From: an uncultured Bacteroidota bacterium
GTDB lineage: Bacteria > Bacteroidota > Bacteroidia > Flavobacteriales > Flavobacteriaceae
Reading direction: 5' to 3'
Assembly (NCBI GenBank): GCA_902535165.1
Contig: CACASE010000004.1
Coordinates: 1 to 64,000 of the forward strand
DNA: 64,000 nt
Shown here piece by piece: positions 1-64,000 of this stretch. The notes below the pieces were generated by a model. That model ran no database searches, was not told the origin of the DNA, and saw only the letters and a program-made list of their open reading frames with translations. Every line of letters starts with the position of its first letter. Within the stretch, counting starts at the first letter, position 1. The position numbers and the translations under genes are program-made.

Positions 1-2
1 CA

Positions 3-1856
3 AATATTACCATTAATGGAATTCCATTTAATGATCCCGAGTCAATGGGTACCTTTTGGGTTAATTTGCCAGATTTTAGCTCCTCAATTGAAAGCCTGCA
101 AGTTCAACGAGGTGTTGGAACATCTACAAATGGCTCCGGTGCTTTTGGAGCAAGTATTAATATTTTAACGGACATTGTTTCTGATCAACCTTATGCTGAG
201 CTATCAAGTAGTTTTGGAAGTTATAACACCTTAAAAAATACAATTAAGTTTAGTACAGGGAAGATTAATGATTATTTTGAGTTATCTGGTAGGTTATCAA
301 AGATTGATTCTGATGGATATGTTGATAGGGCTTATTCTGATTTAAAATCATACTTTATCCAAGGTGCTTACACAAATGGAAGTACATTAATCAAGGCTAT
401 ATCATTTGGTGGACATGAAAAAACATATCAAGCATGGGATGGCTTATCTATGGATCAAGTTCTGGAAAATAGACGTCAAAATCCACTTACTTATGAAAAT
501 GAAATTGATAATTATAAGCAAGATCACTTTCAGCTGCATTGGAATGAAAAAATAAATAATTATTGGTCATTTAATTTAGGATTAAATTACACCGATGGAA
601 GAGGCTACTTTGAACAATATAAAGAGGATGATGATATTAATACATATGGAGGAATTGTTAAATCAGACATTGACAGTAACGGAAACGAAACTGGAACGAC
701 AGACTTAATAAGAAGAAGATGGTTAGATAATGATTTTTACGTTTTAAATAGCTCAATTAATTATATCAAGGATAAGATTGACTTAACTTTAAGTAGTTCT
801 TACAGCTCCTATGTTGGAGATCATTATGGAGAAGTAATTTGGGCTCGTAGTCTTAGTAATACTGGTGAAATAAGGGATAGGTATTATGAGGGGCTTGGTG
901 AAAAAAAAGATTTAAGTTTTTTTGCTAAACTACTGTATTCCATTAACAAAAAAACTGAATTATATACCGATATTCAGCTTAGAGGAGTAAAATATAATAC
1001 ATCCGGAGTCACATCAGATTTAATCAATATGGTTTTAGATAAATCATATAATTTTTTCAATCCCAAAATTGGGTTATCCTATAAGTTGAATTCAAGTTCA
1101 TTAATTTATGCTTCATACGCTAGAGCGAATAGAGAACCAAATAGAACGGATTTTGAAAGTAATTCTGAAATTAAACCTGAAAGGTTAAATGATATAGAAA
1201 TTGGTTGGCGGTTTAGAAATGAAAATATTCTACTTAATCTAAATAGTTACTTTATGCTTTATGATGAGCAGCTAGTTTTAACGGGAGAAATTGATGATGT
1301 TGGGAATCCTAAAAGAACAAATAGTGGGTCGAGCTCCAGGATTGGGTTAGAAATTGAAAATTCAATAAAATTATCAGAGTTATTTTCTGTGCAAACCAAT
1401 ATTACATTAAGTTCGAATAAGAATAAAAATATCTTTTCAATGGTTGATGGGGCATTATATAATTATGGAAAAACAAATATCTCTTTTTCCCCATCATTTA
1501 TTGGTTCAAATAATATAAACTACAAATACTCAGAAAATTTAAATTTTACATTTTTATCTAAATATGTTGGTAAACAATACATGAGTAATACTGATCAGCC
1601 TAATTCAATTCTTGATAGTTATTTTGTAAATGACTTAAGTATTTCATATTTATTACAACCAAATAAAATTTTTAAATCTATTTCTATTAATTTATTGATT
1701 AATAATTTGCTTAATAAAGAATACATTTCAAATGGTTATTATTATACATATGATGATACATGGAGCATCCCAGGTCAGATAATAACATTGGATGGTGCTG
1801 GATATTATCCACAAGCAACAAGAAATTTTTTAGCGGGATTTATTTTTAAATTTTAG
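3..1856 (+). CDS. TonB-dependent outer-membrane receptor (5' end outside window)
   Basis: The reading frame is already open at the left edge and carries plug-domain sequence (NGIPFNDPE, then VQRGVGTSTNGSGAFGASIN), so the signal peptide and the start of the plug lie outside the window. The rest is a long beta-barrel with alternating aromatic strands, a TonB-receptor-like segment (ASYARANREPNRTDFE, about residue 370 of the visible part), and a C-terminal strand ending in Phe, as expected for BamA-dependent insertion. Proteins of this family import scarce substrates such as siderophores, cobalamin or glycans across the outer membrane using TonB/ExbBD energy. The substrate cannot be read from the sequence, and no SusD partner is adjacent. 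Its stop codon overlaps the convergent lipoprotein gene by four bases. Confidence 0.93.
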   Translation, partial: NITINGIPFNDPESMGTFWVNLPDFSSSIESLQVQRGVGTSTNGSGAFGASINILTDIVSDQPYAELSSSFGSYNTLKNTIKFSTGKINDYFELSGRLSKIDSDGYVDRAYSDLKSYFIQGAYTNGSTLIKAISFGGHEKTYQAWDGLSMDQVLENRRQNPLTYENEIDNYKQDHFQLHWNEKINNYWSFNLGLNYTDGRGYFEQYKEDDDINTYGGIVKSDIDSNGNETGTTDLIRRRWLDNDFYVLNSSINYIKDKIDLTLSSSYSSYVGDHYGEVIWARSLSNTGEIRDRYYEGLGEKKDLSFFAKLLYSINKKTELYTDIQLRGVKYNTSGVTSDLINMVLDKSYNFFNPKIGLSYKLNSSSLIYASYARANREPNRTDFESNSEIKPERLNDIEIGWRFRNENILLNLNSYFMLYDEQLVLTGEIDDVGNPKRTNSGSSSRIGLEIENSIKLSELFSVQTNITLSSNKNKNIFSMVDGALYNYGKTNISFSPSFIGSNNINYKYSENLNFTFLSKYVGKQYMSNTDQPNSILDSYFVNDLSISYLLQPNKIFKSISINLLINNLLNKEYISNGYYYTYDDTWSIPGQIITLDGAGYYPQATRNFLAGFIFKF

Positions 1857-2275
1857 TTGTAAATTCTGAGGTTGTTGCCAATTCGTTCGGTTTTGTAACG
1901 GATCAATGGGTAATTTGATGTTGTATTACTATTTAGTAATTGTCCAGTAGCAAGACTATATATATTTCCTACACAATTACATTTTGCTTGAACTCCGTCA
2001 ATTTCAAGTTTTGGACAATCATCTCTTTTTTTGTGGTTTGGATCACAAGCCTCCCAAGCTAAAATATCGTTATTAAAATTAAATAGTATTACACCACAAA
2101 CTCCAAGACCATCAATAATAACAGAACCTCCAGTAAAATTTAAATTATCATAACTGGGAAGATTTAAATTAATTATTCTCTCGAAACTTATATCTGGTAA
2201 ATAAGGGTTGTAAGGCGATTGTTCATTTTCACAACTAATTAGAAAAAAAAATACAATCAAATAGTTTTTAACCAT
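1853..2275 (-). CDS. Lipoprotein with a degenerate Rieske-like domain
   Basis: A 140-residue protein with a short signal peptide and lipobox cysteine (FLISC, Cys15), so probably a periplasmic-side lipoprotein. Residues about 35-140 have the pattern of a Rieske fold: a first Cys/His cluster (ACDPNH, Cys77, His81), Cys87, a second cluster (KCNC, Cys99 and Cys101), the YSLATGQ turn, and a final strand with NNLRIYN. True Rieske clusters need CxH and CxxH. Here the first motif is Cys-x3-His and the second histidine is replaced by Val102, so a standard 2Fe-2S Rieske cluster is unlikely. The gene is divergent from greA. Function unknown; the fold assignment is from pattern only. Confidence 0.7.
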   Translation of the reverse strand: MVKNYLIVFFFLISCENEQSPYNPYLPDISFERIINLNLPSYDNLNFTGGSVIIDGLGVCGVILFNFNNDILAWEACDPNHKKRDDCPKLEIDGVQAKCNCVGNIYSLATGQLLNSNTTSNYPLIRYKTERIGNNLRIYN

Positions 2276-2306
2276 AGTGAATGTAAATTTAATTAAATAA
2301 CACTTA

Positions 2307-2314
2307 TAAATTTG
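2307..2314 (+). promoter_or_regulatory. Candidate -7 box of the greA operon
   Basis: TAAATTTG matches the Bacteroidota -7 consensus TAnnTTTG exactly. It sits 40 bases before the greA ATG in the gap between the divergent lipoprotein gene and greA. No TTG is seen at the usual -33 distance, so this is half a promoter. Confidence 0.45.
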
Positions 2315-2327
2315 TATATTAGTTACA

Positions 2328-2351
2328 CCTCTTACAAGAGGATTTTTTTTT
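2328..2351 (+). promoter_or_regulatory. Terminator-like hairpin and T-tract in the greA leader
   Basis: CCTCT-TACA-AGAGG (2328-2341) forms a five-base-pair stem with a four-base loop and is followed by A and nine T (2343-2351), ending three bases before the greA ATG. The arrangement looks like a weak intrinsic terminator or attenuator rather than a ribosome-binding region. If the -7 box at 2307 is used, almost the whole leader is this hairpin. Confidence 0.45.
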
Positions 2352-2354
2352 AAT

Positions 2355-2825
2355 ATGGGAATTAATTATTATACGCAAGAAGGCTTAGATAAATTAAGGG
2401 CTGAGTTAAATCAGCTAAAAGATGTTGAAAGACCAAATGCATCCAAAGCAATTGCTGAAGCCAGAGATAAAGGAGATTTAAGTGAAAATGCTGAATATGA
2501 TGCTGCAAAGGAAGCACAAGGACTTTTAGAACTTAAAATTTCTAAACTTGAGGAAACACTCTCTAATGCACGATTGATTGATGAATCACAATTAGATACT
2601 TCAAAAATTCTTGTATTGTCAAAAGTTAAAATTAAAAACCAGTTAAGTGGGGGAACTGTTGAATATCAGCTTGTCGCTGAGAGTGAGGCCAACCTTAAAA
2701 GCGGGAAGATTTCTGTAAATTCTCCAATAGGAAAAGGCCTTCTGGGAAAGTCAGTCGGAGATGTAGCTGAAATTAGTGTTCCCAGTGGTAAATTAAAATT
2801 TGAAATATTATCAATTAATCGATAA
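2355..2825 (+). CDS. greA: Transcription elongation factor GreA
   Basis: A 156-residue protein, the normal length for GreA. The N-terminal coiled coil (about residues 1-75) carries the conserved GDLSENAEYDAAKEAQ tip, whose acidic residues stimulate RNA polymerase to cleave backtracked transcripts. The C-terminal FKBP-like domain has SPIGKGLLGKSVGD and ends in a beta strand. It is the first gene of a tight set with HIT, DUF3127 and aat (gaps of 2-3 bases), so the four are probably co-transcribed. The leader holds a hairpin with a T-tract right before the start codon, which is notable because GreA itself acts on paused polymerase. Confidence 0.97.
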   Translation: MGINYYTQEGLDKLRAELNQLKDVERPNASKAIAEARDKGDLSENAEYDAAKEAQGLLELKISKLEETLSNARLIDESQLDTSKILVLSKVKIKNQLSGGTVEYQLVAESEANLKSGKISVNSPIGKGLLGKSVGDVAEISVPSGKLKFEILSINR

Positions 2826-2828
2826 ATT

Positions 2829-3221
2829 TTGTCATCTATTTTTACTAAAATAATAAGAGGTGAAATACCGTGTTATAAGGTTGATGAAACTGAGGATTGT
2901 CTTGCTTTTCTTGATATAAACCCTAATTCATATGGACATACTTTATGTATTTTAAAAAAAGAGATTGACTATATTTTTGATTTATCAGATGAGGAATTTT
3001 TATCATTAATGAAATTTTCAAAAAGAGTTGCTCTAGGCATAAAAAAATCTGTTGATTGTAAACGAGTGGCCATGTCCGTGGTAGGTTTGGAAGTTCCGCA
3101 CGTTCATGTTCATTTAATTCCAATTAATAATATGAATGATTTAAATTTTTCTAATAACTTAGGATTGGAAAAAATCAGTTTTGAACAAGTGTGTAATAAA
3201 ATAAAAAGTAATTTAGATTAA
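2829..3221 (+). CDS. HIT family nucleotide-binding protein
   Basis: A 130-residue histidine-triad protein. The diagnostic triad HVHVHLIP is at about residues 92-98, and the N-terminus (SSIFTKIIRGEIPCYKV) and AFLDINPNSYGHTL are typical of the Hint branch. These enzymes hydrolyse nucleoside phosphoramidates or similar adenylated substrates in the cytoplasm. The frame starts at TTG three bases after the greA stop, and no in-frame ATG lies near the conserved N-terminus, so TTG is the likely start. It is translated in tight linkage with greA and the DUF3127 gene. The physiological substrate is unknown. Confidence 0.93.
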   Translation: MSSIFTKIIRGEIPCYKVDETEDCLAFLDINPNSYGHTLCILKKEIDYIFDLSDEEFLSLMKFSKRVALGIKKSVDCKRVAMSVVGLEVPHVHVHLIPINNMNDLNFSNNLGLEKISFEQVCNKIKSNLD

Positions 3222-3223
3222 AG

Positions 3224-3595
3224 ATGAATATTTCAGGAAAAATAAAATTAATTAATGAAACGAAAGAGTACGGATCCAATGGTTTTAGAAAAAGAGAATT
3301 GGTAGTTACCACTCAAGAGCAATATCCACAAAATATTTTAGTTGAATTTGTACAAGACAGATGTGAAATTCTCGATTCATTTCAAGTTGGGGAGTTAGTA
3401 AAAATTGATATAAATATCCGCGGTAGAGAATGGACAAATAAAGATAATGAAGTCAAGTATTTTAATTCTATTCAAGGCTGGAGAATCGAAAAAATTGAAG
3501 AAAATTATGATTCTCAACTTCCACCAATCCCAACGAAAGAAGACTTGGGTACTAGCCAAGAAACCACTAAAGAACCTGATGACCTTCCATTTTAA
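3224..3595 (+). CDS. DUF3127 protein with an SSB-like C-terminal tip
   Basis: A 123-residue protein matching the Bacteroidota family DUF3127, which is thought to have an OB-like fold. Residues 1-95 hold the conserved core (ISGKIKLINETKEYGSNGFRKRELVV, with RGREW and GWRIEKIE later). The C-terminus is a short low-complexity linker followed by EPDDLPF. This closely resembles the acidic DDxPF tip with which single-stranded-DNA-binding protein SSB recruits repair and replication partners. I infer a role in DNA metabolism; this is not demonstrated. It is the third gene of the greA operon, with gaps of 2 and 3 bases to its neighbours. Confidence 0.88.
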   Translation: MNISGKIKLINETKEYGSNGFRKRELVVTTQEQYPQNILVEFVQDRCEILDSFQVGELVKIDINIRGREWTNKDNEVKYFNSIQGWRIEKIEENYDSQLPPIPTKEDLGTSQETTKEPDDLPF

Positions 3596-3598
3596 AAG

Positions 3599-4234
3599 AT
3601 GTTTAGACTTGGTGAAGATTTTGTTTTCCCCTCACCCATAAGCGCAGATAGCCATGGTATTGTAGCCTATGGTGGTGATCTAAACCCATTAAGAATAATT
3701 CAAGCTTATAAAAATGGTATTTTCCCTTGGTTTGAATCAGATGATGATCTACTTTGGTGGTCACCTAACCCAAGGATGGTATTATATCCTGAAAAAATAA
3801 AAGTTTCAAAAAGTTTAAAATCTTTTATCAAAAAAACCACTCTAAAAGTTACATTTAATAATGATTTTGAGGAAGTAATCAATTCATGTTCAAACATAAA
3901 AAGACTTGGTCAAAAAGGAACTTGGATAACACCAGGTTTAAAAAAATCATTCACTAAGTTACACGAAATGGGTTTAGCAATCTCAGTAGAGGTTTGGAAA
4001 AATAGTGAAATTGTTGGGGGGTTATATGGATTGGATCTTGGAGATGTTTTTTGTGGTGAAAGTATGTTTTCAAAATCTACTAACGCAAGTAAATTGGCAT
4101 TGGTTAGTTTATCTAGTGAGCTAAAAAAAAATAACTATAGGCTTATTGATTGTCAAGTGCCTTCTGAACATTTAAAAAGTATGGGTGCTGAGGAGATTTC
4201 CAGAGAAGAGTTTCTAAAAATATTAATTAAATAA
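3599..4234 (+). CDS. aat: Leucyl/phenylalanyl-tRNA--protein transferase
   Basis: A 211-residue Aat enzyme, which adds Leu or Phe from charged tRNA to N-terminal Arg or Lys and so marks proteins for ClpS/ClpAP degradation. Visible family signatures are GIVAYGGDLNP, AYKNGIFPWF, WWSPNPRMVL, GTWITPG and the C-terminal GNAT-like part with VGGLYGLDLGDVFCGESMFS. Length fits the family. It closes the greA operon, three bases after the DUF3127 gene, and overlaps the convergent truB by 12 bases at the stop codons. Confidence 0.96.
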   Translation: MFRLGEDFVFPSPISADSHGIVAYGGDLNPLRIIQAYKNGIFPWFESDDDLLWWSPNPRMVLYPEKIKVSKSLKSFIKKTTLKVTFNNDFEEVINSCSNIKRLGQKGTWITPGLKKSFTKLHEMGLAISVEVWKNSEIVGGLYGLDLGDVFCGESMFSKSTNASKLALVSLSSELKKNNYRLIDCQVPSEHLKSMGAEEISREEFLKILIK

Positions 4235-4918
4235 TAGTTTGTTTATTTGATCCATAGTCATACAGTCTTTAATGCTATAATCACCAATTGAGGATCTCTC
4301 AAGATACTTTAGATAAGCACCACTTTTTAGTTTTTTTCCAAAATCATGAGCTAGTGACCTAATATATGTTCCTTTTGAACATCTAATTTTAAAATCAAGC
4401 TCGGGAAAATTATTGTTGAGTAAATTAAAATCGTAAATATTAATCTTTCTGTAATTGATCTTAACATTATCTCCCTTTCTAGCCATTTCATATAGCCTTT
4501 TTCCTTTCACTTTTAGTGCAGAATAAATTGGTGGTTGTTGTTTAATCTCACCAATAAAACTATTCATGCTTTTTTCTATCAATCTATCGTTAATATGATC
4601 AATGGGGTAATTTTTATCAAATTCAGTTTCTCTATCAAATGAAGGTGTGGTTTTACCAATACAAAAAGTTGCATAATATGTTTTATCTAAGTTTTGAAGT
4701 TTTTCTATTTCTTTAGTTTTTTTTCCTGTGCAAATTAAAAGTAATCCTGTAGCAAGTGGGTCAAGTGTGCCAGCGTGACCAACCTTAATTTTTTTTATCT
4801 CAAATGATTTTTTAAAATCATACCTTATTTTTTTTACAACATCAAAAGAGGTCCAATTAAAGGGTTTAAAAACAGGAATGATTAATCCTTGAATAATTGA
4901 ATCTTTATTAATCTTCAC
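4223..4918 (-). CDS. truB: tRNA pseudouridine(55) synthase TruB
   Basis: A 231-residue TruB that makes pseudouridine 55 in the T-loop of tRNAs. The catalytic aspartate is in HAGTLDPLATGLLLICTGKKT, and KPFNWTSFDVV, PPIYSALKVKGKRLYEMAR and CSKGTYIRSLAHDFG are the other conserved blocks. The length fits the shorter form, and a C-terminal PUA domain is not evident. It is the last gene of the ftsX-DUF3098-uppP-truB operon, and its ATG overlaps the uppP stop by one base. Confidence 0.97.
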   Translation of the reverse strand: MKINKDSIIQGLIIPVFKPFNWTSFDVVKKIRYDFKKSFEIKKIKVGHAGTLDPLATGLLLICTGKKTKEIEKLQNLDKTYYATFCIGKTTPSFDRETEFDKNYPIDHINDRLIEKSMNSFIGEIKQQPPIYSALKVKGKRLYEMARKGDNVKINYRKINIYDFNLLNNNFPELDFKIRCSKGTYIRSLAHDFGKKLKSGAYLKYLERSSIGDYSIKDCMTMDQINKLLFN

Positions 4919-5709
4919 TATAAAATTGAATATAAAATTGATGAAATCCCAACTATAAAGCAGTAAAGCGCAAAGTATTTTAATTTACTTTTTCTAACAA
5001 AAAAAATCATCCATTTACACGCATAATATCCCGAAATCAATGCTGCAAAGAAACCAATGATGTAGTTAATAAGAATAGACCCATCATAAACAATATCATC
5101 AAATAATATCATTTTTAATGATGAACCAACAATTATTGGTATTACCATTAAAAATGAAAATTTTGCTGCAAGGTCTCTATTTATACCTATAAATATAGAG
5201 GTCGCAATTGTTGAGCCACTTCTTGATATACCTGGAAGTATAGCTAGGGCTTGTGCTAAACCAATTAAGAATGAATTTTTGGCATTAAGTTTTCTGTTTT
5301 TGGATTTAATTTTATCTGATATTAGCAGTAAAATGGATGTAGTTATTAGCATAGATCCAACCAATAATAAGTTTCCATTAAAAAGTTGATTTATTTTTTC
5401 TTCAAGAAAAAATCCTACTAAACCCGCTGGAATCATTGATACTATTATCATCAAAGTAAAATGAAAATTTTCATCATTCTTAAACTTAATTGTACTTTTT
5501 AAAATATTTTTTACATCATCCCAAAAATATATTAATGCACTAAATGCGGTTGCGAGGTGTAGTATTAATGTAAAAAAAAGTCCATTTTGGGCTTCGAATG
5601 ATAAACCTAAGATTTCTTTAAAAATTTCAATGTGACCACTTGAAGAAACAGGTAAGAATTCTGTTAAGCCTTGTACAATACCAAGAATGAAAGATTTAAT
5701 AATTTCCAA
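4918..5709 (-). CDS. uppP: Undecaprenyl-diphosphatase (UppP/BacA)
   Basis: A 263-residue integral membrane enzyme that dephosphorylates undecaprenyl pyrophosphate and so recycles the lipid carrier for peptidoglycan and other cell-wall polymers. The two active-site motifs are present: GLTEFLPVSSSGH near residue 15 and LPGISRSGSTI near residue 160. About seven or eight hydrophobic segments are seen. It sits between DUF3098 and truB with a one-base gap and a one-base overlap, an arrangement usual in Bacteroidota. Confidence 0.97.
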   Translation of the reverse strand: MEIIKSFILGIVQGLTEFLPVSSSGHIEIFKEILGLSFEAQNGLFFTLILHLATAFSALIYFWDDVKNILKSTIKFKNDENFHFTLMIIVSMIPAGLVGFFLEEKINQLFNGNLLLVGSMLITTSILLLISDKIKSKNRKLNAKNSFLIGLAQALAILPGISRSGSTIATSIFIGINRDLAAKFSFLMVIPIIVGSSLKMILFDDIVYDGSILINYIIGFFAALISGYYACKWMIFFVRKSKLKYFALYCFIVGISSILYSIL

Positions 5710-5710
5710 G

Positions 5711-5938
5711 CTATTCAGATTTTGTTAAAATTGCATAAACTTCAATAATAAAGCCTGTTACAACAAGGATTGGTGCCAGGCGTATTCTTCTAAAACTATA
5801 TATTTCTTCATTAAATATATTTGGATCATCACTCCCTCCTCCAGACATTAAAATGAAACCTATAGCAATAAAAAAAAGACCTAAAATCATAAATCTGTAA
5901 TTTCTTTTTCCAAATAGAAGTTTGTTTTTTTTATTCAT
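5711..5938 (-). CDS. DUF3098 small membrane protein
   Basis: A 75-residue protein with two predicted transmembrane helices (about residues 16-31 and 54-70) separated by a polar loop containing GGGSDDPNIFNEEIYSFRR. This matches the DUF3098 family, found in Bacteroidota between ftsX and uppP. The gene overlaps the ftsX stop by one base and ends two bases before the uppP ATG, so it is almost certainly co-transcribed. Linkage suggests an envelope or division role, but function is unknown. Confidence 0.88.
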   Translation of the reverse strand: MNKKNKLLFGKRNYRFMILGLFFIAIGFILMSGGGSDDPNIFNEEIYSFRRIRLAPILVVTGFIIEVYAILTKSE

Positions 5939-6801
5939 TAGTATAATTTATCAATTTTTGAGTTAAGAAATTTCGAGGTAATAAAATTTGTTGATATAAT
6001 TGAAATTAAAAAACTTAATATAAAGGCAATTGCAATAGAAATTAAAAATGAATTTTTAATTAATAACAAATCTATTTGAAAATAATTTGAGTTTATATAG
6101 TATACTACTGATACAAATAATAAAGAAGAAATGATTGCACTTATTAATCCTAATTTTAATTGAGTTAAAATGAATGGTTTTTTTATAAAGAATTTTGTTG
6201 CCCCGACTAACTGCATGGTTTTAATTGTCATTCTTTGAGAATAAATAGAAAGCCTTATCGTATTATTAATCAATATTATGGAAATAAGTATGAAGAAAAT
6301 AGCAATATATAAAACCCAATTTTGCGCTTTTTTAAAATTATCATTTATTAAAAAAATCAAGGGAGCGTCATAAGAGACCTCATTAATAAAATCTTCACTT
6401 TCAAAACTTTTAACAATCTCATTTATGAATAAAGATTCTACACTTTCTGAATAAAAATAAATATCAAATGAATTTAATAGTGGGTTATAGCCAAGAAAAT
6501 CCACAAAATTTTCTCCAATATCAGAACTAAATTTAACTGCAGCATCATCTTTTGATGTGTAAACAAATTTTTTGATATTAGAATCAATACTTAATTTTTT
6601 TTCAAATTGTGAGACCTCAACATCGCTTGCCTCATCGTTGAGAAAAACAACAACAGGTATTTTTTCCTTAAAATCATCAATAATTTTATTACTGTTTAAT
6701 ACAAAAAATGTAAATGATGATAAAAAAAATAGAACAGATGAAATGCTAATAACTACTAAAAGATAGTTTGAAAAAATTCTATTACTTTTTGAATTTGACA
6801 A
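5938..6801 (-). CDS. ftsX: FtsX-like cell-division ABC transporter permease
   Basis: A 287-residue protein with the FtsX layout: one transmembrane helix near residues 13-35, an extracellular domain to about residue 165, then three transmembrane helices. MKTMQLVGATKFFIKKPF marks the conserved FtsX-type FtsE-contacting region. FtsX with FtsE regulates peptidoglycan hydrolases during division. No ftsE is adjacent, as is common in this phylum. It is the first gene of the operon with DUF3098, uppP and truB, and is divergent from leuS. Confidence 0.92.
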   Translation of the reverse strand: MSNSKSNRIFSNYLLVVISISSVLFFLSSFTFFVLNSNKIIDDFKEKIPVVVFLNDEASDVEVSQFEKKLSIDSNIKKFVYTSKDDAAVKFSSDIGENFVDFLGYNPLLNSFDIYFYSESVESLFINEIVKSFESEDFINEVSYDAPLIFLINDNFKKAQNWVLYIAIFFILISIILINNTIRLSIYSQRMTIKTMQLVGATKFFIKKPFILTQLKLGLISAIISSLLFVSVVYYINSNYFQIDLLLIKNSFLISIAIAFILSFLISIISTNFITSKFLNSKIDKLY

Positions 6802-6853
6802 TTTAAAATTATTAGTAAAAGTAAGAAAGCTATTTAATTTTGAAGAACTTTTA

Positions 6854-6881
6854 TTGGATTAGCTTTAAAACAGTATTTTTG
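6854..6881 (+). promoter_or_regulatory. Predicted leuS promoter
   Basis: TTG (6854-6856), 17 bases, then TATTTTTG (6874-6881) fits the Bacteroidota promoter TTG-N17-23-TAnnTTTG. Transcription would start near 6886, about ten bases before the ATG at 6897. This argues against the longer reading frame from the TTG at 6840. Confidence 0.55.
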
Positions 6882-6896
6882 TTTTTTATAAAAATT

Positions 6897-9587
6897 ATGT
6901 CTTATAATTTTCTTGAAATAGAAAAGAAGTGGCAAAATTACTGGCTTGAAAACAAAGTATTTAAGGCTAGTAATAATTCCCAAAAGCCCAAATATTATGT
7001 TTTGGACATGTTCCCTTATCCATCAGGAACAGGGCTTCATGTTGGACATCCCCTTGGCTATATTGCTTCGGACATTATTTCAAGATTTATGAGAAATAAA
7101 GGATTTAATGTTCTTCACCCCATGGGATTTGATTCCTTTGGTCTACCAGCCGAACAGTACGCAGTAAAGACTGGTCAACATCCTAAAACAACAACTGAAA
7201 AAAATATATTAAGATTTAAAGATCAATTAGACAATCTTGGATTATCTTTTGATTGGGACAGAGAAATTAAAACTAGTGATAGTAATTATTATAAATGGAC
7301 TCAATGGATATTTTTAAAGCTGTATAACAGTTATTATGATAAAAAGTTAAATAAAGCACAACCTATTGAAAAATTAGAAATACCATCAAACATTTCCCAA
7401 GAGAAAATGGATGAATTTATTGATTCTAAACGACTTGCATATGTTGATGTGGTAGATGTCAATTGGTGTGAAGAGTTGGGTACAGTTTTAGCAAATGAGG
7501 AAGTGATAGGAGGACTAAGTGAAAGAGGAGGTTTTCCTGTTATTAAAAAACCCATGAGACAGTGGGTAATGAGAATAACTGACTATGCTGATAGATTATT
7601 GCAAGATTTAGATGATCTAGAATGGCCAGAATCAATCAAACTTTCACAAAAAAATTGGATTGGAAAATCAGAAGGAGCTCAAATAAAATTTGAGGTTGAT
7701 AAAAAAAACTTTATAGAGGTTTTTACTACAAGACCAGATACGATTTACGGAGCAACATATTTAGTCCTAGCTCCAGAACATCCCTTGATTCCTATTATAA
7801 CTACAACAAAAAACAAAAAAGAAATTGATCAATACATTTATCAAACTTCAATGAAGAGTGATTTGGAAAGGCAAGAGAGTGAAAAGAGTAAAACAGGTGT
7901 TTTTACCGGTGCATATGCTTTAAATCCAATGTCAAAGAAAAAAATACCAATTTGGATTTCTGATTATGTGTTATACTCTTATGGAACAGGAGCTATAATG
8001 GCTGTTCCAGCTCACGATGAAAGAGATTATGAATTTGCTAAAAAATTTAATCTTGAAATAATGAGGGTAATTGAAGGTGGAGATGATGTTGACTGTCACA
8101 CTGGTAATGGTAAAATTATAAATTCAGAAAATTACAATGGCCTAGATAATCAGGAATTCAAAATTATTGCTGTTAACTTTTTAGAAAAGCAAAAAAAAGG
8201 AGAAAAGAAGGTAAATTACAAACTTAGAGATTGGATATTTACAAGACAGCGTTACTGGGGCGAGCCGATTCCTATTTTGTATGATGGTGAAAAAAAGAAA
8301 GATTTGGACTATGAGGATTTACCCTTGAAACTACCTGAGGTTGAGAGTTATCTACCAACAAAGGATGGTTCATCTCCACTTGCAAGAAATAAAAATTGGG
8401 TCAATGTTCAAAAAGATGGTAAAAAATATCTCAGAGAAACCAATACAATGCCACAATGGGCAGGATCTTGTTGGTATTTTTTAAGATTTTTAGATCCCTT
8501 AAACGATAATGAATTTGCTAATAAAGATATTATCAAATATTGGATGCCAGTAGATTTATACATCGGAGGAGCTGAACACGCTGTTTTACATTTACTTTAT
8601 GCAAGATTTTGGCATAAAGTTTTGTTTGATTTAAGTTTAGTTAACACTAGCGAACCATTCAAAAAGCTAGTCAATCAAGGGATGATACTTGGAAATAGTG
8701 CATTCATTCATAGAATTAAGAACACAAATGATTTTATTTCATTTGATTTGATTAATGAACATGAAACGCAAAAAATTCATGTTGATATAAGCATGGTTGA
8801 TGAAAAAAATAATTTAGACATAAAAAAACTTCAAAAATCAAATCCTGAATTTGAAGATGTAAATTTTATTTATGAAAAGTCTTTTACAGTCTCAAGAGAT
8901 ATTGAAAAAATGTCAAAATCGAGATATAATGTTGTAAGTCCAGATGAAATTTGTAAAAATTATGGTGCAGATACATTAAGGTTGTATGAAATGTTCTTGG
9001 GACCAATTGATCAATCTAAGCCATGGAACACATCTGGTATCACTGGAGTATTTTCATTTTTGAATAAATTTTGGAATTTGTTCCACACTGATGGTAAATT
9101 TCATGTTAATGATGAGAAACCTAACGATCAAGTTCTAAAAGCTTATCATAAAGTTGTTAAAAAAGTAAATTCTGACATTGAAAATTTTTCATTTAATACA
9201 TCTGTAAGTGCATTTATGATCTGTATCAATGAGTTGTCTTCATTAGGCTGTAAATCCAAAGATATTTTATCCAACTTGTGTATATTACTTTCTCCTTTTG
9301 CTCCACATATTTGTGAGGAATTGTGGTCATTATTAGGTAATAAAACTTCTATATCATATGAAAAATTTCCTGTACATGATGAAAAGTATTTGATAGAGTC
9401 AATGATTGAATACCCAGTTTCATTTAATGGAAAACTTCGATTCAAAATTAATTTATCAACTAGCCTAAAACCAAATGAGGTCGAGGATATTATAAAAAAT
9501 CATCAATCAATAGAGAAATATCTAAATGGTAATTCAATAAAAAAAATAATTTTTGTTCCAAAAAAAATTATTAATATAGTTTGTTAG
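6897..9587 (+). CDS. leuS: Leucine--tRNA ligase
   Basis: An 896-residue class I synthetase that charges tRNA-Leu. HVGH (residues 48-51, within YPSGTGLHVGHPLGY) and KMSKS (671-675) are the ATP-site signatures. The editing CP1 domain lies between, with TTRPDTIYGATYLVLAPEHP and GTGAIMAVPAHDERDYEFA. The C-terminal anticodon-binding region follows KMSKS. I chose ATG 6897 because the family N-terminus begins MSYNFLEIEKKWQNYW and a promoter lies inside the longer frame. The stop overlaps convergent lpxB by four bases. No T-box leader is visible. Confidence 0.98.
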   Translation: MSYNFLEIEKKWQNYWLENKVFKASNNSQKPKYYVLDMFPYPSGTGLHVGHPLGYIASDIISRFMRNKGFNVLHPMGFDSFGLPAEQYAVKTGQHPKTTTEKNILRFKDQLDNLGLSFDWDREIKTSDSNYYKWTQWIFLKLYNSYYDKKLNKAQPIEKLEIPSNISQEKMDEFIDSKRLAYVDVVDVNWCEELGTVLANEEVIGGLSERGGFPVIKKPMRQWVMRITDYADRLLQDLDDLEWPESIKLSQKNWIGKSEGAQIKFEVDKKNFIEVFTTRPDTIYGATYLVLAPEHPLIPIITTTKNKKEIDQYIYQTSMKSDLERQESEKSKTGVFTGAYALNPMSKKKIPIWISDYVLYSYGTGAIMAVPAHDERDYEFAKKFNLEIMRVIEGGDDVDCHTGNGKIINSENYNGLDNQEFKIIAVNFLEKQKKGEKKVNYKLRDWIFTRQRYWGEPIPILYDGEKKKDLDYEDLPLKLPEVESYLPTKDGSSPLARNKNWVNVQKDGKKYLRETNTMPQWAGSCWYFLRFLDPLNDNEFANKDIIKYWMPVDLYIGGAEHAVLHLLYARFWHKVLFDLSLVNTSEPFKKLVNQGMILGNSAFIHRIKNTNDFISFDLINEHETQKIHVDISMVDEKNNLDIKKLQKSNPEFEDVNFIYEKSFTVSRDIEKMSKSRYNVVSPDEICKNYGADTLRLYEMFLGPIDQSKPWNTSGITGVFSFLNKFWNLFHTDGKFHVNDEKPNDQVLKAYHKVVKKVNSDIENFSFNTSVSAFMICINELSSLGCKSKDILSNLCILLSPFAPHICEELWSLLGNKTSISYEKFPVHDEKYLIESMIEYPVSFNGKLRFKINLSTSLKPNEVEDIIKNHQSIEKYLNGNSIKKIIFVPKKIINIVC

Positions 9588-10675
9588 TTGTTAATTATAT
9601 GATTAACTATTTTAGTTTCAACGTTATCCCCTTTTAATAAATTTCTTAAATCTTTGTAGTCTTTTTGTATTTGATTTCTTTTACCTTTTAGAATTAAGTT
9701 GAGTTCAGTTTTAATCATTTCTTTATTGAAATCAGATTGAATAAGTTCTTTAACAACCTCTTTATTTAAAATTAAATTAACTAGTGAGATAAAGTTAATT
9801 TTAACAAATAATTTAGCTAAAAACATATTTAAACTATTAGTAACATAGCAGACAATTTGTGGCGTCCCAATGAGAGCAGTTTCTAGTGTTGCTGTACCGC
9901 TTGTTACTATTGCTGCATTTGAATTTTTTAATAAACTATATGTTTGATTGTACAATACTTTAACTGAAGCGCCACTTTTAGAAATAGCTTTATCATAAAT
10001 ATTTTTATTAATATGGTCTAGACCAGCAATAATGAATTGATATTTTTTAAAATCTTTTACAATTGATAAAACTTTATTCAAGGTAGAATGTATTTCTTGT
10101 TTTCTACTCCCTGGTAAAATAGCAATAATAGGTTTATCATCGTTTATTACTATTTTGTTTTTCAATGATTCATCTATAATATCAACTAGTGGGTGTCCAA
10201 AATATTGTACTTCATAATTATGTTTTTCTTTAAAAAATCTTTTTTCAAATGGCATTATAACATACATATGATCAATATATTTTTTTATTATCGATACTCT
10301 GTTCTCTTTCCATGCCCAGACTTGTGGACTTATGTAATAAAAAGTTTTGAATTTTTTCTTTTTTGCCCATTTTGCAATCCTTAAATTAAATCCAGGATAA
10401 TCAATAAAAATTATTTTATCAGGATTAAATTTTATAATATCATTTTTACATAAAGAAAAATTTTTTAAGATTTTAAAAATATTTGTTAGCACCTCAAAGA
10501 AGCCCATAAATGCCAAGTCTTTGTAATGTCTTACAAGTGTTCCACCTGACTCTTTCATTAAATCTCCACCCCAGAATCTAATGTTAGCTCCACTTTCAGA
10601 TTTTTTGATTTCATTAATTAATCTTGATCCATATATATCGCCTGATGGTTCTCCAGCAATTATGTAGTATTTCAT
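9584..10675 (-). CDS. lpxB: Lipid-A-disaccharide synthase
   Basis: A 363-residue GT-B glycosyltransferase (GT19) that joins UDP-2,3-diacylglucosamine and lipid X into the lipid A disaccharide. The N-terminus MKYYIIAGEPSGD is the family signature, with YISPQVWAWKENR, LPGSRKQEI and ATVTSG-like AAIVTSGTATLETAL further on. I use the ATG at 10675, one base after the surE stop; a frame ten residues longer overlaps surE and lacks family support. It follows surE in a two-gene operon. Its presence shows that the cell makes lipid A. Confidence 0.97.
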   Translation of the reverse strand: MKYYIIAGEPSGDIYGSRLINEIKKSESGANIRFWGGDLMKESGGTLVRHYKDLAFMGFFEVLTNIFKILKNFSLCKNDIIKFNPDKIIFIDYPGFNLRIAKWAKKKKFKTFYYISPQVWAWKENRVSIIKKYIDHMYVIMPFEKRFFKEKHNYEVQYFGHPLVDIIDESLKNKIVINDDKPIIAILPGSRKQEIHSTLNKVLSIVKDFKKYQFIIAGLDHINKNIYDKAISKSGASVKVLYNQTYSLLKNSNAAIVTSGTATLETALIGTPQIVCYVTNSLNMFLAKLFVKINFISLVNLILNKEVVKELIQSDFNKEMIKTELNLILKGKRNQIQKDYKDLRNLLKGDNVETKIVNHIINN

Positions 10676-10676
10676 T

Positions 10677-11447
10677 TTAGAGATGCCAAGATTTAATTTT
10701 GTCAATAACCTCGTAATTGGTTAAGTCGTGCTTTACAGGAACAACAGAAACATATCCATTTTTTAGAGCCCATTCATCTGATTGTTTAGACTCATCATTA
10801 TTTATGAATTCACCTGTGAGCCAATAATATTCTCTACCCTGAGGGTTAGTTCTTTTATCAAATTTTTCAATCCAATAAGTATTAGCTTGATTACAAATTT
10901 TAATACCCTTAATTTCGTTTTCATTAATCTTGGGAAAATTAACATTTAGAGCTGTCCGTTTTGGGATACCCTCCTTCAATGCTTTTAGTGTTATTTTTTT
11001 TATAATTTTCTTAAAAGGATTGAAATTTGCTTTCCAACTATAGTCCAATAATGAAAAACCAATAGCAGGAACACCTTCAACGCTAGCTTCAATAGCAGCA
11101 CTCATAGTCCCTGAATAAATTACGTTAATCGAAGCATTAGAACCATGATTAATTCCAGAAACACATAAATCTGGTTTTTTATTTAGAATCTCATTAATTC
11201 CTAATTTTACACAATCAGCAGGAGTTCCAGAACAGGAGTATTCCTCTTGTGGCCCATTGTCAATTTTTATTTTGTGACATTGCAAAGTTGAGTTTATTGT
11301 TATGGCGTGTCCCATAGCTGATTGAGGACTGTCAGGTGCTACAACAACTACATCTCCTATTTCATTCATCACAGAAATTAGAGTTCTAATTCCTGGTGCA
11401 GATATTCCATCGTCATTAGTAACTAATATTAAGGGTTTTTTTGCCAT
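10677..11447 (-). CDS. surE: 5'/3'-nucleotidase SurE
   Basis: A 256-residue SurE phosphatase acting on nucleoside monophosphates and short polyphosphates. The metal-binding N-terminus LVTNDDGISAPGI, APDSPQSAMGHAIT, CSGTPADCVKLG and SGINHGSN blocks are all present. Length is usual. It is the upstream member of surE-lpxB, a pairing common in this phylum, and is divergent from prc. Confidence 0.97.
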   Translation of the reverse strand: MAKKPLILVTNDDGISAPGIRTLISVMNEIGDVVVVAPDSPQSAMGHAITINSTLQCHKIKIDNGPQEEYSCSGTPADCVKLGINEILNKKPDLCVSGINHGSNASINVIYSGTMSAAIEASVEGVPAIGFSLLDYSWKANFNPFKKIIKKITLKALKEGIPKRTALNVNFPKINENEIKGIKICNQANTYWIEKFDKRTNPQGREYYWLTGEFINNDESKQSDEWALKNGYVSVVPVKHDLTNYEVIDKIKSWHL

Positions 11448-11466
11448 TCTTGGTATAATTATTGGA

Positions 11467-11499
11467 CAAAAGTAACCAATTCAACATATTTTTTTACAA
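11467..11499 (-). promoter_or_regulatory. Candidate surE-lpxB promoter
   Basis: On the minus strand TACTTTTG (11474 down to 11467) fits the TAnnTTTG -7 box, and a TTG lies 22 bases further upstream (11499-11497), near the long end of the accepted spacing. The box ends 19 bases before the surE ATG. Confidence 0.4.
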
Positions 11500-11542
11500 A
11501 AGATGATTTCTAAATTCAAAATAATTATTTTTATAAGTTAAG

Positions 11543-13648
11543 ATGAAAATTAATTTTTTACATATTACCTTTTTTGTAGCAATAATTATTTTTGGTTTTT
11601 CTTTTTCTAACAAGAAGTTTTCGGATCCTAATAAAGAAAAGTTACTAATTGAAGTTGTGAAATATGTTGTTGAAAAAGGCCATTATAATTCAATTGAGAT
11701 TGATGATGGTATCTCTGAAAAAATCTTTAATTCTTACATCGAGCAGTTAGATAATCAAAAAAGATTTTTTCTACAATCTGATATAAGACAGTTTGAAAAG
11801 TACAAATTCAAACTTGATGATCAATTAAAAGATCATGATTTAACTTTCTTCGACTTAGTTTTTCAGATATCAAGAGAAAGGATTGACGAAGTGAAAGATT
11901 ATTATTACGATATCATGGAAAAAGGGTTTGATTTTTCATCAGATGAAAATATTGACTTAGATTTTGAAAATAAGTCATTTGCAAGAAGTAAAAATGAGAT
12001 TAAAAATAGGTGGAGAAAACAGTTAAAGTATTCTACGCTTGATATTCTTACTTTAAAGTTAGGCGATTCAATTAAAATAATTGATAATAAAACACTCAAT
12101 GAGTCAATGTCTTTAATTAAAAAAAATACTGAAGATTTCTTTGATTATGTAAGTGAAATGGATAGAGATGATTGGTTTGCAAATTATATTAATGCTTTTT
12201 TAAATCAACTAGATCCACACACAGTTTATTTCAATCCTGATGACAAAGATAGGTTTGATACTAATATATCTGGAAAATTTAATGGTATTGGAGCTAGATT
12301 ACAAAAAACCGAAGGTGCTGTCAAAATAGTTGATATTATAGTTGGAGGGCCTATTTGGAAAGATAAGTTGTTAGATATAGGTGACATTATTTTAAAGGTT
12401 GCTCAAGAAAATGAAGATCCAGTTGATATTATTGGTATGAATTTAGATGACGCGATTAAATTAATTAAAGGTCCGGCAGATTCTGTTGTAAAGCTAACCG
12501 TAAAGAAAATAGACGGCGAAATCAAGGATGTCTCAATAAAAAGAGGTCTTGTTGAGCTTGAAGAACTATATGCAAAATCAACATTGATAAGTAAGAATAA
12601 TAAAAATTATGGATATATAAGCCTACCAAAATTTTATGTTGATTTTTCAGATAAAAACAGTAGGAATTCAGCAAATGATGTTAAAAATGAAATAATAAAA
12701 TTAAAAAATAACGGAATCAAAGGTTTAATTCTAGATTTGAGAAATAACGGCGGTGGAGCTCTCCAAACTGTTGTTGACATGACAGGGCTTTTCATTGAAA
12801 GAGGGCCAATAGTTCAGGTAAAGTCTACTGGTAATAGAAAACAAATTTTGTATGATAAAGACCCAAAAATAGTATGGGACGGACCTTTAGTAATATTGAT
12901 GAATAAAATGTCAGCATCTGCATCTGAAATCCTTGCTGGCGCACTTCAAGACTATAATAGGGCAGTTATTATTGGTAATGAAAAATCATTTGGTAAAGGA
13001 ACAGTTCAAAACGTAATTGATTTAAACAGATTTATTTCTAATACCTCCTATGATTTAGGGGCTATTAAAATAACAACAGATAAATTTTATAGGATAAATG
13101 GAGAGTCAGTTCAGCTCGAGGGAGTAAAAAGTGATATAGTAATTCCAGATTCATATAAATATGTATTTAATGGAGAAAAAGATGAAAAAAACCCACTTGA
13201 TTGGGATAAAATTACACCTGCCAACTTCCAAAAATGGAACCAAAAAGATATAGTTACAAAAATCTCCACAAATAGTCAGTCTAGAATTGATAATGATAAT
13301 TATTATAGCTTAATTAATGATAGGGCAAAATGGATCAAATCTCAACAATCCAATAAGAGTATTTCTTTAAATTTTGATATTTATAATAATTATTTGAGTG
13401 ACCAAAGAGAGAAAAATAAAAAATTTGAAAGTCTTTCAAAATATGAAAACAATCTAATATTTAAATTATTAAAAACTGAAAAGCAATATGTAATGTCTAA
13501 CAAGGAGCTTTTAAGTAGTAGAAATAGATGGCATAGAAATTTAACTAAAGACTTATATGTAGAGGAGGGGGTAAAGGCCCTTGAAATGTTATCTGCTTTA
13601 AGTGAAAATAATCTTATTTTAGCAGATAATGACAAAAAACTAAATTGA
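11543..13648 (+). CDS. prc: Carboxy-terminal processing protease (Prc/Tsp, S41)
   Basis: A 701-residue periplasmic serine protease. A signal peptide or anchor is at residues 4-21; an N-terminal helical region with DPHTVYF near residue 225 leads into a PDZ domain (about 240-330, with GDIILKVAQ) and the S41 core. The catalytic Ser/Lys pair is Ser459 in SASASEILAGAL and Lys485 in SFGKGTVQ. The C-terminal DUF3340-like extension makes it the long Tsp type. It degrades or trims exported proteins from their C-termini. The ABC permease gene overlaps its stop codon. Confidence 0.95.
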   Translation: MKINFLHITFFVAIIIFGFSFSNKKFSDPNKEKLLIEVVKYVVEKGHYNSIEIDDGISEKIFNSYIEQLDNQKRFFLQSDIRQFEKYKFKLDDQLKDHDLTFFDLVFQISRERIDEVKDYYYDIMEKGFDFSSDENIDLDFENKSFARSKNEIKNRWRKQLKYSTLDILTLKLGDSIKIIDNKTLNESMSLIKKNTEDFFDYVSEMDRDDWFANYINAFLNQLDPHTVYFNPDDKDRFDTNISGKFNGIGARLQKTEGAVKIVDIIVGGPIWKDKLLDIGDIILKVAQENEDPVDIIGMNLDDAIKLIKGPADSVVKLTVKKIDGEIKDVSIKRGLVELEELYAKSTLISKNNKNYGYISLPKFYVDFSDKNSRNSANDVKNEIIKLKNNGIKGLILDLRNNGGGALQTVVDMTGLFIERGPIVQVKSTGNRKQILYDKDPKIVWDGPLVILMNKMSASASEILAGALQDYNRAVIIGNEKSFGKGTVQNVIDLNRFISNTSYDLGAIKITTDKFYRINGESVQLEGVKSDIVIPDSYKYVFNGEKDEKNPLDWDKITPANFQKWNQKDIVTKISTNSQSRIDNDNYYSLINDRAKWIKSQQSNKSISLNFDIYNNYLSDQREKNKKFESLSKYENNLIFKLLKTEKQYVMSNKELLSSRNRWHRNLTKDLYVEEGVKALEMLSALSENNLILADNDKKLN

Positions 13649-14736
13649 TCTCTTCAAAGTTATTTTCTAAATTTTCTTTAAGTAATACACCTTACTATTT
13701 TTCAATTTTTTTTATAGGAACTTGCTTTATTTTCTCAATTTTTTCTTATTTGATTATCCCAGATAAAACAAGAAATGCTAATACTATGAACTTAAATATC
13801 CAGTCTGTTAAGCCTGGATTTAAAGTTCAAACACTCTCTTTACCCTCTAAAAAAAATAAAAAATTATATGAATATGTATTTGGAACAGATTATTTAATTG
13901 AGCAGTATGCTATAAATAATTATCATTTTTCATCTGATTCAATATATTTTACCTTATACAGTAAATACGAGGAATATTATGATGAACTATCTATTAGTCT
14001 AGATAGATATAAAAATAATGTACCAAATAATGTACATGATATTAAGTCCTATATAGTTGATAATTTTATCTCTGAAAAAATATTTTATTTCGGTACTGAT
14101 CTTTATGGTCGTGATTTATTTAGTCGTGTAATATTAGGTACACGTGTTTCATTTTCAATAGGATTAATGGCCGTTTTAATTTCTACTGTTTTAGGTTTAT
14201 TATTTGGTTCTTTGGGTGGTTATTTTGGTGGAACCATTGATAAAATAGTAGTCTATATCATAAATGTTTTTTGGTCTATTCCAACACTATTATTAGTAAT
14301 TGCTATTTCATTGTCTTTAGGAAAAGGTTTTTGGCAAGTTTATATAGCTATTGGCTTTTCAGTATGGGTAGATGTTGCAAGATTAGTAAGAGGTAAAGTT
14401 ATTTCAGAAAAAGCAAAAGACTATATTGTAGCCTCAAAAATTTTAGGTTTTAATAATTTTAGAATCATCATTTTCCACATTGTTCCAAATATTTTAGGCC
14501 CTTTATTAATTATTGCTGCTGCTAACTTTGCTTCCAGTATATTATTGGAAAGTGGTCTCAGTTTCCTTGGTATTGGGACACAACCCCCAGTCCCAAGTTG
14601 GGGATATATGATTAAAGAAAATTATCAATACATTATTTTAGGAAACGCCTATTTGGCTTTTATTCCAGCTTTTTTTCTTGTTTTATTAGTTTCTAGTTTT
14701 ATGTTTTTGTCTAACTATTACTCCGAAAAAAAATAA
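13645..14736 (+). CDS. DppC/OppC-type ABC transporter permease
   Basis: A 363-residue inner-membrane permease of the peptide-transporter family. One N-terminal transmembrane helix is followed by about 110 soluble residues, then the DppC core with GTDLYGRDLFSRVILGTRVS and the ATPase-contacting EAA-type loop (DYIVASKILGFNNFRIIIFHI). LESGLSFLGIGTQPPVPSWG is the family C-terminal signature. The long soluble insertion occurs in Bacteroidota relatives as I know them. The start is a TTG overlapping the prc stop. No ATPase, second permease or binding protein is nearby, so partners are encoded elsewhere. Confidence 0.9.
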   Translation: MISSKLFSKFSLSNTPYYFSIFFIGTCFIFSIFSYLIIPDKTRNANTMNLNIQSVKPGFKVQTLSLPSKKNKKLYEYVFGTDYLIEQYAINNYHFSSDSIYFTLYSKYEEYYDELSISLDRYKNNVPNNVHDIKSYIVDNFISEKIFYFGTDLYGRDLFSRVILGTRVSFSIGLMAVLISTVLGLLFGSLGGYFGGTIDKIVVYIINVFWSIPTLLLVIAISLSLGKGFWQVYIAIGFSVWVDVARLVRGKVISEKAKDYIVASKILGFNNFRIIIFHIVPNILGPLLIIAAANFASSILLESGLSFLGIGTQPPVPSWGYMIKENYQYIILGNAYLAFIPAFFLVLLVSSFMFLSNYYSEKK

Positions 14737-14739
14737 AGA

Positions 14740-15984
14740 TTACCATTTCTCCTTCTTGTTAGCATCAATTTTAATGTATCCAGTAAACAGAATTGTAAAT
14801 GCTAACATGCTTGAACCTCCATAACTAATAAATGGAAGAGGTATTCCAACACTTGGAAAAATACCTAATACCATGGAAATATTTATTGCAAAATGAAAGA
14901 ATATTATACTTATTACACAATAAGAATATATTTTATAGAATAGATTTCTTTGCGTTGATGTTCTTTCAATTATTCTTAATAGTAAAAATGTAAAAATTAT
15001 AATAGTTAATAGTGATCCAACAAAACCCCATTCCTCACCAATAGTTGTAAATATGTAATCACTGTGTTGTTCAGGGATAAAATCACCCTTAGTTTGAGAA
15101 CCTTTTAGAAATCCTTCACCCAAAATCCCCCCAGCTTTAAAAGCGAGCTGCGATTGATTGGTGTTGTAACCTATACCCTTAAGGTCTTCATCTAATCCTA
15201 AAACTACATTAAATCTATCTCTATGTCTTTGTTCAAAAATATTATTAAAAATAAAATCTACTGAAAAAATGAAAGCTGCAGCTATTAAACCCATATATAT
15301 TAATCTCCTTTTTGGGAGACTCTTATATAACCTAATGATTAACATTAGAACAAAAATTATAGAACCTATTAATAAAATATTATTTCTGCCAAATAATATC
15401 GTTATTATAAAAATTGAAATTGATGCTACAAAAATATTAAGATAAAAAGAGGGTAATCCAACAACATGTAAAACAAGATAAAAGCTTAAAAAAATTAATG
15501 CTGTGCCAGGATCTGGTTGCATTATAATTAAAATAAGGGGAATAGAGATAATTAAAAAACTATAAAACTGTATACTTTTTCTTTTTATATCAGAGTGTAT
15601 ATTACTTAAGTATTTAGCAAGTGCTAATGCGGTTACAGGCTTCATAAATTCAGAAGGCTGAAAACTAAATCCCCCCAGAGAAAACCAAGATTTAGACCCA
15701 TTAACCTCATTTCCAAATATTAAAACAGCTATTAATATTATTATCATTAAAAGATATATTATACTAGCATACTTAAAGTAAAACTTAATATCAGGTGTAA
15801 GTGATATGAAGAAAGTAAGAATACAAATGAAAAAGAAAAAAAGTTGTTTACCAAAAAAGTTGCTAGTAGAGAAAAAGTCCATATTTTCAAAATATGTCAC
15901 TGAATATATATTTACCAATCCAATTAACATCAATGTTAACACTAGTAAACACGAAACAAGATCAAAGTTTCTAATACTACTCAT
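14740..15984 (-). CDS. rodA: Rod shape-determining glycosyltransferase RodA
   Basis: A 414-residue SEDS-family membrane protein with about ten transmembrane helices, the peptidoglycan polymerase of the elongation machinery. Signatures include FQPSEFMKPVTALALAKYL, PDPGTALIF and the C-terminal GIPLPFISYGGSSML. It pairs with PBP2 (mrdA), whose gene it overlaps by eight bases, and ends the mreB-mreC-mreD-mrdA-rodA series. Its stop is three bases from the convergent ABC permease stop, with no terminator. Confidence 0.96.
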   Translation of the reverse strand: MSSIRNFDLVSCLLVLTLMLIGLVNIYSVTYFENMDFFSTSNFFGKQLFFFFICILTFFISLTPDIKFYFKYASIIYLLMIIILIAVLIFGNEVNGSKSWFSLGGFSFQPSEFMKPVTALALAKYLSNIHSDIKRKSIQFYSFLIISIPLILIIMQPDPGTALIFLSFYLVLHVVGLPSFYLNIFVASISIFIITILFGRNNILLIGSIIFVLMLIIRLYKSLPKRRLIYMGLIAAAFIFSVDFIFNNIFEQRHRDRFNVVLGLDEDLKGIGYNTNQSQLAFKAGGILGEGFLKGSQTKGDFIPEQHSDYIFTTIGEEWGFVGSLLTIIIFTFLLLRIIERTSTQRNLFYKIYSYCVISIIFFHFAINISMVLGIFPSVGIPLPFISYGGSSMLAFTILFTGYIKIDANKKEKW

Positions 15985-17836
15985 TAATATTAAAATTACT
16001 TGTCAAATAGGGCTTAAGATATTCTGCAGATAGATCACCTTCCAAAATATATTTTTCTAACCAATTTCTTTCAATTTTACCGTTTATATATTTCTCTATT
16101 ATTAAACTGGAAATTGGAGCTGCCCATCTTGAACCCCAATACCCATTTTCAATAAAAACACAAACAGCAATTTTAGGATCATTTGCAGGTGCAAATCCTA
16201 TAAAAATTGAATGATCAGTCAGTTGTTTCTTTATTCCATTTATTTTAATAAAATTTTCTGCTGTTCCAGTTTTTCCTGCAATTTTAATATTACGAATAAT
16301 TGAATTAGTTGCTGTTCCTTTTTCAACAACATTAATCATTCCTTCTATAACTGGCTCAAAATGTTCCTTGTTAATTAGAGTTTTATTTATCTTCTTATAA
16401 TTAATATTAATTGAATCGTTTTCTATTTCTTTTACAAAGTGAGGAGTAATATACCAACCTCTGTTTGCAATAGTAGCGGCAAAATTTGCTAATTGAATTG
16501 GAGTTGTCAATATTTCTCCTTGACCAATTGAATTTGAGATAGTTGTTACAGCCTTCCATGAATTGTTATACCAACTATTGTAGTAAGCTGATGTTGGAAT
16601 AAAGCCTGGTTTTCCAGTAGGATGATCATACCCTAAATAATTTCCAAAGCCAAATGATTTTACATAATTAACCCATTTATCTAATCCAATTGATGGACTA
16701 TCATAATTTTCTATAATGCCTTTGTAAGTTTTTGCAAAATAAGTATTACAAGAAGTATATACTGCATTATTTAAATTTGTAAAAGTAGGTTCTGATGTGT
16801 GACATTTCATAAAAGAATTTCTTGCATAAAAATGACCACCATCACATTTAAAAGTTGTTTCTTGTTTGATTATATTTTCCTGTAAACCAATCAGTGCATT
16901 TATAATTTTAAATGTTGAACCGGGGGGATATTGACCTTGTAATCCTCTGTCGAAGAGGGGCTTTCCAATTGAATCATTATTTAAAGATCTATATCTTTCA
17001 GATCTTTCTCTTCCTACTAGTAAGTTTGGATCATATCCTGGTGAATTTACTAATGCAAGTATTTCACCACTTTTTGGTTCGATAGCTACAATACTTCCAT
17101 ATTTGTTATTCATTAGAGAATCTCCATATGTTTGAAGATCGATATCTAAAGTCAGTTTTAGTTTTTTTGATATTGTTGGAAGTGTATCGTTAATTCCATC
17201 ATTGAACTTACCAATAATTCTATTGAACTTATCTTTTTGAAAATAATTAACACCTTTTTCACCTCTCAAAATTGATTCATAAGTTTTCTCCAAACCTTGT
17301 CTACCAATCATCTCACCGGATTTATAATATGAATTGTTTTTTATCTCATAATCATTCACTTCACTTATATATCCAAACAGATTTGCAGCAGTTGAATAGT
17401 TATACTTTCTTTTAGAATTTTTTTGAACAAAAAAGCCACTTAATTTCCACATTTTTTCTTGAATTTTGGCATATTCTTCTTTGGTGAGGCTAGAGATGAA
17501 TATTGAAGCTTTTAGTGGAGAAAATTTTCTTGCTTTTTTATATTTGGTATTAAAATCTTTTAAACTTATTCCTAGATCATTAGCAATTTTAATACTATCA
17601 TTAATATTAACATCATTTGGTACAATTAATAAATCATAATATGGCTGATTTGAAACAATAAGTTTGTTATTACGATCATAGAGGTAACCTCTCTCTGGAA
17701 AGTTGTATATTTTTTGTACTGATGCTTTAGAAGACACATCGCTATTTTTTTTATTTAAAACTTGAAGATTAAAAAGTTGAATTGTTAGTATCGATGAAAT
17801 AACAATTATTAATACTTGAAGTAATTTATCTCGCAT
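15977..17836 (-). CDS. mrdA: Penicillin-binding protein 2
   Basis: A 619-residue class B transpeptidase anchored by an N-terminal helix (residues 4-24). The pedestal domain follows with PERGYLYDRN, then the transpeptidase with the SxxK motif in PPGSTFKIINAL, the SxN motif in TSCNTYFAK, and KTGT in AGKTGTAENF. It crosslinks peptidoglycan during elongation together with RodA. It overlaps mreD by eleven bases and rodA by eight, indicating translational coupling. Confidence 0.96.
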   Translation of the reverse strand: MRDKLLQVLIIVISSILTIQLFNLQVLNKKNSDVSSKASVQKIYNFPERGYLYDRNNKLIVSNQPYYDLLIVPNDVNINDSIKIANDLGISLKDFNTKYKKARKFSPLKASIFISSLTKEEYAKIQEKMWKLSGFFVQKNSKRKYNYSTAANLFGYISEVNDYEIKNNSYYKSGEMIGRQGLEKTYESILRGEKGVNYFQKDKFNRIIGKFNDGINDTLPTISKKLKLTLDIDLQTYGDSLMNNKYGSIVAIEPKSGEILALVNSPGYDPNLLVGRERSERYRSLNNDSIGKPLFDRGLQGQYPPGSTFKIINALIGLQENIIKQETTFKCDGGHFYARNSFMKCHTSEPTFTNLNNAVYTSCNTYFAKTYKGIIENYDSPSIGLDKWVNYVKSFGFGNYLGYDHPTGKPGFIPTSAYYNSWYNNSWKAVTTISNSIGQGEILTTPIQLANFAATIANRGWYITPHFVKEIENDSININYKKINKTLINKEHFEPVIEGMINVVEKGTATNSIIRNIKIAGKTGTAENFIKINGIKKQLTDHSIFIGFAPANDPKIAVCVFIENGYWGSRWAAPISSLIIEKYINGKIERNWLEKYILEGDLSAEYLKPYLTSNFNINE

Positions 17837-18344
17837 TTTTTGTGTAAAAAATAAGAATGAAAATGTAACATAAAATTATAGAAATTATTGTACTTATCAG
17901 AGTTTTTTTAATAATCCAATCTAATTTTTCAAATGAAAAAACTTCAACACTAAAAAGTAAAAATTGATGAGAGAAATACATTAAAATTAAAAATGTTAAT
18001 TTTTGGTATAAACTTGTTTCTTTAATGTAGTCAGCTGTTTTTCTAACCTTACTAGCATCAAAGTGACCAAAAGAAAATTTTAAAAAATATGGTCTGAACC
18101 AAGCTGAAAGTAAGAGAGAAAATGTAATTATTCCATAAGTATTTGAAAAAAAATCAAGAATTAATCCTGCTATAAATATATATATATAGAATAATGATTT
18201 ATTATAAGTTAATGGAAAAACTATCAGAAATATTAAATAAATATTAGGGCTGATTCCATAAATTAAAATATTATTAAAAATCAATATTTGACTAAATATT
18301 ATAAATAGAAATCTTAAAAAAACTAATTGATTAATATTTTTCAT
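17826..18344 (-). CDS. mreD: Rod shape-determining protein MreD
   Basis: A 172-residue, very hydrophobic protein with about five transmembrane helices. MreD sequences are poorly conserved, so the assignment rests on size, topology and its position between mreC and mrdA. It overlaps both neighbours (14 and 11 bases). MreD helps connect MreC to the elongation synthases. Confidence 0.85.
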   Translation of the reverse strand: MKNINQLVFLRFLFIIFSQILIFNNILIYGISPNIYLIFLIVFPLTYNKSLFYIYIFIAGLILDFFSNTYGIITFSLLLSAWFRPYFLKFSFGHFDASKVRKTADYIKETSLYQKLTFLILMYFSHQFLLFSVEVFSFEKLDWIIKKTLISTIISIILCYIFILIFYTKNAR

Positions 18345-19137
18345 TACTTTTTTCTAAATCTTTAATCTCTTGCTTAAAGTTGTTTTTTACTACATACACA
18401 TTATTCACTGAACCAATATCTTCAAAAAGTTTTACTTTAATTTTATAGTAATTACTAGCATCTGGAAGTGAATACTCTATTATTGTACCAATTGGAATAT
18501 TTTCTGGAAATATTGATGACATTCCACCAGTTTGAATTGTATCCCCGTTTTTAATGAGTGCACTTTTTGGGACATCATCAAGATTCATTATCTGAAAATT
18601 ATTTGCATCCCAACTTAAAGATCCAAAATGGTTTGTGTTTTTAACTTTTGCATTTATTTTTAGATCTGTATTGAGTATAGAAATAACTGTTGAAAATTTA
18701 TCAGAGTTATTATTAATAATTCCTATAACGCCTATTTTAGAGATAACACCATCTTCAACATTTATCTTTTGATTAATTCCTTTATTTATTGTAATGAAAT
18801 TTTTAGAAAATTTTATGCTATTAGAAATAATTTTTGCGGGTATATAAGTATAATTTTCATCAGAAATAATTGAATCATTTTCAGCTGTATTAATAGAGTT
18901 ATTTTTTAAAAGTGTATTTTCTATAATTAAATTTTCATTAATTATTTTTAATTCAAAATATTCAGAAAAATTTTGTTTAAAATCATTTATTGTATTAATT
19001 ACTATGTTTGAATAAAAATTAAATTTAGAATTATGATAAAAATTTTTATCAATTATCTGAATTAAAGAAAATGAAAGTAGAAAAGTAAACGTTAATGAGT
19101 GAATGTTTTTAATTAAAAAATCAATTATTCTTCGCAT
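18331..19137 (-). CDS. mreC: Rod shape-determining protein MreC
   Basis: A 268-residue bitopic protein: one transmembrane helix near residues 10-28, a short coiled coil to about residue 75, then the beta-rich periplasmic domain with AKIISNSIKFSKNFITINKG, GVISKIGVIGIIN, DTIQTGGMSSIFPENIPIG and VYVVKN. MreC scaffolds and activates the elongation complex in the periplasm. It lies six bases after mreB and overlaps mreD. Confidence 0.94.
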   Translation of the reverse strand: MRRIIDFLIKNIHSLTFTFLLSFSLIQIIDKNFYHNSKFNFYSNIVINTINDFKQNFSEYFELKIINENLIIENTLLKNNSINTAENDSIISDENYTYIPAKIISNSIKFSKNFITINKGINQKINVEDGVISKIGVIGIINNNSDKFSTVISILNTDLKINAKVKNTNHFGSLSWDANNFQIMNLDDVPKSALIKNGDTIQTGGMSSIFPENIPIGTIIEYSLPDASNYYKIKVKLFEDIGSVNNVYVVKNNFKQEIKDLEKSNEKY

Positions 19138-19143
19138 TAAATT

Positions 19144-20172
19144 TTATTTCACTAATACGTTCTTATAACGTTCTATATTTTTTAAAGTTATTCCTGTTCC
19201 TCTTACAACGGCTCTTAAAGGATCTTCAGCAATAAAGACAGGCAAATCAGTTTTTTTTGAAATTCTTTTATCAAGTCCTCTCAACATGGAGCCTCCTCCT
19301 GCAAGATAAATACCAGTATTGTAAATATCTGCAGCTAGTTCAGGAGGTGTTTGAGACAATGTTTCCATTACAGATTCTTCAATCCTAATTATTGATTTAT
19401 CAAGAGCTTTAGAAATTTCACGATATCCTATAGAAATTTCTTTAGGTTTTCCTGAAAGCAGATCACGACCTTGTACAAGCATGTTTTCAGGGGGATTCTC
19501 AAGCTCATCTAATGCAGATCCAATACTAATTTTAATTTTTTCTGCTGTTCTATCACCAATAGATAAATTATGCTGGGTTCTCATATAAAAAACTATATCT
19601 TCAGTAAAAACGTCACCTGCTATTTTCACAGACTTATCGCAAACAATTCCAGCTAATGCAATTACAGCTATTTCAGTAGTTCCACCTCCAATATCGATAA
19701 TCATGTTACCTTTTGGTTGATTAATATCAACTCCAATTCCAATGGCCGCAGCCATGGGTTCGTGAATAAGATATACTTCTTTTCCATTAACTCTTTCAGC
19801 AGATTCCCTTACAGCTCGCATTTCAACTTCTGTAATACCAGAGGGAATACAAATAACCATTTTTAGTGATGGGGAATAAAATCTTTTATTAAGTGTTGGA
19901 ATACTTTTAATAAGTTGACCAATCATTTGCTCAGATGCATTAAAATCAGCAATAACACCATCCTTTAGGGGTCTTATTGTTTTTATATTTTCATGAGTCT
20001 TACCATGCATTAATTTTGCTTCCTTTCCAACAGCAATAATTTTTCCTGATTTTTGATCTATTGCAACGATCGAGGGGCTATCAACTACAACTTTATCATT
20101 ATGTATAATTAAGGTATTTGCAGTGCCCAAGTCAATTGCTATAGCTTCAGTCCAAAAATCGAAAAAACTCAT
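19144..20172 (-). CDS. mreB: Actin-like cell-shape protein MreB
   Basis: A 342-residue bacterial actin, normal length. Nucleotide-binding signatures are AIDLGTANTLI (phosphate 1), MIIDIGGGTTEIAVI (phosphate 2) and IYLAGGGSMLRGLDK (adenosine motif). MreB filaments guide wall synthesis along the cell side. The gene begins 29 bases after purH and is followed at once by mreC, giving a purH-headed elongation operon. Presence of the whole set suggests a rod-shaped cell. Confidence 0.98.
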   Translation of the reverse strand: MSFFDFWTEAIAIDLGTANTLIIHNDKVVVDSPSIVAIDQKSGKIIAVGKEAKLMHGKTHENIKTIRPLKDGVIADFNASEQMIGQLIKSIPTLNKRFYSPSLKMVICIPSGITEVEMRAVRESAERVNGKEVYLIHEPMAAAIGIGVDINQPKGNMIIDIGGGTTEIAVIALAGIVCDKSVKIAGDVFTEDIVFYMRTQHNLSIGDRTAEKIKISIGSALDELENPPENMLVQGRDLLSGKPKEISIGYREISKALDKSIIRIEESVMETLSQTPPELAADIYNTGIYLAGGGSMLRGLDKRISKKTDLPVFIAEDPLRAVVRGTGITLKNIERYKNVLVK

Positions 20173-20201
20173 ATATCAAATTATTATTTAAAGTTAATAA
20201 A

Positions 20202-21707
20202 TTAATGCTTAAAGTGCCTATTTCCAGTCATTACCATTGACATAGAACTGGAATTACAAAAATCAATTGATAATTGATCTTTTATGGATCCACCGGGCTG
20301 AATAACAGAACTAATGCCATTTTGAAAAGCAATTTCAACGCAATCAGGAAAAGGAAAAAATGCATCACTAGCCATGACAGCACCTTTTAAATTAAATTTA
20401 AATTTTTTTGCTTTATCAATTGCTTGATTTAAGGCATCTACTCTAGATGTTTGTCCAGTTCCAGATGAAATTAATTGATTATTTTTTGCTAAAACTATTG
20501 TATTTGATTTTGTGTGTTTACATATTTTTGAAGCAAATAGTAAATCATCAATTTCATTGTTATTTGGTTTCTTTTTAGTGACAAATTTTAGATCTTCTTT
20601 AGAGTCAGTTAAAAAGTCTTTATCCTGAACGAGTTCTCCATTTAAACACGATCTGGAAGATATTTTATCAAAGTTTAAATTATTTACTTTTAAAATAATT
20701 CTATTTTTTTTCAATTTTAATAATTCCAATGCTTCATTATCATAACTGGGCGCAATAATAACCTCAAAAAATAATTCATTAATCAATTCAGAAGTTTTAG
20801 CATCAATGTTAGTATTAGATATTAAAACACCTCCAAATGCTGAAATTGGATCACCAGCAAGAGCTGATTTATAGGCATCAGAAATATTGTTTCTTGTTGC
20901 TAATCCACATGCATTGTTATGTTTGAGTATTGCAAAAGTTGGTGGCTCATTCCAAAATTCTAAAATGATATTAACCGCGGAGTCAATATCTAGTAAATTA
21001 TTATAAGATAAATTTTTACCATTTAGTTTTTCGAAAACATCATTTAAATTTCCAATAAATTTTCCAGATTGATGGGGATTTTCACCATATCTTAAATTAT
21101 TTGTTTTACTCAAAACACCTTTCTTAAAATATTCAGAAATCAGATTGTCATAATTAGAAGAAATGCAAAAGGCTTTTAATGCATACTCTTTTTTCGCCTC
21201 AATTGAAAATACGCCATTATTTTCATTAAGATCTTTAATAAAATCATCATATTGATCAGTCGAGGATACACAAACAATGTCATTATAATTTTTGGCAGCA
21301 GCTCTAATTAAAGATATACCACCAATATCGATTTTTTCAATTATTTCAGAATGTGATTTCGAATCATTTACTGTTTGCTTAAATGGATATAAATCAACAA
21401 TTACAAAATCTATTGTTGGTATTTCAAATTTATTTTTTTCGTACATATCTTCATTCAAATTCCTCCTATACAAAATTCCTCCAAAAACTTTAGGATGTAA
21501 TGTCTTAACCCTTCCACCAAAAATTGATGGATATTCAGTTATTTCCTCAATTTTTTCAACTTTATAACCAAGATTTTTTAAAAACTTCTCAGTCCCACCT
21601 GTTGAAATAATATTGATATTTAAATCAGTTAATTTTTTTGCTATTTCGTCAATTCTATTTTTATTGAAAACAGAGATTAATGCTGATTTTTGATTTGTTG
21701 TTGACAT
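20202..21707 (-). CDS. purH: Bifunctional AICAR transformylase/IMP cyclohydrolase PurH
   Basis: A 501-residue bifunctional enzyme for the last two steps of IMP synthesis. The N-terminal MGS-like cyclohydrolase half has NIISTGGTEKFL, FGGRVKTLHPKVFGGIL and IDIGGISLIRAAAKN. The C-terminal transformylase half has LRYGENPHQSG, FAILKHNNACGLA, AFGGVLIS and SDAFFPFPDCVEIA. Its start is preceded by a perfect AT-rich inverted repeat at 21714-21737. The operon continues into mreB after 29 bases, so purine and wall genes may share transcription. Confidence 0.98.
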   Translation of the reverse strand: MSTTNQKSALISVFNKNRIDEIAKKLTDLNINIISTGGTEKFLKNLGYKVEKIEEITEYPSIFGGRVKTLHPKVFGGILYRRNLNEDMYEKNKFEIPTIDFVIVDLYPFKQTVNDSKSHSEIIEKIDIGGISLIRAAAKNYNDIVCVSSTDQYDDFIKDLNENNGVFSIEAKKEYALKAFCISSNYDNLISEYFKKGVLSKTNNLRYGENPHQSGKFIGNLNDVFEKLNGKNLSYNNLLDIDSAVNIILEFWNEPPTFAILKHNNACGLATRNNISDAYKSALAGDPISAFGGVLISNTNIDAKTSELINELFFEVIIAPSYDNEALELLKLKKNRIILKVNNLNFDKISSRSCLNGELVQDKDFLTDSKEDLKFVTKKKPNNNEIDDLLFASKICKHTKSNTIVLAKNNQLISSGTGQTSRVDALNQAIDKAKKFKFNLKGAVMASDAFFPFPDCVEIAFQNGISSVIQPGGSIKDQLSIDFCNSSSMSMVMTGNRHFKH

Positions 21708-21713
21708 TTAATG

Positions 21714-21737
21714 AAAAGATTATAAAAATAATCTTTT
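21714..21737. repeat. Perfect inverted repeat upstream of purH
   Basis: AAAAGATTAT (21714-21723), four A, then ATAATCTTTT (21728-21737): two perfect ten-base arms. It ends six bases upstream of the purH ATG and lies next to the groEL terminator. It could be an operator, a leader hairpin or simply part of a double terminator. Confidence 0.6.
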
Positions 21738-21740
21738 ACA

Positions 21741-21772
21741 AAAAAAAAGCTGCATAATTGCAGCTTTTTTTT
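21741..21772 (-). terminator. Intrinsic terminator of the groESL transcript
   Basis: GCTGCA-TAAT-TGCAGC (21749-21764) is a perfect stem-loop extended by eight A on one side and eight T on the other, giving a strong bidirectional terminator. It lies 15 bases after the groEL stop codon. Confidence 0.85.
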
Positions 21773-21787
21773 AACATAGTAGTAGAA

Positions 21788-23422
<1,635 letters not shown>

Positions 23423-23435
23423 TTAATTTTTTTTA

Positions 23436-23714
23436 TTAAACAATTGCGAGGATGTCACTTTCCCTCATTATTAAATAATCTTTACCATCAAATTTAAGTT
23501 CAGTACCAGAATACTTACCATACAAAACGGTTTGACCTACCTTGACAGTAATTGGATTTTCTTTGGTTCCTGATCCTACAGCAACCACATTTCCCTTTTG
23601 AGGTTTTTCTTTAGCGGTATCTGGTATGATAATACCAGATGCTGTTTTGGTTTCTGCTTCTAAAGGTTCAACCAAAACTCTATCGGCCAAAGGTTTAATA
23701 TTTACTTTACTCAT
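23436..23714 (-). CDS. groES: Co-chaperonin GroES
   Basis: A 92-residue GroES lid protein, complete: [34 protein letters not shown] contains the mobile loop, and SDILAIV is the usual C-terminus. It precedes groEL by 16 bases. The 98-base gap upstream lacks a TAnnTTTG box and a CIRCE element but has TGTCA/TGACA sites and a TTTGGCATG motif. Confidence 0.99.
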
Positions 23715-23738
23715 AATTTAATTTTCTTTAATTGTTTT

Positions 23739-23809
23739 CATCAATCATGCCAAACAAAAATTTATGACATAAAAGTGCTTTATAATGCTTGAATTCTGTC
23801 ATGCTGACA
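23739..23809 (-). promoter_or_regulatory. Putative control region of groESL
   Basis: Reading the minus strand towards groES: TGTCA-GCA-TGACA is a perfect inverted repeat (23809-23797), another TGTCA is at 23769-23765, and TTTGGCATGATTGATGA is at 23755-23739. The last resembles a sigma-54 promoter: TGGCATG at -24, then GA where the -12 GC is expected, with the correct ten-base spacing. The box ends about 25 bases before the groES ATG. A sigma-54 activator is encoded 1.5 kb upstream. Confidence 0.4.
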
Positions 23810-23812
23810 TAT

Positions 23813-24142
23813 TTAATTTTCTAAATCCAATTCTGGATTAGAACTTTCTTCTAATATTTCTTCAATTACAATATCATCGGAGTTGTTCAAAAGTTCAGAT
23901 TCATTTACATCACTTCCAGAATTTAGAGTGATATTCGAGAAAAGAATTAGTAAGAACAATAATGAGGCTAAAATCCATGTACTTCGATCTAGAAAATCTG
24001 TAGTTTTTTTTACACCACCAATCTGCTGGGAATCTCCACCAAATGTAGATGCTAGCCCACCACCTTTAGGGTTTTGAACCATAATAACAAGCACTAATAA
24101 AAATGATAAAAATATTATAAGAAATAGTATTATGTTGTACAT
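23813..24142 (-). CDS. secG: Preprotein translocase subunit SecG
   Basis: A 109-residue SecG. Two transmembrane helices (about residues 2-21 and 54-72) flank the conserved loop MVQNPKGGGLASTFGG, and an acidic tail follows. SecG assists SecYEA-driven export. The ATG shares its first base with the last base of the preceding gene's stop codon. It is followed by the groESL control region. Confidence 0.95.
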   Translation of the reverse strand: MYNIILFLIIFLSFLLVLVIMVQNPKGGGLASTFGGDSQQIGGVKKTTDFLDRSTWILASLLFLLILFSNITLNSGSDVNESELLNNSDDIVIEEILEESSNPELDLEN

Positions 24143-24747
24143 TATTGATTTTTAATTTGTTTTTTAATAAACTTAATTTGGTCTGCAAATAAACTGATTT
24201 TTTCTGGATATTTCAAACACAATACCTTATAAGCCTTCAAAGCTTCTTTATATTTTAACTGTTTTACATAAAGTTCAGCAAGTGTCTCCGTCATATAATC
24301 TTTCTTTTTAATATTAAGTAAGGTGTGTTTTTTTGCTTTTAGATTTTTCAAGTTGAATTCATTCAATTCCGAATTGACAGTTTTTTTGCTTAAGGTTTTT
24401 GGTGTGGCTTTAGACTTAGACAACCAATCCAAGAAGGACATTTCATTTTTTAAGGTTTTTTCTTTAAAATCTTTGATTATTAATTGTTTTTCATTGTCAT
24501 TAAGTATATCATTATTTAAAATGTAATAAAGGTGAATTCTGTCAGTTACATTAGTTGCAGCGGATTCTAGAATTTTTGAATAATCAATAGTTTTATATTT
24601 TTTTGATAAAACGAGTGATAAAACTTTGGATGGAGTAAAAAATGGAAATTTTTTAGAAATACTTCTTAAAATCTTTAAGTCAGTTTTTTTTAACTCTTTA
24701 TTATTTTTTAAAATAGATATGATGGTATTTTTTGTGTTTTCTACCAT
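24142..24747 (-). CDS. TPR-like hypothetical protein between lptE and secG
   Basis: A 201-residue, lysine-rich, apparently cytoplasmic protein without a signal peptide. The last 60 residues (ETLAELYVKQLKYKEALKAYKVL, then YPEKISLFADQI) look like one or two tetratricopeptide helices, which usually bind proteins. The N-terminal half is helical and matches nothing I recognise. It overlaps lptE by seven bases and secG by one. The neighbourhood points to envelope biogenesis or secretion, but the function is unknown. Confidence 0.75.
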   Translation of the reverse strand: MVENTKNTIISILKNNKELKKTDLKILRSISKKFPFFTPSKVLSLVLSKKYKTIDYSKILESAATNVTDRIHLYYILNNDILNDNEKQLIIKDFKEKTLKNEMSFLDWLSKSKATPKTLSKKTVNSELNEFNLKNLKAKKHTLLNIKKKDYMTETLAELYVKQLKYKEALKAYKVLCLKYPEKISLFADQIKFIKKQIKNQ

Positions 24748-25265
24748 TTTGCTAAAGATGCATTAAATATATCCTGTGTAATCCTTTCAAAAATAACCTC
24801 ATGAGCCTCACTCTTGATGGAAATTAATTGTTGCTCAGCAGGAAAATCGAAGTAAAAAGAGAAACGCCTTTCAAAATTATCCTCTTCTTTTTTGATATTT
24901 TGAAAGTTTACATTAACACTCAACGAAAGTCTATTTTGGGCTGCATTTAAATCTGAAGTCGCTGTCATTGGACTAACTCTGTACTCTACAATTTCTCCTT
25001 CATAGAGTAGATCACCATTGCTCTGAACCATTTGTAGATTAGTTTGGTTTTCTAAAATATTTTGTAGTGCAGTTGTAAAATCTCTGTCAAGACCAGGTTC
25101 GAAAATTGATCCAGGATTATTACCTGCATTATTTTCAAAAAGATTTACTTGAAATGATTCTGTTCCCTCAGGAATTGAAGCACCAGTAAATGAATAATTT
25201 CCACATGCATTTATTAAAAATAGTAAGGAAAGGGTTAAAATAATTTCTCTAAAGTTCAAGGTCAT
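24741..25265 (-). CDS. lptE: LptE-like LPS-assembly lipoprotein
   Basis: A 174-residue lipoprotein with lipobox LINACGNYSF (Cys21). The body fits the LptE fold: ESFQVNLFENNAG, FTTALQNILENQTNLQMVQSNGDLLYEGEIVEYRV and a C-terminal amphipathic helix. LptE plugs the LptD barrel that inserts LPS in the outer membrane, consistent with lpxB in this window. The start overlaps the activator gene by 17 bases; the neighbouring genes overlap too, so co-transcription is likely. Confidence 0.85.
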   Translation of the reverse strand: MTLNFREIILTLSLLFLINACGNYSFTGASIPEGTESFQVNLFENNAGNNPGSIFEPGLDRDFTTALQNILENQTNLQMVQSNGDLLYEGEIVEYRVSPMTATSDLNAAQNRLSLSVNVNFQNIKKEEDNFERRFSFYFDFPAEQQLISIKSEAHEVIFERITQDIFNASLAKW

Positions 25266-26487
25266 ATTGTTTAATTTTTCTGTATAAAGTTCGTTCAGAA
25301 ATACCTAATTCTTTGGCTGCAGCTTTTCTTCTACCATTGTTTCTCTCAAGTGCTTTTATAATTAATTCAAGCTCTTTGTCTTGAAGGGATAAAGTTTCTT
25401 CCTCGTTTATCTCCTCTGCAAAGGAATACTTATCATTTTTATGTTCAAAATTATCTTCTAATAGACTATCATTTTCATCATTAGAGTTTTCCATTTCATT
25501 AAATTTTCTAGGTAATAAACTTTGTATATCATCAATTTTTTCAGAATCAGTTGAATTTGATTTTTTTATATTGCTTGTCAATTTTTTTAATTCATTCAAA
25601 TCTCTTTTCATATCAAAAAGAATTTTGTATAAAATTTCTCTTTCGGATGAAAAATCATTTTCACTTTTATTTTTAGAAATTAATGCTGGTAAGTTATTTT
25701 TTGGATCTGGTAAATATGATGAAATCATTTCACCATTGATTGCTCTTTCTTTTTCTAAAACTGATAATTGCTCAGTGATATTTTTTAGTTGTCTAATATT
25801 ACCATTCCAGTTGTAATTTTTTAAAATTCTTTGTGCATCGTCATCAAGTCTTACAGTTGGCATATTATATTTTTTTGCAAAGTCTGATGCAAATTTTCTA
25901 AACAATAATATAATATCCGTGTTTCTTTCTCTAAGTGGCGGAATTTTTATTTCAACCGTGCTCAATCTGTAAAAAAGATCTTCTCTAAATTTACCCTTCG
26001 AAATTGCATCGTCCATATTTAAATTTGTTGCTGCAACAATTCTCACATTAGTTTTTTGAACTTTAGATGATCCAACTTTAATGAATTCACCATTTTCTAA
26101 AACTCTTAACAGTCTAACTTGAGTAGTAAGCGGTAATTCACCTACCTCGTCTAAGAAAATTGTCCCTCCATCAGCAACTTCAAAATAACCTGATCTTGTT
26201 GATGTAGCTCCAGTAAAAGCACCTTTTTCATGTCCAAAAAGCTCAGAGTCAATTGTACCTTCAGGAATTGCTCCACAGTTAACAGCAATAAATTTATTAT
26301 GTTTTCTGTGGGAAAGTTGATGAATGATTTTGGGAAATACCTCTTTCCCAACACCACTTTCACCAGCAACTAAAACTGTTATGTCAGTAGGTGAAACTCT
26401 AACTGCTTTTTCAATTGCCCTGTCTAATCCAGAGTGATTTCCTATTATTTCAAATCTTTGTTTAATATTTTGAATTTCTGTATTCAC
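25249..26487 (-). CDS. Sigma-54-dependent activator without a sensor domain
   Basis: A 412-residue bacterial enhancer-binding protein. The AAA+ core starts almost at residue 1: Walker A GESGVGKE (42-49), the sigma-54-contacting GAFTGA loop (89-94), Walker B GGTIFLDE (107-114). A poorly conserved acidic, low-complexity stretch (about 270-365) leads to a Fis-type helix-turn-helix at the C-terminus (NGRRKAAAKELGISERTLYRK). There is no receiver, GAF or PAS domain, so control must be by another protein or by abundance, as in PspF. It overlaps miaB by four bases and lptE by 17. The linked groESL promoter region is a candidate target. Confidence 0.95.
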   Translation of the reverse strand: MNTEIQNIKQRFEIIGNHSGLDRAIEKAVRVSPTDITVLVAGESGVGKEVFPKIIHQLSHRKHNKFIAVNCGAIPEGTIDSELFGHEKGAFTGATSTRSGYFEVADGGTIFLDEVGELPLTTQVRLLRVLENGEFIKVGSSKVQKTNVRIVAATNLNMDDAISKGKFREDLFYRLSTVEIKIPPLRERNTDIILLFRKFASDFAKKYNMPTVRLDDDAQRILKNYNWNGNIRQLKNITEQLSVLEKERAINGEMISSYLPDPKNNLPALISKNKSENDFSSEREILYKILFDMKRDLNELKKLTSNIKKSNSTDSEKIDDIQSLLPRKFNEMENSNDENDSLLEDNFEHKNDKYSFAEEINEEETLSLQDKELELIIKALERNNGRRKAAAKELGISERTLYRKIKQYDLEL

Positions 26488-27911
26488 CTTTCTTTTATTT
26501 TAAAACCCTTACCAATTAGAGTTGTAGAGGTATTATTTAATATTCTGACTTTAGCATAATCTCCAATTTTAAAATCATCTTTTGGGAAGACTACCATTAT
26601 ATTTTGAGGATTTCTGCCACACCAGTATTCTTTTGATTTTTTGGATTCTTTCTCAATTAAAACATTTGAATATTTATTGATGTAATTTGATAAATTTTCA
26701 AAGCTGTGTTTTAGTTGAAGATCAATGATTTCACTCAAACGCCTTTGTTTAACTTCTTCTGGAACATTATCATCAAACTTTCTCGCGGCTAATGTGCCAG
26801 GCCTTTCAGAGTATTTAAACATAAAACCAAAGTCATATTTAACTTTATTCATTAAACTTATTGTATTTAAATGATCATTTTCTGTTTCATCAGGAAATCC
26901 ACAAATCATATCATGTGAAATTCCACAATCGGGTAATAATTTTTTAATTTTTTTAACAAGACTTAAATACTCATCTGAGCTATGTTTTCTATTCATTTTT
27001 TTTAAAATTTTATCACTCCCTGACTGGACTGGTAAATGTATGTGATTACAAATATTATTATGTTTTGCCATTGTTTCTAGAACAGCATCATCAATATCTT
27101 GTGGGTTAGAAGTTGTAAAACGAATTCTTGTTTTTGTAAAGTTTTTAGCTACAAGGTCTAATAATTTTGAAAAGTTAATAGATGTTTTTCTTTGAATTTC
27201 AGACGCTTTATCATAATCTTTTTTTAATCCACCTCCATACCATAAATAACTGTCAACATTTTGTCCTAATAAAGTCACTTCTTTATATCCATTATTAACC
27301 AATTCATCAATTTCATTTAAAATACTTTTTGGATCTCTGCTTCTTTCTCTTCCTCTGGTAAAAGGAACAATACAAAATGTACACATATTGTCACATCCCC
27401 TGGTTATAGAAACAAAGGCATTAATTCCATTAGTGTTAAATCTACTAGGATTTATATCAGCGTAAGTTTCCTCCTTAGATAATAATACATTCACAGCATC
27501 GTTGCCAAATTCGATTTCTTTTAAAAGATTTGGAATATCTCTGTAAGCATCGGGACCGACAACCAGATCAACAATTTTTTCTTCATCGAGAAATTTTTCT
27601 TTTAATCTTTCAGCCATGCAGCCTAATACTCCCACCTTTAAATTTTTGTTGATTTTTTTTATGGAATTAATACTTTCTAATTTTTTTCTGACGGTTTGTT
27701 CTGCTTTTTCTCGAATTGAGCATGTATTTATTAATACAAGTTCAGAATTATTAATATTATCTGAATAAGAATAACCAATTGATTCTAGAATAGAAGCAAC
27801 AACTTCAGAATCAGAAACATTCATTTGACAACCATAGGAAATAATAGAGAATTTTTTAGAGTTAGAAATTATCTTTTTTTTCTTATTTAGCTCGAGAGTT
27901 TTTGATAACAT
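26484..27911 (-). CDS. miaB: tRNA-2-methylthio-N6-dimethylallyladenosine synthase MiaB
   Basis: A 475-residue radical-SAM methylthiotransferase modifying A37 of tRNAs that read UNN codons. The N-terminal UPF0004 domain holds cluster cysteines in SYGCQMN, INTCSIRE and VLGCMAE. The radical-SAM domain has RGCDNMCTFCIVPFTRGRERSR, and a TRAM domain closes the protein. I start at ATG 27911; the 13 extra upstream codons read into the promoter region. It heads the long operon with the activator, lptE and secG and is divergent from topA. Confidence 0.97.
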   Translation of the reverse strand: MLSKTLELNKKKKIISNSKKFSIISYGCQMNVSDSEVVASILESIGYSYSDNINNSELVLINTCSIREKAEQTVRKKLESINSIKKINKNLKVGVLGCMAERLKEKFLDEEKIVDLVVGPDAYRDIPNLLKEIEFGNDAVNVLLSKEETYADINPSRFNTNGINAFVSITRGCDNMCTFCIVPFTRGRERSRDPKSILNEIDELVNNGYKEVTLLGQNVDSYLWYGGGLKKDYDKASEIQRKTSINFSKLLDLVAKNFTKTRIRFTTSNPQDIDDAVLETMAKHNNICNHIHLPVQSGSDKILKKMNRKHSSDEYLSLVKKIKKLLPDCGISHDMICGFPDETENDHLNTISLMNKVKYDFGFMFKYSERPGTLAARKFDDNVPEEVKQRRLSEIIDLQLKHSFENLSNYINKYSNVLIEKESKKSKEYWCGRNPQNIMVVFPKDDFKIGDYAKVRILNNTSTTLIGKGFKIKER

Positions 27912-27928
27912 TTTCTTGATTACAAACG

Positions 27929-28060
27929 CAAATATATAAAAACCTGTCAAAATGTCGTGTCACAATTTTAATTATGGCTTTACTATTGTAAATACTTAAA
28001 AAATTCATGTCTGACATTTGTACTAAAATTTTTTTTTAAAAAAAACGTATACATTTGTCA
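27929..28060. promoter_or_regulatory. Divergent miaB/topA promoter region with TGTCA/TGACA sites
   Basis: TAnnTTTG boxes face both ways: TATATTTG on the minus strand (27936-27929, 17 bases before miaB) and TACATTTG on the plus strand (28050-28057, 19 bases before topA). Neither has a well-placed TTG. Between and around them are TGTCA at 27945, 27958 and 28056 and the perfect palindrome ATGTC-T-GACAT at 28007-28017. Confidence 0.45.
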
Positions 28061-28076
28061 TCCAAGTTTTTAAAAA

Positions 28077-30524
28077 ATGTCAAAGAATTTAGTTATCGTT
28101 GAATCTCCTGCTAAAGCTAAAACTATTGAAAAATTTTTAGGTAGTGACTTTAAAGTAGTTTCAAGTAATGGTCATATTGCAGATCTCCCATCCAATGAGC
28201 TTGGTATAGACTTAGAAAACAATTACAGTCCGAAATACAAAATTTCAACAGATAAAAAAGACTTGGTTAAAAAATTGAAGAACCAGCTCAAAAATGTTGA
28301 GACTGTTTGGTTAGCAAGTGATGAGGATCGGGAGGGTGAAGCAATTGCATGGCATCTTGCAGAGAACTTAAAACTGGATGAATCTAAAACAAAAAGAATT
28401 GTTTTTAGAGAAATTACAGAGAAAGCAATTAGAAGCGCAATTGAAAATCCAAGAGAAATAAATAAGTCATTAGTAGATGCTCAGCAGGCGCGCAGAGTAT
28501 TAGACAGATTAGTTGGGTATAAAATCTCCCCCATACTTTGGAGAAAAGTTAAAGGTGGTCTTTCAGCAGGAAGAGTTCAATCAGTTGCTCTAAGATTAGT
28601 TGCAGAAAGGGAAAAAGAGATTATAAATTTTGTCCCAGAAAGTTATTTTAAAACATTAGGACAATTTAGTAAATCAGATAATAGCATTTTTAATGCAAAG
28701 TATTCCAAAAATATCGATGAAGATCAAAAATTTAATGAATTTTTAGACGGATTTATTAATGCAAAATTTTTTGTTGAAACTGTTGAAAAGAAACCAATTT
28801 TAAGAAAACCATCTGCTCCTTTTACAACTTCTACATTACAACAGGAAGCCTCTAGAAAGCTGGGATTTAATGTGGCAAGAACAATGCAAGCTGCTCAAAA
28901 ACTCTATGAAGCCGGTCATATAACTTACATGAGGACGGATAGTAATACTTTATCTGAAATTGCAACTAAATCAATTGCTGAAGTTATATCAATGAATTAT
29001 GGCAATCAGTATTCAAAAACAAGAATTTACTCGACAAAAAGTAAAAATGCTCAACAAGCTCATGAGGCGGTAAGGCCTACAAACTTTTCAAATAAGGTTC
29101 TTAATTTGGATTCGGATCAAACTAACTTATATAATTTAATTTGGAAAAGAACTGTTGCTAGTCAAATGTCTGATGCAATATTAGATAAAACCATTGTTAA
29201 GATCAATTCAAATAATCATGATGGTATTTTTCAATCTGAGGGAGAAGTAATAAAATTTGACGGCTTTTTAAAATTGTATCAAGAAACAAAGGATAACGTT
29301 GTTCTAGATGAATCAAAAAATAATATTTTACCAAACTTTAATGAAGGTGAGGAGATTAATAAAATTAAAATTTCAGTAACACAATCCTTTTCTAAAGCAC
29401 CATTCAGATTTTCTGAAGCGACATTAGTTAAAAAAATGGAGGAGTTAGGTATTGGAAGACCATCAACATATGCCCCCACAATTAGTACTGTAATGAATAG
29501 AAAATATGTCTTCAAAGGGACAAATAATGCTAAAACCAGACAAATTGTTCAATACAACATAAGTGATGAAATAATAAAAGAAACCAAAATCGAAAATTTT
29601 GGATCAAATAAAGGTAAGTTGGTACCTAGTGAGGTTGGAATTTTGGTTAATGAGTTTTTAACAAATAATTTCAAAAATATTATAGATTATAACTTTACAG
29701 CAAATGTTGAAAATGAATTTGATTTAATAGCTAATGGTTCAAAAGATTGGAAATCAATTATTAATAAATTTTATGAGCCATTTAGCTTAGTAATTGAAGA
29801 CGTTCAAAAAAATGCTAAAAGAGAAACAGGTGAACGTATTCTTGGTACTGACCCAAAAACAGGAAGACAATTAAGTGTAAAGCTTGGTAAGTATGGTCCA
29901 ATTGCTCAAATTGGTAAAGTTGATGAAGAGGAAAAGCCCATATTTGCTAGCCTTTTGCCTGAACAACAAATAAGCACTATTTCAGTTGAGGATGCATTAA
30001 AGTTATTTGAACTACCTGTTTACGTTGGAGATTATGAAAATGAGAAAGTTGAAGCTAATATAGGTAGGTATGGACCTTACATTCGTTACGATAAAATTTT
30101 TATACCTATTCCTGAGGGATTTAACCCTTTTACTGTAACACTAGACAAGTCAATTGAATTAATTGAAGCAAAAAAAGCTGCTCAAAAGCCTATAATTACT
30201 TATAAATCACATGATGTTACAAAGGGAAGAGGAAGATTTGGACCATATCTAAAATGGAATAATACATTTATTAATGTTAACAATAAATATGATTTTGATA
30301 GTCTAACGGAGCAAGATTGCATTGAATTAATTGAGGATAAAATAAAAAAAGACAAAGAAAAAATTCTTGTAAACTGGGAATCTGATCAAATTACAATTGA
30401 AAAAGGTAGGTGGGGTAAAATTTATGTAATTAAGGGGAAAAAAAGAGTTCCACTATCTAAAAACGTCGATCCTCTGAAAATATCAATAAGCGATGCAAAG
30501 GATATTTTAAAAATAAAGAAATAA
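28077..30524 (+). CDS. topA: DNA topoisomerase I
   Basis: An 815-residue type IA topoisomerase that relaxes negative supercoils. The TOPRIM domain begins KNLVIVESPAKAKTIEKFLG and contains the acidic motif SDEDREGEAIAWHL. The catalytic tyrosine is Tyr284 in HITYMRTDSN. The C-terminal third has repeated GRYGPYI-type modules (for example KLGKYGPIAQIG, ANIGRYGPYIRY, GRGRFGPYLKW) instead of Cys4 zinc fingers, as in other Bacteroidota. It is followed after seven bases by the arginase-fold gene and then gldKLMN. Confidence 0.98.
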   Translation: MSKNLVIVESPAKAKTIEKFLGSDFKVVSSNGHIADLPSNELGIDLENNYSPKYKISTDKKDLVKKLKNQLKNVETVWLASDEDREGEAIAWHLAENLKLDESKTKRIVFREITEKAIRSAIENPREINKSLVDAQQARRVLDRLVGYKISPILWRKVKGGLSAGRVQSVALRLVAEREKEIINFVPESYFKTLGQFSKSDNSIFNAKYSKNIDEDQKFNEFLDGFINAKFFVETVEKKPILRKPSAPFTTSTLQQEASRKLGFNVARTMQAAQKLYEAGHITYMRTDSNTLSEIATKSIAEVISMNYGNQYSKTRIYSTKSKNAQQAHEAVRPTNFSNKVLNLDSDQTNLYNLIWKRTVASQMSDAILDKTIVKINSNNHDGIFQSEGEVIKFDGFLKLYQETKDNVVLDESKNNILPNFNEGEEINKIKISVTQSFSKAPFRFSEATLVKKMEELGIGRPSTYAPTISTVMNRKYVFKGTNNAKTRQIVQYNISDEIIKETKIENFGSNKGKLVPSEVGILVNEFLTNNFKNIIDYNFTANVENEFDLIANGSKDWKSIINKFYEPFSLVIEDVQKNAKRETGERILGTDPKTGRQLSVKLGKYGPIAQIGKVDEEEKPIFASLLPEQQISTISVEDALKLFELPVYVGDYENEKVEANIGRYGPYIRYDKIFIPIPEGFNPFTVTLDKSIELIEAKKAAQKPIITYKSHDVTKGRGRFGPYLKWNNTFINVNNKYDFDSLTEQDCIELIEDKIKKDKEKILVNWESDQITIEKGRWGKIYVIKGKKRVPLSKNVDPLKISISDAKDILKIKK

Positions 30525-30531
30525 TACAGTT

Positions 30532-31659
30532 TTGTTTTCAGAATATTTTAATCCCGTTAATATCGAAATAATTGATTATGCAGATAATTTAGATAATAAT
30601 CAATTAGGTAGTAAATTAAAAATTAATGGTCGTGACAACTTAAATTTCTTTGATGATTTAGATGTTGTAATTTTTTCAATTAATGAATATAGATTCAATT
30701 CAAGTATTCAAAAGTCATTTAATGCTAACAAAGACTTTAGAAAAAAACTTTATTCTTTGTACTATGGTAATTGGGATTTAAATATTTATGACTTTGGAGA
30801 TTTAGAAAATGGAAATGAAATATCAGATACTCAATTTGCTCTAGAGAAAGTTTTGGAATTTTTTTCAAAAAATCAAATTCTTGTTCTTACAATTGGTGGA
30901 TCTCAAAACTTGTTGTATAGTTTATATTCCTCTTTGAAACAATCTTTACAAAAAATAAATTTAGTCTCTGTTGATAATAAAATCGACTTTTCTGAAAATA
31001 ATGAATCCTTTCTTTCTAAAATTATTATGGATGATGATAACAAGTTGGATAATTTTTCAAATATTGGTTTTCAAAAACATTTATCATCTGTTCCTGAAAA
31101 TAAATTTATTGATAAAATGTATTTTGAATCAATTAATTTGGGAAATATTAAGGCCAATATAAATGAAGCTGAACCTGTGTTAAGAGATTCTAATATTGTG
31201 TCTTTTAATATTGATTCTGTGAAATCTGGAGACCTAAATAATGCTCACCAGTATCCAAATGGACTGAATTCTTATGAATTGTGTTCATTATCAAGATTTT
31301 CTGGTTTAAGTTCAAGAATTAAGATTGTTTCCTTTTTAGAGAATTGGGATTTATCAATTATGAATTCTTTACTTGCTGAATCTCTTTGGTACGTTTTAGA
31401 TGGTTATTCAACAAGAGTTGATGAAAACCCCCTTGATGATAGCAATGATTTTATATATTATCATGTTGAATTGGATAATTATAAATTTAAGTTTTACAGG
31501 AGTAAATTCTCTGATAGATGGTGGGTAGAATTTTTGAATGATGAATTAATTACTATTAAAAAAGATATAATTTCTTGCACATTAAATGACTATAATAATT
31601 GTAGAAATTCGGTGATTCCCGATAGAATATTAAGAAGATTAAAAAATAAAATAACTTGA
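30532..31659 (+). CDS. Arginase/formimidoylglutamase-fold protein, probably inactive
   Basis: A 375-residue protein with the layout of the ureohydrolase family but with eroded metal sites. Where active enzymes have GGGH it has GGSQ (122-125). For DAHxD it has DNKID (148-152), and for SxDxD it has SFNID (224-228). Thus three of six manganese ligands (two His, one Asp) are missing. An extra C-terminal 70-80 residues (from FIYYHVELDN) is outside the fold. Related genes sit between topA and gldK in other flavobacteria, usually labelled formimidoylglutamase. A structural or regulatory role linked to type IX secretion is inferred. Start is TTG, seven bases after topA. Confidence 0.75.
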   Translation: MFSEYFNPVNIEIIDYADNLDNNQLGSKLKINGRDNLNFFDDLDVVIFSINEYRFNSSIQKSFNANKDFRKKLYSLYYGNWDLNIYDFGDLENGNEISDTQFALEKVLEFFSKNQILVLTIGGSQNLLYSLYSSLKQSLQKINLVSVDNKIDFSENNESFLSKIIMDDDNKLDNFSNIGFQKHLSSVPENKFIDKMYFESINLGNIKANINEAEPVLRDSNIVSFNIDSVKSGDLNNAHQYPNGLNSYELCSLSRFSGLSSRIKIVSFLENWDLSIMNSLLAESLWYVLDGYSTRVDENPLDDSNDFIYYHVELDNYKFKFYRSKFSDRWWVEFLNDELITIKKDIISCTLNDYNNCRNSVIPDRILRRLKNKIT

Positions 31660-31661
31660 AT

Positions 31662-31703
31662 TTGATTCAAAAGTGTTATTTTAGGGCACAACTTTTGATT
31701 CAA
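31662..31703. repeat. Two TTGATTCAA sites 33 bases apart before gldK
   Basis: TTGATTCAA, itself a nine-base palindrome, occurs at 31662-31670 and 31695-31703. The spacing is 33 bases, about three helical turns. The flanks make a larger imperfect inverted repeat (TTGATTCAAAAGT against ACTTTTGATTCAA, one mismatch). The region lies 15 bases before the gldK ATG and could be an operator pair or leader hairpin. Confidence 0.55.
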
Positions 31704-31717
31704 TTTAGCTAACAACT

Positions 31718-33127
31718 ATGAAAAAAAGGTTTTTAATATTGATATTATTATGCTTTATCTACTCTTGTTCAAACAATGATAGAGGAGAGTTAGTAGGTGT
31801 TAAAGCGAGTAAGTTTTTCTCCGATAAGCCGCACGGTATGGTATTAGTCCCTTCAGGCTCATTTACAATGGGTCCATCTAACCCCAGTGCTGTGCTTGAT
31901 CAAAACCCTTCCGTTAAAACTGTTTCTGTTAAAGCTTTTTATATGGATGAGACAGAAATTACAAATAGTGAGTACAGGCAATTTGTAAATTGGGTTAGGG
32001 ATTCCGTCGTAAGAACAGAACTTGCTGTAGCTGCATATTATAAAATAGGTGAAGATAATTCTGAGGATGACCCTCTTTGGGATTTTATGCCTTTATATAA
32101 TAGGTCAGATGACGGTGAAGAAAAGACTGCTTATCAACTTTATTTAGAGGAAAATGGTCTTGGAGAGCTCGATATCGAAAACAAGAATACTTACAAACTA
32201 AATTGGGATACTAAAATTCCATGGGAAAGATCAGATTATCTAGATGCAAATTATGCTGCGGTTTTGGAAGGAGGTATAGGTCCTGACCTACTTGAAGATT
32301 ATGAAGGATTTTTTAAACCTGCCGATTCTACGCCAAATGGTTTAAGAGCTTTTAAGACAAAAAGAATTAAATATAATTACAGAGAATTTGATTCAAAGAA
32401 TAACAAGTGGAGTGAATTTAAAGAAATTGAAGTGTACCCAGACACTACTGTTTGGTACAAAGATTTTTCTTACAGTTATAATGAGCCAATGCATAATGAT
32501 TACTTTTGGCATGATGCGTATGCAGAATATCCTGTAGTTGGTGTATCATGGGAACAAGCAAAAGCTTTTGCTCACTGGAGAACCTTTTATAAAAATCAAC
32601 ATCAAAGAAAAGCTAGAAAAAATATTAATCTAGTAAGTGATTACAGATTGCCAACTGAAACCGAATGGGAATATGCTGCTAGAGGTGGTCTAGAAAGGGC
32701 TGAGTTTCCTTGGGGCGGACCATACACATATGATGATAGTGGATGTTTTCTTGCAAATTTTAAACCCGAAAGAGGTGATTACATTGCTGATCAAATATTA
32801 TATACTGCTGAAGCTGAATCGTATTGGCCTAATGATTATGGTTTATATAATATGTCAGGAAATGTTTCTGAATGGACCGACTCCAATTATGAAAAAGCAT
32901 CAAATGATTTCGTTGCGGGTCTAAATCCTACAATCGAGGGCGTGGAGGAGAATGAGTTTAAAGTTGTTAGAGGGGGTTCATGGAAGGATGTCGCTCATTT
33001 TTTAAAGGTTTCGACGAGAGATTATGAGAACAAAGCAAGAAAGAGATCTTATATTGGATTTAGAACGGTTCAAAGTTATTTAGGAGAGGATGTTGGTTTT
33101 CAAGAAAATCCAAATAAAATATTTTAA
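31718..33127 (+). CDS. gldK: Type IX secretion/gliding lipoprotein GldK
   Basis: A 469-residue lipoprotein (lipobox FIYSC, Cys17) with a formylglycine-generating-enzyme-like fold: MVLVPSGSFTMGPSNP, FYMDETEITNSEYRQFVNW, YRLPTETEWEYAARGG, NVSEWTDSNY, VVRGGSWKDV and YIGFRTVQ. In the type IX system GldK/PorK forms the periplasmic ring with GldN/PorN beneath the outer membrane. Identification as GldK rather than GldJ rests on its place directly before gldL, gldM and gldN. Confidence 0.95.
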   Translation: MKKRFLILILLCFIYSCSNNDRGELVGVKASKFFSDKPHGMVLVPSGSFTMGPSNPSAVLDQNPSVKTVSVKAFYMDETEITNSEYRQFVNWVRDSVVRTELAVAAYYKIGEDNSEDDPLWDFMPLYNRSDDGEEKTAYQLYLEENGLGELDIENKNTYKLNWDTKIPWERSDYLDANYAAVLEGGIGPDLLEDYEGFFKPADSTPNGLRAFKTKRIKYNYREFDSKNNKWSEFKEIEVYPDTTVWYKDFSYSYNEPMHNDYFWHDAYAEYPVVGVSWEQAKAFAHWRTFYKNQHQRKARKNINLVSDYRLPTETEWEYAARGGLERAEFPWGGPYTYDDSGCFLANFKPERGDYIADQILYTAEAESYWPNDYGLYNMSGNVSEWTDSNYEKASNDFVAGLNPTIEGVEENEFKVVRGGSWKDVAHFLKVSTRDYENKARKRSYIGFRTVQSYLGEDVGFQENPNKIF

Positions 33128-33152
33128 TTAAAATTATAAACAAAAAAGAATT

Positions 33153-33722
33153 ATGAAAAAACAATTATTACCAGATAACGTATTTGAGTTGCTATTTGGA
33201 GTAGGTGCAGGTGTTGTAATCATTGGTGCCTTACTAAAAATTATAAATGGGTCATTAATATTTTCAGCAAATACTTGGCTAATTGTTGGGCTATCAGTTG
33301 AGGCAGGAATTTTTGTTTTGTCCGGTATTCAAGGATTTTTACTTGGTAAAAAAGAAGAAGATGATGATGTGGTGAGTACAATTGAAGTAGAGACAGCTGC
33401 TTTACAAAAAGCTGTTGATGGAACTGTCAGAGGTCTTTCAGAACTTAATTCTAATATTTCTAATGCATCAAAAGCTGCTGCAACGATAAAAGTCCCTACT
33501 GATATGGAAAAAAATGCTGAAGATTTCAACCAAGGGTTATCATCTGCTTCTTCTAATATAAAAGAAGTTGCTAAGGTTCTTCACAACTTGAAAGAAACTG
33601 TTGCTGCTTTTGAAACTGTTAATATGCCTGAAGGTCTTGGTGATGAGTTCCAAAAGATGAAAAATACTGTTAAAGAGCTTAACGCTAAGTATGAAGCTAT
33701 GCTTGGTGCAATGAACAAGTAG
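33153..33722 (+). CDS. gldL: Type IX secretion motor subunit GldL
   Basis: A 189-residue inner-membrane protein with two N-terminal transmembrane helices (about 11-30 and 41-62) and a cytoplasmic, partly coiled-coil tail. Glu50 in GLSVEAGIF corresponds by position to the intramembrane glutamate known to be needed for proton-driven GldLM rotation in Flavobacterium johnsoniae. The tail is shorter than in many relatives. It lies between gldK (25-base gap) and gldM (4-base gap) and forms the motor with GldM. Confidence 0.94.
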   Translation: MKKQLLPDNVFELLFGVGAGVVIIGALLKIINGSLIFSANTWLIVGLSVEAGIFVLSGIQGFLLGKKEEDDDVVSTIEVETAALQKAVDGTVRGLSELNSNISNASKAAATIKVPTDMEKNAEDFNQGLSSASSNIKEVAKVLHNLKETVAAFETVNMPEGLGDEFQKMKNTVKELNAKYEAMLGAMNK

Positions 33723-33726
33723 TAAT

Positions 33727-35433
33727 ATGGCTGGGTCATCAGGAAAACAAACAAGAAGTCAAAAACTTCGTCAAAATATGATAAACATGATGTACCTCGT
33801 GTTTATTGCCATGCTTGCTCTTCAAATCAGTAAAGAGGTTTTAGCTACTTTAGGAATTTTGAGTGAAGACATGGAAAAATCTACTGCTGAGCTTCAATTT
33901 TCTATAGACAGTGCATACAATATTATTGATCAAAATAGTAATCAGGATTATTACAAAATCCCATCGGAAGAACTTCCAAAATTGAAAGAAATTACTGATG
34001 ATTATTTTAATTTCATCCAAGATTTAAAGGATTCTTTAATTGGAATTGATGAGAATAATTACATGATTGAAGTTGAATATTTAGATGAAGATGGAAATGA
34101 AAAAATTAGTGAAAGAAGAGATTATCAAGTAATGGATAAAAGTAATTATCTGGATGAACTTTTCTTTGTAAATGATGGTGTTACTGCTAAAGGTTCAGAA
34201 TTCATTGAATATTTTAAGGGATTTTCAGGAAAAGTCGAATCAGTTTTAGATTCTATTAGAGAGAGAGATTCAAGAACAGTGCAATCTAATTACGGTTTTT
34301 CATCAGCACTATCAAATCTTTCACTTAGATTTGATTATCCAGATGATGATCAAGTTGTAAACCGAGATGGAATTAAAGAGGACTGGATTTACTATAATTA
34401 CGAAAAATTTCCCCTTGTTGCTTCACTCTCAAAATTTACTAAGATTCAATCCGATATTAGATCCGTGGAATATGAAATTCTCAATTCTCTCGTTAGTAAA
34501 ACTAAAGATCGTCAATTAAGTTTTGATTCTAAAAGTACATTGCTTGAAACTGATAAGCAAGCATACTATACAAATAGTACGGTAGATGCTAAAGTAGTTG
34601 TTGGAAACACTGATTCAAGCTTCAAACCTGACAGAGTTGATTTAAAGGTCGATAATATACAGTTAAAAGATTCTGAATTTGAAGTTGTTGATGGTAAGAT
34701 TAAATTGAACAAAAGATTTTCATCTCCAGGAATTAAAAAAATCTATGGTTATTTGTTTTTTGATAATAATGGAAATACAGATAGTCTTTTAGTAGATACT
34801 CAATTTTATGTAATCCCAAAACCTAATGAAGCAATAGTATCACCTGTTAATATGCAGGTTTTTTACATAGGTTTAAGAAATGAAATTGCTGTTGCTTTCC
34901 CTGGAATAGCTGATTTGACATCAATTAGAGTAAATGGTAAAAATGGTACTATTTTAAAATCTGGATCTAGATATTTTGCAGCTCCTAATGCTGGTGTTGA
35001 AAGTATGGATGTAATCGTTTCTGGTAAAGCTAATGATGAAGTTGTTACCAGTTTAGTAAACTTTAGAGTTGAAGATGCTCCACCTGGAAGAGGATCAGTG
35101 TTTGAAAGAGTTGGTGGCCAAGATTATAATTTTGTCAATAGTGATAAAATTTCAAAAGAATCGTTACTTTATGGTCTTATTAGAGGTGAGAAACCACCAG
35201 GATTTTTGTATGATTATGATATAAATGTTGAATCATTTCAGGTTACTGTTGGTAACTTACCAACGAGAACTGTACAAGGAAATAAAATTCAGAATAGTAG
35301 TGAAGCAGTAAGAGATATTAACGGAGCAAATAGAGGGTCAAGTGTAACTGTTACAGTGCTAGAAGCTGTTAAAATTGATGGAGATTTAAAATCACCAACT
35401 AATGTTGAACCATTTGTAGTAACAATTGAATAA
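33727..35433 (+). CDS. gldM: Type IX secretion motor subunit GldM
   Basis: A 568-residue protein with one transmembrane helix near residues 17-39 (NMMYLVFIAMLALQISKEV), preceded by a short basic cytoplasmic tail, and a long periplasmic region of several beta-rich domains. The block VNMQVFYIGLRNEIAVAFPGI and a C-terminal domain with GGQDYNFVN fit the periplasmic GldM/PorM domains that reach the GldKN ring. GldM transmits motor torque through the periplasm. The gldN ATG follows one base after its stop. Confidence 0.96.
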   Translation: MAGSSGKQTRSQKLRQNMINMMYLVFIAMLALQISKEVLATLGILSEDMEKSTAELQFSIDSAYNIIDQNSNQDYYKIPSEELPKLKEITDDYFNFIQDLKDSLIGIDENNYMIEVEYLDEDGNEKISERRDYQVMDKSNYLDELFFVNDGVTAKGSEFIEYFKGFSGKVESVLDSIRERDSRTVQSNYGFSSALSNLSLRFDYPDDDQVVNRDGIKEDWIYYNYEKFPLVASLSKFTKIQSDIRSVEYEILNSLVSKTKDRQLSFDSKSTLLETDKQAYYTNSTVDAKVVVGNTDSSFKPDRVDLKVDNIQLKDSEFEVVDGKIKLNKRFSSPGIKKIYGYLFFDNNGNTDSLLVDTQFYVIPKPNEAIVSPVNMQVFYIGLRNEIAVAFPGIADLTSIRVNGKNGTILKSGSRYFAAPNAGVESMDVIVSGKANDEVVTSLVNFRVEDAPPGRGSVFERVGGQDYNFVNSDKISKESLLYGLIRGEKPPGFLYDYDINVESFQVTVGNLPTRTVQGNKIQNSSEAVRDINGANRGSSVTVTVLEAVKIDGDLKSPTNVEPFVVTIE

Positions 35434-35434
35434 A

Positions 35435-36295
35435 ATGAAAAAACTAATTTTCTCTTTACTATCTGTCTTGCTTGCACATAATTATTCATTCGCGCAGGCT
35501 AATTTACTTAATGCAAAAAAACCCTCAGATATTGCTATTGCAACAATGAATATAGATAAAGGATCAATTGATTATCCTGAAGTTGAAGATAGTGATATAC
35601 TTTGGTCAAAGGTTGTTTATGAATTTATTGACCTTAATGAAAAACTTAATTTTCAATTGTTATTTCCTGTTAACGATGATCAGTATACTTTGACTAGAAA
35701 ATCACTCTGGAAGATTATCAAAGAAAATGTAGAAAATGGCAATATAAATGAAGTTTTTGATGTTAGAAATGATAATTTTCTTGAAGCCAATAAGATTACT
35801 GGTCTTAATAAAATCAAAGATTTCTATGGAAGTAAATTTACACCTGGTGATTCTAGACCTCAAACTTACGCAAGTTCTTCTGATATAAGTGGTTATAAAA
35901 TTAAAGGTGTTTGGTTTTTTGACAAAAAACACTCGGAGATGAAATATAGACTTTTAGGTATTCAACCTTTTGGAAGAAATTTAAAGGAATCTGGCAAAGA
36001 ACAGGGATATTTTTGGATTTGGTATCCATCAATCAGAGATATTCTTAGTAATCACTTAGTTTTTAATGACAAAAATAATAATAATAGAATTTCCTTTGAT
36101 GACCTTCTTGTTAACAGAAGATTTAGCTCTTACATCTATAAATATGATAATGTTTATGGTGATAGAACTATCAGAGATTATATAAGACAAAGAAGCGGTG
36201 AGTCTAATAGACAATATCAATTGAGATTAATCATGGAGTCTGAAAGAATAAAAAAAGAAATTTTAGACTTTGATGTTGATATGTGGGGATACTAA
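35435..36295 (+). CDS. gldN: Type IX secretion ring protein GldN
   Basis: A 286-residue secreted periplasmic protein with signal peptide MKKLIFSLLSVLLAHNYSFAQ. The body has the GldN/PorN signatures DILWSKVVYEFIDLNEKLNFQLLFP, YKIKGVWFFDKKHSEMKYRLLGIQPF and WIWYPSIRDILSNHLVFN. It partners GldK in the periplasmic ring. I use the ATG at 35435, which starts the signal peptide; a TTG three codons earlier overlaps gldM. It ends the gldKLMN set, and an 82-base gap without a clear terminator follows. Confidence 0.96.
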   Translation: MKKLIFSLLSVLLAHNYSFAQANLLNAKKPSDIAIATMNIDKGSIDYPEVEDSDILWSKVVYEFIDLNEKLNFQLLFPVNDDQYTLTRKSLWKIIKENVENGNINEVFDVRNDNFLEANKITGLNKIKDFYGSKFTPGDSRPQTYASSSDISGYKIKGVWFFDKKHSEMKYRLLGIQPFGRNLKESGKEQGYFWIWYPSIRDILSNHLVFNDKNNNNRISFDDLLVNRRFSSYIYKYDNVYGDRTIRDYIRQRSGESNRQYQLRLIMESERIKKEILDFDVDMWGY

Positions 36296-36377
36296 GTCCT
36301 AATCTTTAAATTTTACTTCCTTTCAACATTTTCTTCAATAAATTTTATTAAATTAATAGCTTACTAAAATTTTAACT

Positions 36378-36929
36378 ATGAAGAATATATTTATTTTATT
36401 CGTGCTTACACTAATTATTGCATGTCAAGCACCATTACCTAGTTTAGTCAGTGATGAAAACAAAGCTAAATTTGAGCAACAAATAGAAGCTTGGAATACA
36501 TATACTACAGGATTTTTAAATGAGGATATTGATCAGGTAATGAGTGTGATGTCTGATACTCTGCAATGGAGTCCTCCTCAATATAATGGAAATACACTTT
36601 TAGGATATGAAGATGCTAAATCCCAAATCCTTGAATATTTTGAAAACTTTGAAGATATAACCTTTAATCCAGCTGAAGGATTAATAGGATCTGATTATGC
36701 ATATTGGTCTGGTTCTTTATATTCTGAAGGCGAAACCAATACTGAACCCAATGTAATGAGGATATATGGAACTTGGACCTCAGTTCATTCTCCAACAGGT
36801 GCAAAAACTGGAACTAAATGGTATGGTGTATTAAACTTTAACGATGATAATAAGATTGCAACCTTTTCTGATTGGATGGATGTTAATGGTATTCAAGTTC
36901 AAATAGAAAACTTTGTTAATAACAATTAA
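36378..36929 (+). CDS. NTF2-like (SnoaL-type) lipoprotein, copy 1
   Basis: A 183-residue lipoprotein (lipobox IIACQAP, Cys16). The rest looks like a cone-shaped NTF2/SnoaL domain: an N-terminal helix (QIEAWNTYTTGFLNEDIDQVMSVM), LQWSPPQYNG, and aromatic strands ending KIATFSDWMDVNGI. Such folds often bind small hydrophobic ligands or act as subunits; no catalytic set can be named. It is the first and most divergent of three tandem related genes behind gldN. Function unknown. Confidence 0.75.
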   Translation: MKNIFILFVLTLIIACQAPLPSLVSDENKAKFEQQIEAWNTYTTGFLNEDIDQVMSVMSDTLQWSPPQYNGNTLLGYEDAKSQILEYFENFEDITFNPAEGLIGSDYAYWSGSLYSEGETNTEPNVMRIYGTWTSVHSPTGAKTGTKWYGVLNFNDDNKIATFSDWMDVNGIQVQIENFVNNN

Positions 36930-36941
36930 AAACTAAAAATT

Positions 36942-37445
36942 ATGAAAAAATTAATATTAATATTTATAGCAGCTGTATTTATTGGCTGCTCATCAACAGG
37001 TGTTCAAGTGACATTTGATGATGAAAAATCAAATGCGATTAAAGCTGCCTATGATGGCTATCTTGCAAATGATTATAGTTGGGCTGAGACTTTATATTCA
37101 CCTGATATTGCTGTTCATATTAACAATGTTGATGCTATCGATCTTGACGCTAATGTAGCTGGGTTGGCATCTCATCATGAATTGTTTAGTAATATTTCAA
37201 TGTCTCATCCTAGCGGAGGTGACGCATTTGTTCAAACTACTAACTATAATGATGATACTGGTATTTGGTCAAATGCTTGGTTCATTTGGAAGGGAACTGG
37301 AAAAGTTACTGGAGTTACAATCGAAGTTCCATGTCATGTAGCATATCAGTGGAACGACGAGGGTCAAATTACTCAAACATGGTTATTTAGTGATCAAGCT
37401 CCTCTTTTAGCTGAGGTTAACGCAGCACAAGCTGTAGCAGAATAA
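36942..37445 (+). CDS. NTF2-like lipoprotein, copy 2
   Basis: A 167-residue lipoprotein (lipobox FIGCSST, Cys16), 12 bases after copy 1. After TGVQVTFDDEKSNAIKAAYDGYLANDYSWAETLY it has the short NTF2-like pattern ending HVAYQWNDEGQITQTWLFSDQ. Its signal peptide and first 25 mature residues are nearly the same as in copy 3, at both DNA and protein level, which indicates tandem duplication. Function unknown. Confidence 0.75.
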   Translation: MKKLILIFIAAVFIGCSSTGVQVTFDDEKSNAIKAAYDGYLANDYSWAETLYSPDIAVHINNVDAIDLDANVAGLASHHELFSNISMSHPSGGDAFVQTTNYNDDTGIWSNAWFIWKGTGKVTGVTIEVPCHVAYQWNDEGQITQTWLFSDQAPLLAEVNAAQAVAE

Positions 37446-37463
37446 ATAAAAAACTCTAATAAT

Positions 37464-37997
37464 ATGAAAAAAATAATACTAATCTTTATAACATCATTAT
37501 TTATTGGATGTTCACCCACAGGTGTTCAAGTAACATTTGATGATGAAAATTCAAATACAATCAGAGAACATTTACAACATTATGTAGATGGCGATATTGA
37601 TTCAATGATGTCAATAATTGCAGATGATGCTGAGATTTACATAAATAGTCAAGAATCAGTTTCAGCTAGCGATGTTAGGGCAATACATGAACTTGAACAT
37701 TCAATTTTTAATGGGATTTCAACATCTTGGTCTCAGGAAGAAGGTGGAAATGATATTGGTGCTTGGGTTGAGTCTACAAATTATCCAGCTGGACCAGCAA
37801 ATGAACCTGCATCTGTAACACAAGCATGGTTCACATGGAACGGTACATCAAGTTCAACTGGTGATTCTTTGTCTATTCCAGTCCATGTTGTTTATTCTTG
37901 GAACAATGAAAATCAAGTTCAGACTATATATCAATTTTTCGATTCTATTAATGCTACTGCTGTTATTGAGGCTTCTCTAGCTGCTACTAGTGAATAA
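37464..37997 (+). CDS. NTF2-like lipoprotein, copy 3
   Basis: A 177-residue lipoprotein (lipobox FIGCSPT, Cys16), 18 bases after copy 2. It shares the start STGVQ/PTGVQ plus VTFDDE with copy 2, then diverges, but keeps the fold pattern (HYVDGDIDSMMSIIADDAEIYIN, IPVHVVYSWNNENQVQTIYQFFDS). A strong terminator follows, so the three genes probably end one transcript. Function unknown. Confidence 0.75.
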   Translation: MKKIILIFITSLFIGCSPTGVQVTFDDENSNTIREHLQHYVDGDIDSMMSIIADDAEIYINSQESVSASDVRAIHELEHSIFNGISTSWSQEEGGNDIGAWVESTNYPAGPANEPASVTQAWFTWNGTSSSTGDSLSIPVHVVYSWNNENQVQTIYQFFDSINATAVIEASLAATSE

Positions 37998-38024
37998 AGC
38001 TTGATATAAGTTAATTGTAAAAAG

Positions 38025-38052
38025 AAAGGGGGTTTATTAAGCCCCTTTTTTT
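38025..38052. terminator. Bidirectional terminator between lipoprotein copy 3 and aconitase
   Basis: AAAGGGG (38025-38031) and CCCCTTT (38042-38048) pair around a ten-base loop, with a T-run to 38052 on the plus strand and an A/T-rich tract on the other side. One arm lies inside the last codons of the aconitase gene. It serves the plus-strand lipoprotein genes and possibly acn. Confidence 0.75.
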
Positions 38053-40298
38053 ATTAAGTTCAGGGCAGAGCCTTCCCTATACCATTCAATTTGTTGAGAA
38101 TTGTAGGTATGGTTTGCTTTTATATTGTCAATTGAACCATCAGAATGAATAATTTCAATTGTTAATTGTTTGTTGGGCGAGAAGCTCTCTAAGTCGATGA
38201 AATTAAAGGTATCATCTTCTTGAATCAAATCATAATCATTTTCATTACCGAAAGTAATCCCTAACATACCTTGTTTTTTTAGGTTTGTTTCATGAATTCT
38301 CGCAAATGATTTAACTAAAACAACTTTTACACCTAAATGTCTAGGTTCCATTGCAGCATGTTCTCTAGATGATCCTTCTCCATAGTTGTGATCTCCAACA
38401 ACAACTGTTGAAATATTATTTTTTTTGTATTCTCTCTGGGTGTCAGGAACTGCACCGTATTCTCCAGTTAGCTGATTTTTTATATAGTTTGTTTTTTCGT
38501 TGAATGCATTTACTGCTCCAATTAAACAGTTATTTGAAATATTATCCAAATGTCCTCTGAATCTTAGCCATGGTCCTGCCATTGAAATATGATCTGTTGT
38601 ACATTTTCCAAAAGCTTTAATTAATAATTTTGCCCCCTCAATATTTTTCCCATCCCATGCTTCAAATGGTTCAAGCTTCTCAAGTCTTTTTGAATTAGGG
38701 TCAATTACAACTTCTATACTTGAGCCATCTTTTACAGGCTCTATATATCCATTATCTTCAACATCAAATCCCTTTGGTGGTAATTCCCATCCTTTTGGTT
38801 CATCCAAGCTAACACGATCTCCATTATCATTCATTAGTTTATCTTTCATAGGATTAAAAGCTAAATCTCCAGAAATTGCAATTGCAGCAACCATTTCAGG
38901 TGAAGCAACAAATGCATGAGTATTTGGATTGCCATCAGCTCTTTTAGCAAAATTTCTGTTGAATGAGTGTATAATTGAATTTTTTTCTTCTTTATCAGCA
39001 TCCTTTCTTGCCCACTGACCGATACATGGGCCACATGCATTAGTAAAAATTTTAGCATCAAGTTTTTCAAATATATTTAAGAGTCCATCTCTTTCAGCAG
39101 TGAATCTTACTTGCTCAGAACCTGGATTTATACCAAATTCAGCTTTCGTAGAGAGATTTTTTTCTAGTGCTTGATTAGCAATTGATGATGCTCTAGATAA
39201 GTCTTCATACGATGAATTAGTACAAGAACCAATTAATCCCCACTCAATTTTTCTTGGCCAGTCATTCTTTTTTAAAGTATTAGCCATTTTACTCACAGGG
39301 GTTGCGATATCTGGTGAGAATGGCCCATTGATATGAGGTTCAAGTTCAGATAAATTTATTTCAATTAATTCATCAAAATACTTTTCTGGATTTTTGTAAA
39401 CTTCTGGATCTCCAGTCAAATAGTCTTTAATTTTATTTGCTTCATCAGCAATTAAATCACGTCCGGTAGCTCTAAGATACTTTTCCATTGATTCATCATA
39501 GCCGAAAGTCGATGTTGTAGCACCGACCTCAGCACCCATATTACAAATTGTACCTTTTCCAGTACATGAAAGTTCTTGAGCGCCAGGTCCAAAATATTCT
39601 ATTATTGCACCCGTACCACCTTTTACAGTTAAAATACCTGCTACTTTTAAAATTACATCTTTGGGTGCTGTCCAACCAGATAATTTTCCAGTTAATTTAA
39701 CGCCTATAATTTTTGGGAACTTTAATTCCCAAGCCATTCCAGCCATTACATCAACTGCATCAGCACCTCCAACCCCAATTGCAACCATCCCAAGGCCTCC
39801 CGCATTCACCGTGTGAGAGTCAGTACCAATCATCATTCCACCAGGAAAGGCATAATTTTCTAAGACTACTTGATGAATGATTCCAGCACCTGGTTTCCAG
39901 AACCCTATTCCATATTTATTTGAAACTGATTCCAAGAAATTGAAAACTTCATTGCTGGTGTTTATCGCATTTTGTAAATCATCAGTTGCTCCAATTCTTG
40001 CTTGAATTAAATGATCACAATGAACTGTTGTTGGAACTGAAACTTTTTTCTTTCCGGCTTGCATAAATTGTAGTAAAGCCATTTGAGCCGTTGCATCTTG
40101 ACAGGCAATTCTATCTGGTGCAAAATCAACATAGTCTTTACCTCTGGTGAATGGTTTTTTAATTTTATCATCCCAAAGATGTGAGTAAAGAATTTTTTCT
40201 GAAAGTGTTAGTGGATGATTGCAAATTTTTTTAGCACTATCAACTTTTTGTTTGATTGTGCCATAAACATTTTTTATCATGTCTAGATCAAAAATCAT
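38037..40298 (-). CDS. acnA: Aconitate hydratase
   Basis: A 753-residue aconitase that interconverts citrate and isocitrate in the TCA cycle. The mitochondrial-type architecture is visible: domain 1-3 with [33 protein letters not shown], the 4Fe-4S cysteines in GSCTNSS and [11 protein letters not shown], then the swivel domain with [15 protein letters not shown] and [16 protein letters not shown] start at ATG 40298 because the family begins near [12 protein letters not shown], and the 12 codons upstream are encoded by the terminator behind the tRNA. The exact symbol (acnA or acn) varies between annotations. Confidence 0.95.
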
Positions 40299-40317
40299 AA
40301 GCAGGAGTAAAATTAAT

Positions 40318-40346
40318 AAAAAACCCCCAAACATGGGGGTTTTTTT
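40318..40346 (-). terminator. Intrinsic terminator after the initiator tRNA
   Basis: CCCCC (40324-40328), loop AAACAT, GGGGG (40335-40339), extended by A on one side and seven T on the other. It begins three bases after the tRNA 3' end in the tRNA direction and can work on both strands. It separates the tRNA from acn. Confidence 0.8.
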
Positions 40347-40348
40347 AG

Positions 40349-40421
<73 letters not shown>

Positions 40422-40431
40422 AAATGGAGAG

Positions 40432-40461
40432 CGAATGTACAATATTTTGATTTTATAACAA
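40432..40461 (-). promoter_or_regulatory. Predicted tRNA-fMet promoter
   Basis: On the minus strand TTG (40461-40459), 19 bases, then TACATTCG (40439-40432), one mismatch from TAnnTTTG. The box ends ten bases before the mature tRNA 5' end. Confidence 0.5.
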
Positions 40462-40467
40462 AAATTA

Positions 40468-40497
40468 TTGGGTATTACCCTTAAGAACTTAAATTTG
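40468..40497 (+). promoter_or_regulatory. Predicted era promoter
   Basis: TTG (40468-40470), exactly 19 bases, then TAAATTTG (40490-40497): a full match to the Bacteroidota promoter. Only four bases separate the box from the GTG start codon of era, so transcription should begin at or next to the start codon. Confidence 0.65.
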
Positions 40498-40501
40498 TGG
40501 C

Positions 40502-41377
40502 GTGTTTAAATCAGGTTTTGTAAATATTATTGGCTTACCTAACGCAGGAAAATCATCAATAATTAACAGGTTATTAGAGGATAAATTTTCTATTGTTACA
40601 TCTAAAGCTCAAACAACAAGGCATAGGGCTCATGCAATAATTAATGGTAAAAATTTTCAAGTTGTTATCTCTGATACACCTGGTTTTACTATTCCTAAAA
40701 ATAAAATACACGAGTACATGAATAAAAAAATCTTATCATCTTTTAAAGATGCTGATATTATATTATTTATAGTTGAATTAGGAGCAGAGAACAGAAGAGA
40801 TAATCAATTAATAGAAAAAATTAAAAAAATTAAAATTCCTGTTCTTTTAGTTTTAAACAAGGTTGACAAAGTCAATCAAGATATTTTGGAGGAAGAAAGT
40901 AAGTTTTGGTCTGATGAAATTGAAAATATTGAAACTTGGGTTGTATCAGCTAAAGAAAATTTTAATATTGAAAACCTGAAGAATAGATTAATCGAGTTGT
41001 TGCCTCAGGGCCCAAGATATTTTCCGGATGACATTTGGACTGATAAAAATGAAAGATTTTTTGCTAATGAAATAATTAGAGAAAAAATTTTCAATATTTA
41101 TTCAAAAGAAATACCTTATGTATCAGAGGTAATAACAGAAAGTTTTAAAATAAAAAATAAGATTTTAAGAATATCATCAATGATAATAGTCGAGAGAGAT
41201 TCACAAAAGGGAATCATAATTGGAAATAATGGTGAATCTATTAAAAAATTAGGCTCTGAGTCCAGAAAAAATTTAGAGGATTTTTTTAAGAGGAAGGTTT
41301 TTTTAGAGTTAAATGTGAAAGTTTATAAAGATTGGAGAAAAAACAGTAATCAACTTAAAAAATTAGGTTACAATTAA
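40502..41377 (+). CDS. era: Ribosome-assembly GTPase Era
   Basis: A 291-residue GTPase that binds the 3' end of 16S rRNA and helps 30S maturation. G1 is GLPNAGKSS, G3 is SDTPGF, G4 is LNKVD; the C-terminal KH domain has IIVERDSQKGIIIGNNGESIKKLGSESRKNLEDFF. Length is usual. The start is GTG; no in-frame ATG fits the conserved N-terminus FKSGFVNIIG. It is one base before der and transcribed from the promoter at 40468, possibly as a leaderless mRNA. Confidence 0.97.
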   Translation: MFKSGFVNIIGLPNAGKSSIINRLLEDKFSIVTSKAQTTRHRAHAIINGKNFQVVISDTPGFTIPKNKIHEYMNKKILSSFKDADIILFIVELGAENRRDNQLIEKIKKIKIPVLLVLNKVDKVNQDILEEESKFWSDEIENIETWVVSAKENFNIENLKNRLIELLPQGPRYFPDDIWTDKNERFFANEIIREKIFNIYSKEIPYVSEVITESFKIKNKILRISSMIIVERDSQKGIIIGNNGESIKKLGSESRKNLEDFFKRKVFLELNVKVYKDWRKNSNQLKKLGYN

Positions 41378-41378
41378 A

Positions 41379-42683
41379 ATGAGTAAAATTGTTGCAATAG
41401 TAGGTAGACCAAATGTTGGCAAATCAACTCTTTTTAACAGATTGATTAAGAAAAATGATGCCATAGTTGATTCTGAAAGTGGAGTAACTCGTGATAGACA
41501 CTACTCAATGTCTGATTGGAATGGCAAACCATTCACAATAATTGACACTGGCGGATATGTAATGGGTGGTGATGATAGTTACGAAAAAGAAATTGATAAT
41601 CAAGTGATGATAGCTATTGAAGAATGCGATAAGATAATTTTCGTAGTGGATGTTAATGATGGAATTACATCACTTGATCAAGAAATAAATAAATTATTAC
41701 ACAAAACTGATAAAAAAGTGATTGTTGCTGTTAATAAAGTAGACAAAACTACAATGGTAAATGATTCTCTTGAATTTTTTTCTTTAGGATTTGACAATGT
41801 TTTTAGTATTTCTGCAATAAATGGAAGCGGTACAGGAGATCTTTTAGATGAGTTAGTTAAAGATTTTGAAAATAAAGATTTAGACCAAATTGATGATATT
41901 CCTTCATTCGCAGTGGTTGGTCGACCTAATGCAGGAAAATCATCATTTATAAATACAATAATTGGACATGAAAGAAACATAGTAAAAGATGAACCTGGTA
42001 CTACGAGAGATAGTATTGATACTCATTATAAAAAGTTTGGATTAAATTTTAAGCTAATTGATACGGCTGGAATAAGAAAAAAATCTAAAATTAATAATAA
42101 CTTAGAATTTTATTCTGTTGTAAGATCAATAAAAGCTATTGAGTGTTGTGATGTATGTTTATTGATTATGGATGCAACTAGAAGTTTTGATACTCAAATA
42201 AAAAATATTTTTTGGCTTGCTCACAGAAGAAATAAAGGGATTGTAATACTCGTTAATAAATGGGATTTAGTTAATAAAAAAAATGAATCTACAAATGAAT
42301 ATGAAAAAAGAATTCGTGAGGAGATCAAACCTTTTGATGATGTTCATATTATCTTCATTTCTTGCCTGAAAAAACAAAGAGTATTAAAATCATTAAACTA
42401 TGCAATTGAGACATTTGAAAACAGATCTAGAAAAATTAAAACAAGCCAATTAAATAATGACTTACTACCTATCATAAAGAAAAATCCACCACCATCAAAT
42501 AAAGGAAAGTTTGTAAAAATTAAATATTGTAGTCAAATACCATCACACTATCCTCAGTTTGTTTTTACATCTAGTTTGCCAAAATATATGAAAGAACCTT
42601 ACAAAAGATTTTTGGAAAATAAGATTAGGGAATTATATAATTTTACAGGGTCGCCAATAAATATTTACAGTCGAAAAAAATAG
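41379..42683 (+). CDS. der: Ribosome-assembly double GTPase Der (EngA)
   Basis: A 434-residue protein with two G domains in tandem: GRPNVGKSTLF near residue 8 and GRPNAGKSSFI near residue 182, each with DT(G/A)G and NK(V/W)D motifs, then the KH-like C-terminal domain. Der acts in 50S subunit maturation. It follows era after one base, so two ribosome-assembly GTPases are co-expressed. It abuts the convergent merR-type gene with no gap. Confidence 0.98.
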   Translation: MSKIVAIVGRPNVGKSTLFNRLIKKNDAIVDSESGVTRDRHYSMSDWNGKPFTIIDTGGYVMGGDDSYEKEIDNQVMIAIEECDKIIFVVDVNDGITSLDQEINKLLHKTDKKVIVAVNKVDKTTMVNDSLEFFSLGFDNVFSISAINGSGTGDLLDELVKDFENKDLDQIDDIPSFAVVGRPNAGKSSFINTIIGHERNIVKDEPGTTRDSIDTHYKKFGLNFKLIDTAGIRKKSKINNNLEFYSVVRSIKAIECCDVCLLIMDATRSFDTQIKNIFWLAHRRNKGIVILVNKWDLVNKKNESTNEYEKRIREEIKPFDDVHIIFISCLKKQRVLKSLNYAIETFENRSRKIKTSQLNNDLLPIIKKNPPPSNKGKFVKIKYCSQIPSHYPQFVFTSSLPKYMKEPYKRFLENKIRELYNFTGSPINIYSRKK

Positions 42684-43001
42684 TTAAAGCTCTTTTTCAA
42701 TATTTATTAATTTTGACTTTATTTTTTCTAGTTTTTTTACAACTTCAAAAATTTCTTTACTTGATTCTAGTTGCTTCTTAGCTCCTTCAAGCGTGAAGCC
42801 TTTAACTTTAACTAAGTCATATATCAACTTAATATTCTTTAGATCTACAGAGCTATATTTTCTAGTTCCACTTATATTTTTTTTTGGTTTAAGTATATCA
42901 AATTCTTTTTCCCAAAATCGTAACAGTGATGGTTTAATCTCAAATGCTTTTGAAATTTCACCAATATTATAATACAACTTTTCAGGAAGATTGAGTTCCA
43001 T
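42684..43001 (-). CDS. MerR-family DNA-binding protein
   Basis: A 105-residue protein with the MerR winged helix: YYNIGEISKAFEIKPSLLRFWEKEFDILKPKKNISGTRKYSSVDLKNI, then a short coiled coil. There is no effector-binding domain, so no ligand can be suggested. I use ATG 43001, one base after the M23 peptidase stop, because the family motif starts soon after; a frame 17 residues longer overlaps the peptidase gene. The linkage suggests a role with the peptidase gene, target unknown. Confidence 0.88.
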   Translation of the reverse strand: MELNLPEKLYYNIGEISKAFEIKPSLLRFWEKEFDILKPKKNISGTRKYSSVDLKNIKLIYDLVKVKGFTLEGAKKQLESSKEIFEVVKKLEKIKSKLINIEKEL

Positions 43002-43002
43002 C

Positions 43003-43980
43003 CTAATCAAGAGATTGATTTTCTTCAACAGACATTCTAAGAACCTCGTCAAACTCTTCAGGAGTTAAATTTCCATAAAAATAATTCACTGGATTTACCT
43101 TTTTGCCATCTTTAATTACCTCATAGTGAAGATGTAATCCTTTTGATCTTCCAGTAGTTCCAACAAATCCAATAATATCTCCTTTTTTAACATCTTGTCC
43201 TCTTTTAACATTATATGAATTTAGGTGAGCATATAAAGTAACGAATCCATATCCGTGATCTATTCTAATATGTTTTCCATATCCGATGGATCGATTGTCA
43301 GCTCTCACAATTTTTCCATTACTAGCAGCGTATACAGGGGTATTCCTGGGAGCTGCAAAATCTATCCCACCATGCATTTTTCTAGATTTATCGAACGGAT
43401 CAGTTCTCATCCCATATCCTGAAGCAATTCTTGTTAAATCATTATTTTTTACGGGTTGGATTGATGGTATAGCTGCAAGCATTTTTTGCTTGTCCCTTAC
43501 TAATTTTTCAATATCATCTAAAGATTTTGATTGAATTACAAGTTGTTTAGTCAGAATATCAATTTTTTTTGTAGTTTCCACTACAAGTTCAGAATTTTCA
43601 TACCCTTCTAAATCTGCATATCTATTGACTCCACCAAAACCAGCTTTTCTAATATCCTCATCAATAGGATTAGCTTCAAACAACACTCTGTAAATATTAT
43701 TATCCCTTTCTTCAATATTTTCAAGAACATTTTCTAACTGAGTAAGTTTTTTATTTAGTATATCAAATTGAAGTTCAAAATTATTTAATTCTCTTGCCTG
43801 ACTTAGTTCAGTAGGGGTATTTATCAATGGTGTACTGATAAGAATTAATAGGCAAATAGTTCCAAAGAAAAATGCAGCTAAAAAAAATGACAAAAAATTT
43901 AGGAAACGATCCTTTTTTGAAAGTTTAATCTCTTTGTATGAAAGAGATTTATTATCGTAATAAAACTTAGATCTACCCAT
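43003..43980 (-). CDS. M23-family metallopeptidase (LytM domain)
   Basis: A 325-residue membrane-anchored protein: a transmembrane helix at about residues 28-51, a coiled coil to about residue 175, and a C-terminal M23 domain with the metal motifs MHGGIDFAAPRNTPVYA, LYAHL and HLHYEV. The key histidines and Asp of the zinc site are present, so it may be an active cell-wall endopeptidase rather than an EnvC-like activator. It likely acts in peptidoglycan remodelling. It heads a two-gene operon with the MerR-type gene and is divergent from alaS. Confidence 0.92.
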   Translation of the reverse strand: MGRSKFYYDNKSLSYKEIKLSKKDRFLNFLSFFLAAFFFGTICLLILISTPLINTPTELSQARELNNFELQFDILNKKLTQLENVLENIEERDNNIYRVLFEANPIDEDIRKAGFGGVNRYADLEGYENSELVVETTKKIDILTKQLVIQSKSLDDIEKLVRDKQKMLAAIPSIQPVKNNDLTRIASGYGMRTDPFDKSRKMHGGIDFAAPRNTPVYAASNGKIVRADNRSIGYGKHIRIDHGYGFVTLYAHLNSYNVKRGQDVKKGDIIGFVGTTGRSKGLHLHYEVIKDGKKVNPVNYFYGNLTPEEFDEVLRMSVEENQSLD

Positions 43981-44062
43981 AAAAAAATGACTTTTGTTTA
44001 AGTTGTCACTATTTATTTTTTACTTTGTAAATATAAAGATTCTATTTATAAGATAAATTCTA

Positions 44063-46672
44063 ATGAACTCTAATTTAATAAGGTCAAATTTTATCAAGTT
44101 TTTTGAAGAAAAAAAGCATGAATTTGTGCAGTCATCTTCAATAGTTTCTAAAAATGATCCTTCACTTATGTTTACAAATGCTGGAATGAATCAATTCAAA
44201 AATATTTTTTTAGGAAATGAGTCTAGTAAATTTAATAGAGTTGTTAATTCTCAAAAATGCTTAAGAGTCTCAGGTAAACATAATGATTTAGAGGAAGTAG
44301 GTGCTGATCATTATCATCACACCATGTTTGAAATGTTAGGAAATTGGAGTTTTGGAGATTATTTCAAAAAGGAAATAATTGGTTGGAGTTATGAAATTCT
44401 TACAAAGGTCTATAACCTTAAAAAAGAGGACCTATATGTAACAATTTTTGAGGGAAATAAAGATGACAATCTCGAAAAGGATAATGAATCTTTTAATTTT
44501 TGGTCTGAAATTATAGAAAAAGACAAAATTATTTTAGGAAATAAAAAAGATAATTTTTGGGAAATGGGCGATACTGGACCTTGTGGACCTTGCTCTGAAA
44601 TTCATATAGATTTAAGATCTTCTAGCGACAAAAATAAGATACCTGGAAAAGAACTTGTAAATCAAGATCATCCTGAGGTAATTGAACTATGGAATTTGGT
44701 ATTTATTCAATACAATAGAAAAGCTGATGGTAGCTTAGAAGAACTTCCAGAAAAACATATTGATACAGGTATGGGTTTTGAAAGACTAGCAAGAATAGTC
44801 CAAAATAAAAAATCAAATTACGATACAGATATCTTTACTCCACTTATAAATGAAATTTCTAAAATTACTGGCATTAAGTATGGAAATGACATTGAATCTG
44901 ATATTGCATTTCGAGTAATTGCTGATCATGTTAGAGCTGTTTCTTTTTGTATTGCTGATGGTCAAATACCAGGAAACAATGGTTCATCATATGTTATAAG
45001 AAGAATTCTAAGAAGAGCTATTAGATATGGATATACATTTTTAAATCAGTCAAATCCATTTATTTATAATCTCGTTGAAATATTATCAAAACAATTTAAA
45101 GGTCATTTTGATGAGATTTTCAATCAGAAAAAACTAATTGAGTCAATTATTAATGAGGAAGAAAAATCTTTTTTAAGAACCTTAGCATCAGGAATTGAAA
45201 GATTAGAAAATATGATTAAAAAATCTAATTCTAAATCAATTTCAGGTAAAGAAGTTTTTGAGTTATTTGATACTTATGGATTTCCATCTGATCTAACATC
45301 TTTGATTTTAAAAGAAAGGCAGATGACATTTAATAATGAAGATTATCAAACAGAGCTGAGTAAGCAGCGAGAGAGATCTAAACAATCATCAAAGACTATT
45401 GCATCAGATTGGATTATTTTGAATGAACAACGAGGAGATGATTTTTGTGGTTATGATAAATTAAGTTGCGACACTAAGGTAAACCAATACAGAAATATTA
45501 ATGTAAATGGTAAACAAGTTTGTCAAATTATTTTGAATGAAACTCCTTTTTATCCAGAAGGAGGAGGACAAGCTGGTGATAAAGGAAAATTAATTTTTGA
45601 AAATAAAGCTGAAATTATTGTTTATGATACTAAAAAAGAAAATGGTAAGATTATTCATTTTACAGATGCAATAGATATAGATTATACAAAAAATGTTACG
45701 GCAGTCGTTAATTCTTTGAATCGTAATGATTCTTCTTCAAATCATACTTCTACACATCTTTTACATCAAGCTCTTAGACATGTTTTGGGAGATCATGTTG
45801 AACAGAAAGGTTCATCAGTATCATCGGAAAATTTGCGATTTGATTTTTCTCATTTTAAGAAAATTGAAGAACAACAATTAAAAGAAATTGAAAATTTTGT
45901 TAATGATAAAATCGATTGTTCAATCGATTTAATCGAAACAAGAGATGAAGATTATGATACTGCAATTAGTAATGGAGCAATTGGTTTATTTGGAGAAAAA
46001 TATGGGAAGAAGGTTAGAACAATAAAGTTTGGAGAATCATACGAATTATGTGGGGGAACACACGTAAAAAATACCCTTAATATTAGAAATTTTTTGATAA
46101 TTTCTGAAAGTTCAATTGCATCAGGAATTAGAAGAATAGAAGCTATCTCTGGAAAAAAATCTATTAATTACTTGAGTCAAAGAAATAGTGAAATCAATGA
46201 ACTAAAATCAATTTTGTCTTCCAATAAAGACACTGTTGGTTCAGTTAAAAATTTAAAAAATGAAAACTCAACGTTAATAAAGGGTTTAAAGAAGAGTCAA
46301 CAAAAATTAATTCGATTCTATTCTGATTTTTATTCAAGTAAATTTTTCAAAGAAAATGATTATAATTTTTTAATACAGAAATTAGATACGGAGAATGATT
46401 TGATGAGATCATTATCGTTTAACTTAATAGGTAAGGTTTCAAATTCAGTAATTATATTTTATAATTTAGATTCAAATAAATTAAATATCATCTGTAATGT
46501 TTCAAAATCATTACCTGAAAATTCTAAAATTGATGCATCTCATATCATAAATAAAATTTGCAAGGAGATTGGTGGTGCAGGTGGAGGCCAAAGGTACTAT
46601 GCTAGTGGTTCTGGGCCAAAAAATGATAAAATTGAAACTATAATAAAAACAGTCACAAAAACTTTACTGTAA
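44063..46672 (+). CDS. alaS: Alanine--tRNA ligase
   Basis: An 869-residue class II synthetase. The catalytic domain has FTNAGMNQFKNIFLG and NWSFGDYFK; motif 3 contains GMGFERLARIVQ. The editing domain has zinc ligands HTSTH (561-565) and CGGTH (663-667). The C-Ala/DHHA1 end has GGAGGGQRYYASGSG, slightly off the usual GGGG(K/R) wording. It charges and proofreads tRNA-Ala. The stop overlaps the convergent DUF4136 gene by nine bases. Confidence 0.98.
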   Translation: MNSNLIRSNFIKFFEEKKHEFVQSSSIVSKNDPSLMFTNAGMNQFKNIFLGNESSKFNRVVNSQKCLRVSGKHNDLEEVGADHYHHTMFEMLGNWSFGDYFKKEIIGWSYEILTKVYNLKKEDLYVTIFEGNKDDNLEKDNESFNFWSEIIEKDKIILGNKKDNFWEMGDTGPCGPCSEIHIDLRSSSDKNKIPGKELVNQDHPEVIELWNLVFIQYNRKADGSLEELPEKHIDTGMGFERLARIVQNKKSNYDTDIFTPLINEISKITGIKYGNDIESDIAFRVIADHVRAVSFCIADGQIPGNNGSSYVIRRILRRAIRYGYTFLNQSNPFIYNLVEILSKQFKGHFDEIFNQKKLIESIINEEEKSFLRTLASGIERLENMIKKSNSKSISGKEVFELFDTYGFPSDLTSLILKERQMTFNNEDYQTELSKQRERSKQSSKTIASDWIILNEQRGDDFCGYDKLSCDTKVNQYRNINVNGKQVCQIILNETPFYPEGGGQAGDKGKLIFENKAEIIVYDTKKENGKIIHFTDAIDIDYTKNVTAVVNSLNRNDSSSNHTSTHLLHQALRHVLGDHVEQKGSSVSSENLRFDFSHFKKIEEQQLKEIENFVNDKIDCSIDLIETRDEDYDTAISNGAIGLFGEKYGKKVRTIKFGESYELCGGTHVKNTLNIRNFLIISESSIASGIRRIEAISGKKSINYLSQRNSEINELKSILSSNKDTVGSVKNLKNENSTLIKGLKKSQQKLIRFYSDFYSSKFFKENDYNFLIQKLDTENDLMRSLSFNLIGKVSNSVIIFYNLDSNKLNIICNVSKSLPENSKIDASHIINKICKEIGGAGGGQRYYASGSGPKNDKIETIIKTVTKTLL

Positions 46673-47185
46673 GACTAATTCAGGATAAGATTCCAGTAAC
46701 TTACTCACAAAGTTATTAATAAGTTCATCTCTAGTTGCACGATTAGAACTTAATGTTCCAGATCCATTTCCTTGCCACAATAATGAACCTGTTTTAGCAT
46801 CAATAACATCAATATATAGCAACCCAATAATTCTAGAACTTGGCCTGTACGTAGTTGACATTCCATATGGGTACCATCCATAGTATGGATAATCATTGTA
46901 TCTATTAATGTAAACATCCTCTCTTGATTTTGTATTAACGTTTATGATCAAATCAGGATTATTAGAAACGGTATAACCTTTCATTTGCATTTGTTTTTCA
47001 ATTGAGCTTAATATTCTTTTTTTATCTAAATCTGAAATTTCAATTTTTTTAATTTGATTTTTAGAAAATGCAAAAGATTTATACTGTGAGAAGTTAGCAG
47101 ATGAGTCAAAATCAGTTAATACTTTAACTGATGAACAGGAAACAAAAAATATTGAAAAAAATAGTACCGTGACAAAGGTTTTCAT
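46664..47185 (-). CDS. DUF4136 lipoprotein
   Basis: A 173-residue lipoprotein (lipobox FFVSCSS, Cys17 of the chosen start). TDFDSSANFSQYKSFAF and the conserved VNTKSREDVYINRYND, then SLLWQGNGSGTLSS mark DUF4136, a family of unknown function common in Bacteroidota. I start at ATG 47185; a frame 12 residues longer has no signal peptide at its head. It is divergent from the glucosaminidase gene. Confidence 0.88.
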   Translation of the reverse strand: MKTFVTVLFFSIFFVSCSSVKVLTDFDSSANFSQYKSFAFSKNQIKKIEISDLDKKRILSSIEKQMQMKGYTVSNNPDLIINVNTKSREDVYINRYNDYPYYGWYPYGMSTTYRPSSRIIGLLYIDVIDAKTGSLLWQGNGSGTLSSNRATRDELINNFVSKLLESYPELVLQ

Positions 47186-47258
47186 ACTTTTAAAAATACA
47201 ATAACTGTGCCTAAACTTCAATTTATTTAATTGGAATTAATAATTTTAGCATTTTAAA

Positions 47259-48065
47259 ATGAAGTTTATTTCAATAAATAAAATTATAATTTCAGTATTC
47301 ATTTTATCATTTTCTACAAGTTGCAGCATTATTAAATTCCCTTTCAAAGCTGCAAAAAATGTAAAAAAATCAATAGTTAAAAAAAAGGATAAATCAAATA
47401 ATCAATATGAAAGATTTATTAGAAATATGAGTAGTGAAGAACGTTACAAATGGTACATTCGGACTTACTCTAAAATAGCTGTTGATCAAATGAAAAAAAA
47501 TAAAATCCCCGCAAGTATTAAATTGGCACAAGGGCTAGTTGAATCTGGTGCTGGGGGCAGTAGTTTAGCTCTTAAATCTAATAATCATTTTGGAATTAAA
47601 TGTCATCAAGAATGGAGAGGTAAAAAAGTTTATCATGATGATGATGAAAAAGATGAATGCTTTAGAAAGTATAAAAATGCTGAAGAAAGTTATAAAGATC
47701 ATTCTGAGTTTTTAACAACCAGGGGCAGATATTCTTTTTTGTTTAAACTTCCTAATAAGGATTATGTAAAATGGGCAAATGGTTTAAAAAAGGCTGGTTA
47801 TGCTACAGATCCTAGGTATCCAGAAAAATTAATTTCAGTTATAGAAAAATATAAACTTTGGAAATTCGATGGCTCAAAAAAACAAATTACAAAGTCAAAA
47901 AAAACAAATAAGCAAAAAAGTAAAGATGAGTCAAATTATGTTGTAAAAAAAGGTGACACCTTATATTCTATTTCAAAAAAATATAACACTTCAATTGACG
48001 AGATAAAGAAAAAAAATAAACTAAAAAATGACCAACTTAATGTTGGTCAAAGGTTAAAAATTTAG
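47259..48065 (+). CDS. Glucosaminidase-LysM cell-wall hydrolase
   Basis: A 268-residue lipoprotein-like protein (STSCSIIK, Cys22). The central FlgJ-type glucosaminidase domain (about 75-205) has PASIKLAQGLVESGAGGSSLALKSNNHFGIKCH, with the catalytic Glu, and YPEKLISVIEKY. A lysine-rich linker leads to one LysM domain (about 225-268: YVVKKGDTLYSISKKYN) that binds peptidoglycan. It probably trims glycan strands during growth or division. The last codons overlap the convergent protease gene by four bases. Confidence 0.93.
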   Translation: MKFISINKIIISVFILSFSTSCSIIKFPFKAAKNVKKSIVKKKDKSNNQYERFIRNMSSEERYKWYIRTYSKIAVDQMKKNKIPASIKLAQGLVESGAGGSSLALKSNNHFGIKCHQEWRGKKVYHDDDEKDECFRKYKNAEESYKDHSEFLTTRGRYSFLFKLPNKDYVKWANGLKKAGYATDPRYPEKLISVIEKYKLWKFDGSKKQITKSKKTNKQKSKDESNYVVKKGDTLYSISKKYNTSIDEIKKKNKLKNDQLNVGQRLKI

Positions 48066-50515
48066 CCTGTCTTCATTGCTTCATCTATCATGGCAATACA
48101 ATAATTTAAGTGACTTTTTAAAACCTTGTCAGAATATCTTTTGACTGCCTTATTTAAATCTTTCTTCAAGTCCATTAAAGTGCCCATTGTTATTGACCTT
48201 ATATCAGAAACATCAACTTTTATTGTTGTAATGTAAGAACCCCAACCAGGTCTAGATGGTGGTTGTTCATTTTTCATAATATAACCTAGTCTAGATATAA
48301 AGGTTTTTTGCAAATTTCTCCTAAAAACATCTATTGATTTAGTATTATTTAGCTCAGACCAAATACCATCTTTTAAATCAACCATCATTTCATTTAATGA
48401 ATAAGCATTACTTCCATTCAAAGCTTCATTTTCAATCATTCTCGCCATTCTGCCAAAATCTAGTACTCTATTTAAATAACTTGATTGAACACCTCTAATT
48501 CTATTTAATGTACCAGCATATTCAATTTTATTTAAAATATCCTTATCAATCATCCAATAAGGAGTTTCAAATAAATGCTCGTTTAAAAAACTCAAACATG
48601 CTTTTTGATGATTTTTATCTACGTGAGTGTAAACTGCACCATCCTGATCAGAAGTTTTGTAAAATTGATAGACACCGCCAATATTTGTTGCTACGTGGCC
48701 CATATATCTTCTAAATTGTCCAAGTATTTGACCATAGATATATTCCATTTCATCGTAAGTTTCACCATCCTCCGTTGTCCATTCCATGAGCTTTGGCAAA
48801 ATTCTTTTTAAATTTTTAATTCCATATTCACTAGCTTTTATTGCATCATCACCTAAATCTTCAGTTTGTGAACTTGGATCAATACTTCCAGTTGGTCCAA
48901 ATCTATATGTTAAATCATCTTCTTTTTCTCTAATCCAACTTCTTAATATTTCTTTTTCCTCTTCTTCAGAAACTCCAAGAATAGGTTTATAACCCCACAT
49001 AACTGAATATCTATCGTAAATTCCAACATTTGGTGTTTCCCAATCTGACGGCATTAAGGCAACGCCTTTATCCTCAGGTTGAGCAACATAATTAAAACGG
49101 GCATAGTCCATTATTGAGGGTGATGTTCCATATTTTTTTGTAAATGTTGCTGATCTAAGTGAATCTACTGGGTATGCACTACTACTGCCCATGTTGTGAG
49201 GAAGTCCAATTGTATGTCCAAATTCGTGAGATGATACAAATCTAATTAATTCACCCATTACTTCATTTCTAAATTCAACTCCTCTAGCTTCTGGATCAAC
49301 AGCCGATGCTTGAACAAAATACCAATTTCTTAATAATTTCATTACATTATGATACCAGTTGATATCGGACTCTATTATTTCGCCTGATCTTGGGTCGCTA
49401 ACGTGAGGACCATTTGCATTAAGAGTTGAAGAAGCAAGGTATCTTACTGTTGAATACCTAACATCTTCTGGACTCCAATCAGGATCTTCTTCCTTAGTAG
49501 GAGGATCCTTACAAATTACAGCATTTTTAAAACCAGCTTCTTCAAATGCAGCATTCCAATCCTCAATTCCTTGTTTCAAATACTTTCTCCATTTCATTGG
49601 TGTTGCTCTGTCGAGGTAATAAACAATTGGTTTTTTAGGCTCAACTAACTCACCATTTTTAAACTTTTCTATATCTTCATCTTTTACCTCTAATCTCCAC
49701 CTATCAAGATATGTTACAGTTTCAGCCTCTTGATTATCAATTCCGTAATCAGTTTGACTTGTTGTAAACCATCCAACTCTTTCATCAAAATATCTTCTTT
49801 TCATTGGTTCCTTCGGAAGTAATATCATGGAGTTATTTAACAACATTGAAATTTGACCATTCTTTGCATTTGAAGACCTGTAGGTTTTAATGTGTTTTGC
49901 CTCAATATTTAATGGAAAACTTCTTATTGATTCAATAAAAGATAGTTTGGTGTCCAATCCGGTTATATTATTTCTTTTCCTGCTTGACTGTGGATAGCCA
50001 AAAGATTTTACATCATTTTTAAACAAGCTTGTAACATCAATGACATAAGAGTTTTTATCCTTATTTTCAACTTCAATTTTAAAGCTGGCAATAATTGGTT
50101 CAAAATTTGAATTTGATACAGCCTCTCTGATTGGAAGAGAATCCGATGCATAATTTGAAAATGAAAGTTCTTTAAGAAGCAAGTTGTTGTCAAATTTTTG
50201 CCAGCTTAAGACTTGTTCACTTAGTTTGTGCGCACCCAATGAAATTTCTTTAGCCATTTTCGCAATTCTAGTTACCATTAACATGTCTCTACCAATCAAA
50301 CTATCATTAATCTCATAGTAATATTTTTCATCAACCTTGTGTACATCAAATAAACCTTGATCAGTTACAGCTTTATCAGTTATAATATCGGAGTATGTTT
50401 TTTCTTTTTTATCCTTATCAGATTTCTCAGGTTTTTTTTGTGAAAAAACTGCAGAGCTGAAAAGAAGTAATGTAAAAAAAATAGAAAGAAATTTAATATG
50501 GTAGTGCGTTTTCAT
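48062..50515 (-). CDS. Zinc-dependent metalloprotease (metzincin type, DUF5117/DUF5118-like)
   Basis: An 817-residue secreted protein with an N-terminal signal peptide. The catalytic domain has the full metzincin zinc motif HEFGHTIGLPH followed by N and, downstream, the Met-turn SIMDYARFNYVA. Flanking regions (TRIAKMAKEISLGAHKL, VSWQ-like VLSWQKFDN, GPHVSDPRSGEIIESDINWYHN) fit the Bacteroidota family with DUF5117/DUF5118 and DUF4953 domains. No type IX secretion C-terminal domain is evident, so it is likely periplasmic or surface-bound. Substrates unknown. It lies 41 bases after lysS on the same strand. Confidence 0.9.
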   Translation of the reverse strand: MKTHYHIKFLSIFFTLLLFSSAVFSQKKPEKSDKDKKEKTYSDIITDKAVTDQGLFDVHKVDEKYYYEINDSLIGRDMLMVTRIAKMAKEISLGAHKLSEQVLSWQKFDNNLLLKELSFSNYASDSLPIREAVSNSNFEPIIASFKIEVENKDKNSYVIDVTSLFKNDVKSFGYPQSSRKRNNITGLDTKLSFIESIRSFPLNIEAKHIKTYRSSNAKNGQISMLLNNSMILLPKEPMKRRYFDERVGWFTTSQTDYGIDNQEAETVTYLDRWRLEVKDEDIEKFKNGELVEPKKPIVYYLDRATPMKWRKYLKQGIEDWNAAFEEAGFKNAVICKDPPTKEEDPDWSPEDVRYSTVRYLASSTLNANGPHVSDPRSGEIIESDINWYHNVMKLLRNWYFVQASAVDPEARGVEFRNEVMGELIRFVSSHEFGHTIGLPHNMGSSSAYPVDSLRSATFTKKYGTSPSIMDYARFNYVAQPEDKGVALMPSDWETPNVGIYDRYSVMWGYKPILGVSEEEEKEILRSWIREKEDDLTYRFGPTGSIDPSSQTEDLGDDAIKASEYGIKNLKRILPKLMEWTTEDGETYDEMEYIYGQILGQFRRYMGHVATNIGGVYQFYKTSDQDGAVYTHVDKNHQKACLSFLNEHLFETPYWMIDKDILNKIEYAGTLNRIRGVQSSYLNRVLDFGRMARMIENEALNGSNAYSLNEMMVDLKDGIWSELNNTKSIDVFRRNLQKTFISRLGYIMKNEQPPSRPGWGSYITTIKVDVSDIRSITMGTLMDLKKDLNKAVKRYSDKVLKSHLNYCIAMIDEAMKTG

Positions 50516-50556
50516 AATTATGCTATAGTGTTATAAAATTAAATTACAAAAAATGA

Positions 50557-52251
50557 TTAAACTATTTCAATAAAAAGTCCATCATTTGTTTTTGAAACTT
50601 TAACTAAATTTTTTTTAGTAAGATTTTTAATGCTTTTATCCCATTTTTTATTGCTAAGTCCAGAGCTATCCTTTACAAAACTGAGTTCAACTTTTTCAAG
50701 ATTTTTTACTTGATTGTAAATGGATTTTTCATCAATACTTAAATCAGATAATATATTATTTTCAGGCTTCATTTGTGGAAAAAAAATAACTTCTTGTATT
50801 GAACGATGATTAGTTAACAACATAACCAATCTATCTATACCAATACCTATGCCTGATGTTGGTGGCATTCCATATTCCAGAGATCTTACAAAATCGTGAT
50901 CGATAAACATTGCTTCTTCATCACCTTTTTCAGAGAGTTTTAATTGATCTTCAAATCTTTCAAGCTGATCAATAGGATCATTAAGTTCTGAGTATGCATT
51001 AGCTATTTCACTTCCATTAATCAATAATTCAAATCTTTCAGTTAGTTGTGGATTTTCTCTGTGTTGCTTTGTTAAAGGACTCATCTCTTTAGGATAATCA
51101 ATTATAAAGGTAGGCTGAATGAAATTTGACTCACATTTTTCACCAAAAATTTCATCAATTATTTTACCCTTACCCATTGTTTCATCAATTTCAACTCCAA
51201 TTTTTTTGGCGGCTTCAGCTAATTCTTTTTCATCTAGGATCAAAGCATCAATTCCTGTTTCATTTTTTATCGCGTCAAGTATCCCAATTTTTTTATATGG
51301 CCCTTTGAAATTAATCTCTTTATTTTCAAATTTAACAGTTGAGGATCCAAGAGTATCAATTGTGACTTTTTCAAGTAATTTTTCTGTAAAACTCATCATC
51401 CAGTTGTAGTCTTTATATGCTACATAAAACTCTAAGTTTGTAAACTCTGGATTATGTGATCTATCCATTCCTTCGTTTCTAAAATCTTTAGCAAATTCAA
51501 ATACACCATCAAACCCTCCTACAATTAGTCTTTTTAAATACAATTCATTTGCAATTCTCATGTATAGAGGAATGTTCAGTGAATTATGATGAGTTATAAA
51601 TGGTTTAGCTGCAGCACCACCAGGTATTGGTTGTAATATTGGTGTTTCAACTTCAACAAAACCTTCATTCTCAAGTGAGGATCTAATTGATGAAATAATT
51701 TTAGACCTTTTTAAAAATGTTTCTTTAACATGGCTATTAACAATTAGATCTACATATCGCTGCCTATACCTTAACTCAGGTGAGCTAAATTCATCATATG
51801 TATTACCATCGCTATCAGTTTTTGGTAGGGGCAGGGGTTTTAAGGATTTGGACAACAATTTAAAATCTTTAACCAAAATTGTCATTTCTCCAACTTTAGT
51901 TTTAAATAATTCACCTTCAATCCCAATTATGTCACCTATATCTAATAGTTTTTTATAGAGTTCATTATATTTCGTTTTATCATCTCCAACACAAATTTCA
52001 TCTCTGTTAAAATATACTTGAATTCTTCCACTACTATCTTGAAGCTCTGCAAAACTCGCATTACCTTGAATTCTTCTAGACATTAATCTTCCAGCTACAA
52101 TCACTTTCTCATCTTCAATAAAATTTGATTTAATATTAGATGAGTTTGTAGTAACCTGGAATAATTCAGCAGGATAAGGATTGATTCCAAGCTCTCTGAT
52201 TTTATTTAGCTTTTCTCGTCTAATTAATTCTTGCTCAGAAAGATTTGACAT
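50557..52251 (-). CDS. lysS: Lysine--tRNA ligase (class II)
   Basis: A 564-residue class II lysyl-tRNA synthetase. The OB-fold anticodon domain has AGRLMSRRIQGNASFAELQDSSG; the catalytic core has motif 2 FRNEGMDRSHNPEF and motif 3 GIGIDRLVMLL. A C-terminal 60-residue extension after the core (from about NILSDLSIDEK) is found in many Bacteroidota LysS proteins. A TATATTTG box lies only four bases before the ATG. Confidence 0.97.
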   Translation of the reverse strand: MSNLSEQELIRREKLNKIRELGINPYPAELFQVTTNSSNIKSNFIEDEKVIVAGRLMSRRIQGNASFAELQDSSGRIQVYFNRDEICVGDDKTKYNELYKKLLDIGDIIGIEGELFKTKVGEMTILVKDFKLLSKSLKPLPLPKTDSDGNTYDEFSSPELRYRQRYVDLIVNSHVKETFLKRSKIISSIRSSLENEGFVEVETPILQPIPGGAAAKPFITHHNSLNIPLYMRIANELYLKRLIVGGFDGVFEFAKDFRNEGMDRSHNPEFTNLEFYVAYKDYNWMMSFTEKLLEKVTIDTLGSSTVKFENKEINFKGPYKKIGILDAIKNETGIDALILDEKELAEAAKKIGVEIDETMGKGKIIDEIFGEKCESNFIQPTFIIDYPKEMSPLTKQHRENPQLTERFELLINGSEIANAYSELNDPIDQLERFEDQLKLSEKGDEEAMFIDHDFVRSLEYGMPPTSGIGIGIDRLVMLLTNHRSIQEVIFFPQMKPENNILSDLSIDEKSIYNQVKNLEKVELSFVKDSSGLSNKKWDKSIKNLTKKNLVKVSKTNDGLFIEIV

Positions 52252-52255
52252 TTAT

Positions 52256-52321
52256 CAAATATAATAATATAAGAGTTATTTAATGCTTATGTTTTTTAAT
52301 TTTACATAAAATCTAAGTTTG
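52256..52321. promoter_or_regulatory. Divergent -7 boxes of lysS and lipB
   Basis: TATATTTG on the minus strand (52263-52256) ends four bases before the lysS ATG. TAAGTTTG on the plus strand (52314-52321) overlaps the TTG start of lipB. No well-placed TTG is seen for either, so these are half-promoters only. Confidence 0.35.
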
Positions 52322-53011
52322 TTGGATAAGCATAAAAAAATTATAATTAAAAATTTGGGTTTACTTGACTTTGAAAAAACTTTCCATATTCAAAAACATT
52401 TTCAAAATCAAATTATTGAAACTAAATTAAATAATAGAAAAAATAATCTTAATTCAATAACCCCTAATTTTCTTTTATTCGTAGAACATGATCACGTATA
52501 TACTCTTGGAAATAGTGGTAATGAAAATAATCTAATATTTGATAAAAAAAGACTTGAAAAAATGGGTATAAAATATCATAAAACTAACAGGGGAGGGGAT
52601 ATTACTTACCATGGGCCAGGTCAATTAGTTTGTTACCCTATTTTAGACTTAGAGAATTTTTACAGAGATATTCATAAATATTTGAGAGATTTAGAAGAGG
52701 TTGTTATAAATACTTTGGATTATTTTAATATTTCCGCATCTGTAAATTCAAAAGAGACAGGTGTTTGGTTAGATGTTGGCACGCCTGAGGAGAGGAAAAT
52801 ATGTGCTATGGGAATTAAAGTAAGTAGATGGGTTACAATGCATGGATTAGCATTAAATGTAAATACAAATTTATCTTACTTCAATGGTATTGTTCCATGC
52901 GGAATAAGTGAAAAAGGGGTTACTTCTATTTCAAATGAACTAAATAAAACTATAGAACTTGATTTAGTTCGTAAAGTCTTGACAGAAAATTTTTTAAAAA
53001 AATTTAGTTAA
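52319..53011 (+). CDS. lipB: Octanoyltransferase LipB
   Basis: A 230-residue enzyme that transfers octanoyl from acyl carrier protein to lipoyl domains. The family blocks are FVEHDHVYTLGNSG, NRGGDITYHGPGQLVCYPILDL, the lysine motif in ICAMGIKVSRWVTMHGLALN and the cysteine in GIVPCGI, which together give the Cys-Lys active site. The reading frame has no early ATG; the start is TTG at 52319 or 52322. The stop overlaps the following minus-strand gene by eight bases. Confidence 0.95.
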   Translation: MLDKHKKIIIKNLGLLDFEKTFHIQKHFQNQIIETKLNNRKNNLNSITPNFLLFVEHDHVYTLGNSGNENNLIFDKKRLEKMGIKYHKTNRGGDITYHGPGQLVCYPILDLENFYRDIHKYLRDLEEVVINTLDYFNISASVNSKETGVWLDVGTPEERKICAMGIKVSRWVTMHGLALNVNTNLSYFNGIVPCGISEKGVTSISNELNKTIELDLVRKVLTENFLKKFS

Positions 53012-55319
53012 GGCTGTACAGTAAAAGTTCATCATCGTCTCCTTTGAATGTTATCAAATCTTGATTTTTATCAAAACTAAACTCAAAAGTTGATGTTGAA
53101 TAAATTGGAAAGCCTGAAATCATTCCATTACTATTGTATAGGTAGGATTTTTTTTCATTAACATCTCTAAAATGAAAATAAGTATTATTTTTTGAGCCTT
53201 TAATATTTAAATCATCAAAGTCTCCAAAGGGAATTTTATAATCAGTATTATTTATTGTAATATTTCCATTGGAAAGAACTATTAGATTATTTTTATTTGA
53301 ATGAATCATGTTCTTTTGGTCAGGTAGTTGTTTTGTAGAAATCTTTCCATTTAGTTCAATTCTTACAAGTTGATTCAAATCATTTATTGTAATAATTCCT
53401 CCATCATTTTCATAAAAATGATTTGTACTAGTAGTAAAATTTTCTGGTAATTTAATACGAATATTTCCTCTTCGATCTAAAATTAAAGGCTTATTATTCT
53501 TAGTGACTAGCAATAAATAATCTTTGTTTAATATTCTTAGATGTTTTATTGGAAATTTTATATCTGAATTTAATTTATTTCGCTTAAATCCTTTAACAGT
53601 ATTCAGTTTAGAATCTAACATTTTTAATGATTTCCCCTCTTGAATTACAAATCTGTAATTTCTGGTATTATCATAATCAAAAACTGACAAAAACTTTTCA
53701 GATGAAGATTTATTAAGATTTATTTTTTTTACCAGCTTGCCATTAATATCTAAAATTAGAAACTCATCTTCAGTTAAAAATGAATATTGTAATCGATTAT
53801 TCTTATATAAATCAACTTGAAAAATATCACTTATTATTTTAGAATTTAATTTCTTTCTTAATGTTTCTTTTCCATTCATATCCAAAACAATTAAATTATA
53901 ATCACTGTCCTGTAGAATGATATTTTTTTTACCTGAATTGTAGTTGTAAATAAATTTTGGATTAAAAATTATTTTATTATCAATTTTTTTTGAAAAAATA
54001 AGATTTAATTTTTTTTTGGTTTTAGTGTCAAATTTTGTGGTTGAAAAAATAGATTTAAAATTATTTTCTCCTAACAACTCATAATTTGTAAACCAATATG
54101 GGTAATCCACAGTTTCATTAGAATCACCTAGATTAAGTATTTCAAAATATGTTGTTTTTTCTGGAATTGATTTTAAAAAGTTTAAAAAGCTTTGATTATT
54201 AATTATAAGTGATTTGTTATTATAGTTGAGCAACATGTTCTGAATAACAGAAATATCATTTGCAAAAATTACAGATTCATTTAAGACTGTAAAAAAATTA
54301 TAATTCGATATAAGTTTAAATTCCATAATATCAAATGAGGATAATTTTATATCACTTGCATCAAAAATAGATTGATCTCTATATTTACTAATTAATTTTT
54401 TATCATTAAATGACTCATTCAAACTAGCTTCTTCAAAATTTAATATTAATAAACTTTCATTATTTACTGTTATTAGCCCTAACTCATTAACACTTTTAAA
54501 AAAACTATTGAGTTTCTTTTCATTTGCGCTCAATTTTGTTTGCTCATTATTAAAATTATTTTCTACTGTTTCGGATTGAAAGGAAAGCCTAGTGAATTCA
54601 GAAAAATTATTTGGAACTAGTTTAAGGATATTTGATTTAGATTTTTTTATATCCAACAATATATTTACTGGTTTATTATCCTCTTTTTGGTATACTCCTA
54701 GTATATTAATGTTATCATTCTTTGTATCTAGTTCATATTGAATCCACTTGGAATATTTTGAAATATTTTCCTTTTTTGAATTGAAATTTAATTCTTCATA
54801 TTTTTCAGATATATTTATTGAAATATTTTTGGTTTTTGAACTATGTGTTTTTTTAAAATTTAGATAATCGATATTTTTTGAGAAAGTTGCGTTTCTAATG
54901 ATGTTCTCAATCAAAAGTTTTTCTTTAGAAAAATATAAGTAATTATCAATTTTTGATAAATAAAAATCATCTTTAAACAAATAAATGTTTTGACTATTGT
55001 AAGATATAGTGTCACGAACAAGACTATCTTTAATTTCGTAACCAAAATCTTGTTGAATTACTACGCTATTTAAATTATTCTTTCCTGTTTTGTGAAAACT
55101 ATAAATTAGTTCTCCCTGAGGTTCAAGTAAATCAATGTTTTCAAATTCTAGATTAAGTGATTTTTCAAGAAGATTAAGCTGGTTATAATTTATTTCTTTA
55201 AAGTCATTTATATTTAATACAACTAATGGGTTATCAGGTATTTTATCAATAATGCTAATTGTATTTTCTGTCTTATCGCAGGAAAAAATTATAAAAAATA
55301 AAAGTAAATATTTTTTCAA
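53004..55319 (-). CDS. Large hypothetical lipoprotein, possible DUF3352-like plus propeller
   Basis: A 771-residue lipoprotein (lipobox IIFSC, Cys14). The first part (IIDKIPDNPLVVLNINDF, then long polar segments to about residue 430) resembles DUF3352-type proteins, a tentative match. The last 320 residues contain recurrent units with a strand, a turn of the form D-x-N/R-G-K (LDMNGKETLRKKLN, LDINGKLVKKINLN, LDRRGNIRIKLP, IELNGKISTKQLP), consistent with a beta-propeller. It sits between rnhB and the convergent lipB. Function unknown; the fold assignment is pattern-based. Confidence 0.65.
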   Translation of the reverse strand: MKKYLLLFFIIFSCDKTENTISIIDKIPDNPLVVLNINDFKEINYNQLNLLEKSLNLEFENIDLLEPQGELIYSFHKTGKNNLNSVVIQQDFGYEIKDSLVRDTISYNSQNIYLFKDDFYLSKIDNYLYFSKEKLLIENIIRNATFSKNIDYLNFKKTHSSKTKNISINISEKYEELNFNSKKENISKYSKWIQYELDTKNDNINILGVYQKEDNKPVNILLDIKKSKSNILKLVPNNFSEFTRLSFQSETVENNFNNEQTKLSANEKKLNSFFKSVNELGLITVNNESLLILNFEEASLNESFNDKKLISKYRDQSIFDASDIKLSSFDIMEFKLISNYNFFTVLNESVIFANDISVIQNMLLNYNNKSLIINNQSFLNFLKSIPEKTTYFEILNLGDSNETVDYPYWFTNYELLGENNFKSIFSTTKFDTKTKKKLNLIFSKKIDNKIIFNPKFIYNYNSGKKNIILQDSDYNLIVLDMNGKETLRKKLNSKIISDIFQVDLYKNNRLQYSFLTEDEFLILDINGKLVKKINLNKSSSEKFLSVFDYDNTRNYRFVIQEGKSLKMLDSKLNTVKGFKRNKLNSDIKFPIKHLRILNKDYLLLVTKNNKPLILDRRGNIRIKLPENFTTSTNHFYENDGGIITINDLNQLVRIELNGKISTKQLPDQKNMIHSNKNNLIVLSNGNITINNTDYKIPFGDFDDLNIKGSKNNTYFHFRDVNEKKSYLYNSNGMISGFPIYSTSTFEFSFDKNQDLITFKGDDDELLLYSLN

Positions 55320-55342
55320 AACTTTATTACAAAATTAAAAAA

Positions 55343-55939
55343 TCAAATTTTAATTTTAAGTTGTTTGTTTAGTAGATTAAAACTTTTTCTATGATATATT
55401 GAAATTCCAAACTTTTTAATTGCACTCTTGTGTTTAATTGTTCCATACCCTTTGTTATTAATCCAATCATAATATGGATACTCTTTATTATATTTAACCA
55501 TCAATTTATCTCTGTGAACTTTTGCTAATATTGATGCTGCAGCAATACTTTGGTATATGCTATCTCCTCTTATAACACATTCATATTTAAATTTATTTTT
55601 TGTTTTAAATTGATTACCATCAATTATTATGTAATCAGCTTTTCTAATAATTTTTGATATAGCTTTATTCATAGCTAAAAATGTTGATTCAAGCACATTT
55701 ATTGAGTCTACAATATCATTAGGTATGTCAATAATTGAATAGTCAATTGCAATTGAGGTGATTTCATCATATAATTTCATTCTATTATGCGCATTAAGTT
55801 TTTTTGAATCCTGAATAAGCTTATTCTTATAATTTTTTGGTAGAATAACTGCAGCTGCAGTTACAGGACCGGCCAGGCATCCTCTACCTGCTTCATCAAC
55901 ACCACAAACAAAAAGGTCATTATTAAATGCTTTTAACAT
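55343..55939 (-). CDS. rnhB: Ribonuclease HII
   Basis: A 198-residue RNase HII that cuts the RNA strand of RNA-DNA hybrids and starts removal of single ribonucleotides from DNA. CGVDEAGRGCLAGPVTAAAVIL holds the first catalytic Asp-Glu pair; YIIDGNQF and AAASILAKVHRD hold the others. Length is usual. It is 23 bases before the 771-residue lipoprotein gene on the same strand, and divergent from the porin gene. Confidence 0.97.
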   Translation of the reverse strand: MLKAFNNDLFVCGVDEAGRGCLAGPVTAAAVILPKNYKNKLIQDSKKLNAHNRMKLYDEITSIAIDYSIIDIPNDIVDSINVLESTFLAMNKAISKIIRKADYIIIDGNQFKTKNKFKYECVIRGDSIYQSIAAASILAKVHRDKLMVKYNKEYPYYDWINNKGYGTIKHKSAIKKFGISIYHRKSFNLLNKQLKIKI

Positions 55940-55993
55940 ATGCCTTCAATTTAATGTAATAATTGTTTTAAATCAATAACTTTATTGCAAAGA

Positions 55994-57901
55994 ATGAGAT
56001 ATTTAATTTTATTGTTTTGTGTAATTTTTAGCACTGTTAGTCAATCTCAAGAAAATAATCAAGATAATTCTTCAAATGCATTAGGTTTTTTCAATAAAGT
56101 AAAGGATAGTATGTCAATTGAAAATTTTCAATTTGATGTCAATAAATTAAAATTTTTTGGAATTGAAAATGATACCATTCTATTAGACACATCACTGAAT
56201 ATCAATAAATATTATCAATTCAATTATCGCAAGAAAGATAATTTTGAATTTTTGAAATTCAATAATATTGGTCAAGTCTACAATAAACTTTCCTACAATC
56301 CAAATAATAATTTTTTGCCAAAGATAGGTTTCAGTGCTAATAAAATGCTTTTAATAGGTCAAGAGGATTATAAATTCTATGATGTTGCATATCCATTAAC
56401 TGAGCTTTTCTTTAAAACTGTCTATTCTCAAGGACAATTAACAGATGCATTATTTACAACAAATATCAATAAAAACACAAACTTTTTATTGGCATTTAAA
56501 GCTCTAAGAAGCTTGGGTAAATATCAAAATAGTTTATCAGGATCTAAACACTTTAGATTCGGTTTTTCTTTCATCAAAAATAACTTTGACTCAAAAATAT
56601 TTTTTACAAGTCAAAAACTAGAAAAACATGAAAATGGTGGATTAAATGATACCTCATTAATTGATTTTGAATCCGGTGATCCAGAATTTAAAGAGAGATC
56701 TAAGTTAAATGTCAATTTTGAAGATGCTGTAAATACTTACCAAACTAGAAATTTTTATTTTAAAAATAATTATACTCTTTTGAATAAAAATAAAAATTAT
56801 ATATCTATCATATATAATCTTGATTATGAAACAACCAATAATAAATATGAGCAAGAGCAAGAAAGTTACCTATATGGCTCGTTGAGATCAGGACTAAGTG
56901 AAGTTAATGATCATTATAAATTTAGATCACTTAAAAATGTCATTGAGTTAAAAACAAAATCAAGCTTTTTTGATGAATTAACTTTAGGATATATAAATTA
57001 TAATTACAATTTTTTTGAAATAAATCAGTCAGATGAAAAAATAGCAGGTGAAAACTCAAGTCTTTTTTCGGGCTCTGTCTTTAAAAAAATAGGAAACATT
57101 AATATTAATTTTGATATAAGCCAAAAAATTAAAGGAGATAGAATAGGGAATGAAATAAATTTCATTTTAAATTCCAATGATAAATCAAAATTTAATTATT
57201 TAATTAATCTAAACTTAAGACAGTCGCATCCTGGCCTCATTTATGACATTTACAATAGTGATTATTCAAATATAAATTTTGAAAGAAAAAATAAATTAAC
57301 AGAAACTAAATCTCTTAATATTAAACTTAATAAAAAGAGTATTGGAAGCGTATCATTTAGTCTTTTAAACGTTAATAATCAATTTTACCTAACAGTTAAT
57401 TCCGATATAGAGAATAAACTAACTCCAATTGCAAATCAATATAATAATCAAATAAATATCATCAAATTTAGATACAGTAATGAGATTAAATTTGGTAAGT
57501 TCTCACTAGACAATACAATTTTATTACAAAATGTTGATCAAGAGGATTCTATCATAAATTTACCAAAAATTTTGGCTAGGAATACATTGTACATTTCTGA
57601 AAAAATCTTCAATAATGTAATGGACATACAAACGGGAATAAGTTTAAAAATATTTTCAAAATTTTATGCTAATGAATACAATCCTATACTTTCAACCTTT
57701 CATATTCAATCCTTAAAAAAAATTGGAGGATATCCGCTTTTAGATTTTTTTGTCAATGCTAAGATCAGACAAACTAGAATTTTTTTGAAAGCTGAGCATT
57801 TTAATTCCTCTATTTCATCTGGAAATTTTATGTCAAGTCCAACATCCCCCTACAGAGATAGCAGTATTAGATTTGGATTGAGATGGAATTTATTTAACTA
57901 A
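55994..57901 (+). CDS. Putative outer-membrane porin (Porin_10-like)
   Basis: A 635-residue exported protein with signal peptide MRYLILLFCVIFSTVSQSQ. The mature part has many short alternating strands and the blocks FNYRKKDNFEFLKFNNIGQVYNKLSYNP and YDVAYPLTELFFKTVYSQGQ, matching the putative porin family of Bacteroidota. The final strand ends RFGLRWNLFN. I start at ATG 55994, which begins the signal peptide; a TTG three codons earlier is less likely. Its solute is unknown. Its stop overlaps gltD by 12 bases. Confidence 0.87.
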   Translation: MRYLILLFCVIFSTVSQSQENNQDNSSNALGFFNKVKDSMSIENFQFDVNKLKFFGIENDTILLDTSLNINKYYQFNYRKKDNFEFLKFNNIGQVYNKLSYNPNNNFLPKIGFSANKMLLIGQEDYKFYDVAYPLTELFFKTVYSQGQLTDALFTTNINKNTNFLLAFKALRSLGKYQNSLSGSKHFRFGFSFIKNNFDSKIFFTSQKLEKHENGGLNDTSLIDFESGDPEFKERSKLNVNFEDAVNTYQTRNFYFKNNYTLLNKNKNYISIIYNLDYETTNNKYEQEQESYLYGSLRSGLSEVNDHYKFRSLKNVIELKTKSSFFDELTLGYINYNYNFFEINQSDEKIAGENSSLFSGSVFKKIGNININFDISQKIKGDRIGNEINFILNSNDKSKFNYLINLNLRQSHPGLIYDIYNSDYSNINFERKNKLTETKSLNIKLNKKSIGSVSFSLLNVNNQFYLTVNSDIENKLTPIANQYNNQINIIKFRYSNEIKFGKFSLDNTILLQNVDQEDSIINLPKILARNTLYISEKIFNNVMDIQTGISLKIFSKFYANEYNPILSTFHIQSLKKIGGYPLLDFFVNAKIRQTRIFLKAEHFNSSISSGNFMSSPTSPYRDSSIRFGLRWNLFN

Positions 57902-59353
57902 TGGAAGATCTCCTTTAGTTTTCGAGGGTAATTTTGAGTGCCCCATTAATAGTTCATCAATTCTATATGCAGCTTCCCTTCCCTCAGAAATTGCCCAAAC
58001 AATCAAGGATTGCCCTCTTCTTAAATCACCTGCAGCAAAAACCTTTTTGTCAGAGGTCATGTAATTATTAGTTAAAGGTTTATTTGAAGAATCTAACTTC
58101 AAATTAAGATCTCCCAAAATATTTTTTTCAGGTCCCGTAAAACCTAATGCCAGCAATACAAGTTCACATGGCCATATTTTTTCAGAATTAGCAATTTCAA
58201 CTAGCTTTGGTTTTAAATTTTCTGTTTTTTCCCATTTAACTTCAACAGTCTTGAGCCCAGTTAATTCACCATTGTTGTTAGTTATAAATTCTTTTGTTAA
58301 AATAGACCATTTTCTATCACTTCCTTCCTCATGTGAAGAACTGTTCTTTAGTGTAAATGGCCAATATGGCCATGGATTTTCAGATGACCTTTCTTTTGGC
58401 GGTTTTGGCATAATTTCAAAATTTACTACGGACTTAGCACCTTGTCTATTAGATGTGCCAATACAATCAGATCCTGTATCCCCACCACCAATTACAATCA
58501 CATTTTTACCCTTTGCGCTGAGCTCAGTATTAACTGGAATATTTTTTTCAATGGCCTCATTTTGATGTTTTAAAAAATGCATAGCTTGAATGATATTCTC
58601 TGACTCTGATCCAGGAATGGGAAGAGATCTTTTAATAGTCGCTCCTCCACATAATAAAATGATATCGTTTTTTTTATATAAATCAATAATTGATATGTCT
58701 TTTCCGATTTCAGTTGACGTAATAAATTCAATACCTTCCAAAATCATCTGATTAATCCTTCTATCTATGACATTTTTTTCTAATTTGAAATCTGGAATTC
58801 CATACCTTAATAAACCTCCAATTTTATCATCACGCTCATAAACAACTACAGAGTGTCCCGCAGAGTTTAATTGTTGCGCAGCAGCAAGACCTGCTGGACC
58901 TGAGCCTATAACAGCTATTTTTTTTCCAGTCCTGAATTTTGGGATATTAGGCTTTATCCAACCTTCACTAAAACCTCTCTCTACAATATACTTTTCTATC
59001 ATTTCAATAGAAACTGGAGGGCTTATAAGACCAAGTACACATGCAGCTTCGCATGGAGCTGGACATAATCTACCTGTAAACTCAGGAAAATTGTTTGTAG
59101 AATGAAGAATCTTTAATGCTTCTTTCCAATTTTTTCTATGTACAGCATCATTAAAATCTGGAATCATATTTCCCAGTGGACATCCACTGTGACAAAAAGG
59201 GACACCACAATCCATACACCTTGAACCTTGTTTTTCTAACTCTTTATCATCAGGTTTAATTGTAAATTCCTTGAAGTTTTTTAATCTCTTGTAAACGGGT
59301 ATATTCTCCTCGTTTTTTCTTTCAAATTCAATAAACCCTTTAAGTTTCCCCAA
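57890..59353 (-). CDS. gltD: Glutamate synthase small subunit
   Basis: A 487-residue flavoprotein, the NADPH-oxidising partner of GltB. The N-terminal cysteine-rich part has GSRCMDCGVPFCHSGCPLGN and LCPAPCEAACVLG, the two 4Fe-4S sites. FAD binds at VIGSGPAGLAAAQQLNSAG and NADPH at VIGGGDTGSDCIG. It lies three bases after the gltB stop, so the pair is co-transcribed and probably translationally coupled. Confidence 0.98.
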   Translation of the reverse strand: MGKLKGFIEFERKNEENIPVYKRLKNFKEFTIKPDDKELEKQGSRCMDCGVPFCHSGCPLGNMIPDFNDAVHRKNWKEALKILHSTNNFPEFTGRLCPAPCEAACVLGLISPPVSIEMIEKYIVERGFSEGWIKPNIPKFRTGKKIAVIGSGPAGLAAAQQLNSAGHSVVVYERDDKIGGLLRYGIPDFKLEKNVIDRRINQMILEGIEFITSTEIGKDISIIDLYKKNDIILLCGGATIKRSLPIPGSESENIIQAMHFLKHQNEAIEKNIPVNTELSAKGKNVIVIGGGDTGSDCIGTSNRQGAKSVVNFEIMPKPPKERSSENPWPYWPFTLKNSSSHEEGSDRKWSILTKEFITNNNGELTGLKTVEVKWEKTENLKPKLVEIANSEKIWPCELVLLALGFTGPEKNILGDLNLKLDSSNKPLTNNYMTSDKKVFAAGDLRRGQSLIVWAISEGREAAYRIDELLMGHSKLPSKTKGDLPLVK

Positions 59354-59356
59354 AAT

Positions 59357-62300
59357 CTAACTTATTATTTGATTAATCTTTTCTTGAGCTAATTTTTCTA
59401 ATGCAAGCTTATACTCAGTAGGCATAACTTTAACAAACAGTTTGCTTTTATTTTCCCAGTTTTTGATTATTTTTTTTGCTATTTCACTGGATGTAAACGT
59501 AAAATGACTTTGTATTAATTCGCTGATAATATCTAAATCTTGAGTATCTGGTTTTTCAAGTTCAATGCTTTCCATATTAAAATTTCTCGAATCATATAAT
59601 TCAGGATCTTTATAAATATATGCAATTCCACCACTCATCCCAGCAGCGAAATTTCTACCAATTTTACCAAGAATCAAAGCTATACCACCAGTCATATATT
59701 CACAACCATGATCACCAATTCCCTCCACAACAGCTGTTGCACCAGAATTCCTTACACAAAACCTCTCCCCAGCTATTCCATTAATATATGCCTCACCAGA
59801 TGTAGCACCATATAATGCTACATTTCCAGTTATTACATTTTTATTTGATTCAAATGTTGCATTTTTTGGCTTTCTCACTACTATTGTAGCTCCAGAAAGT
59901 CCTTTTCCAAAATAATCATTTGTATTGCCATCAATGACCATTTTCAAACCCTTAACAGAAAATGCTCCAAAACTTTGACCAGCAGACCCCTCAAAATTAA
60001 GACTTAATGTGTTTTTTGGAAGAGCCTTAGCCCCATATTTTTTTGAAATTTCATTACTTATTATAGCTCCAACGGTTCTATCTGTATTATTAATTTTAAA
60101 ATCTAATGACATTTTTATTTTCTTTGAAATTGCCATGTCTGCATCTTTTAAAATTTTAAAATCAAGTACATTTTTTAAATTATGATTTTGTTTTTTAGTA
60201 TTTCTTAGGGGAGTGTTTTCATCAACATTGGGTTTATATAAAATTTTTGAAAGATCAATTCCCTTAATTTTAAAATAATTTAAAGCATCTTTTGTATCTA
60301 ACTTTTCACTTTTTCCAACCATCTCATCGATAGTTCTGAAGCCAAGATTAGCCATAATTTCTCTGAGCTCTTGTGCAACAAAGTACATGTAATTGATAAC
60401 ATGTTCTGGTTTTCCTTTAAAGTTTTTTCTTAATTCTGGATCTTGGGTCGCGATACCAACAGGACATGTATTCAAATGGCAGGCTCTCATCATAATACAT
60501 CCCGAGGCTACAAGGGGTGCAGTTGAAAAACCAAACTCTTCTGCCCCAAGTAAGCATGCTACTGCAACATCTCTCCCAGTTTTGAGTTGTCCATCACATT
60601 CAATTACCACTCGACTTCTTAGATCATTTAAGACCAATGTTTGTTGAGCTTCAGCGATGCCTAATTCCCATGGGAGACCTGCATGTTTCAATGATGTGAG
60701 TGGTGAGGCACCAGTTCCACCGTCAAATCCAGAAATTAAAATTACATCAGCTTTGGCTTTGGCAACTCCAGCAGCTATGGTTCCAACACCAACTTCTGAA
60801 ACAAGTTTTACGTTAATTCTTGCATTTCTATTTGCATTTTTTAAATCATAAATTAATTGCGCAAGATCTTCAATCGAGTAGATATCGTGATGCGGAGGTG
60901 GTGATATTAAACCCACATATGGTGTTGAGTTTCTGACTTTAGCAATCATGGGATCAACTTTTGGTCCTGGTAATTGACCACCTTCGCCGGGCTTAGCTCC
61001 TTGAGCCATTTTAATTTGAATTTCATTGGCATTACTTAGGTAATGTGAGCTAACTCCAAATCTTCCGGATGCAACTTGTTTGATCGAGCTATTTTTTGAG
61101 TCACCATTGCTACTAACCTTAAATCTTGCAGGATCTTCACCACCTTCACCTGAATTACTTTTTCCACCAATTCTGTTCATTGCAACAGCTAAATTCTCAT
61201 GAGCTTCTTTGCTCAAAGAGCCATAAGACATTGCTCCTGTTTTGAATCTCTTAACAATTTCTGTCCAAGGTTCAACTTCTTCAATTGGAATTGGGTCAAA
61301 TTCTGAGAACTTGAATAATCCTCTGATTGTCATAAATTGTTGATTTTGTTTATTTATGTTTTCAGAATATATCTTATATGTTTCATAACTTTCTTGTCTA
61401 ACTGATTGCTGAAGTTTTGATATAGTCAATGGATTAAGCATATGTGCTTCACCATTTCTTCTCCATTTGTATTCTCCTCCAATTTCAATATCTGAAATAT
61501 CATTTTCAAATTCGAAAGCTTTATTTATTCTTGATGAAATTTCTTTTTCAATGACGTATAAACCTATACCTTCAATTCTAGATGGTGTGTTATTGAAGTA
61601 TTTATCAACAAACTTTTTCCTAAGACCCAACGCTTCAAAAATTTGTGCACCACGATATGAGTGAAGAGTGGAAATACCAATCTTATTCATCACTTTTAAA
61701 ATACCTTTAGCAGTAGCATTGTTGTAATTTGAAATAGCTTGATTTAAATTTTGATCTTGAATTAGTCCTAAATTATGATGATAAGTGATAATTTCATTAA
61801 CTAAGTAAGGATTAATTGCACTAGCTCCGTAACCAAACAGCATAGAAAAATGGTGTGGTTCTCTCGGTTCAGCTGATTCAATAACAATCCCAAACTTAGA
61901 CCTTTTTTTTCTTTTTATCATGTGATGATGAATACAAGAACAAGCTAATAATATTGGAATTGGAGCAAGTTTTTTATCTACATTTCTGTCACTAATAATA
62001 ATAATATTATGATTATTATCAACTTTCTTCTCAACTTCATCAACTAATTTTTCTAATGCTTCTTCCAGGCCATTGTGTCCTTTAGATAATTTATACAAGG
62101 CGTTAACAGATGCTGCTTTAAAATCTTTGTGTTTAATATATTTAATTTTATCTAGGTCTTCATTGGAAATTATTGGGTTTTGGATTTTTAGTTTTTTAGC
62201 ATGCTTTGCACCTATATCAAAAATATTAAAGTCACTTCCAATGGATAAGCTTGTATCTGTAACAATTTCTTCTCTAATTCCGTCCAAAGGAGGGTTAGTA

Positions 62301-63859
62301 ACTTGTGCAAATAATTGTTTGAAATAATTATACAATAACTGCGGTCTCTTTGATAGTACAGCAAGAGGAGTGTCAGAACCCATTGATCCTATGGATTCCT
62401 TTCCCTTTTTACACATCGGAATGATAATTGTATTAAAATCTTCTTTCGTGTAGCCAAAAATTTTGAGCCTAGTTTCAAAATCTATTTTTTCTTTTGGCGT
62501 CCTATTTCCAGTATATGGAATCTTACTTAAAGGAAGTATATTTTTATCTAACCATTTGCGGTAAGGATGTTTATGAACAATAATTTTTTTAATCTCATCA
62601 TCTTCAACTATCCTACCTTCTTTCATATCAACTAAAAACATTTTTCCAGGTTCTAATCTTCCATGCTTTTTGATATTTTCAGGTTTTATTTCAATTACGC
62701 CAGTTTCCGAAGACATAACAACATAACCATCCTTAGTAACTGTATATCTTGAGGGCCTTAACCCATTACGATCAAGCAAAGCTCCAATATATTTTCCGTC
62801 AGTAAATGGTATTGATGCTGGCCCATCCCATGGTTCCATTAAACATCCATTGAACTCATAAAAAGCTTTCTTAGAATCATTCATGGATTTATGTTTTTCC
62901 CAAGCTTCAGGTACCAATATCATCATTATTTCTGGAAGGGATCTACCAGTCATTAGTAATAATTCCAAAACCATATCCATCGATGCTGAATCCGATTTTC
63001 CAGGTATTATTATAGGAAAAATTTTATTTAAAAACTCCTCATCTATAAGCTTTGAATTTATTAATTCCTGTCGTGAAATCATTCTGCTAACATTCCCTTT
63101 AAGTGTATTAATTTCACCATTATGACACATGTATCTAAAAGGCTGAGCTAAATCCCACGTAGGAAATGTATTAGTTGAAAATCTTTGGTGTACCAGTGCT
63201 AAACTTGTGACCAGCTTTGGATTTGATAGATCAATATAAAATCTTTCGATATCTTCAGGGATTAGAAGTCCTTTGTAAATAATTGTTCGTGTATGAAGAC
63301 TTGAAAAGTAAAAGAAATTTTTTTGAGAAAAAGGTGAGTTGTAAATCGTGTTTTCCGAAATTTTACGGGCTAAGTATAATTTTAGGTTAAATTCTTCTTC
63401 ACTTTGATTTGGTGAGCTTTTACCAATGAAGACTTGTTTAATTCTTGGTTGGGATTGTGCAGCTATAGAGCCAACGACTTTTGCATTTACAGGAACATCC
63501 CTCCAGCCGATAATATTTAAATTTTGTTTAGAGATTTCAGCTTCAAAAGTCTTTATGCAATGATTAGATTGATTTATTTTTTGAGGCAAGAAAACCATAC
63601 CAACACCATATTCATGAGGATCTGGTAGATCAAAATCACATTCGTTGGAGAAAAACTCATGAGGAATTTCAATTAAAATACCTGCTCCATCTCCTGTTCT
63701 CCCATCAGAACTAACGGCACCCCTGTGTTCTAGGCATGTTAAAATATTAAGTGCTCTGTGAATTATATCATTCGTTTTGATTCCTTTTAGGCTACAAATA
63801 AAACCAGCACCACAGTTTTCATGTTCAAAAAGAGGACTATATAAACCTTGTTCTTTCAT
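59357..63859 (-). CDS. gltB: Glutamate synthase large subunit
   Basis: A 1500-residue enzyme forming two glutamates from glutamine and 2-oxoglutarate. The N-terminal glutamine amidotransferase domain starts at Cys16 (HENCGAGFI), exposed after removal of a short propeptide. The FMN-binding synthase domain includes GGKSNSGEGGEDP and the 3Fe-4S cysteines in CIMMRACHLNTCPVGIATQ. The C-terminal beta-helix domain has repeated GxTGG motifs. With gltD it supplies ammonium assimilation. A perfect 19-base palindrome lies eight bases before the ATG. Confidence 0.98.
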   Translation of the reverse strand: MKEQGLYSPLFEHENCGAGFICSLKGIKTNDIIHRALNILTCLEHRGAVSSDGRTGDGAGILIEIPHEFFSNECDFDLPDPHEYGVGMVFLPQKINQSNHCIKTFEAEISKQNLNIIGWRDVPVNAKVVGSIAAQSQPRIKQVFIGKSSPNQSEEEFNLKLYLARKISENTIYNSPFSQKNFFYFSSLHTRTIIYKGLLIPEDIERFYIDLSNPKLVTSLALVHQRFSTNTFPTWDLAQPFRYMCHNGEINTLKGNVSRMISRQELINSKLIDEEFLNKIFPIIIPGKSDSASMDMVLELLLMTGRSLPEIMMILVPEAWEKHKSMNDSKKAFYEFNGCLMEPWDGPASIPFTDGKYIGALLDRNGLRPSRYTVTKDGYVVMSSETGVIEIKPENIKKHGRLEPGKMFLVDMKEGRIVEDDEIKKIIVHKHPYRKWLDKNILPLSKIPYTGNRTPKEKIDFETRLKIFGYTKEDFNTIIIPMCKKGKESIGSMGSDTPLAVLSKRPQLLYNYFKQLFAQVTNPPLDGIREEIVTDTSLSIGSDFNIFDIGAKHAKKLKIQNPIISNEDLDKIKYIKHKDFKAASVNALYKLSKGHNGLEEALEKLVDEVEKKVDNNHNIIIISDRNVDKKLAPIPILLACSCIHHHMIKRKKRSKFGIVIESAEPREPHHFSMLFGYGASAINPYLVNEIITYHHNLGLIQDQNLNQAISNYNNATAKGILKVMNKIGISTLHSYRGAQIFEALGLRKKFVDKYFNNTPSRIEGIGLYVIEKEISSRINKAFEFENDISDIEIGGEYKWRRNGEAHMLNPLTISKLQQSVRQESYETYKIYSENINKQNQQFMTIRGLFKFSEFDPIPIEEVEPWTEIVKRFKTGAMSYGSLSKEAHENLAVAMNRIGGKSNSGEGGEDPARFKVSSNGDSKNSSIKQVASGRFGVSSHYLSNANEIQIKMAQGAKPGEGGQLPGPKVDPMIAKVRNSTPYVGLISPPPHHDIYSIEDLAQLIYDLKNANRNARINVKLVSEVGVGTIAAGVAKAKADVILISGFDGGTGASPLTSLKHAGLPWELGIAEAQQTLVLNDLRSRVVIECDGQLKTGRDVAVACLLGAEEFGFSTAPLVASGCIMMRACHLNTCPVGIATQDPELRKNFKGKPEHVINYMYFVAQELREIMANLGFRTIDEMVGKSEKLDTKDALNYFKIKGIDLSKILYKPNVDENTPLRNTKKQNHNLKNVLDFKILKDADMAISKKIKMSLDFKINNTDRTVGAIISNEISKKYGAKALPKNTLSLNFEGSAGQSFGAFSVKGLKMVIDGNTNDYFGKGLSGATIVVRKPKNATFESNKNVITGNVALYGATSGEAYINGIAGERFCVRNSGATAVVEGIGDHGCEYMTGGIALILGKIGRNFAAGMSGGIAYIYKDPELYDSRNFNMESIELEKPDTQDLDIISELIQSHFTFTSSEIAKKIIKNWENKSKLFVKVMPTEYKLALEKLAQEKINQIIS

Positions 63860-63866
63860 CTAAATG

Positions 63867-63885
63867 TTTGGTGGAATCCACCAAA
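63867..63885. promoter_or_regulatory. Perfect 19-base palindrome before gltB
   Basis: TTTGGTGGA-A-TCCACCAAA has two perfect nine-base arms around one central base. It lies seven bases upstream of the gltB ATG. It could be an operator or, in the mRNA, a hairpin touching the start region. No canonical promoter box could be placed with confidence in the 115 bases beyond it, where I see no gene. Confidence 0.6.
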
Positions 63886-64000
63886 TTACACAAATCAATA
63901 CCAAAATTCATACCGATTACTCTTTATTTCAATTTTAAAACTTATTAATATTAAGTTTTCATTATTTCTTTATGTTTTTTAATTTTTTTATATAATTTGG

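Follow-up and report, generated by a model that had tools for sequence, protein, structure and literature searches.

A putative pseudo-ureohydrolase encoded between topA and gldK in the Bacteroidia

Active ureohydrolases carry six metal ligands, namely a His (H1), a DxHxD motif (D1, H2 and D2) and a DxD motif (D3 and D4). In rat arginase I, the first metal is bound by H1, D1, D2 and D3 and the second by H2, D1, D3 and D4, H2 and D4 being specific to the second metal. Formimidoylglutamase (HutG; TIGR01227; PDB entries 4mxr from T. cruzi and 3m1r from B. subtilis) provides both the best NCBIfam model and the best solved fold for the protein described here. Going by its PDB records (4rhi, 4rhk and 4rhm), the arginase-like protein of T. 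brucei has the ureohydrolase fold without the metal cluster. MetCb, according to PMC11271267 and the entries 8snf, 8ryi and 8x3g, is a metal-free subunit of metformin hydrolase, an inactive member of the ureohydrolase family that acts as a binding partner.

We analysed a stretch of 64,000 nucleotides (the window) from an uncultured member of the Flavobacteriaceae (contig CACASE010000004.1), which carries at 30532..31659, on the forward strand, a gene with a TTG start for a protein of 375 amino acids (gene and product are both designated ARG below). The first-pass annotation had taken ARG for an arginase-fold pseudoenzyme beside the genes for the type IX secretion system (T9SS), with the fold reused for a non-enzymatic role tied to secretion or gliding. 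The reading that we prefer, and to which we would give roughly an even chance, is that ARG may be a pseudoenzyme of ancient origin within the ureohydrolase superfamily, non-hydrolytic and with a function not confined to the T9SS. Literature searches combining gldK, T9SS or gliding with arginase or formiminoglutamase retrieved no discussion of ARG in the papers that they covered.

Fold, C-terminal domain and spread of the ARG family

The AlphaFold2 model of the window protein, predicted together with 60 Flavobacterium relatives, had a mean pLDDT of 82.0 and a pTM of 0.87; the alignments for structure prediction used 60 (A3) and 43 (A4) of the 80 Flavobacterium loci. Residues 21-297 of the model (30592..31422, forward strand) aligned best with T. 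cruzi formiminoglutamase (4mxr_A; VIA-align Z 29.4, rmsd 2.4, 264 residues), followed by B. subtilis formimidoylglutamase and the metformin hydrolases, and Foldseek assigned the arginase-type alpha/beta fold of ureohydrolases to the model with an E value of 2.8e-13. The fold named in the first-pass annotation was thus recovered.

The same annotation had noted an extra C-terminal region of about 70 residues, which turned out to be a domain of ~78 residues (298-375; 31423..31656, forward strand) with the signature FYKS..RWW...PC..DY..A....P.RW. The domain is missing from 28 other ureohydrolases used as comparators, apart from stray aligned letters, and out-of-class profile matches stop by position 317 of 385 among the matches listed. 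Predicted alone, the C-terminal 79 residues (297-375) gave a pLDDT of 82.3 and a pTM of 0.72, with four strands and two helices. Foldseek found no solved structure for the domain at E 0.001 (best 0.46), VIA-align nothing over Z 4.1, and none of five C-terminal pieces matched Pfam at its cut-off. The domain is specific to the ARG family and has no clear Pfam or PDB match, albeit this is not proof of a new fold. Some of the positions best conserved in the family lie within it. In three genomes of family f5, the profile match was restricted to the C-terminal half (G210, 196-378; G301, 177-378; G305, 172-383), indicating that constraint there exceeds that on the metal core, and the FYKS..RWW motif is retained in two loci of the same family (L075 and L076). 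These observations suggest that it is the C-terminal half that matters.

The window protein scored 21.9 bits (E 1.4e-4) against Pfam PF00491, the gathering cut-off of which is 22 bits, and 23.8 bits against TIGR01227, the cut-off of which is 229. Five relatives gave TIGR01227 scores of 50.7-98.2 bits, and none of the six tested members reached the cut-off; the nearest comparators (L078, L081, L224 and L230) also remained below it, at 162-211 bits. We rejected the identification of ARG as HutG because the scores fall far below the cut-off and the ligands are lost. Nevertheless, ARG is probably read at present as an enzyme of histidine degradation. A Flavobacteriaceae genome with formiminoglutamase in which the other steps of histidine degradation were undetected is reported in PMC11278836, and this pattern would fit such a misreading. 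Correct naming of ARG would remove a false metabolic prediction, and would flag a conserved gene with a new domain.

The ARG family is wider than the first-pass annotation supposed, and is present in most sampled members of the class. ARG was found in 146 of 149 genomes of the window genome's own family (124 of 124 near-complete ones) and in 278 of 295 genomes of the class (239 of 252 near-complete ones). Outside the class, a single-protein search gave five weak matches, and the ureohydrolases retrieved by a profile search lack the C-terminal part. A tree built from 28 of 85 aligned family members and the 28 comparators separated the ARG family from the comparators by a branch supported at 100/100, with its sister group supported at no more than 75/56.

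Two records deserve separate mention. A Flavobacterium-type copy of ARG, with 72% identity to the query's first sequence, occurs in a metagenome bin titled Bifidobacterium breve (L131), which is probably misnamed. An out-of-class agmatinase-like protein (L236 of G181, 312-1196) has three of the six metal ligands in the alignment, and is perhaps another degenerate ureohydrolase.

The metal site

Ligands were counted in an alignment of 85 members of the family, made up of 45 rows of A1 and 40 loci, with the 28 comparators, which had been chosen from profile matches (20 of the many from one profile search and 8 others); L075, L076 and L077, being truncated or highly diverged, were excluded from the 85. 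The window protein reads GGSQ at H1 (Q125, 30904..30906), D148-N-K150-I-D152 at the DxHxD site (30973..30987) and S-F-N226-I-D228 at the SxDxD site (N226-I-D228, 31207..31215; all on the forward strand). H1 is therefore changed to Gln, H2 to Lys and D3 to Asn, while D1, D2 and D4 are retained, and the three altered ligands out of six agree with the first reading of these sites. The only match of the window protein in a phmmer search against PDB was a weak one (3nio, E 0.94), the alignment of which pairs GGSQ with GGDH and VDNKID with VDAHAD.

The ligand sites were scored across aligned homologues, a check that the first-pass annotation had proposed, and the full set was found in none of the 85 members, which keep one (4 members), two (3), three (62) or at most four (16) ligands, whereas the comparators keep six (22), five (5) or three (1). 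H1 is Gln in 63, His in 12 and Asn in 7 members, and His in 24 and Asn in 4 comparators. At H2, Lys or Arg stands in 47 members and His in 5, against His in 27 of the 28 comparators. D1 is retained in 83 members, D2 in 77, D3 in 80 and D4 in 3; the usual state, D3 kept and D4 lost, is reversed in the window protein, and members from family f2 have lost D1 and D2 too. On the arginase I assignment, the second metal site would be gone and the first reduced to its acids. The 80 Flavobacterium loci carry the same motifs, with GG[ST]QD in 79, and this agreement with the 85-member count indicates that the alteration is old and family-wide. We accordingly rejected the idea that ligand loss is a decay limited to the AT-rich, reduced window genome.

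A changed H1 by itself would be weak evidence of inactivity, because Asn occupies the site in 4 of the 28 comparators and because PDB entry 4myn is titled as the N114H variant of T. cruzi formiminoglutamase. Other positions also set the family apart. All 85 members have E214 and R218, which are unconserved in the comparators, W286, W330 and C349 are invariant across the family, and at the position of R54 (30691..30693, forward strand) 81 of the 85 members have Arg, whereas 19 of the 28 comparators have Glu. Q181 is present in all 85 members and also in 17 of 28 comparators.

The residues retained in the pocket raise the possibility that ARG is still an enzyme, whose remodelled site, with one metal or none, would employ D1, D2, D3, Q125 and Q181, together with E270 in many members, to carry out a different reaction. 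D1, D2, D3 and Q181 are more conserved than the pocket of a dead site needs to be, which counts against a pseudoenzyme; E270 is kept in 65 members and four ligands in sixteen, and the T. cruzi formiminoglutamase is, by its PDB title, deposited with Mn2+2 although N114 was changed to His in the variant. Nevertheless, an enzyme is difficult to reconcile with the rarity of His at H2 and Asp at D4, with the absence of E270 from 20 members including Flavobacterium-type ones, with the additional losses in f2, and with the three f5 genomes in which the entire core match is lacking. We regard a remaining enzymatic activity as unlikely.

With its fold kept and its binuclear ligands lost, ARG has the character of a putative metal-free ureohydrolase pseudoenzyme, which is the reading we prefer. 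The family is of single origin in the tree and has its binuclear metal site dismantled: most members retain D1, D2 and D3, the Asp residues chiefly serving the first metal, Gln generally replaces the first His, and the second-metal ligands H2 and D4 have almost always gone. The basic side chains of K/R150, and possibly that of R54, may replace the charge of the metal. The old pocket would then serve as a structural core and not as a hydrolytic site, and the working surface would consist of the C-terminal domain and the region around E214 and R218. ARG, in which no signal sequence was seen by eye, is presumably cytosolic and may act through binding a partner.

Gene order and co-occurrence with the T9SS

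In the window, topA (28077..30524; TIGR01051, 675.8 bits), ARG and the genes gldK (31718..33127; TIGR03525, 506.8 bits, cut-off 350), gldL (33153..33722), gldM (33727..35433; TIGR03517, 229 bits, cut-off 180) and gldN (35426..36295; TIGR03523, 207.5 bits, cut-off 85.9) all lie on the forward strand. ARG starts 7 bases past topA and ends 58 bases short of gldK, and a promoter and terminator scan of 30400-31900 detected no terminator-like site. As ARG adjoins both topA and gldK, polar effects in mutants of the gldK region are worth a look. Divergent from topA, at 26484..27950 on the reverse strand, is a gene that we take to be miaB-like from its sequence, and we used it as an unrelated-neighbour control.

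The GldL of the window is short (189 amino acids) and falls below the cut-off of TIGR03513 (44.8 bits against 68.3); the match is mainly N-terminal, and Pfam GldL_N gave 45.8 bits. After gldN, three small tandem genes (36378-37997) have lipoprotein-like starts, those of the second and third being closely similar, and two of the three show weak SnoaL-like matches below the Pfam cut-off.

Homologues had been said to precede gldK in other flavobacteria, and this holds for the window genome's own family and for a large part of the class, not for all of it; an unconserved gene order, which the first-pass annotation had named as a refutation, is thus half borne out, the order being kept in that family and lost in several others. 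In 77 of 80 Flavobacterium loci, ARG is flanked by topA and gldK, and the remaining 3 meet a contig end on one side. Of 96 genomes listed for both genes, out of the 295 of the class, 79 carry gldK no more than 2.5 kb downstream of ARG in the same orientation, 13 have it on another contig and 4 far away on the same contig. The order topA-ARG-porP-gldK, mostly with gldL, gldM and gldN next, was found in many families, in most of 40 loci, which were picked mainly from gldK-linked cases, so that the order counts are biased. The porP gene, identified by NCBIfam in two loci and by similarity elsewhere, does not stand between ARG and gldK in the window genome's own family. In contrast to these families, 13 loci of f3, f4, f8 and f9 have no topA, porP or gldK near ARG on the same strand. 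We found no common partner among the neighbours of ARG in these families, which include redoxins, an epimerase and RmuC in f3, ferredoxin/NAD domains in f8, a D-Ala-D-Ala carboxypeptidase or DegT aminotransferase in f4, and an AMP-binding or SIS-domain protein in f9.

ARG is tightly coupled to topA: in almost every linked locus the end of topA is no more than ~270 bases away, and the two open reading frames are often in contact. Where the block is broken, ARG remains with topA in three loci (L071, L184 and L217; in L071, of f2, topA adjoins ARG and gldK does not) and with gldK in three others (L062, L187 and L203). ARG might hence be a partner of topoisomerase I or of another housekeeping process through coupling to topA, and branch rates in 30 loci with all seven genes lean the same way for the pair ARG and TopA (raw 0.89; residual 0.26, p 0.054). 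In the same test, the residual rates of ARG against GldK, GldL, GldM and GldN ranged from -0.12 to -0.41, none being positive, and those among the Gld genes themselves from -0.03 to 0.12. Because covariation is missing even among the Gld genes, the test has low power, which weakens the TopA value and also means that a link to the T9SS is not excluded by it. As topA is moreover unlinked in the f3, f4, f8 and f9 loci, we consider a role tied to topoisomerase I highly improbable.

A second recurrent neighbourhood places murF near ARG in four loci, two from f5 (L075 and L076) and two from f93 (L195 and L216), with gldJ close by in L075 (tested), in L195 and, by score only, in L076. ARG and murF are convergent in all four and cannot form an operon. 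In another genome of the window genome's own family (G128, locus L086), we noticed gldJ (11965-13638; 772.6 bits) directly beyond topA, giving the order gldJ-topA-ARG-gldKLMN.

The recurrence of ARG near gld genes favours an alternative in which ARG is a dedicated cytosolic factor of the T9SS or gliding motor, for example through binding to the cytoplasmic tail of GldL, or as an aid to the regulation or assembly of the GldLM motor. This alternative draws on the linkage to gldK, on the topA-ARG-porP-gldKLMN order across many families, and on gldJ in the murF neighbourhood and in G128. The convergence of ARG and murF and the f3, f4, f8 and f9 loci, in which no T9SS gene is nearby, speak against it, and the miaB-like gene shows linkage of the same kind, with 36 of 47 topA-ARG loci carrying it no more than 5.3 kb away and divergent from topA. 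The miaB gene is not known to be tied to secretion, and its being kept in the same block makes conserved position weak evidence of a function shared with the T9SS. The gldK neighbourhood of ARG is part of an inherited block of miaB, topA, ARG, porP and gldKLMN.

The occurrence of the genes bears on the same alternative. Among 252 near-complete genomes of the class, ARG is absent from 13 and GldN from 8; 236 have both, 5 neither, 8 only GldN and 3 only ARG. After two of the last three had been read as assembly gaps, the co-occurrence was significant by Fisher's test (p 9e-7), kinship being ignored in this value. The five double-negatives comprise three genomes from f11 and two others, of 0.5 and 1.2 Mb, that are strongly reduced, and the correlation is thus not independent; T9SS-bearing members of f11 (G585 and G611) lack ARG as well. 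Three genomes of the window genome's own family without ARG and GldN (G051, G065 and G083) are uninformative because they are 88% complete and the two genes are linked.

A core component of the T9SS should be present with the system and absent without it, and ARG dissociates from it in both directions. On one side, the eight genomes with GldN and without ARG (G332, G391, G453, G530, G550, G585, G611 and G634) carry SprA without exception, and GldM is missing only from G550; some of them may hold over-diverged or unassembled copies of ARG, G453 and G550 being fragmented. On the other side, ARG was found without GldN in G489, G522 and G659. We rejected G489 as a counterexample, as it has at least 150 sorting domains, and G522, as it has SprA and a partial GldM; both were read as assembly gaps. 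G659, by contrast, is 99% complete, lacks GldM, GldN and SprA, and has one sorting domain; its match to the GldK model is weak (4.5e-27, against 1.8e-113 in the congener G150) and GldK was counted as lacking, yet its ARG is full-length with R54, Q181 and E270. The congener G724 has SprA, indicating that the loss in G659 is recent, and it may be too recent for ARG to have decayed, which tells against independence from the T9SS.

G150 itself lacks SprA and has GldK, GldM, GldN and ARG, so that in this family genes of the motor can persist after the translocon has gone. Besides G659, SprA was unmatched in 5 of 61 f3 genomes (G150, G738, G706, G725 and G705), both sampled genomes of the f3 genus g426 being among these.

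With the eight genomes, G659 and the dependence among the double-negatives against it, and with a rate test that does not join ARG to the Gld genes, albeit at low power, we regard a dedicated T9SS or motor factor as possible but not probable. It is attractive to speculate further that ARG is an unrecognised cytosolic pseudo-ureohydrolase of the Bacteroidia whose new C-terminal domain links the T9SS or gliding motor at its inner face, for instance at the cytoplasmic tail of GldL, to cell physiology. If this doubtful proposal were true, ARG would be the missing cytoplasmic regulator of the rotary secretion motor, masked by a metabolic annotation. As for the first-pass annotation, a non-enzymatic reuse of the fold seems the natural reading of the sequences, and the tie to secretion is only partly supported, the miaB control and the two-way dissociation speaking against it.

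Comparison with known systems

ARG shares a gene block with GldK, GldL, GldM, GldN and PorP, but it has no relation to them in sequence or fold and its presence dissociates from theirs in both directions. In comparison with HutG, ARG is far below the family cut-off, has lost the metal site and carries the extra C-terminal domain.

Pseudoenzymes conserved throughout a class are good cases for studying how the fold of an enzyme turns into a binding module. MetCb, as presented in PMC11271267, is a precedent for a non-catalytic use of the fold such as we propose for ARG. MetCb needs an active paralogue, whereas a PF00491 search of the window genome (82% complete) gave no match at E 0.001, and hence no active partner of the ureohydrolase family was seen in it.

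The arginase-like protein of T. brucei resembles ARG in having the fold without the metal cluster. The title of its mutant entry, S149D/R151H/S153D/S226D, implies by spacing that the native protein carries Arg in place of H2 and Ser in place of D4, and these replacements are also the commonest ones in the ARG family. The title further implies the absence of D1 and D2, which the ARG family keeps, and the two are distant in sequence (12-13%).
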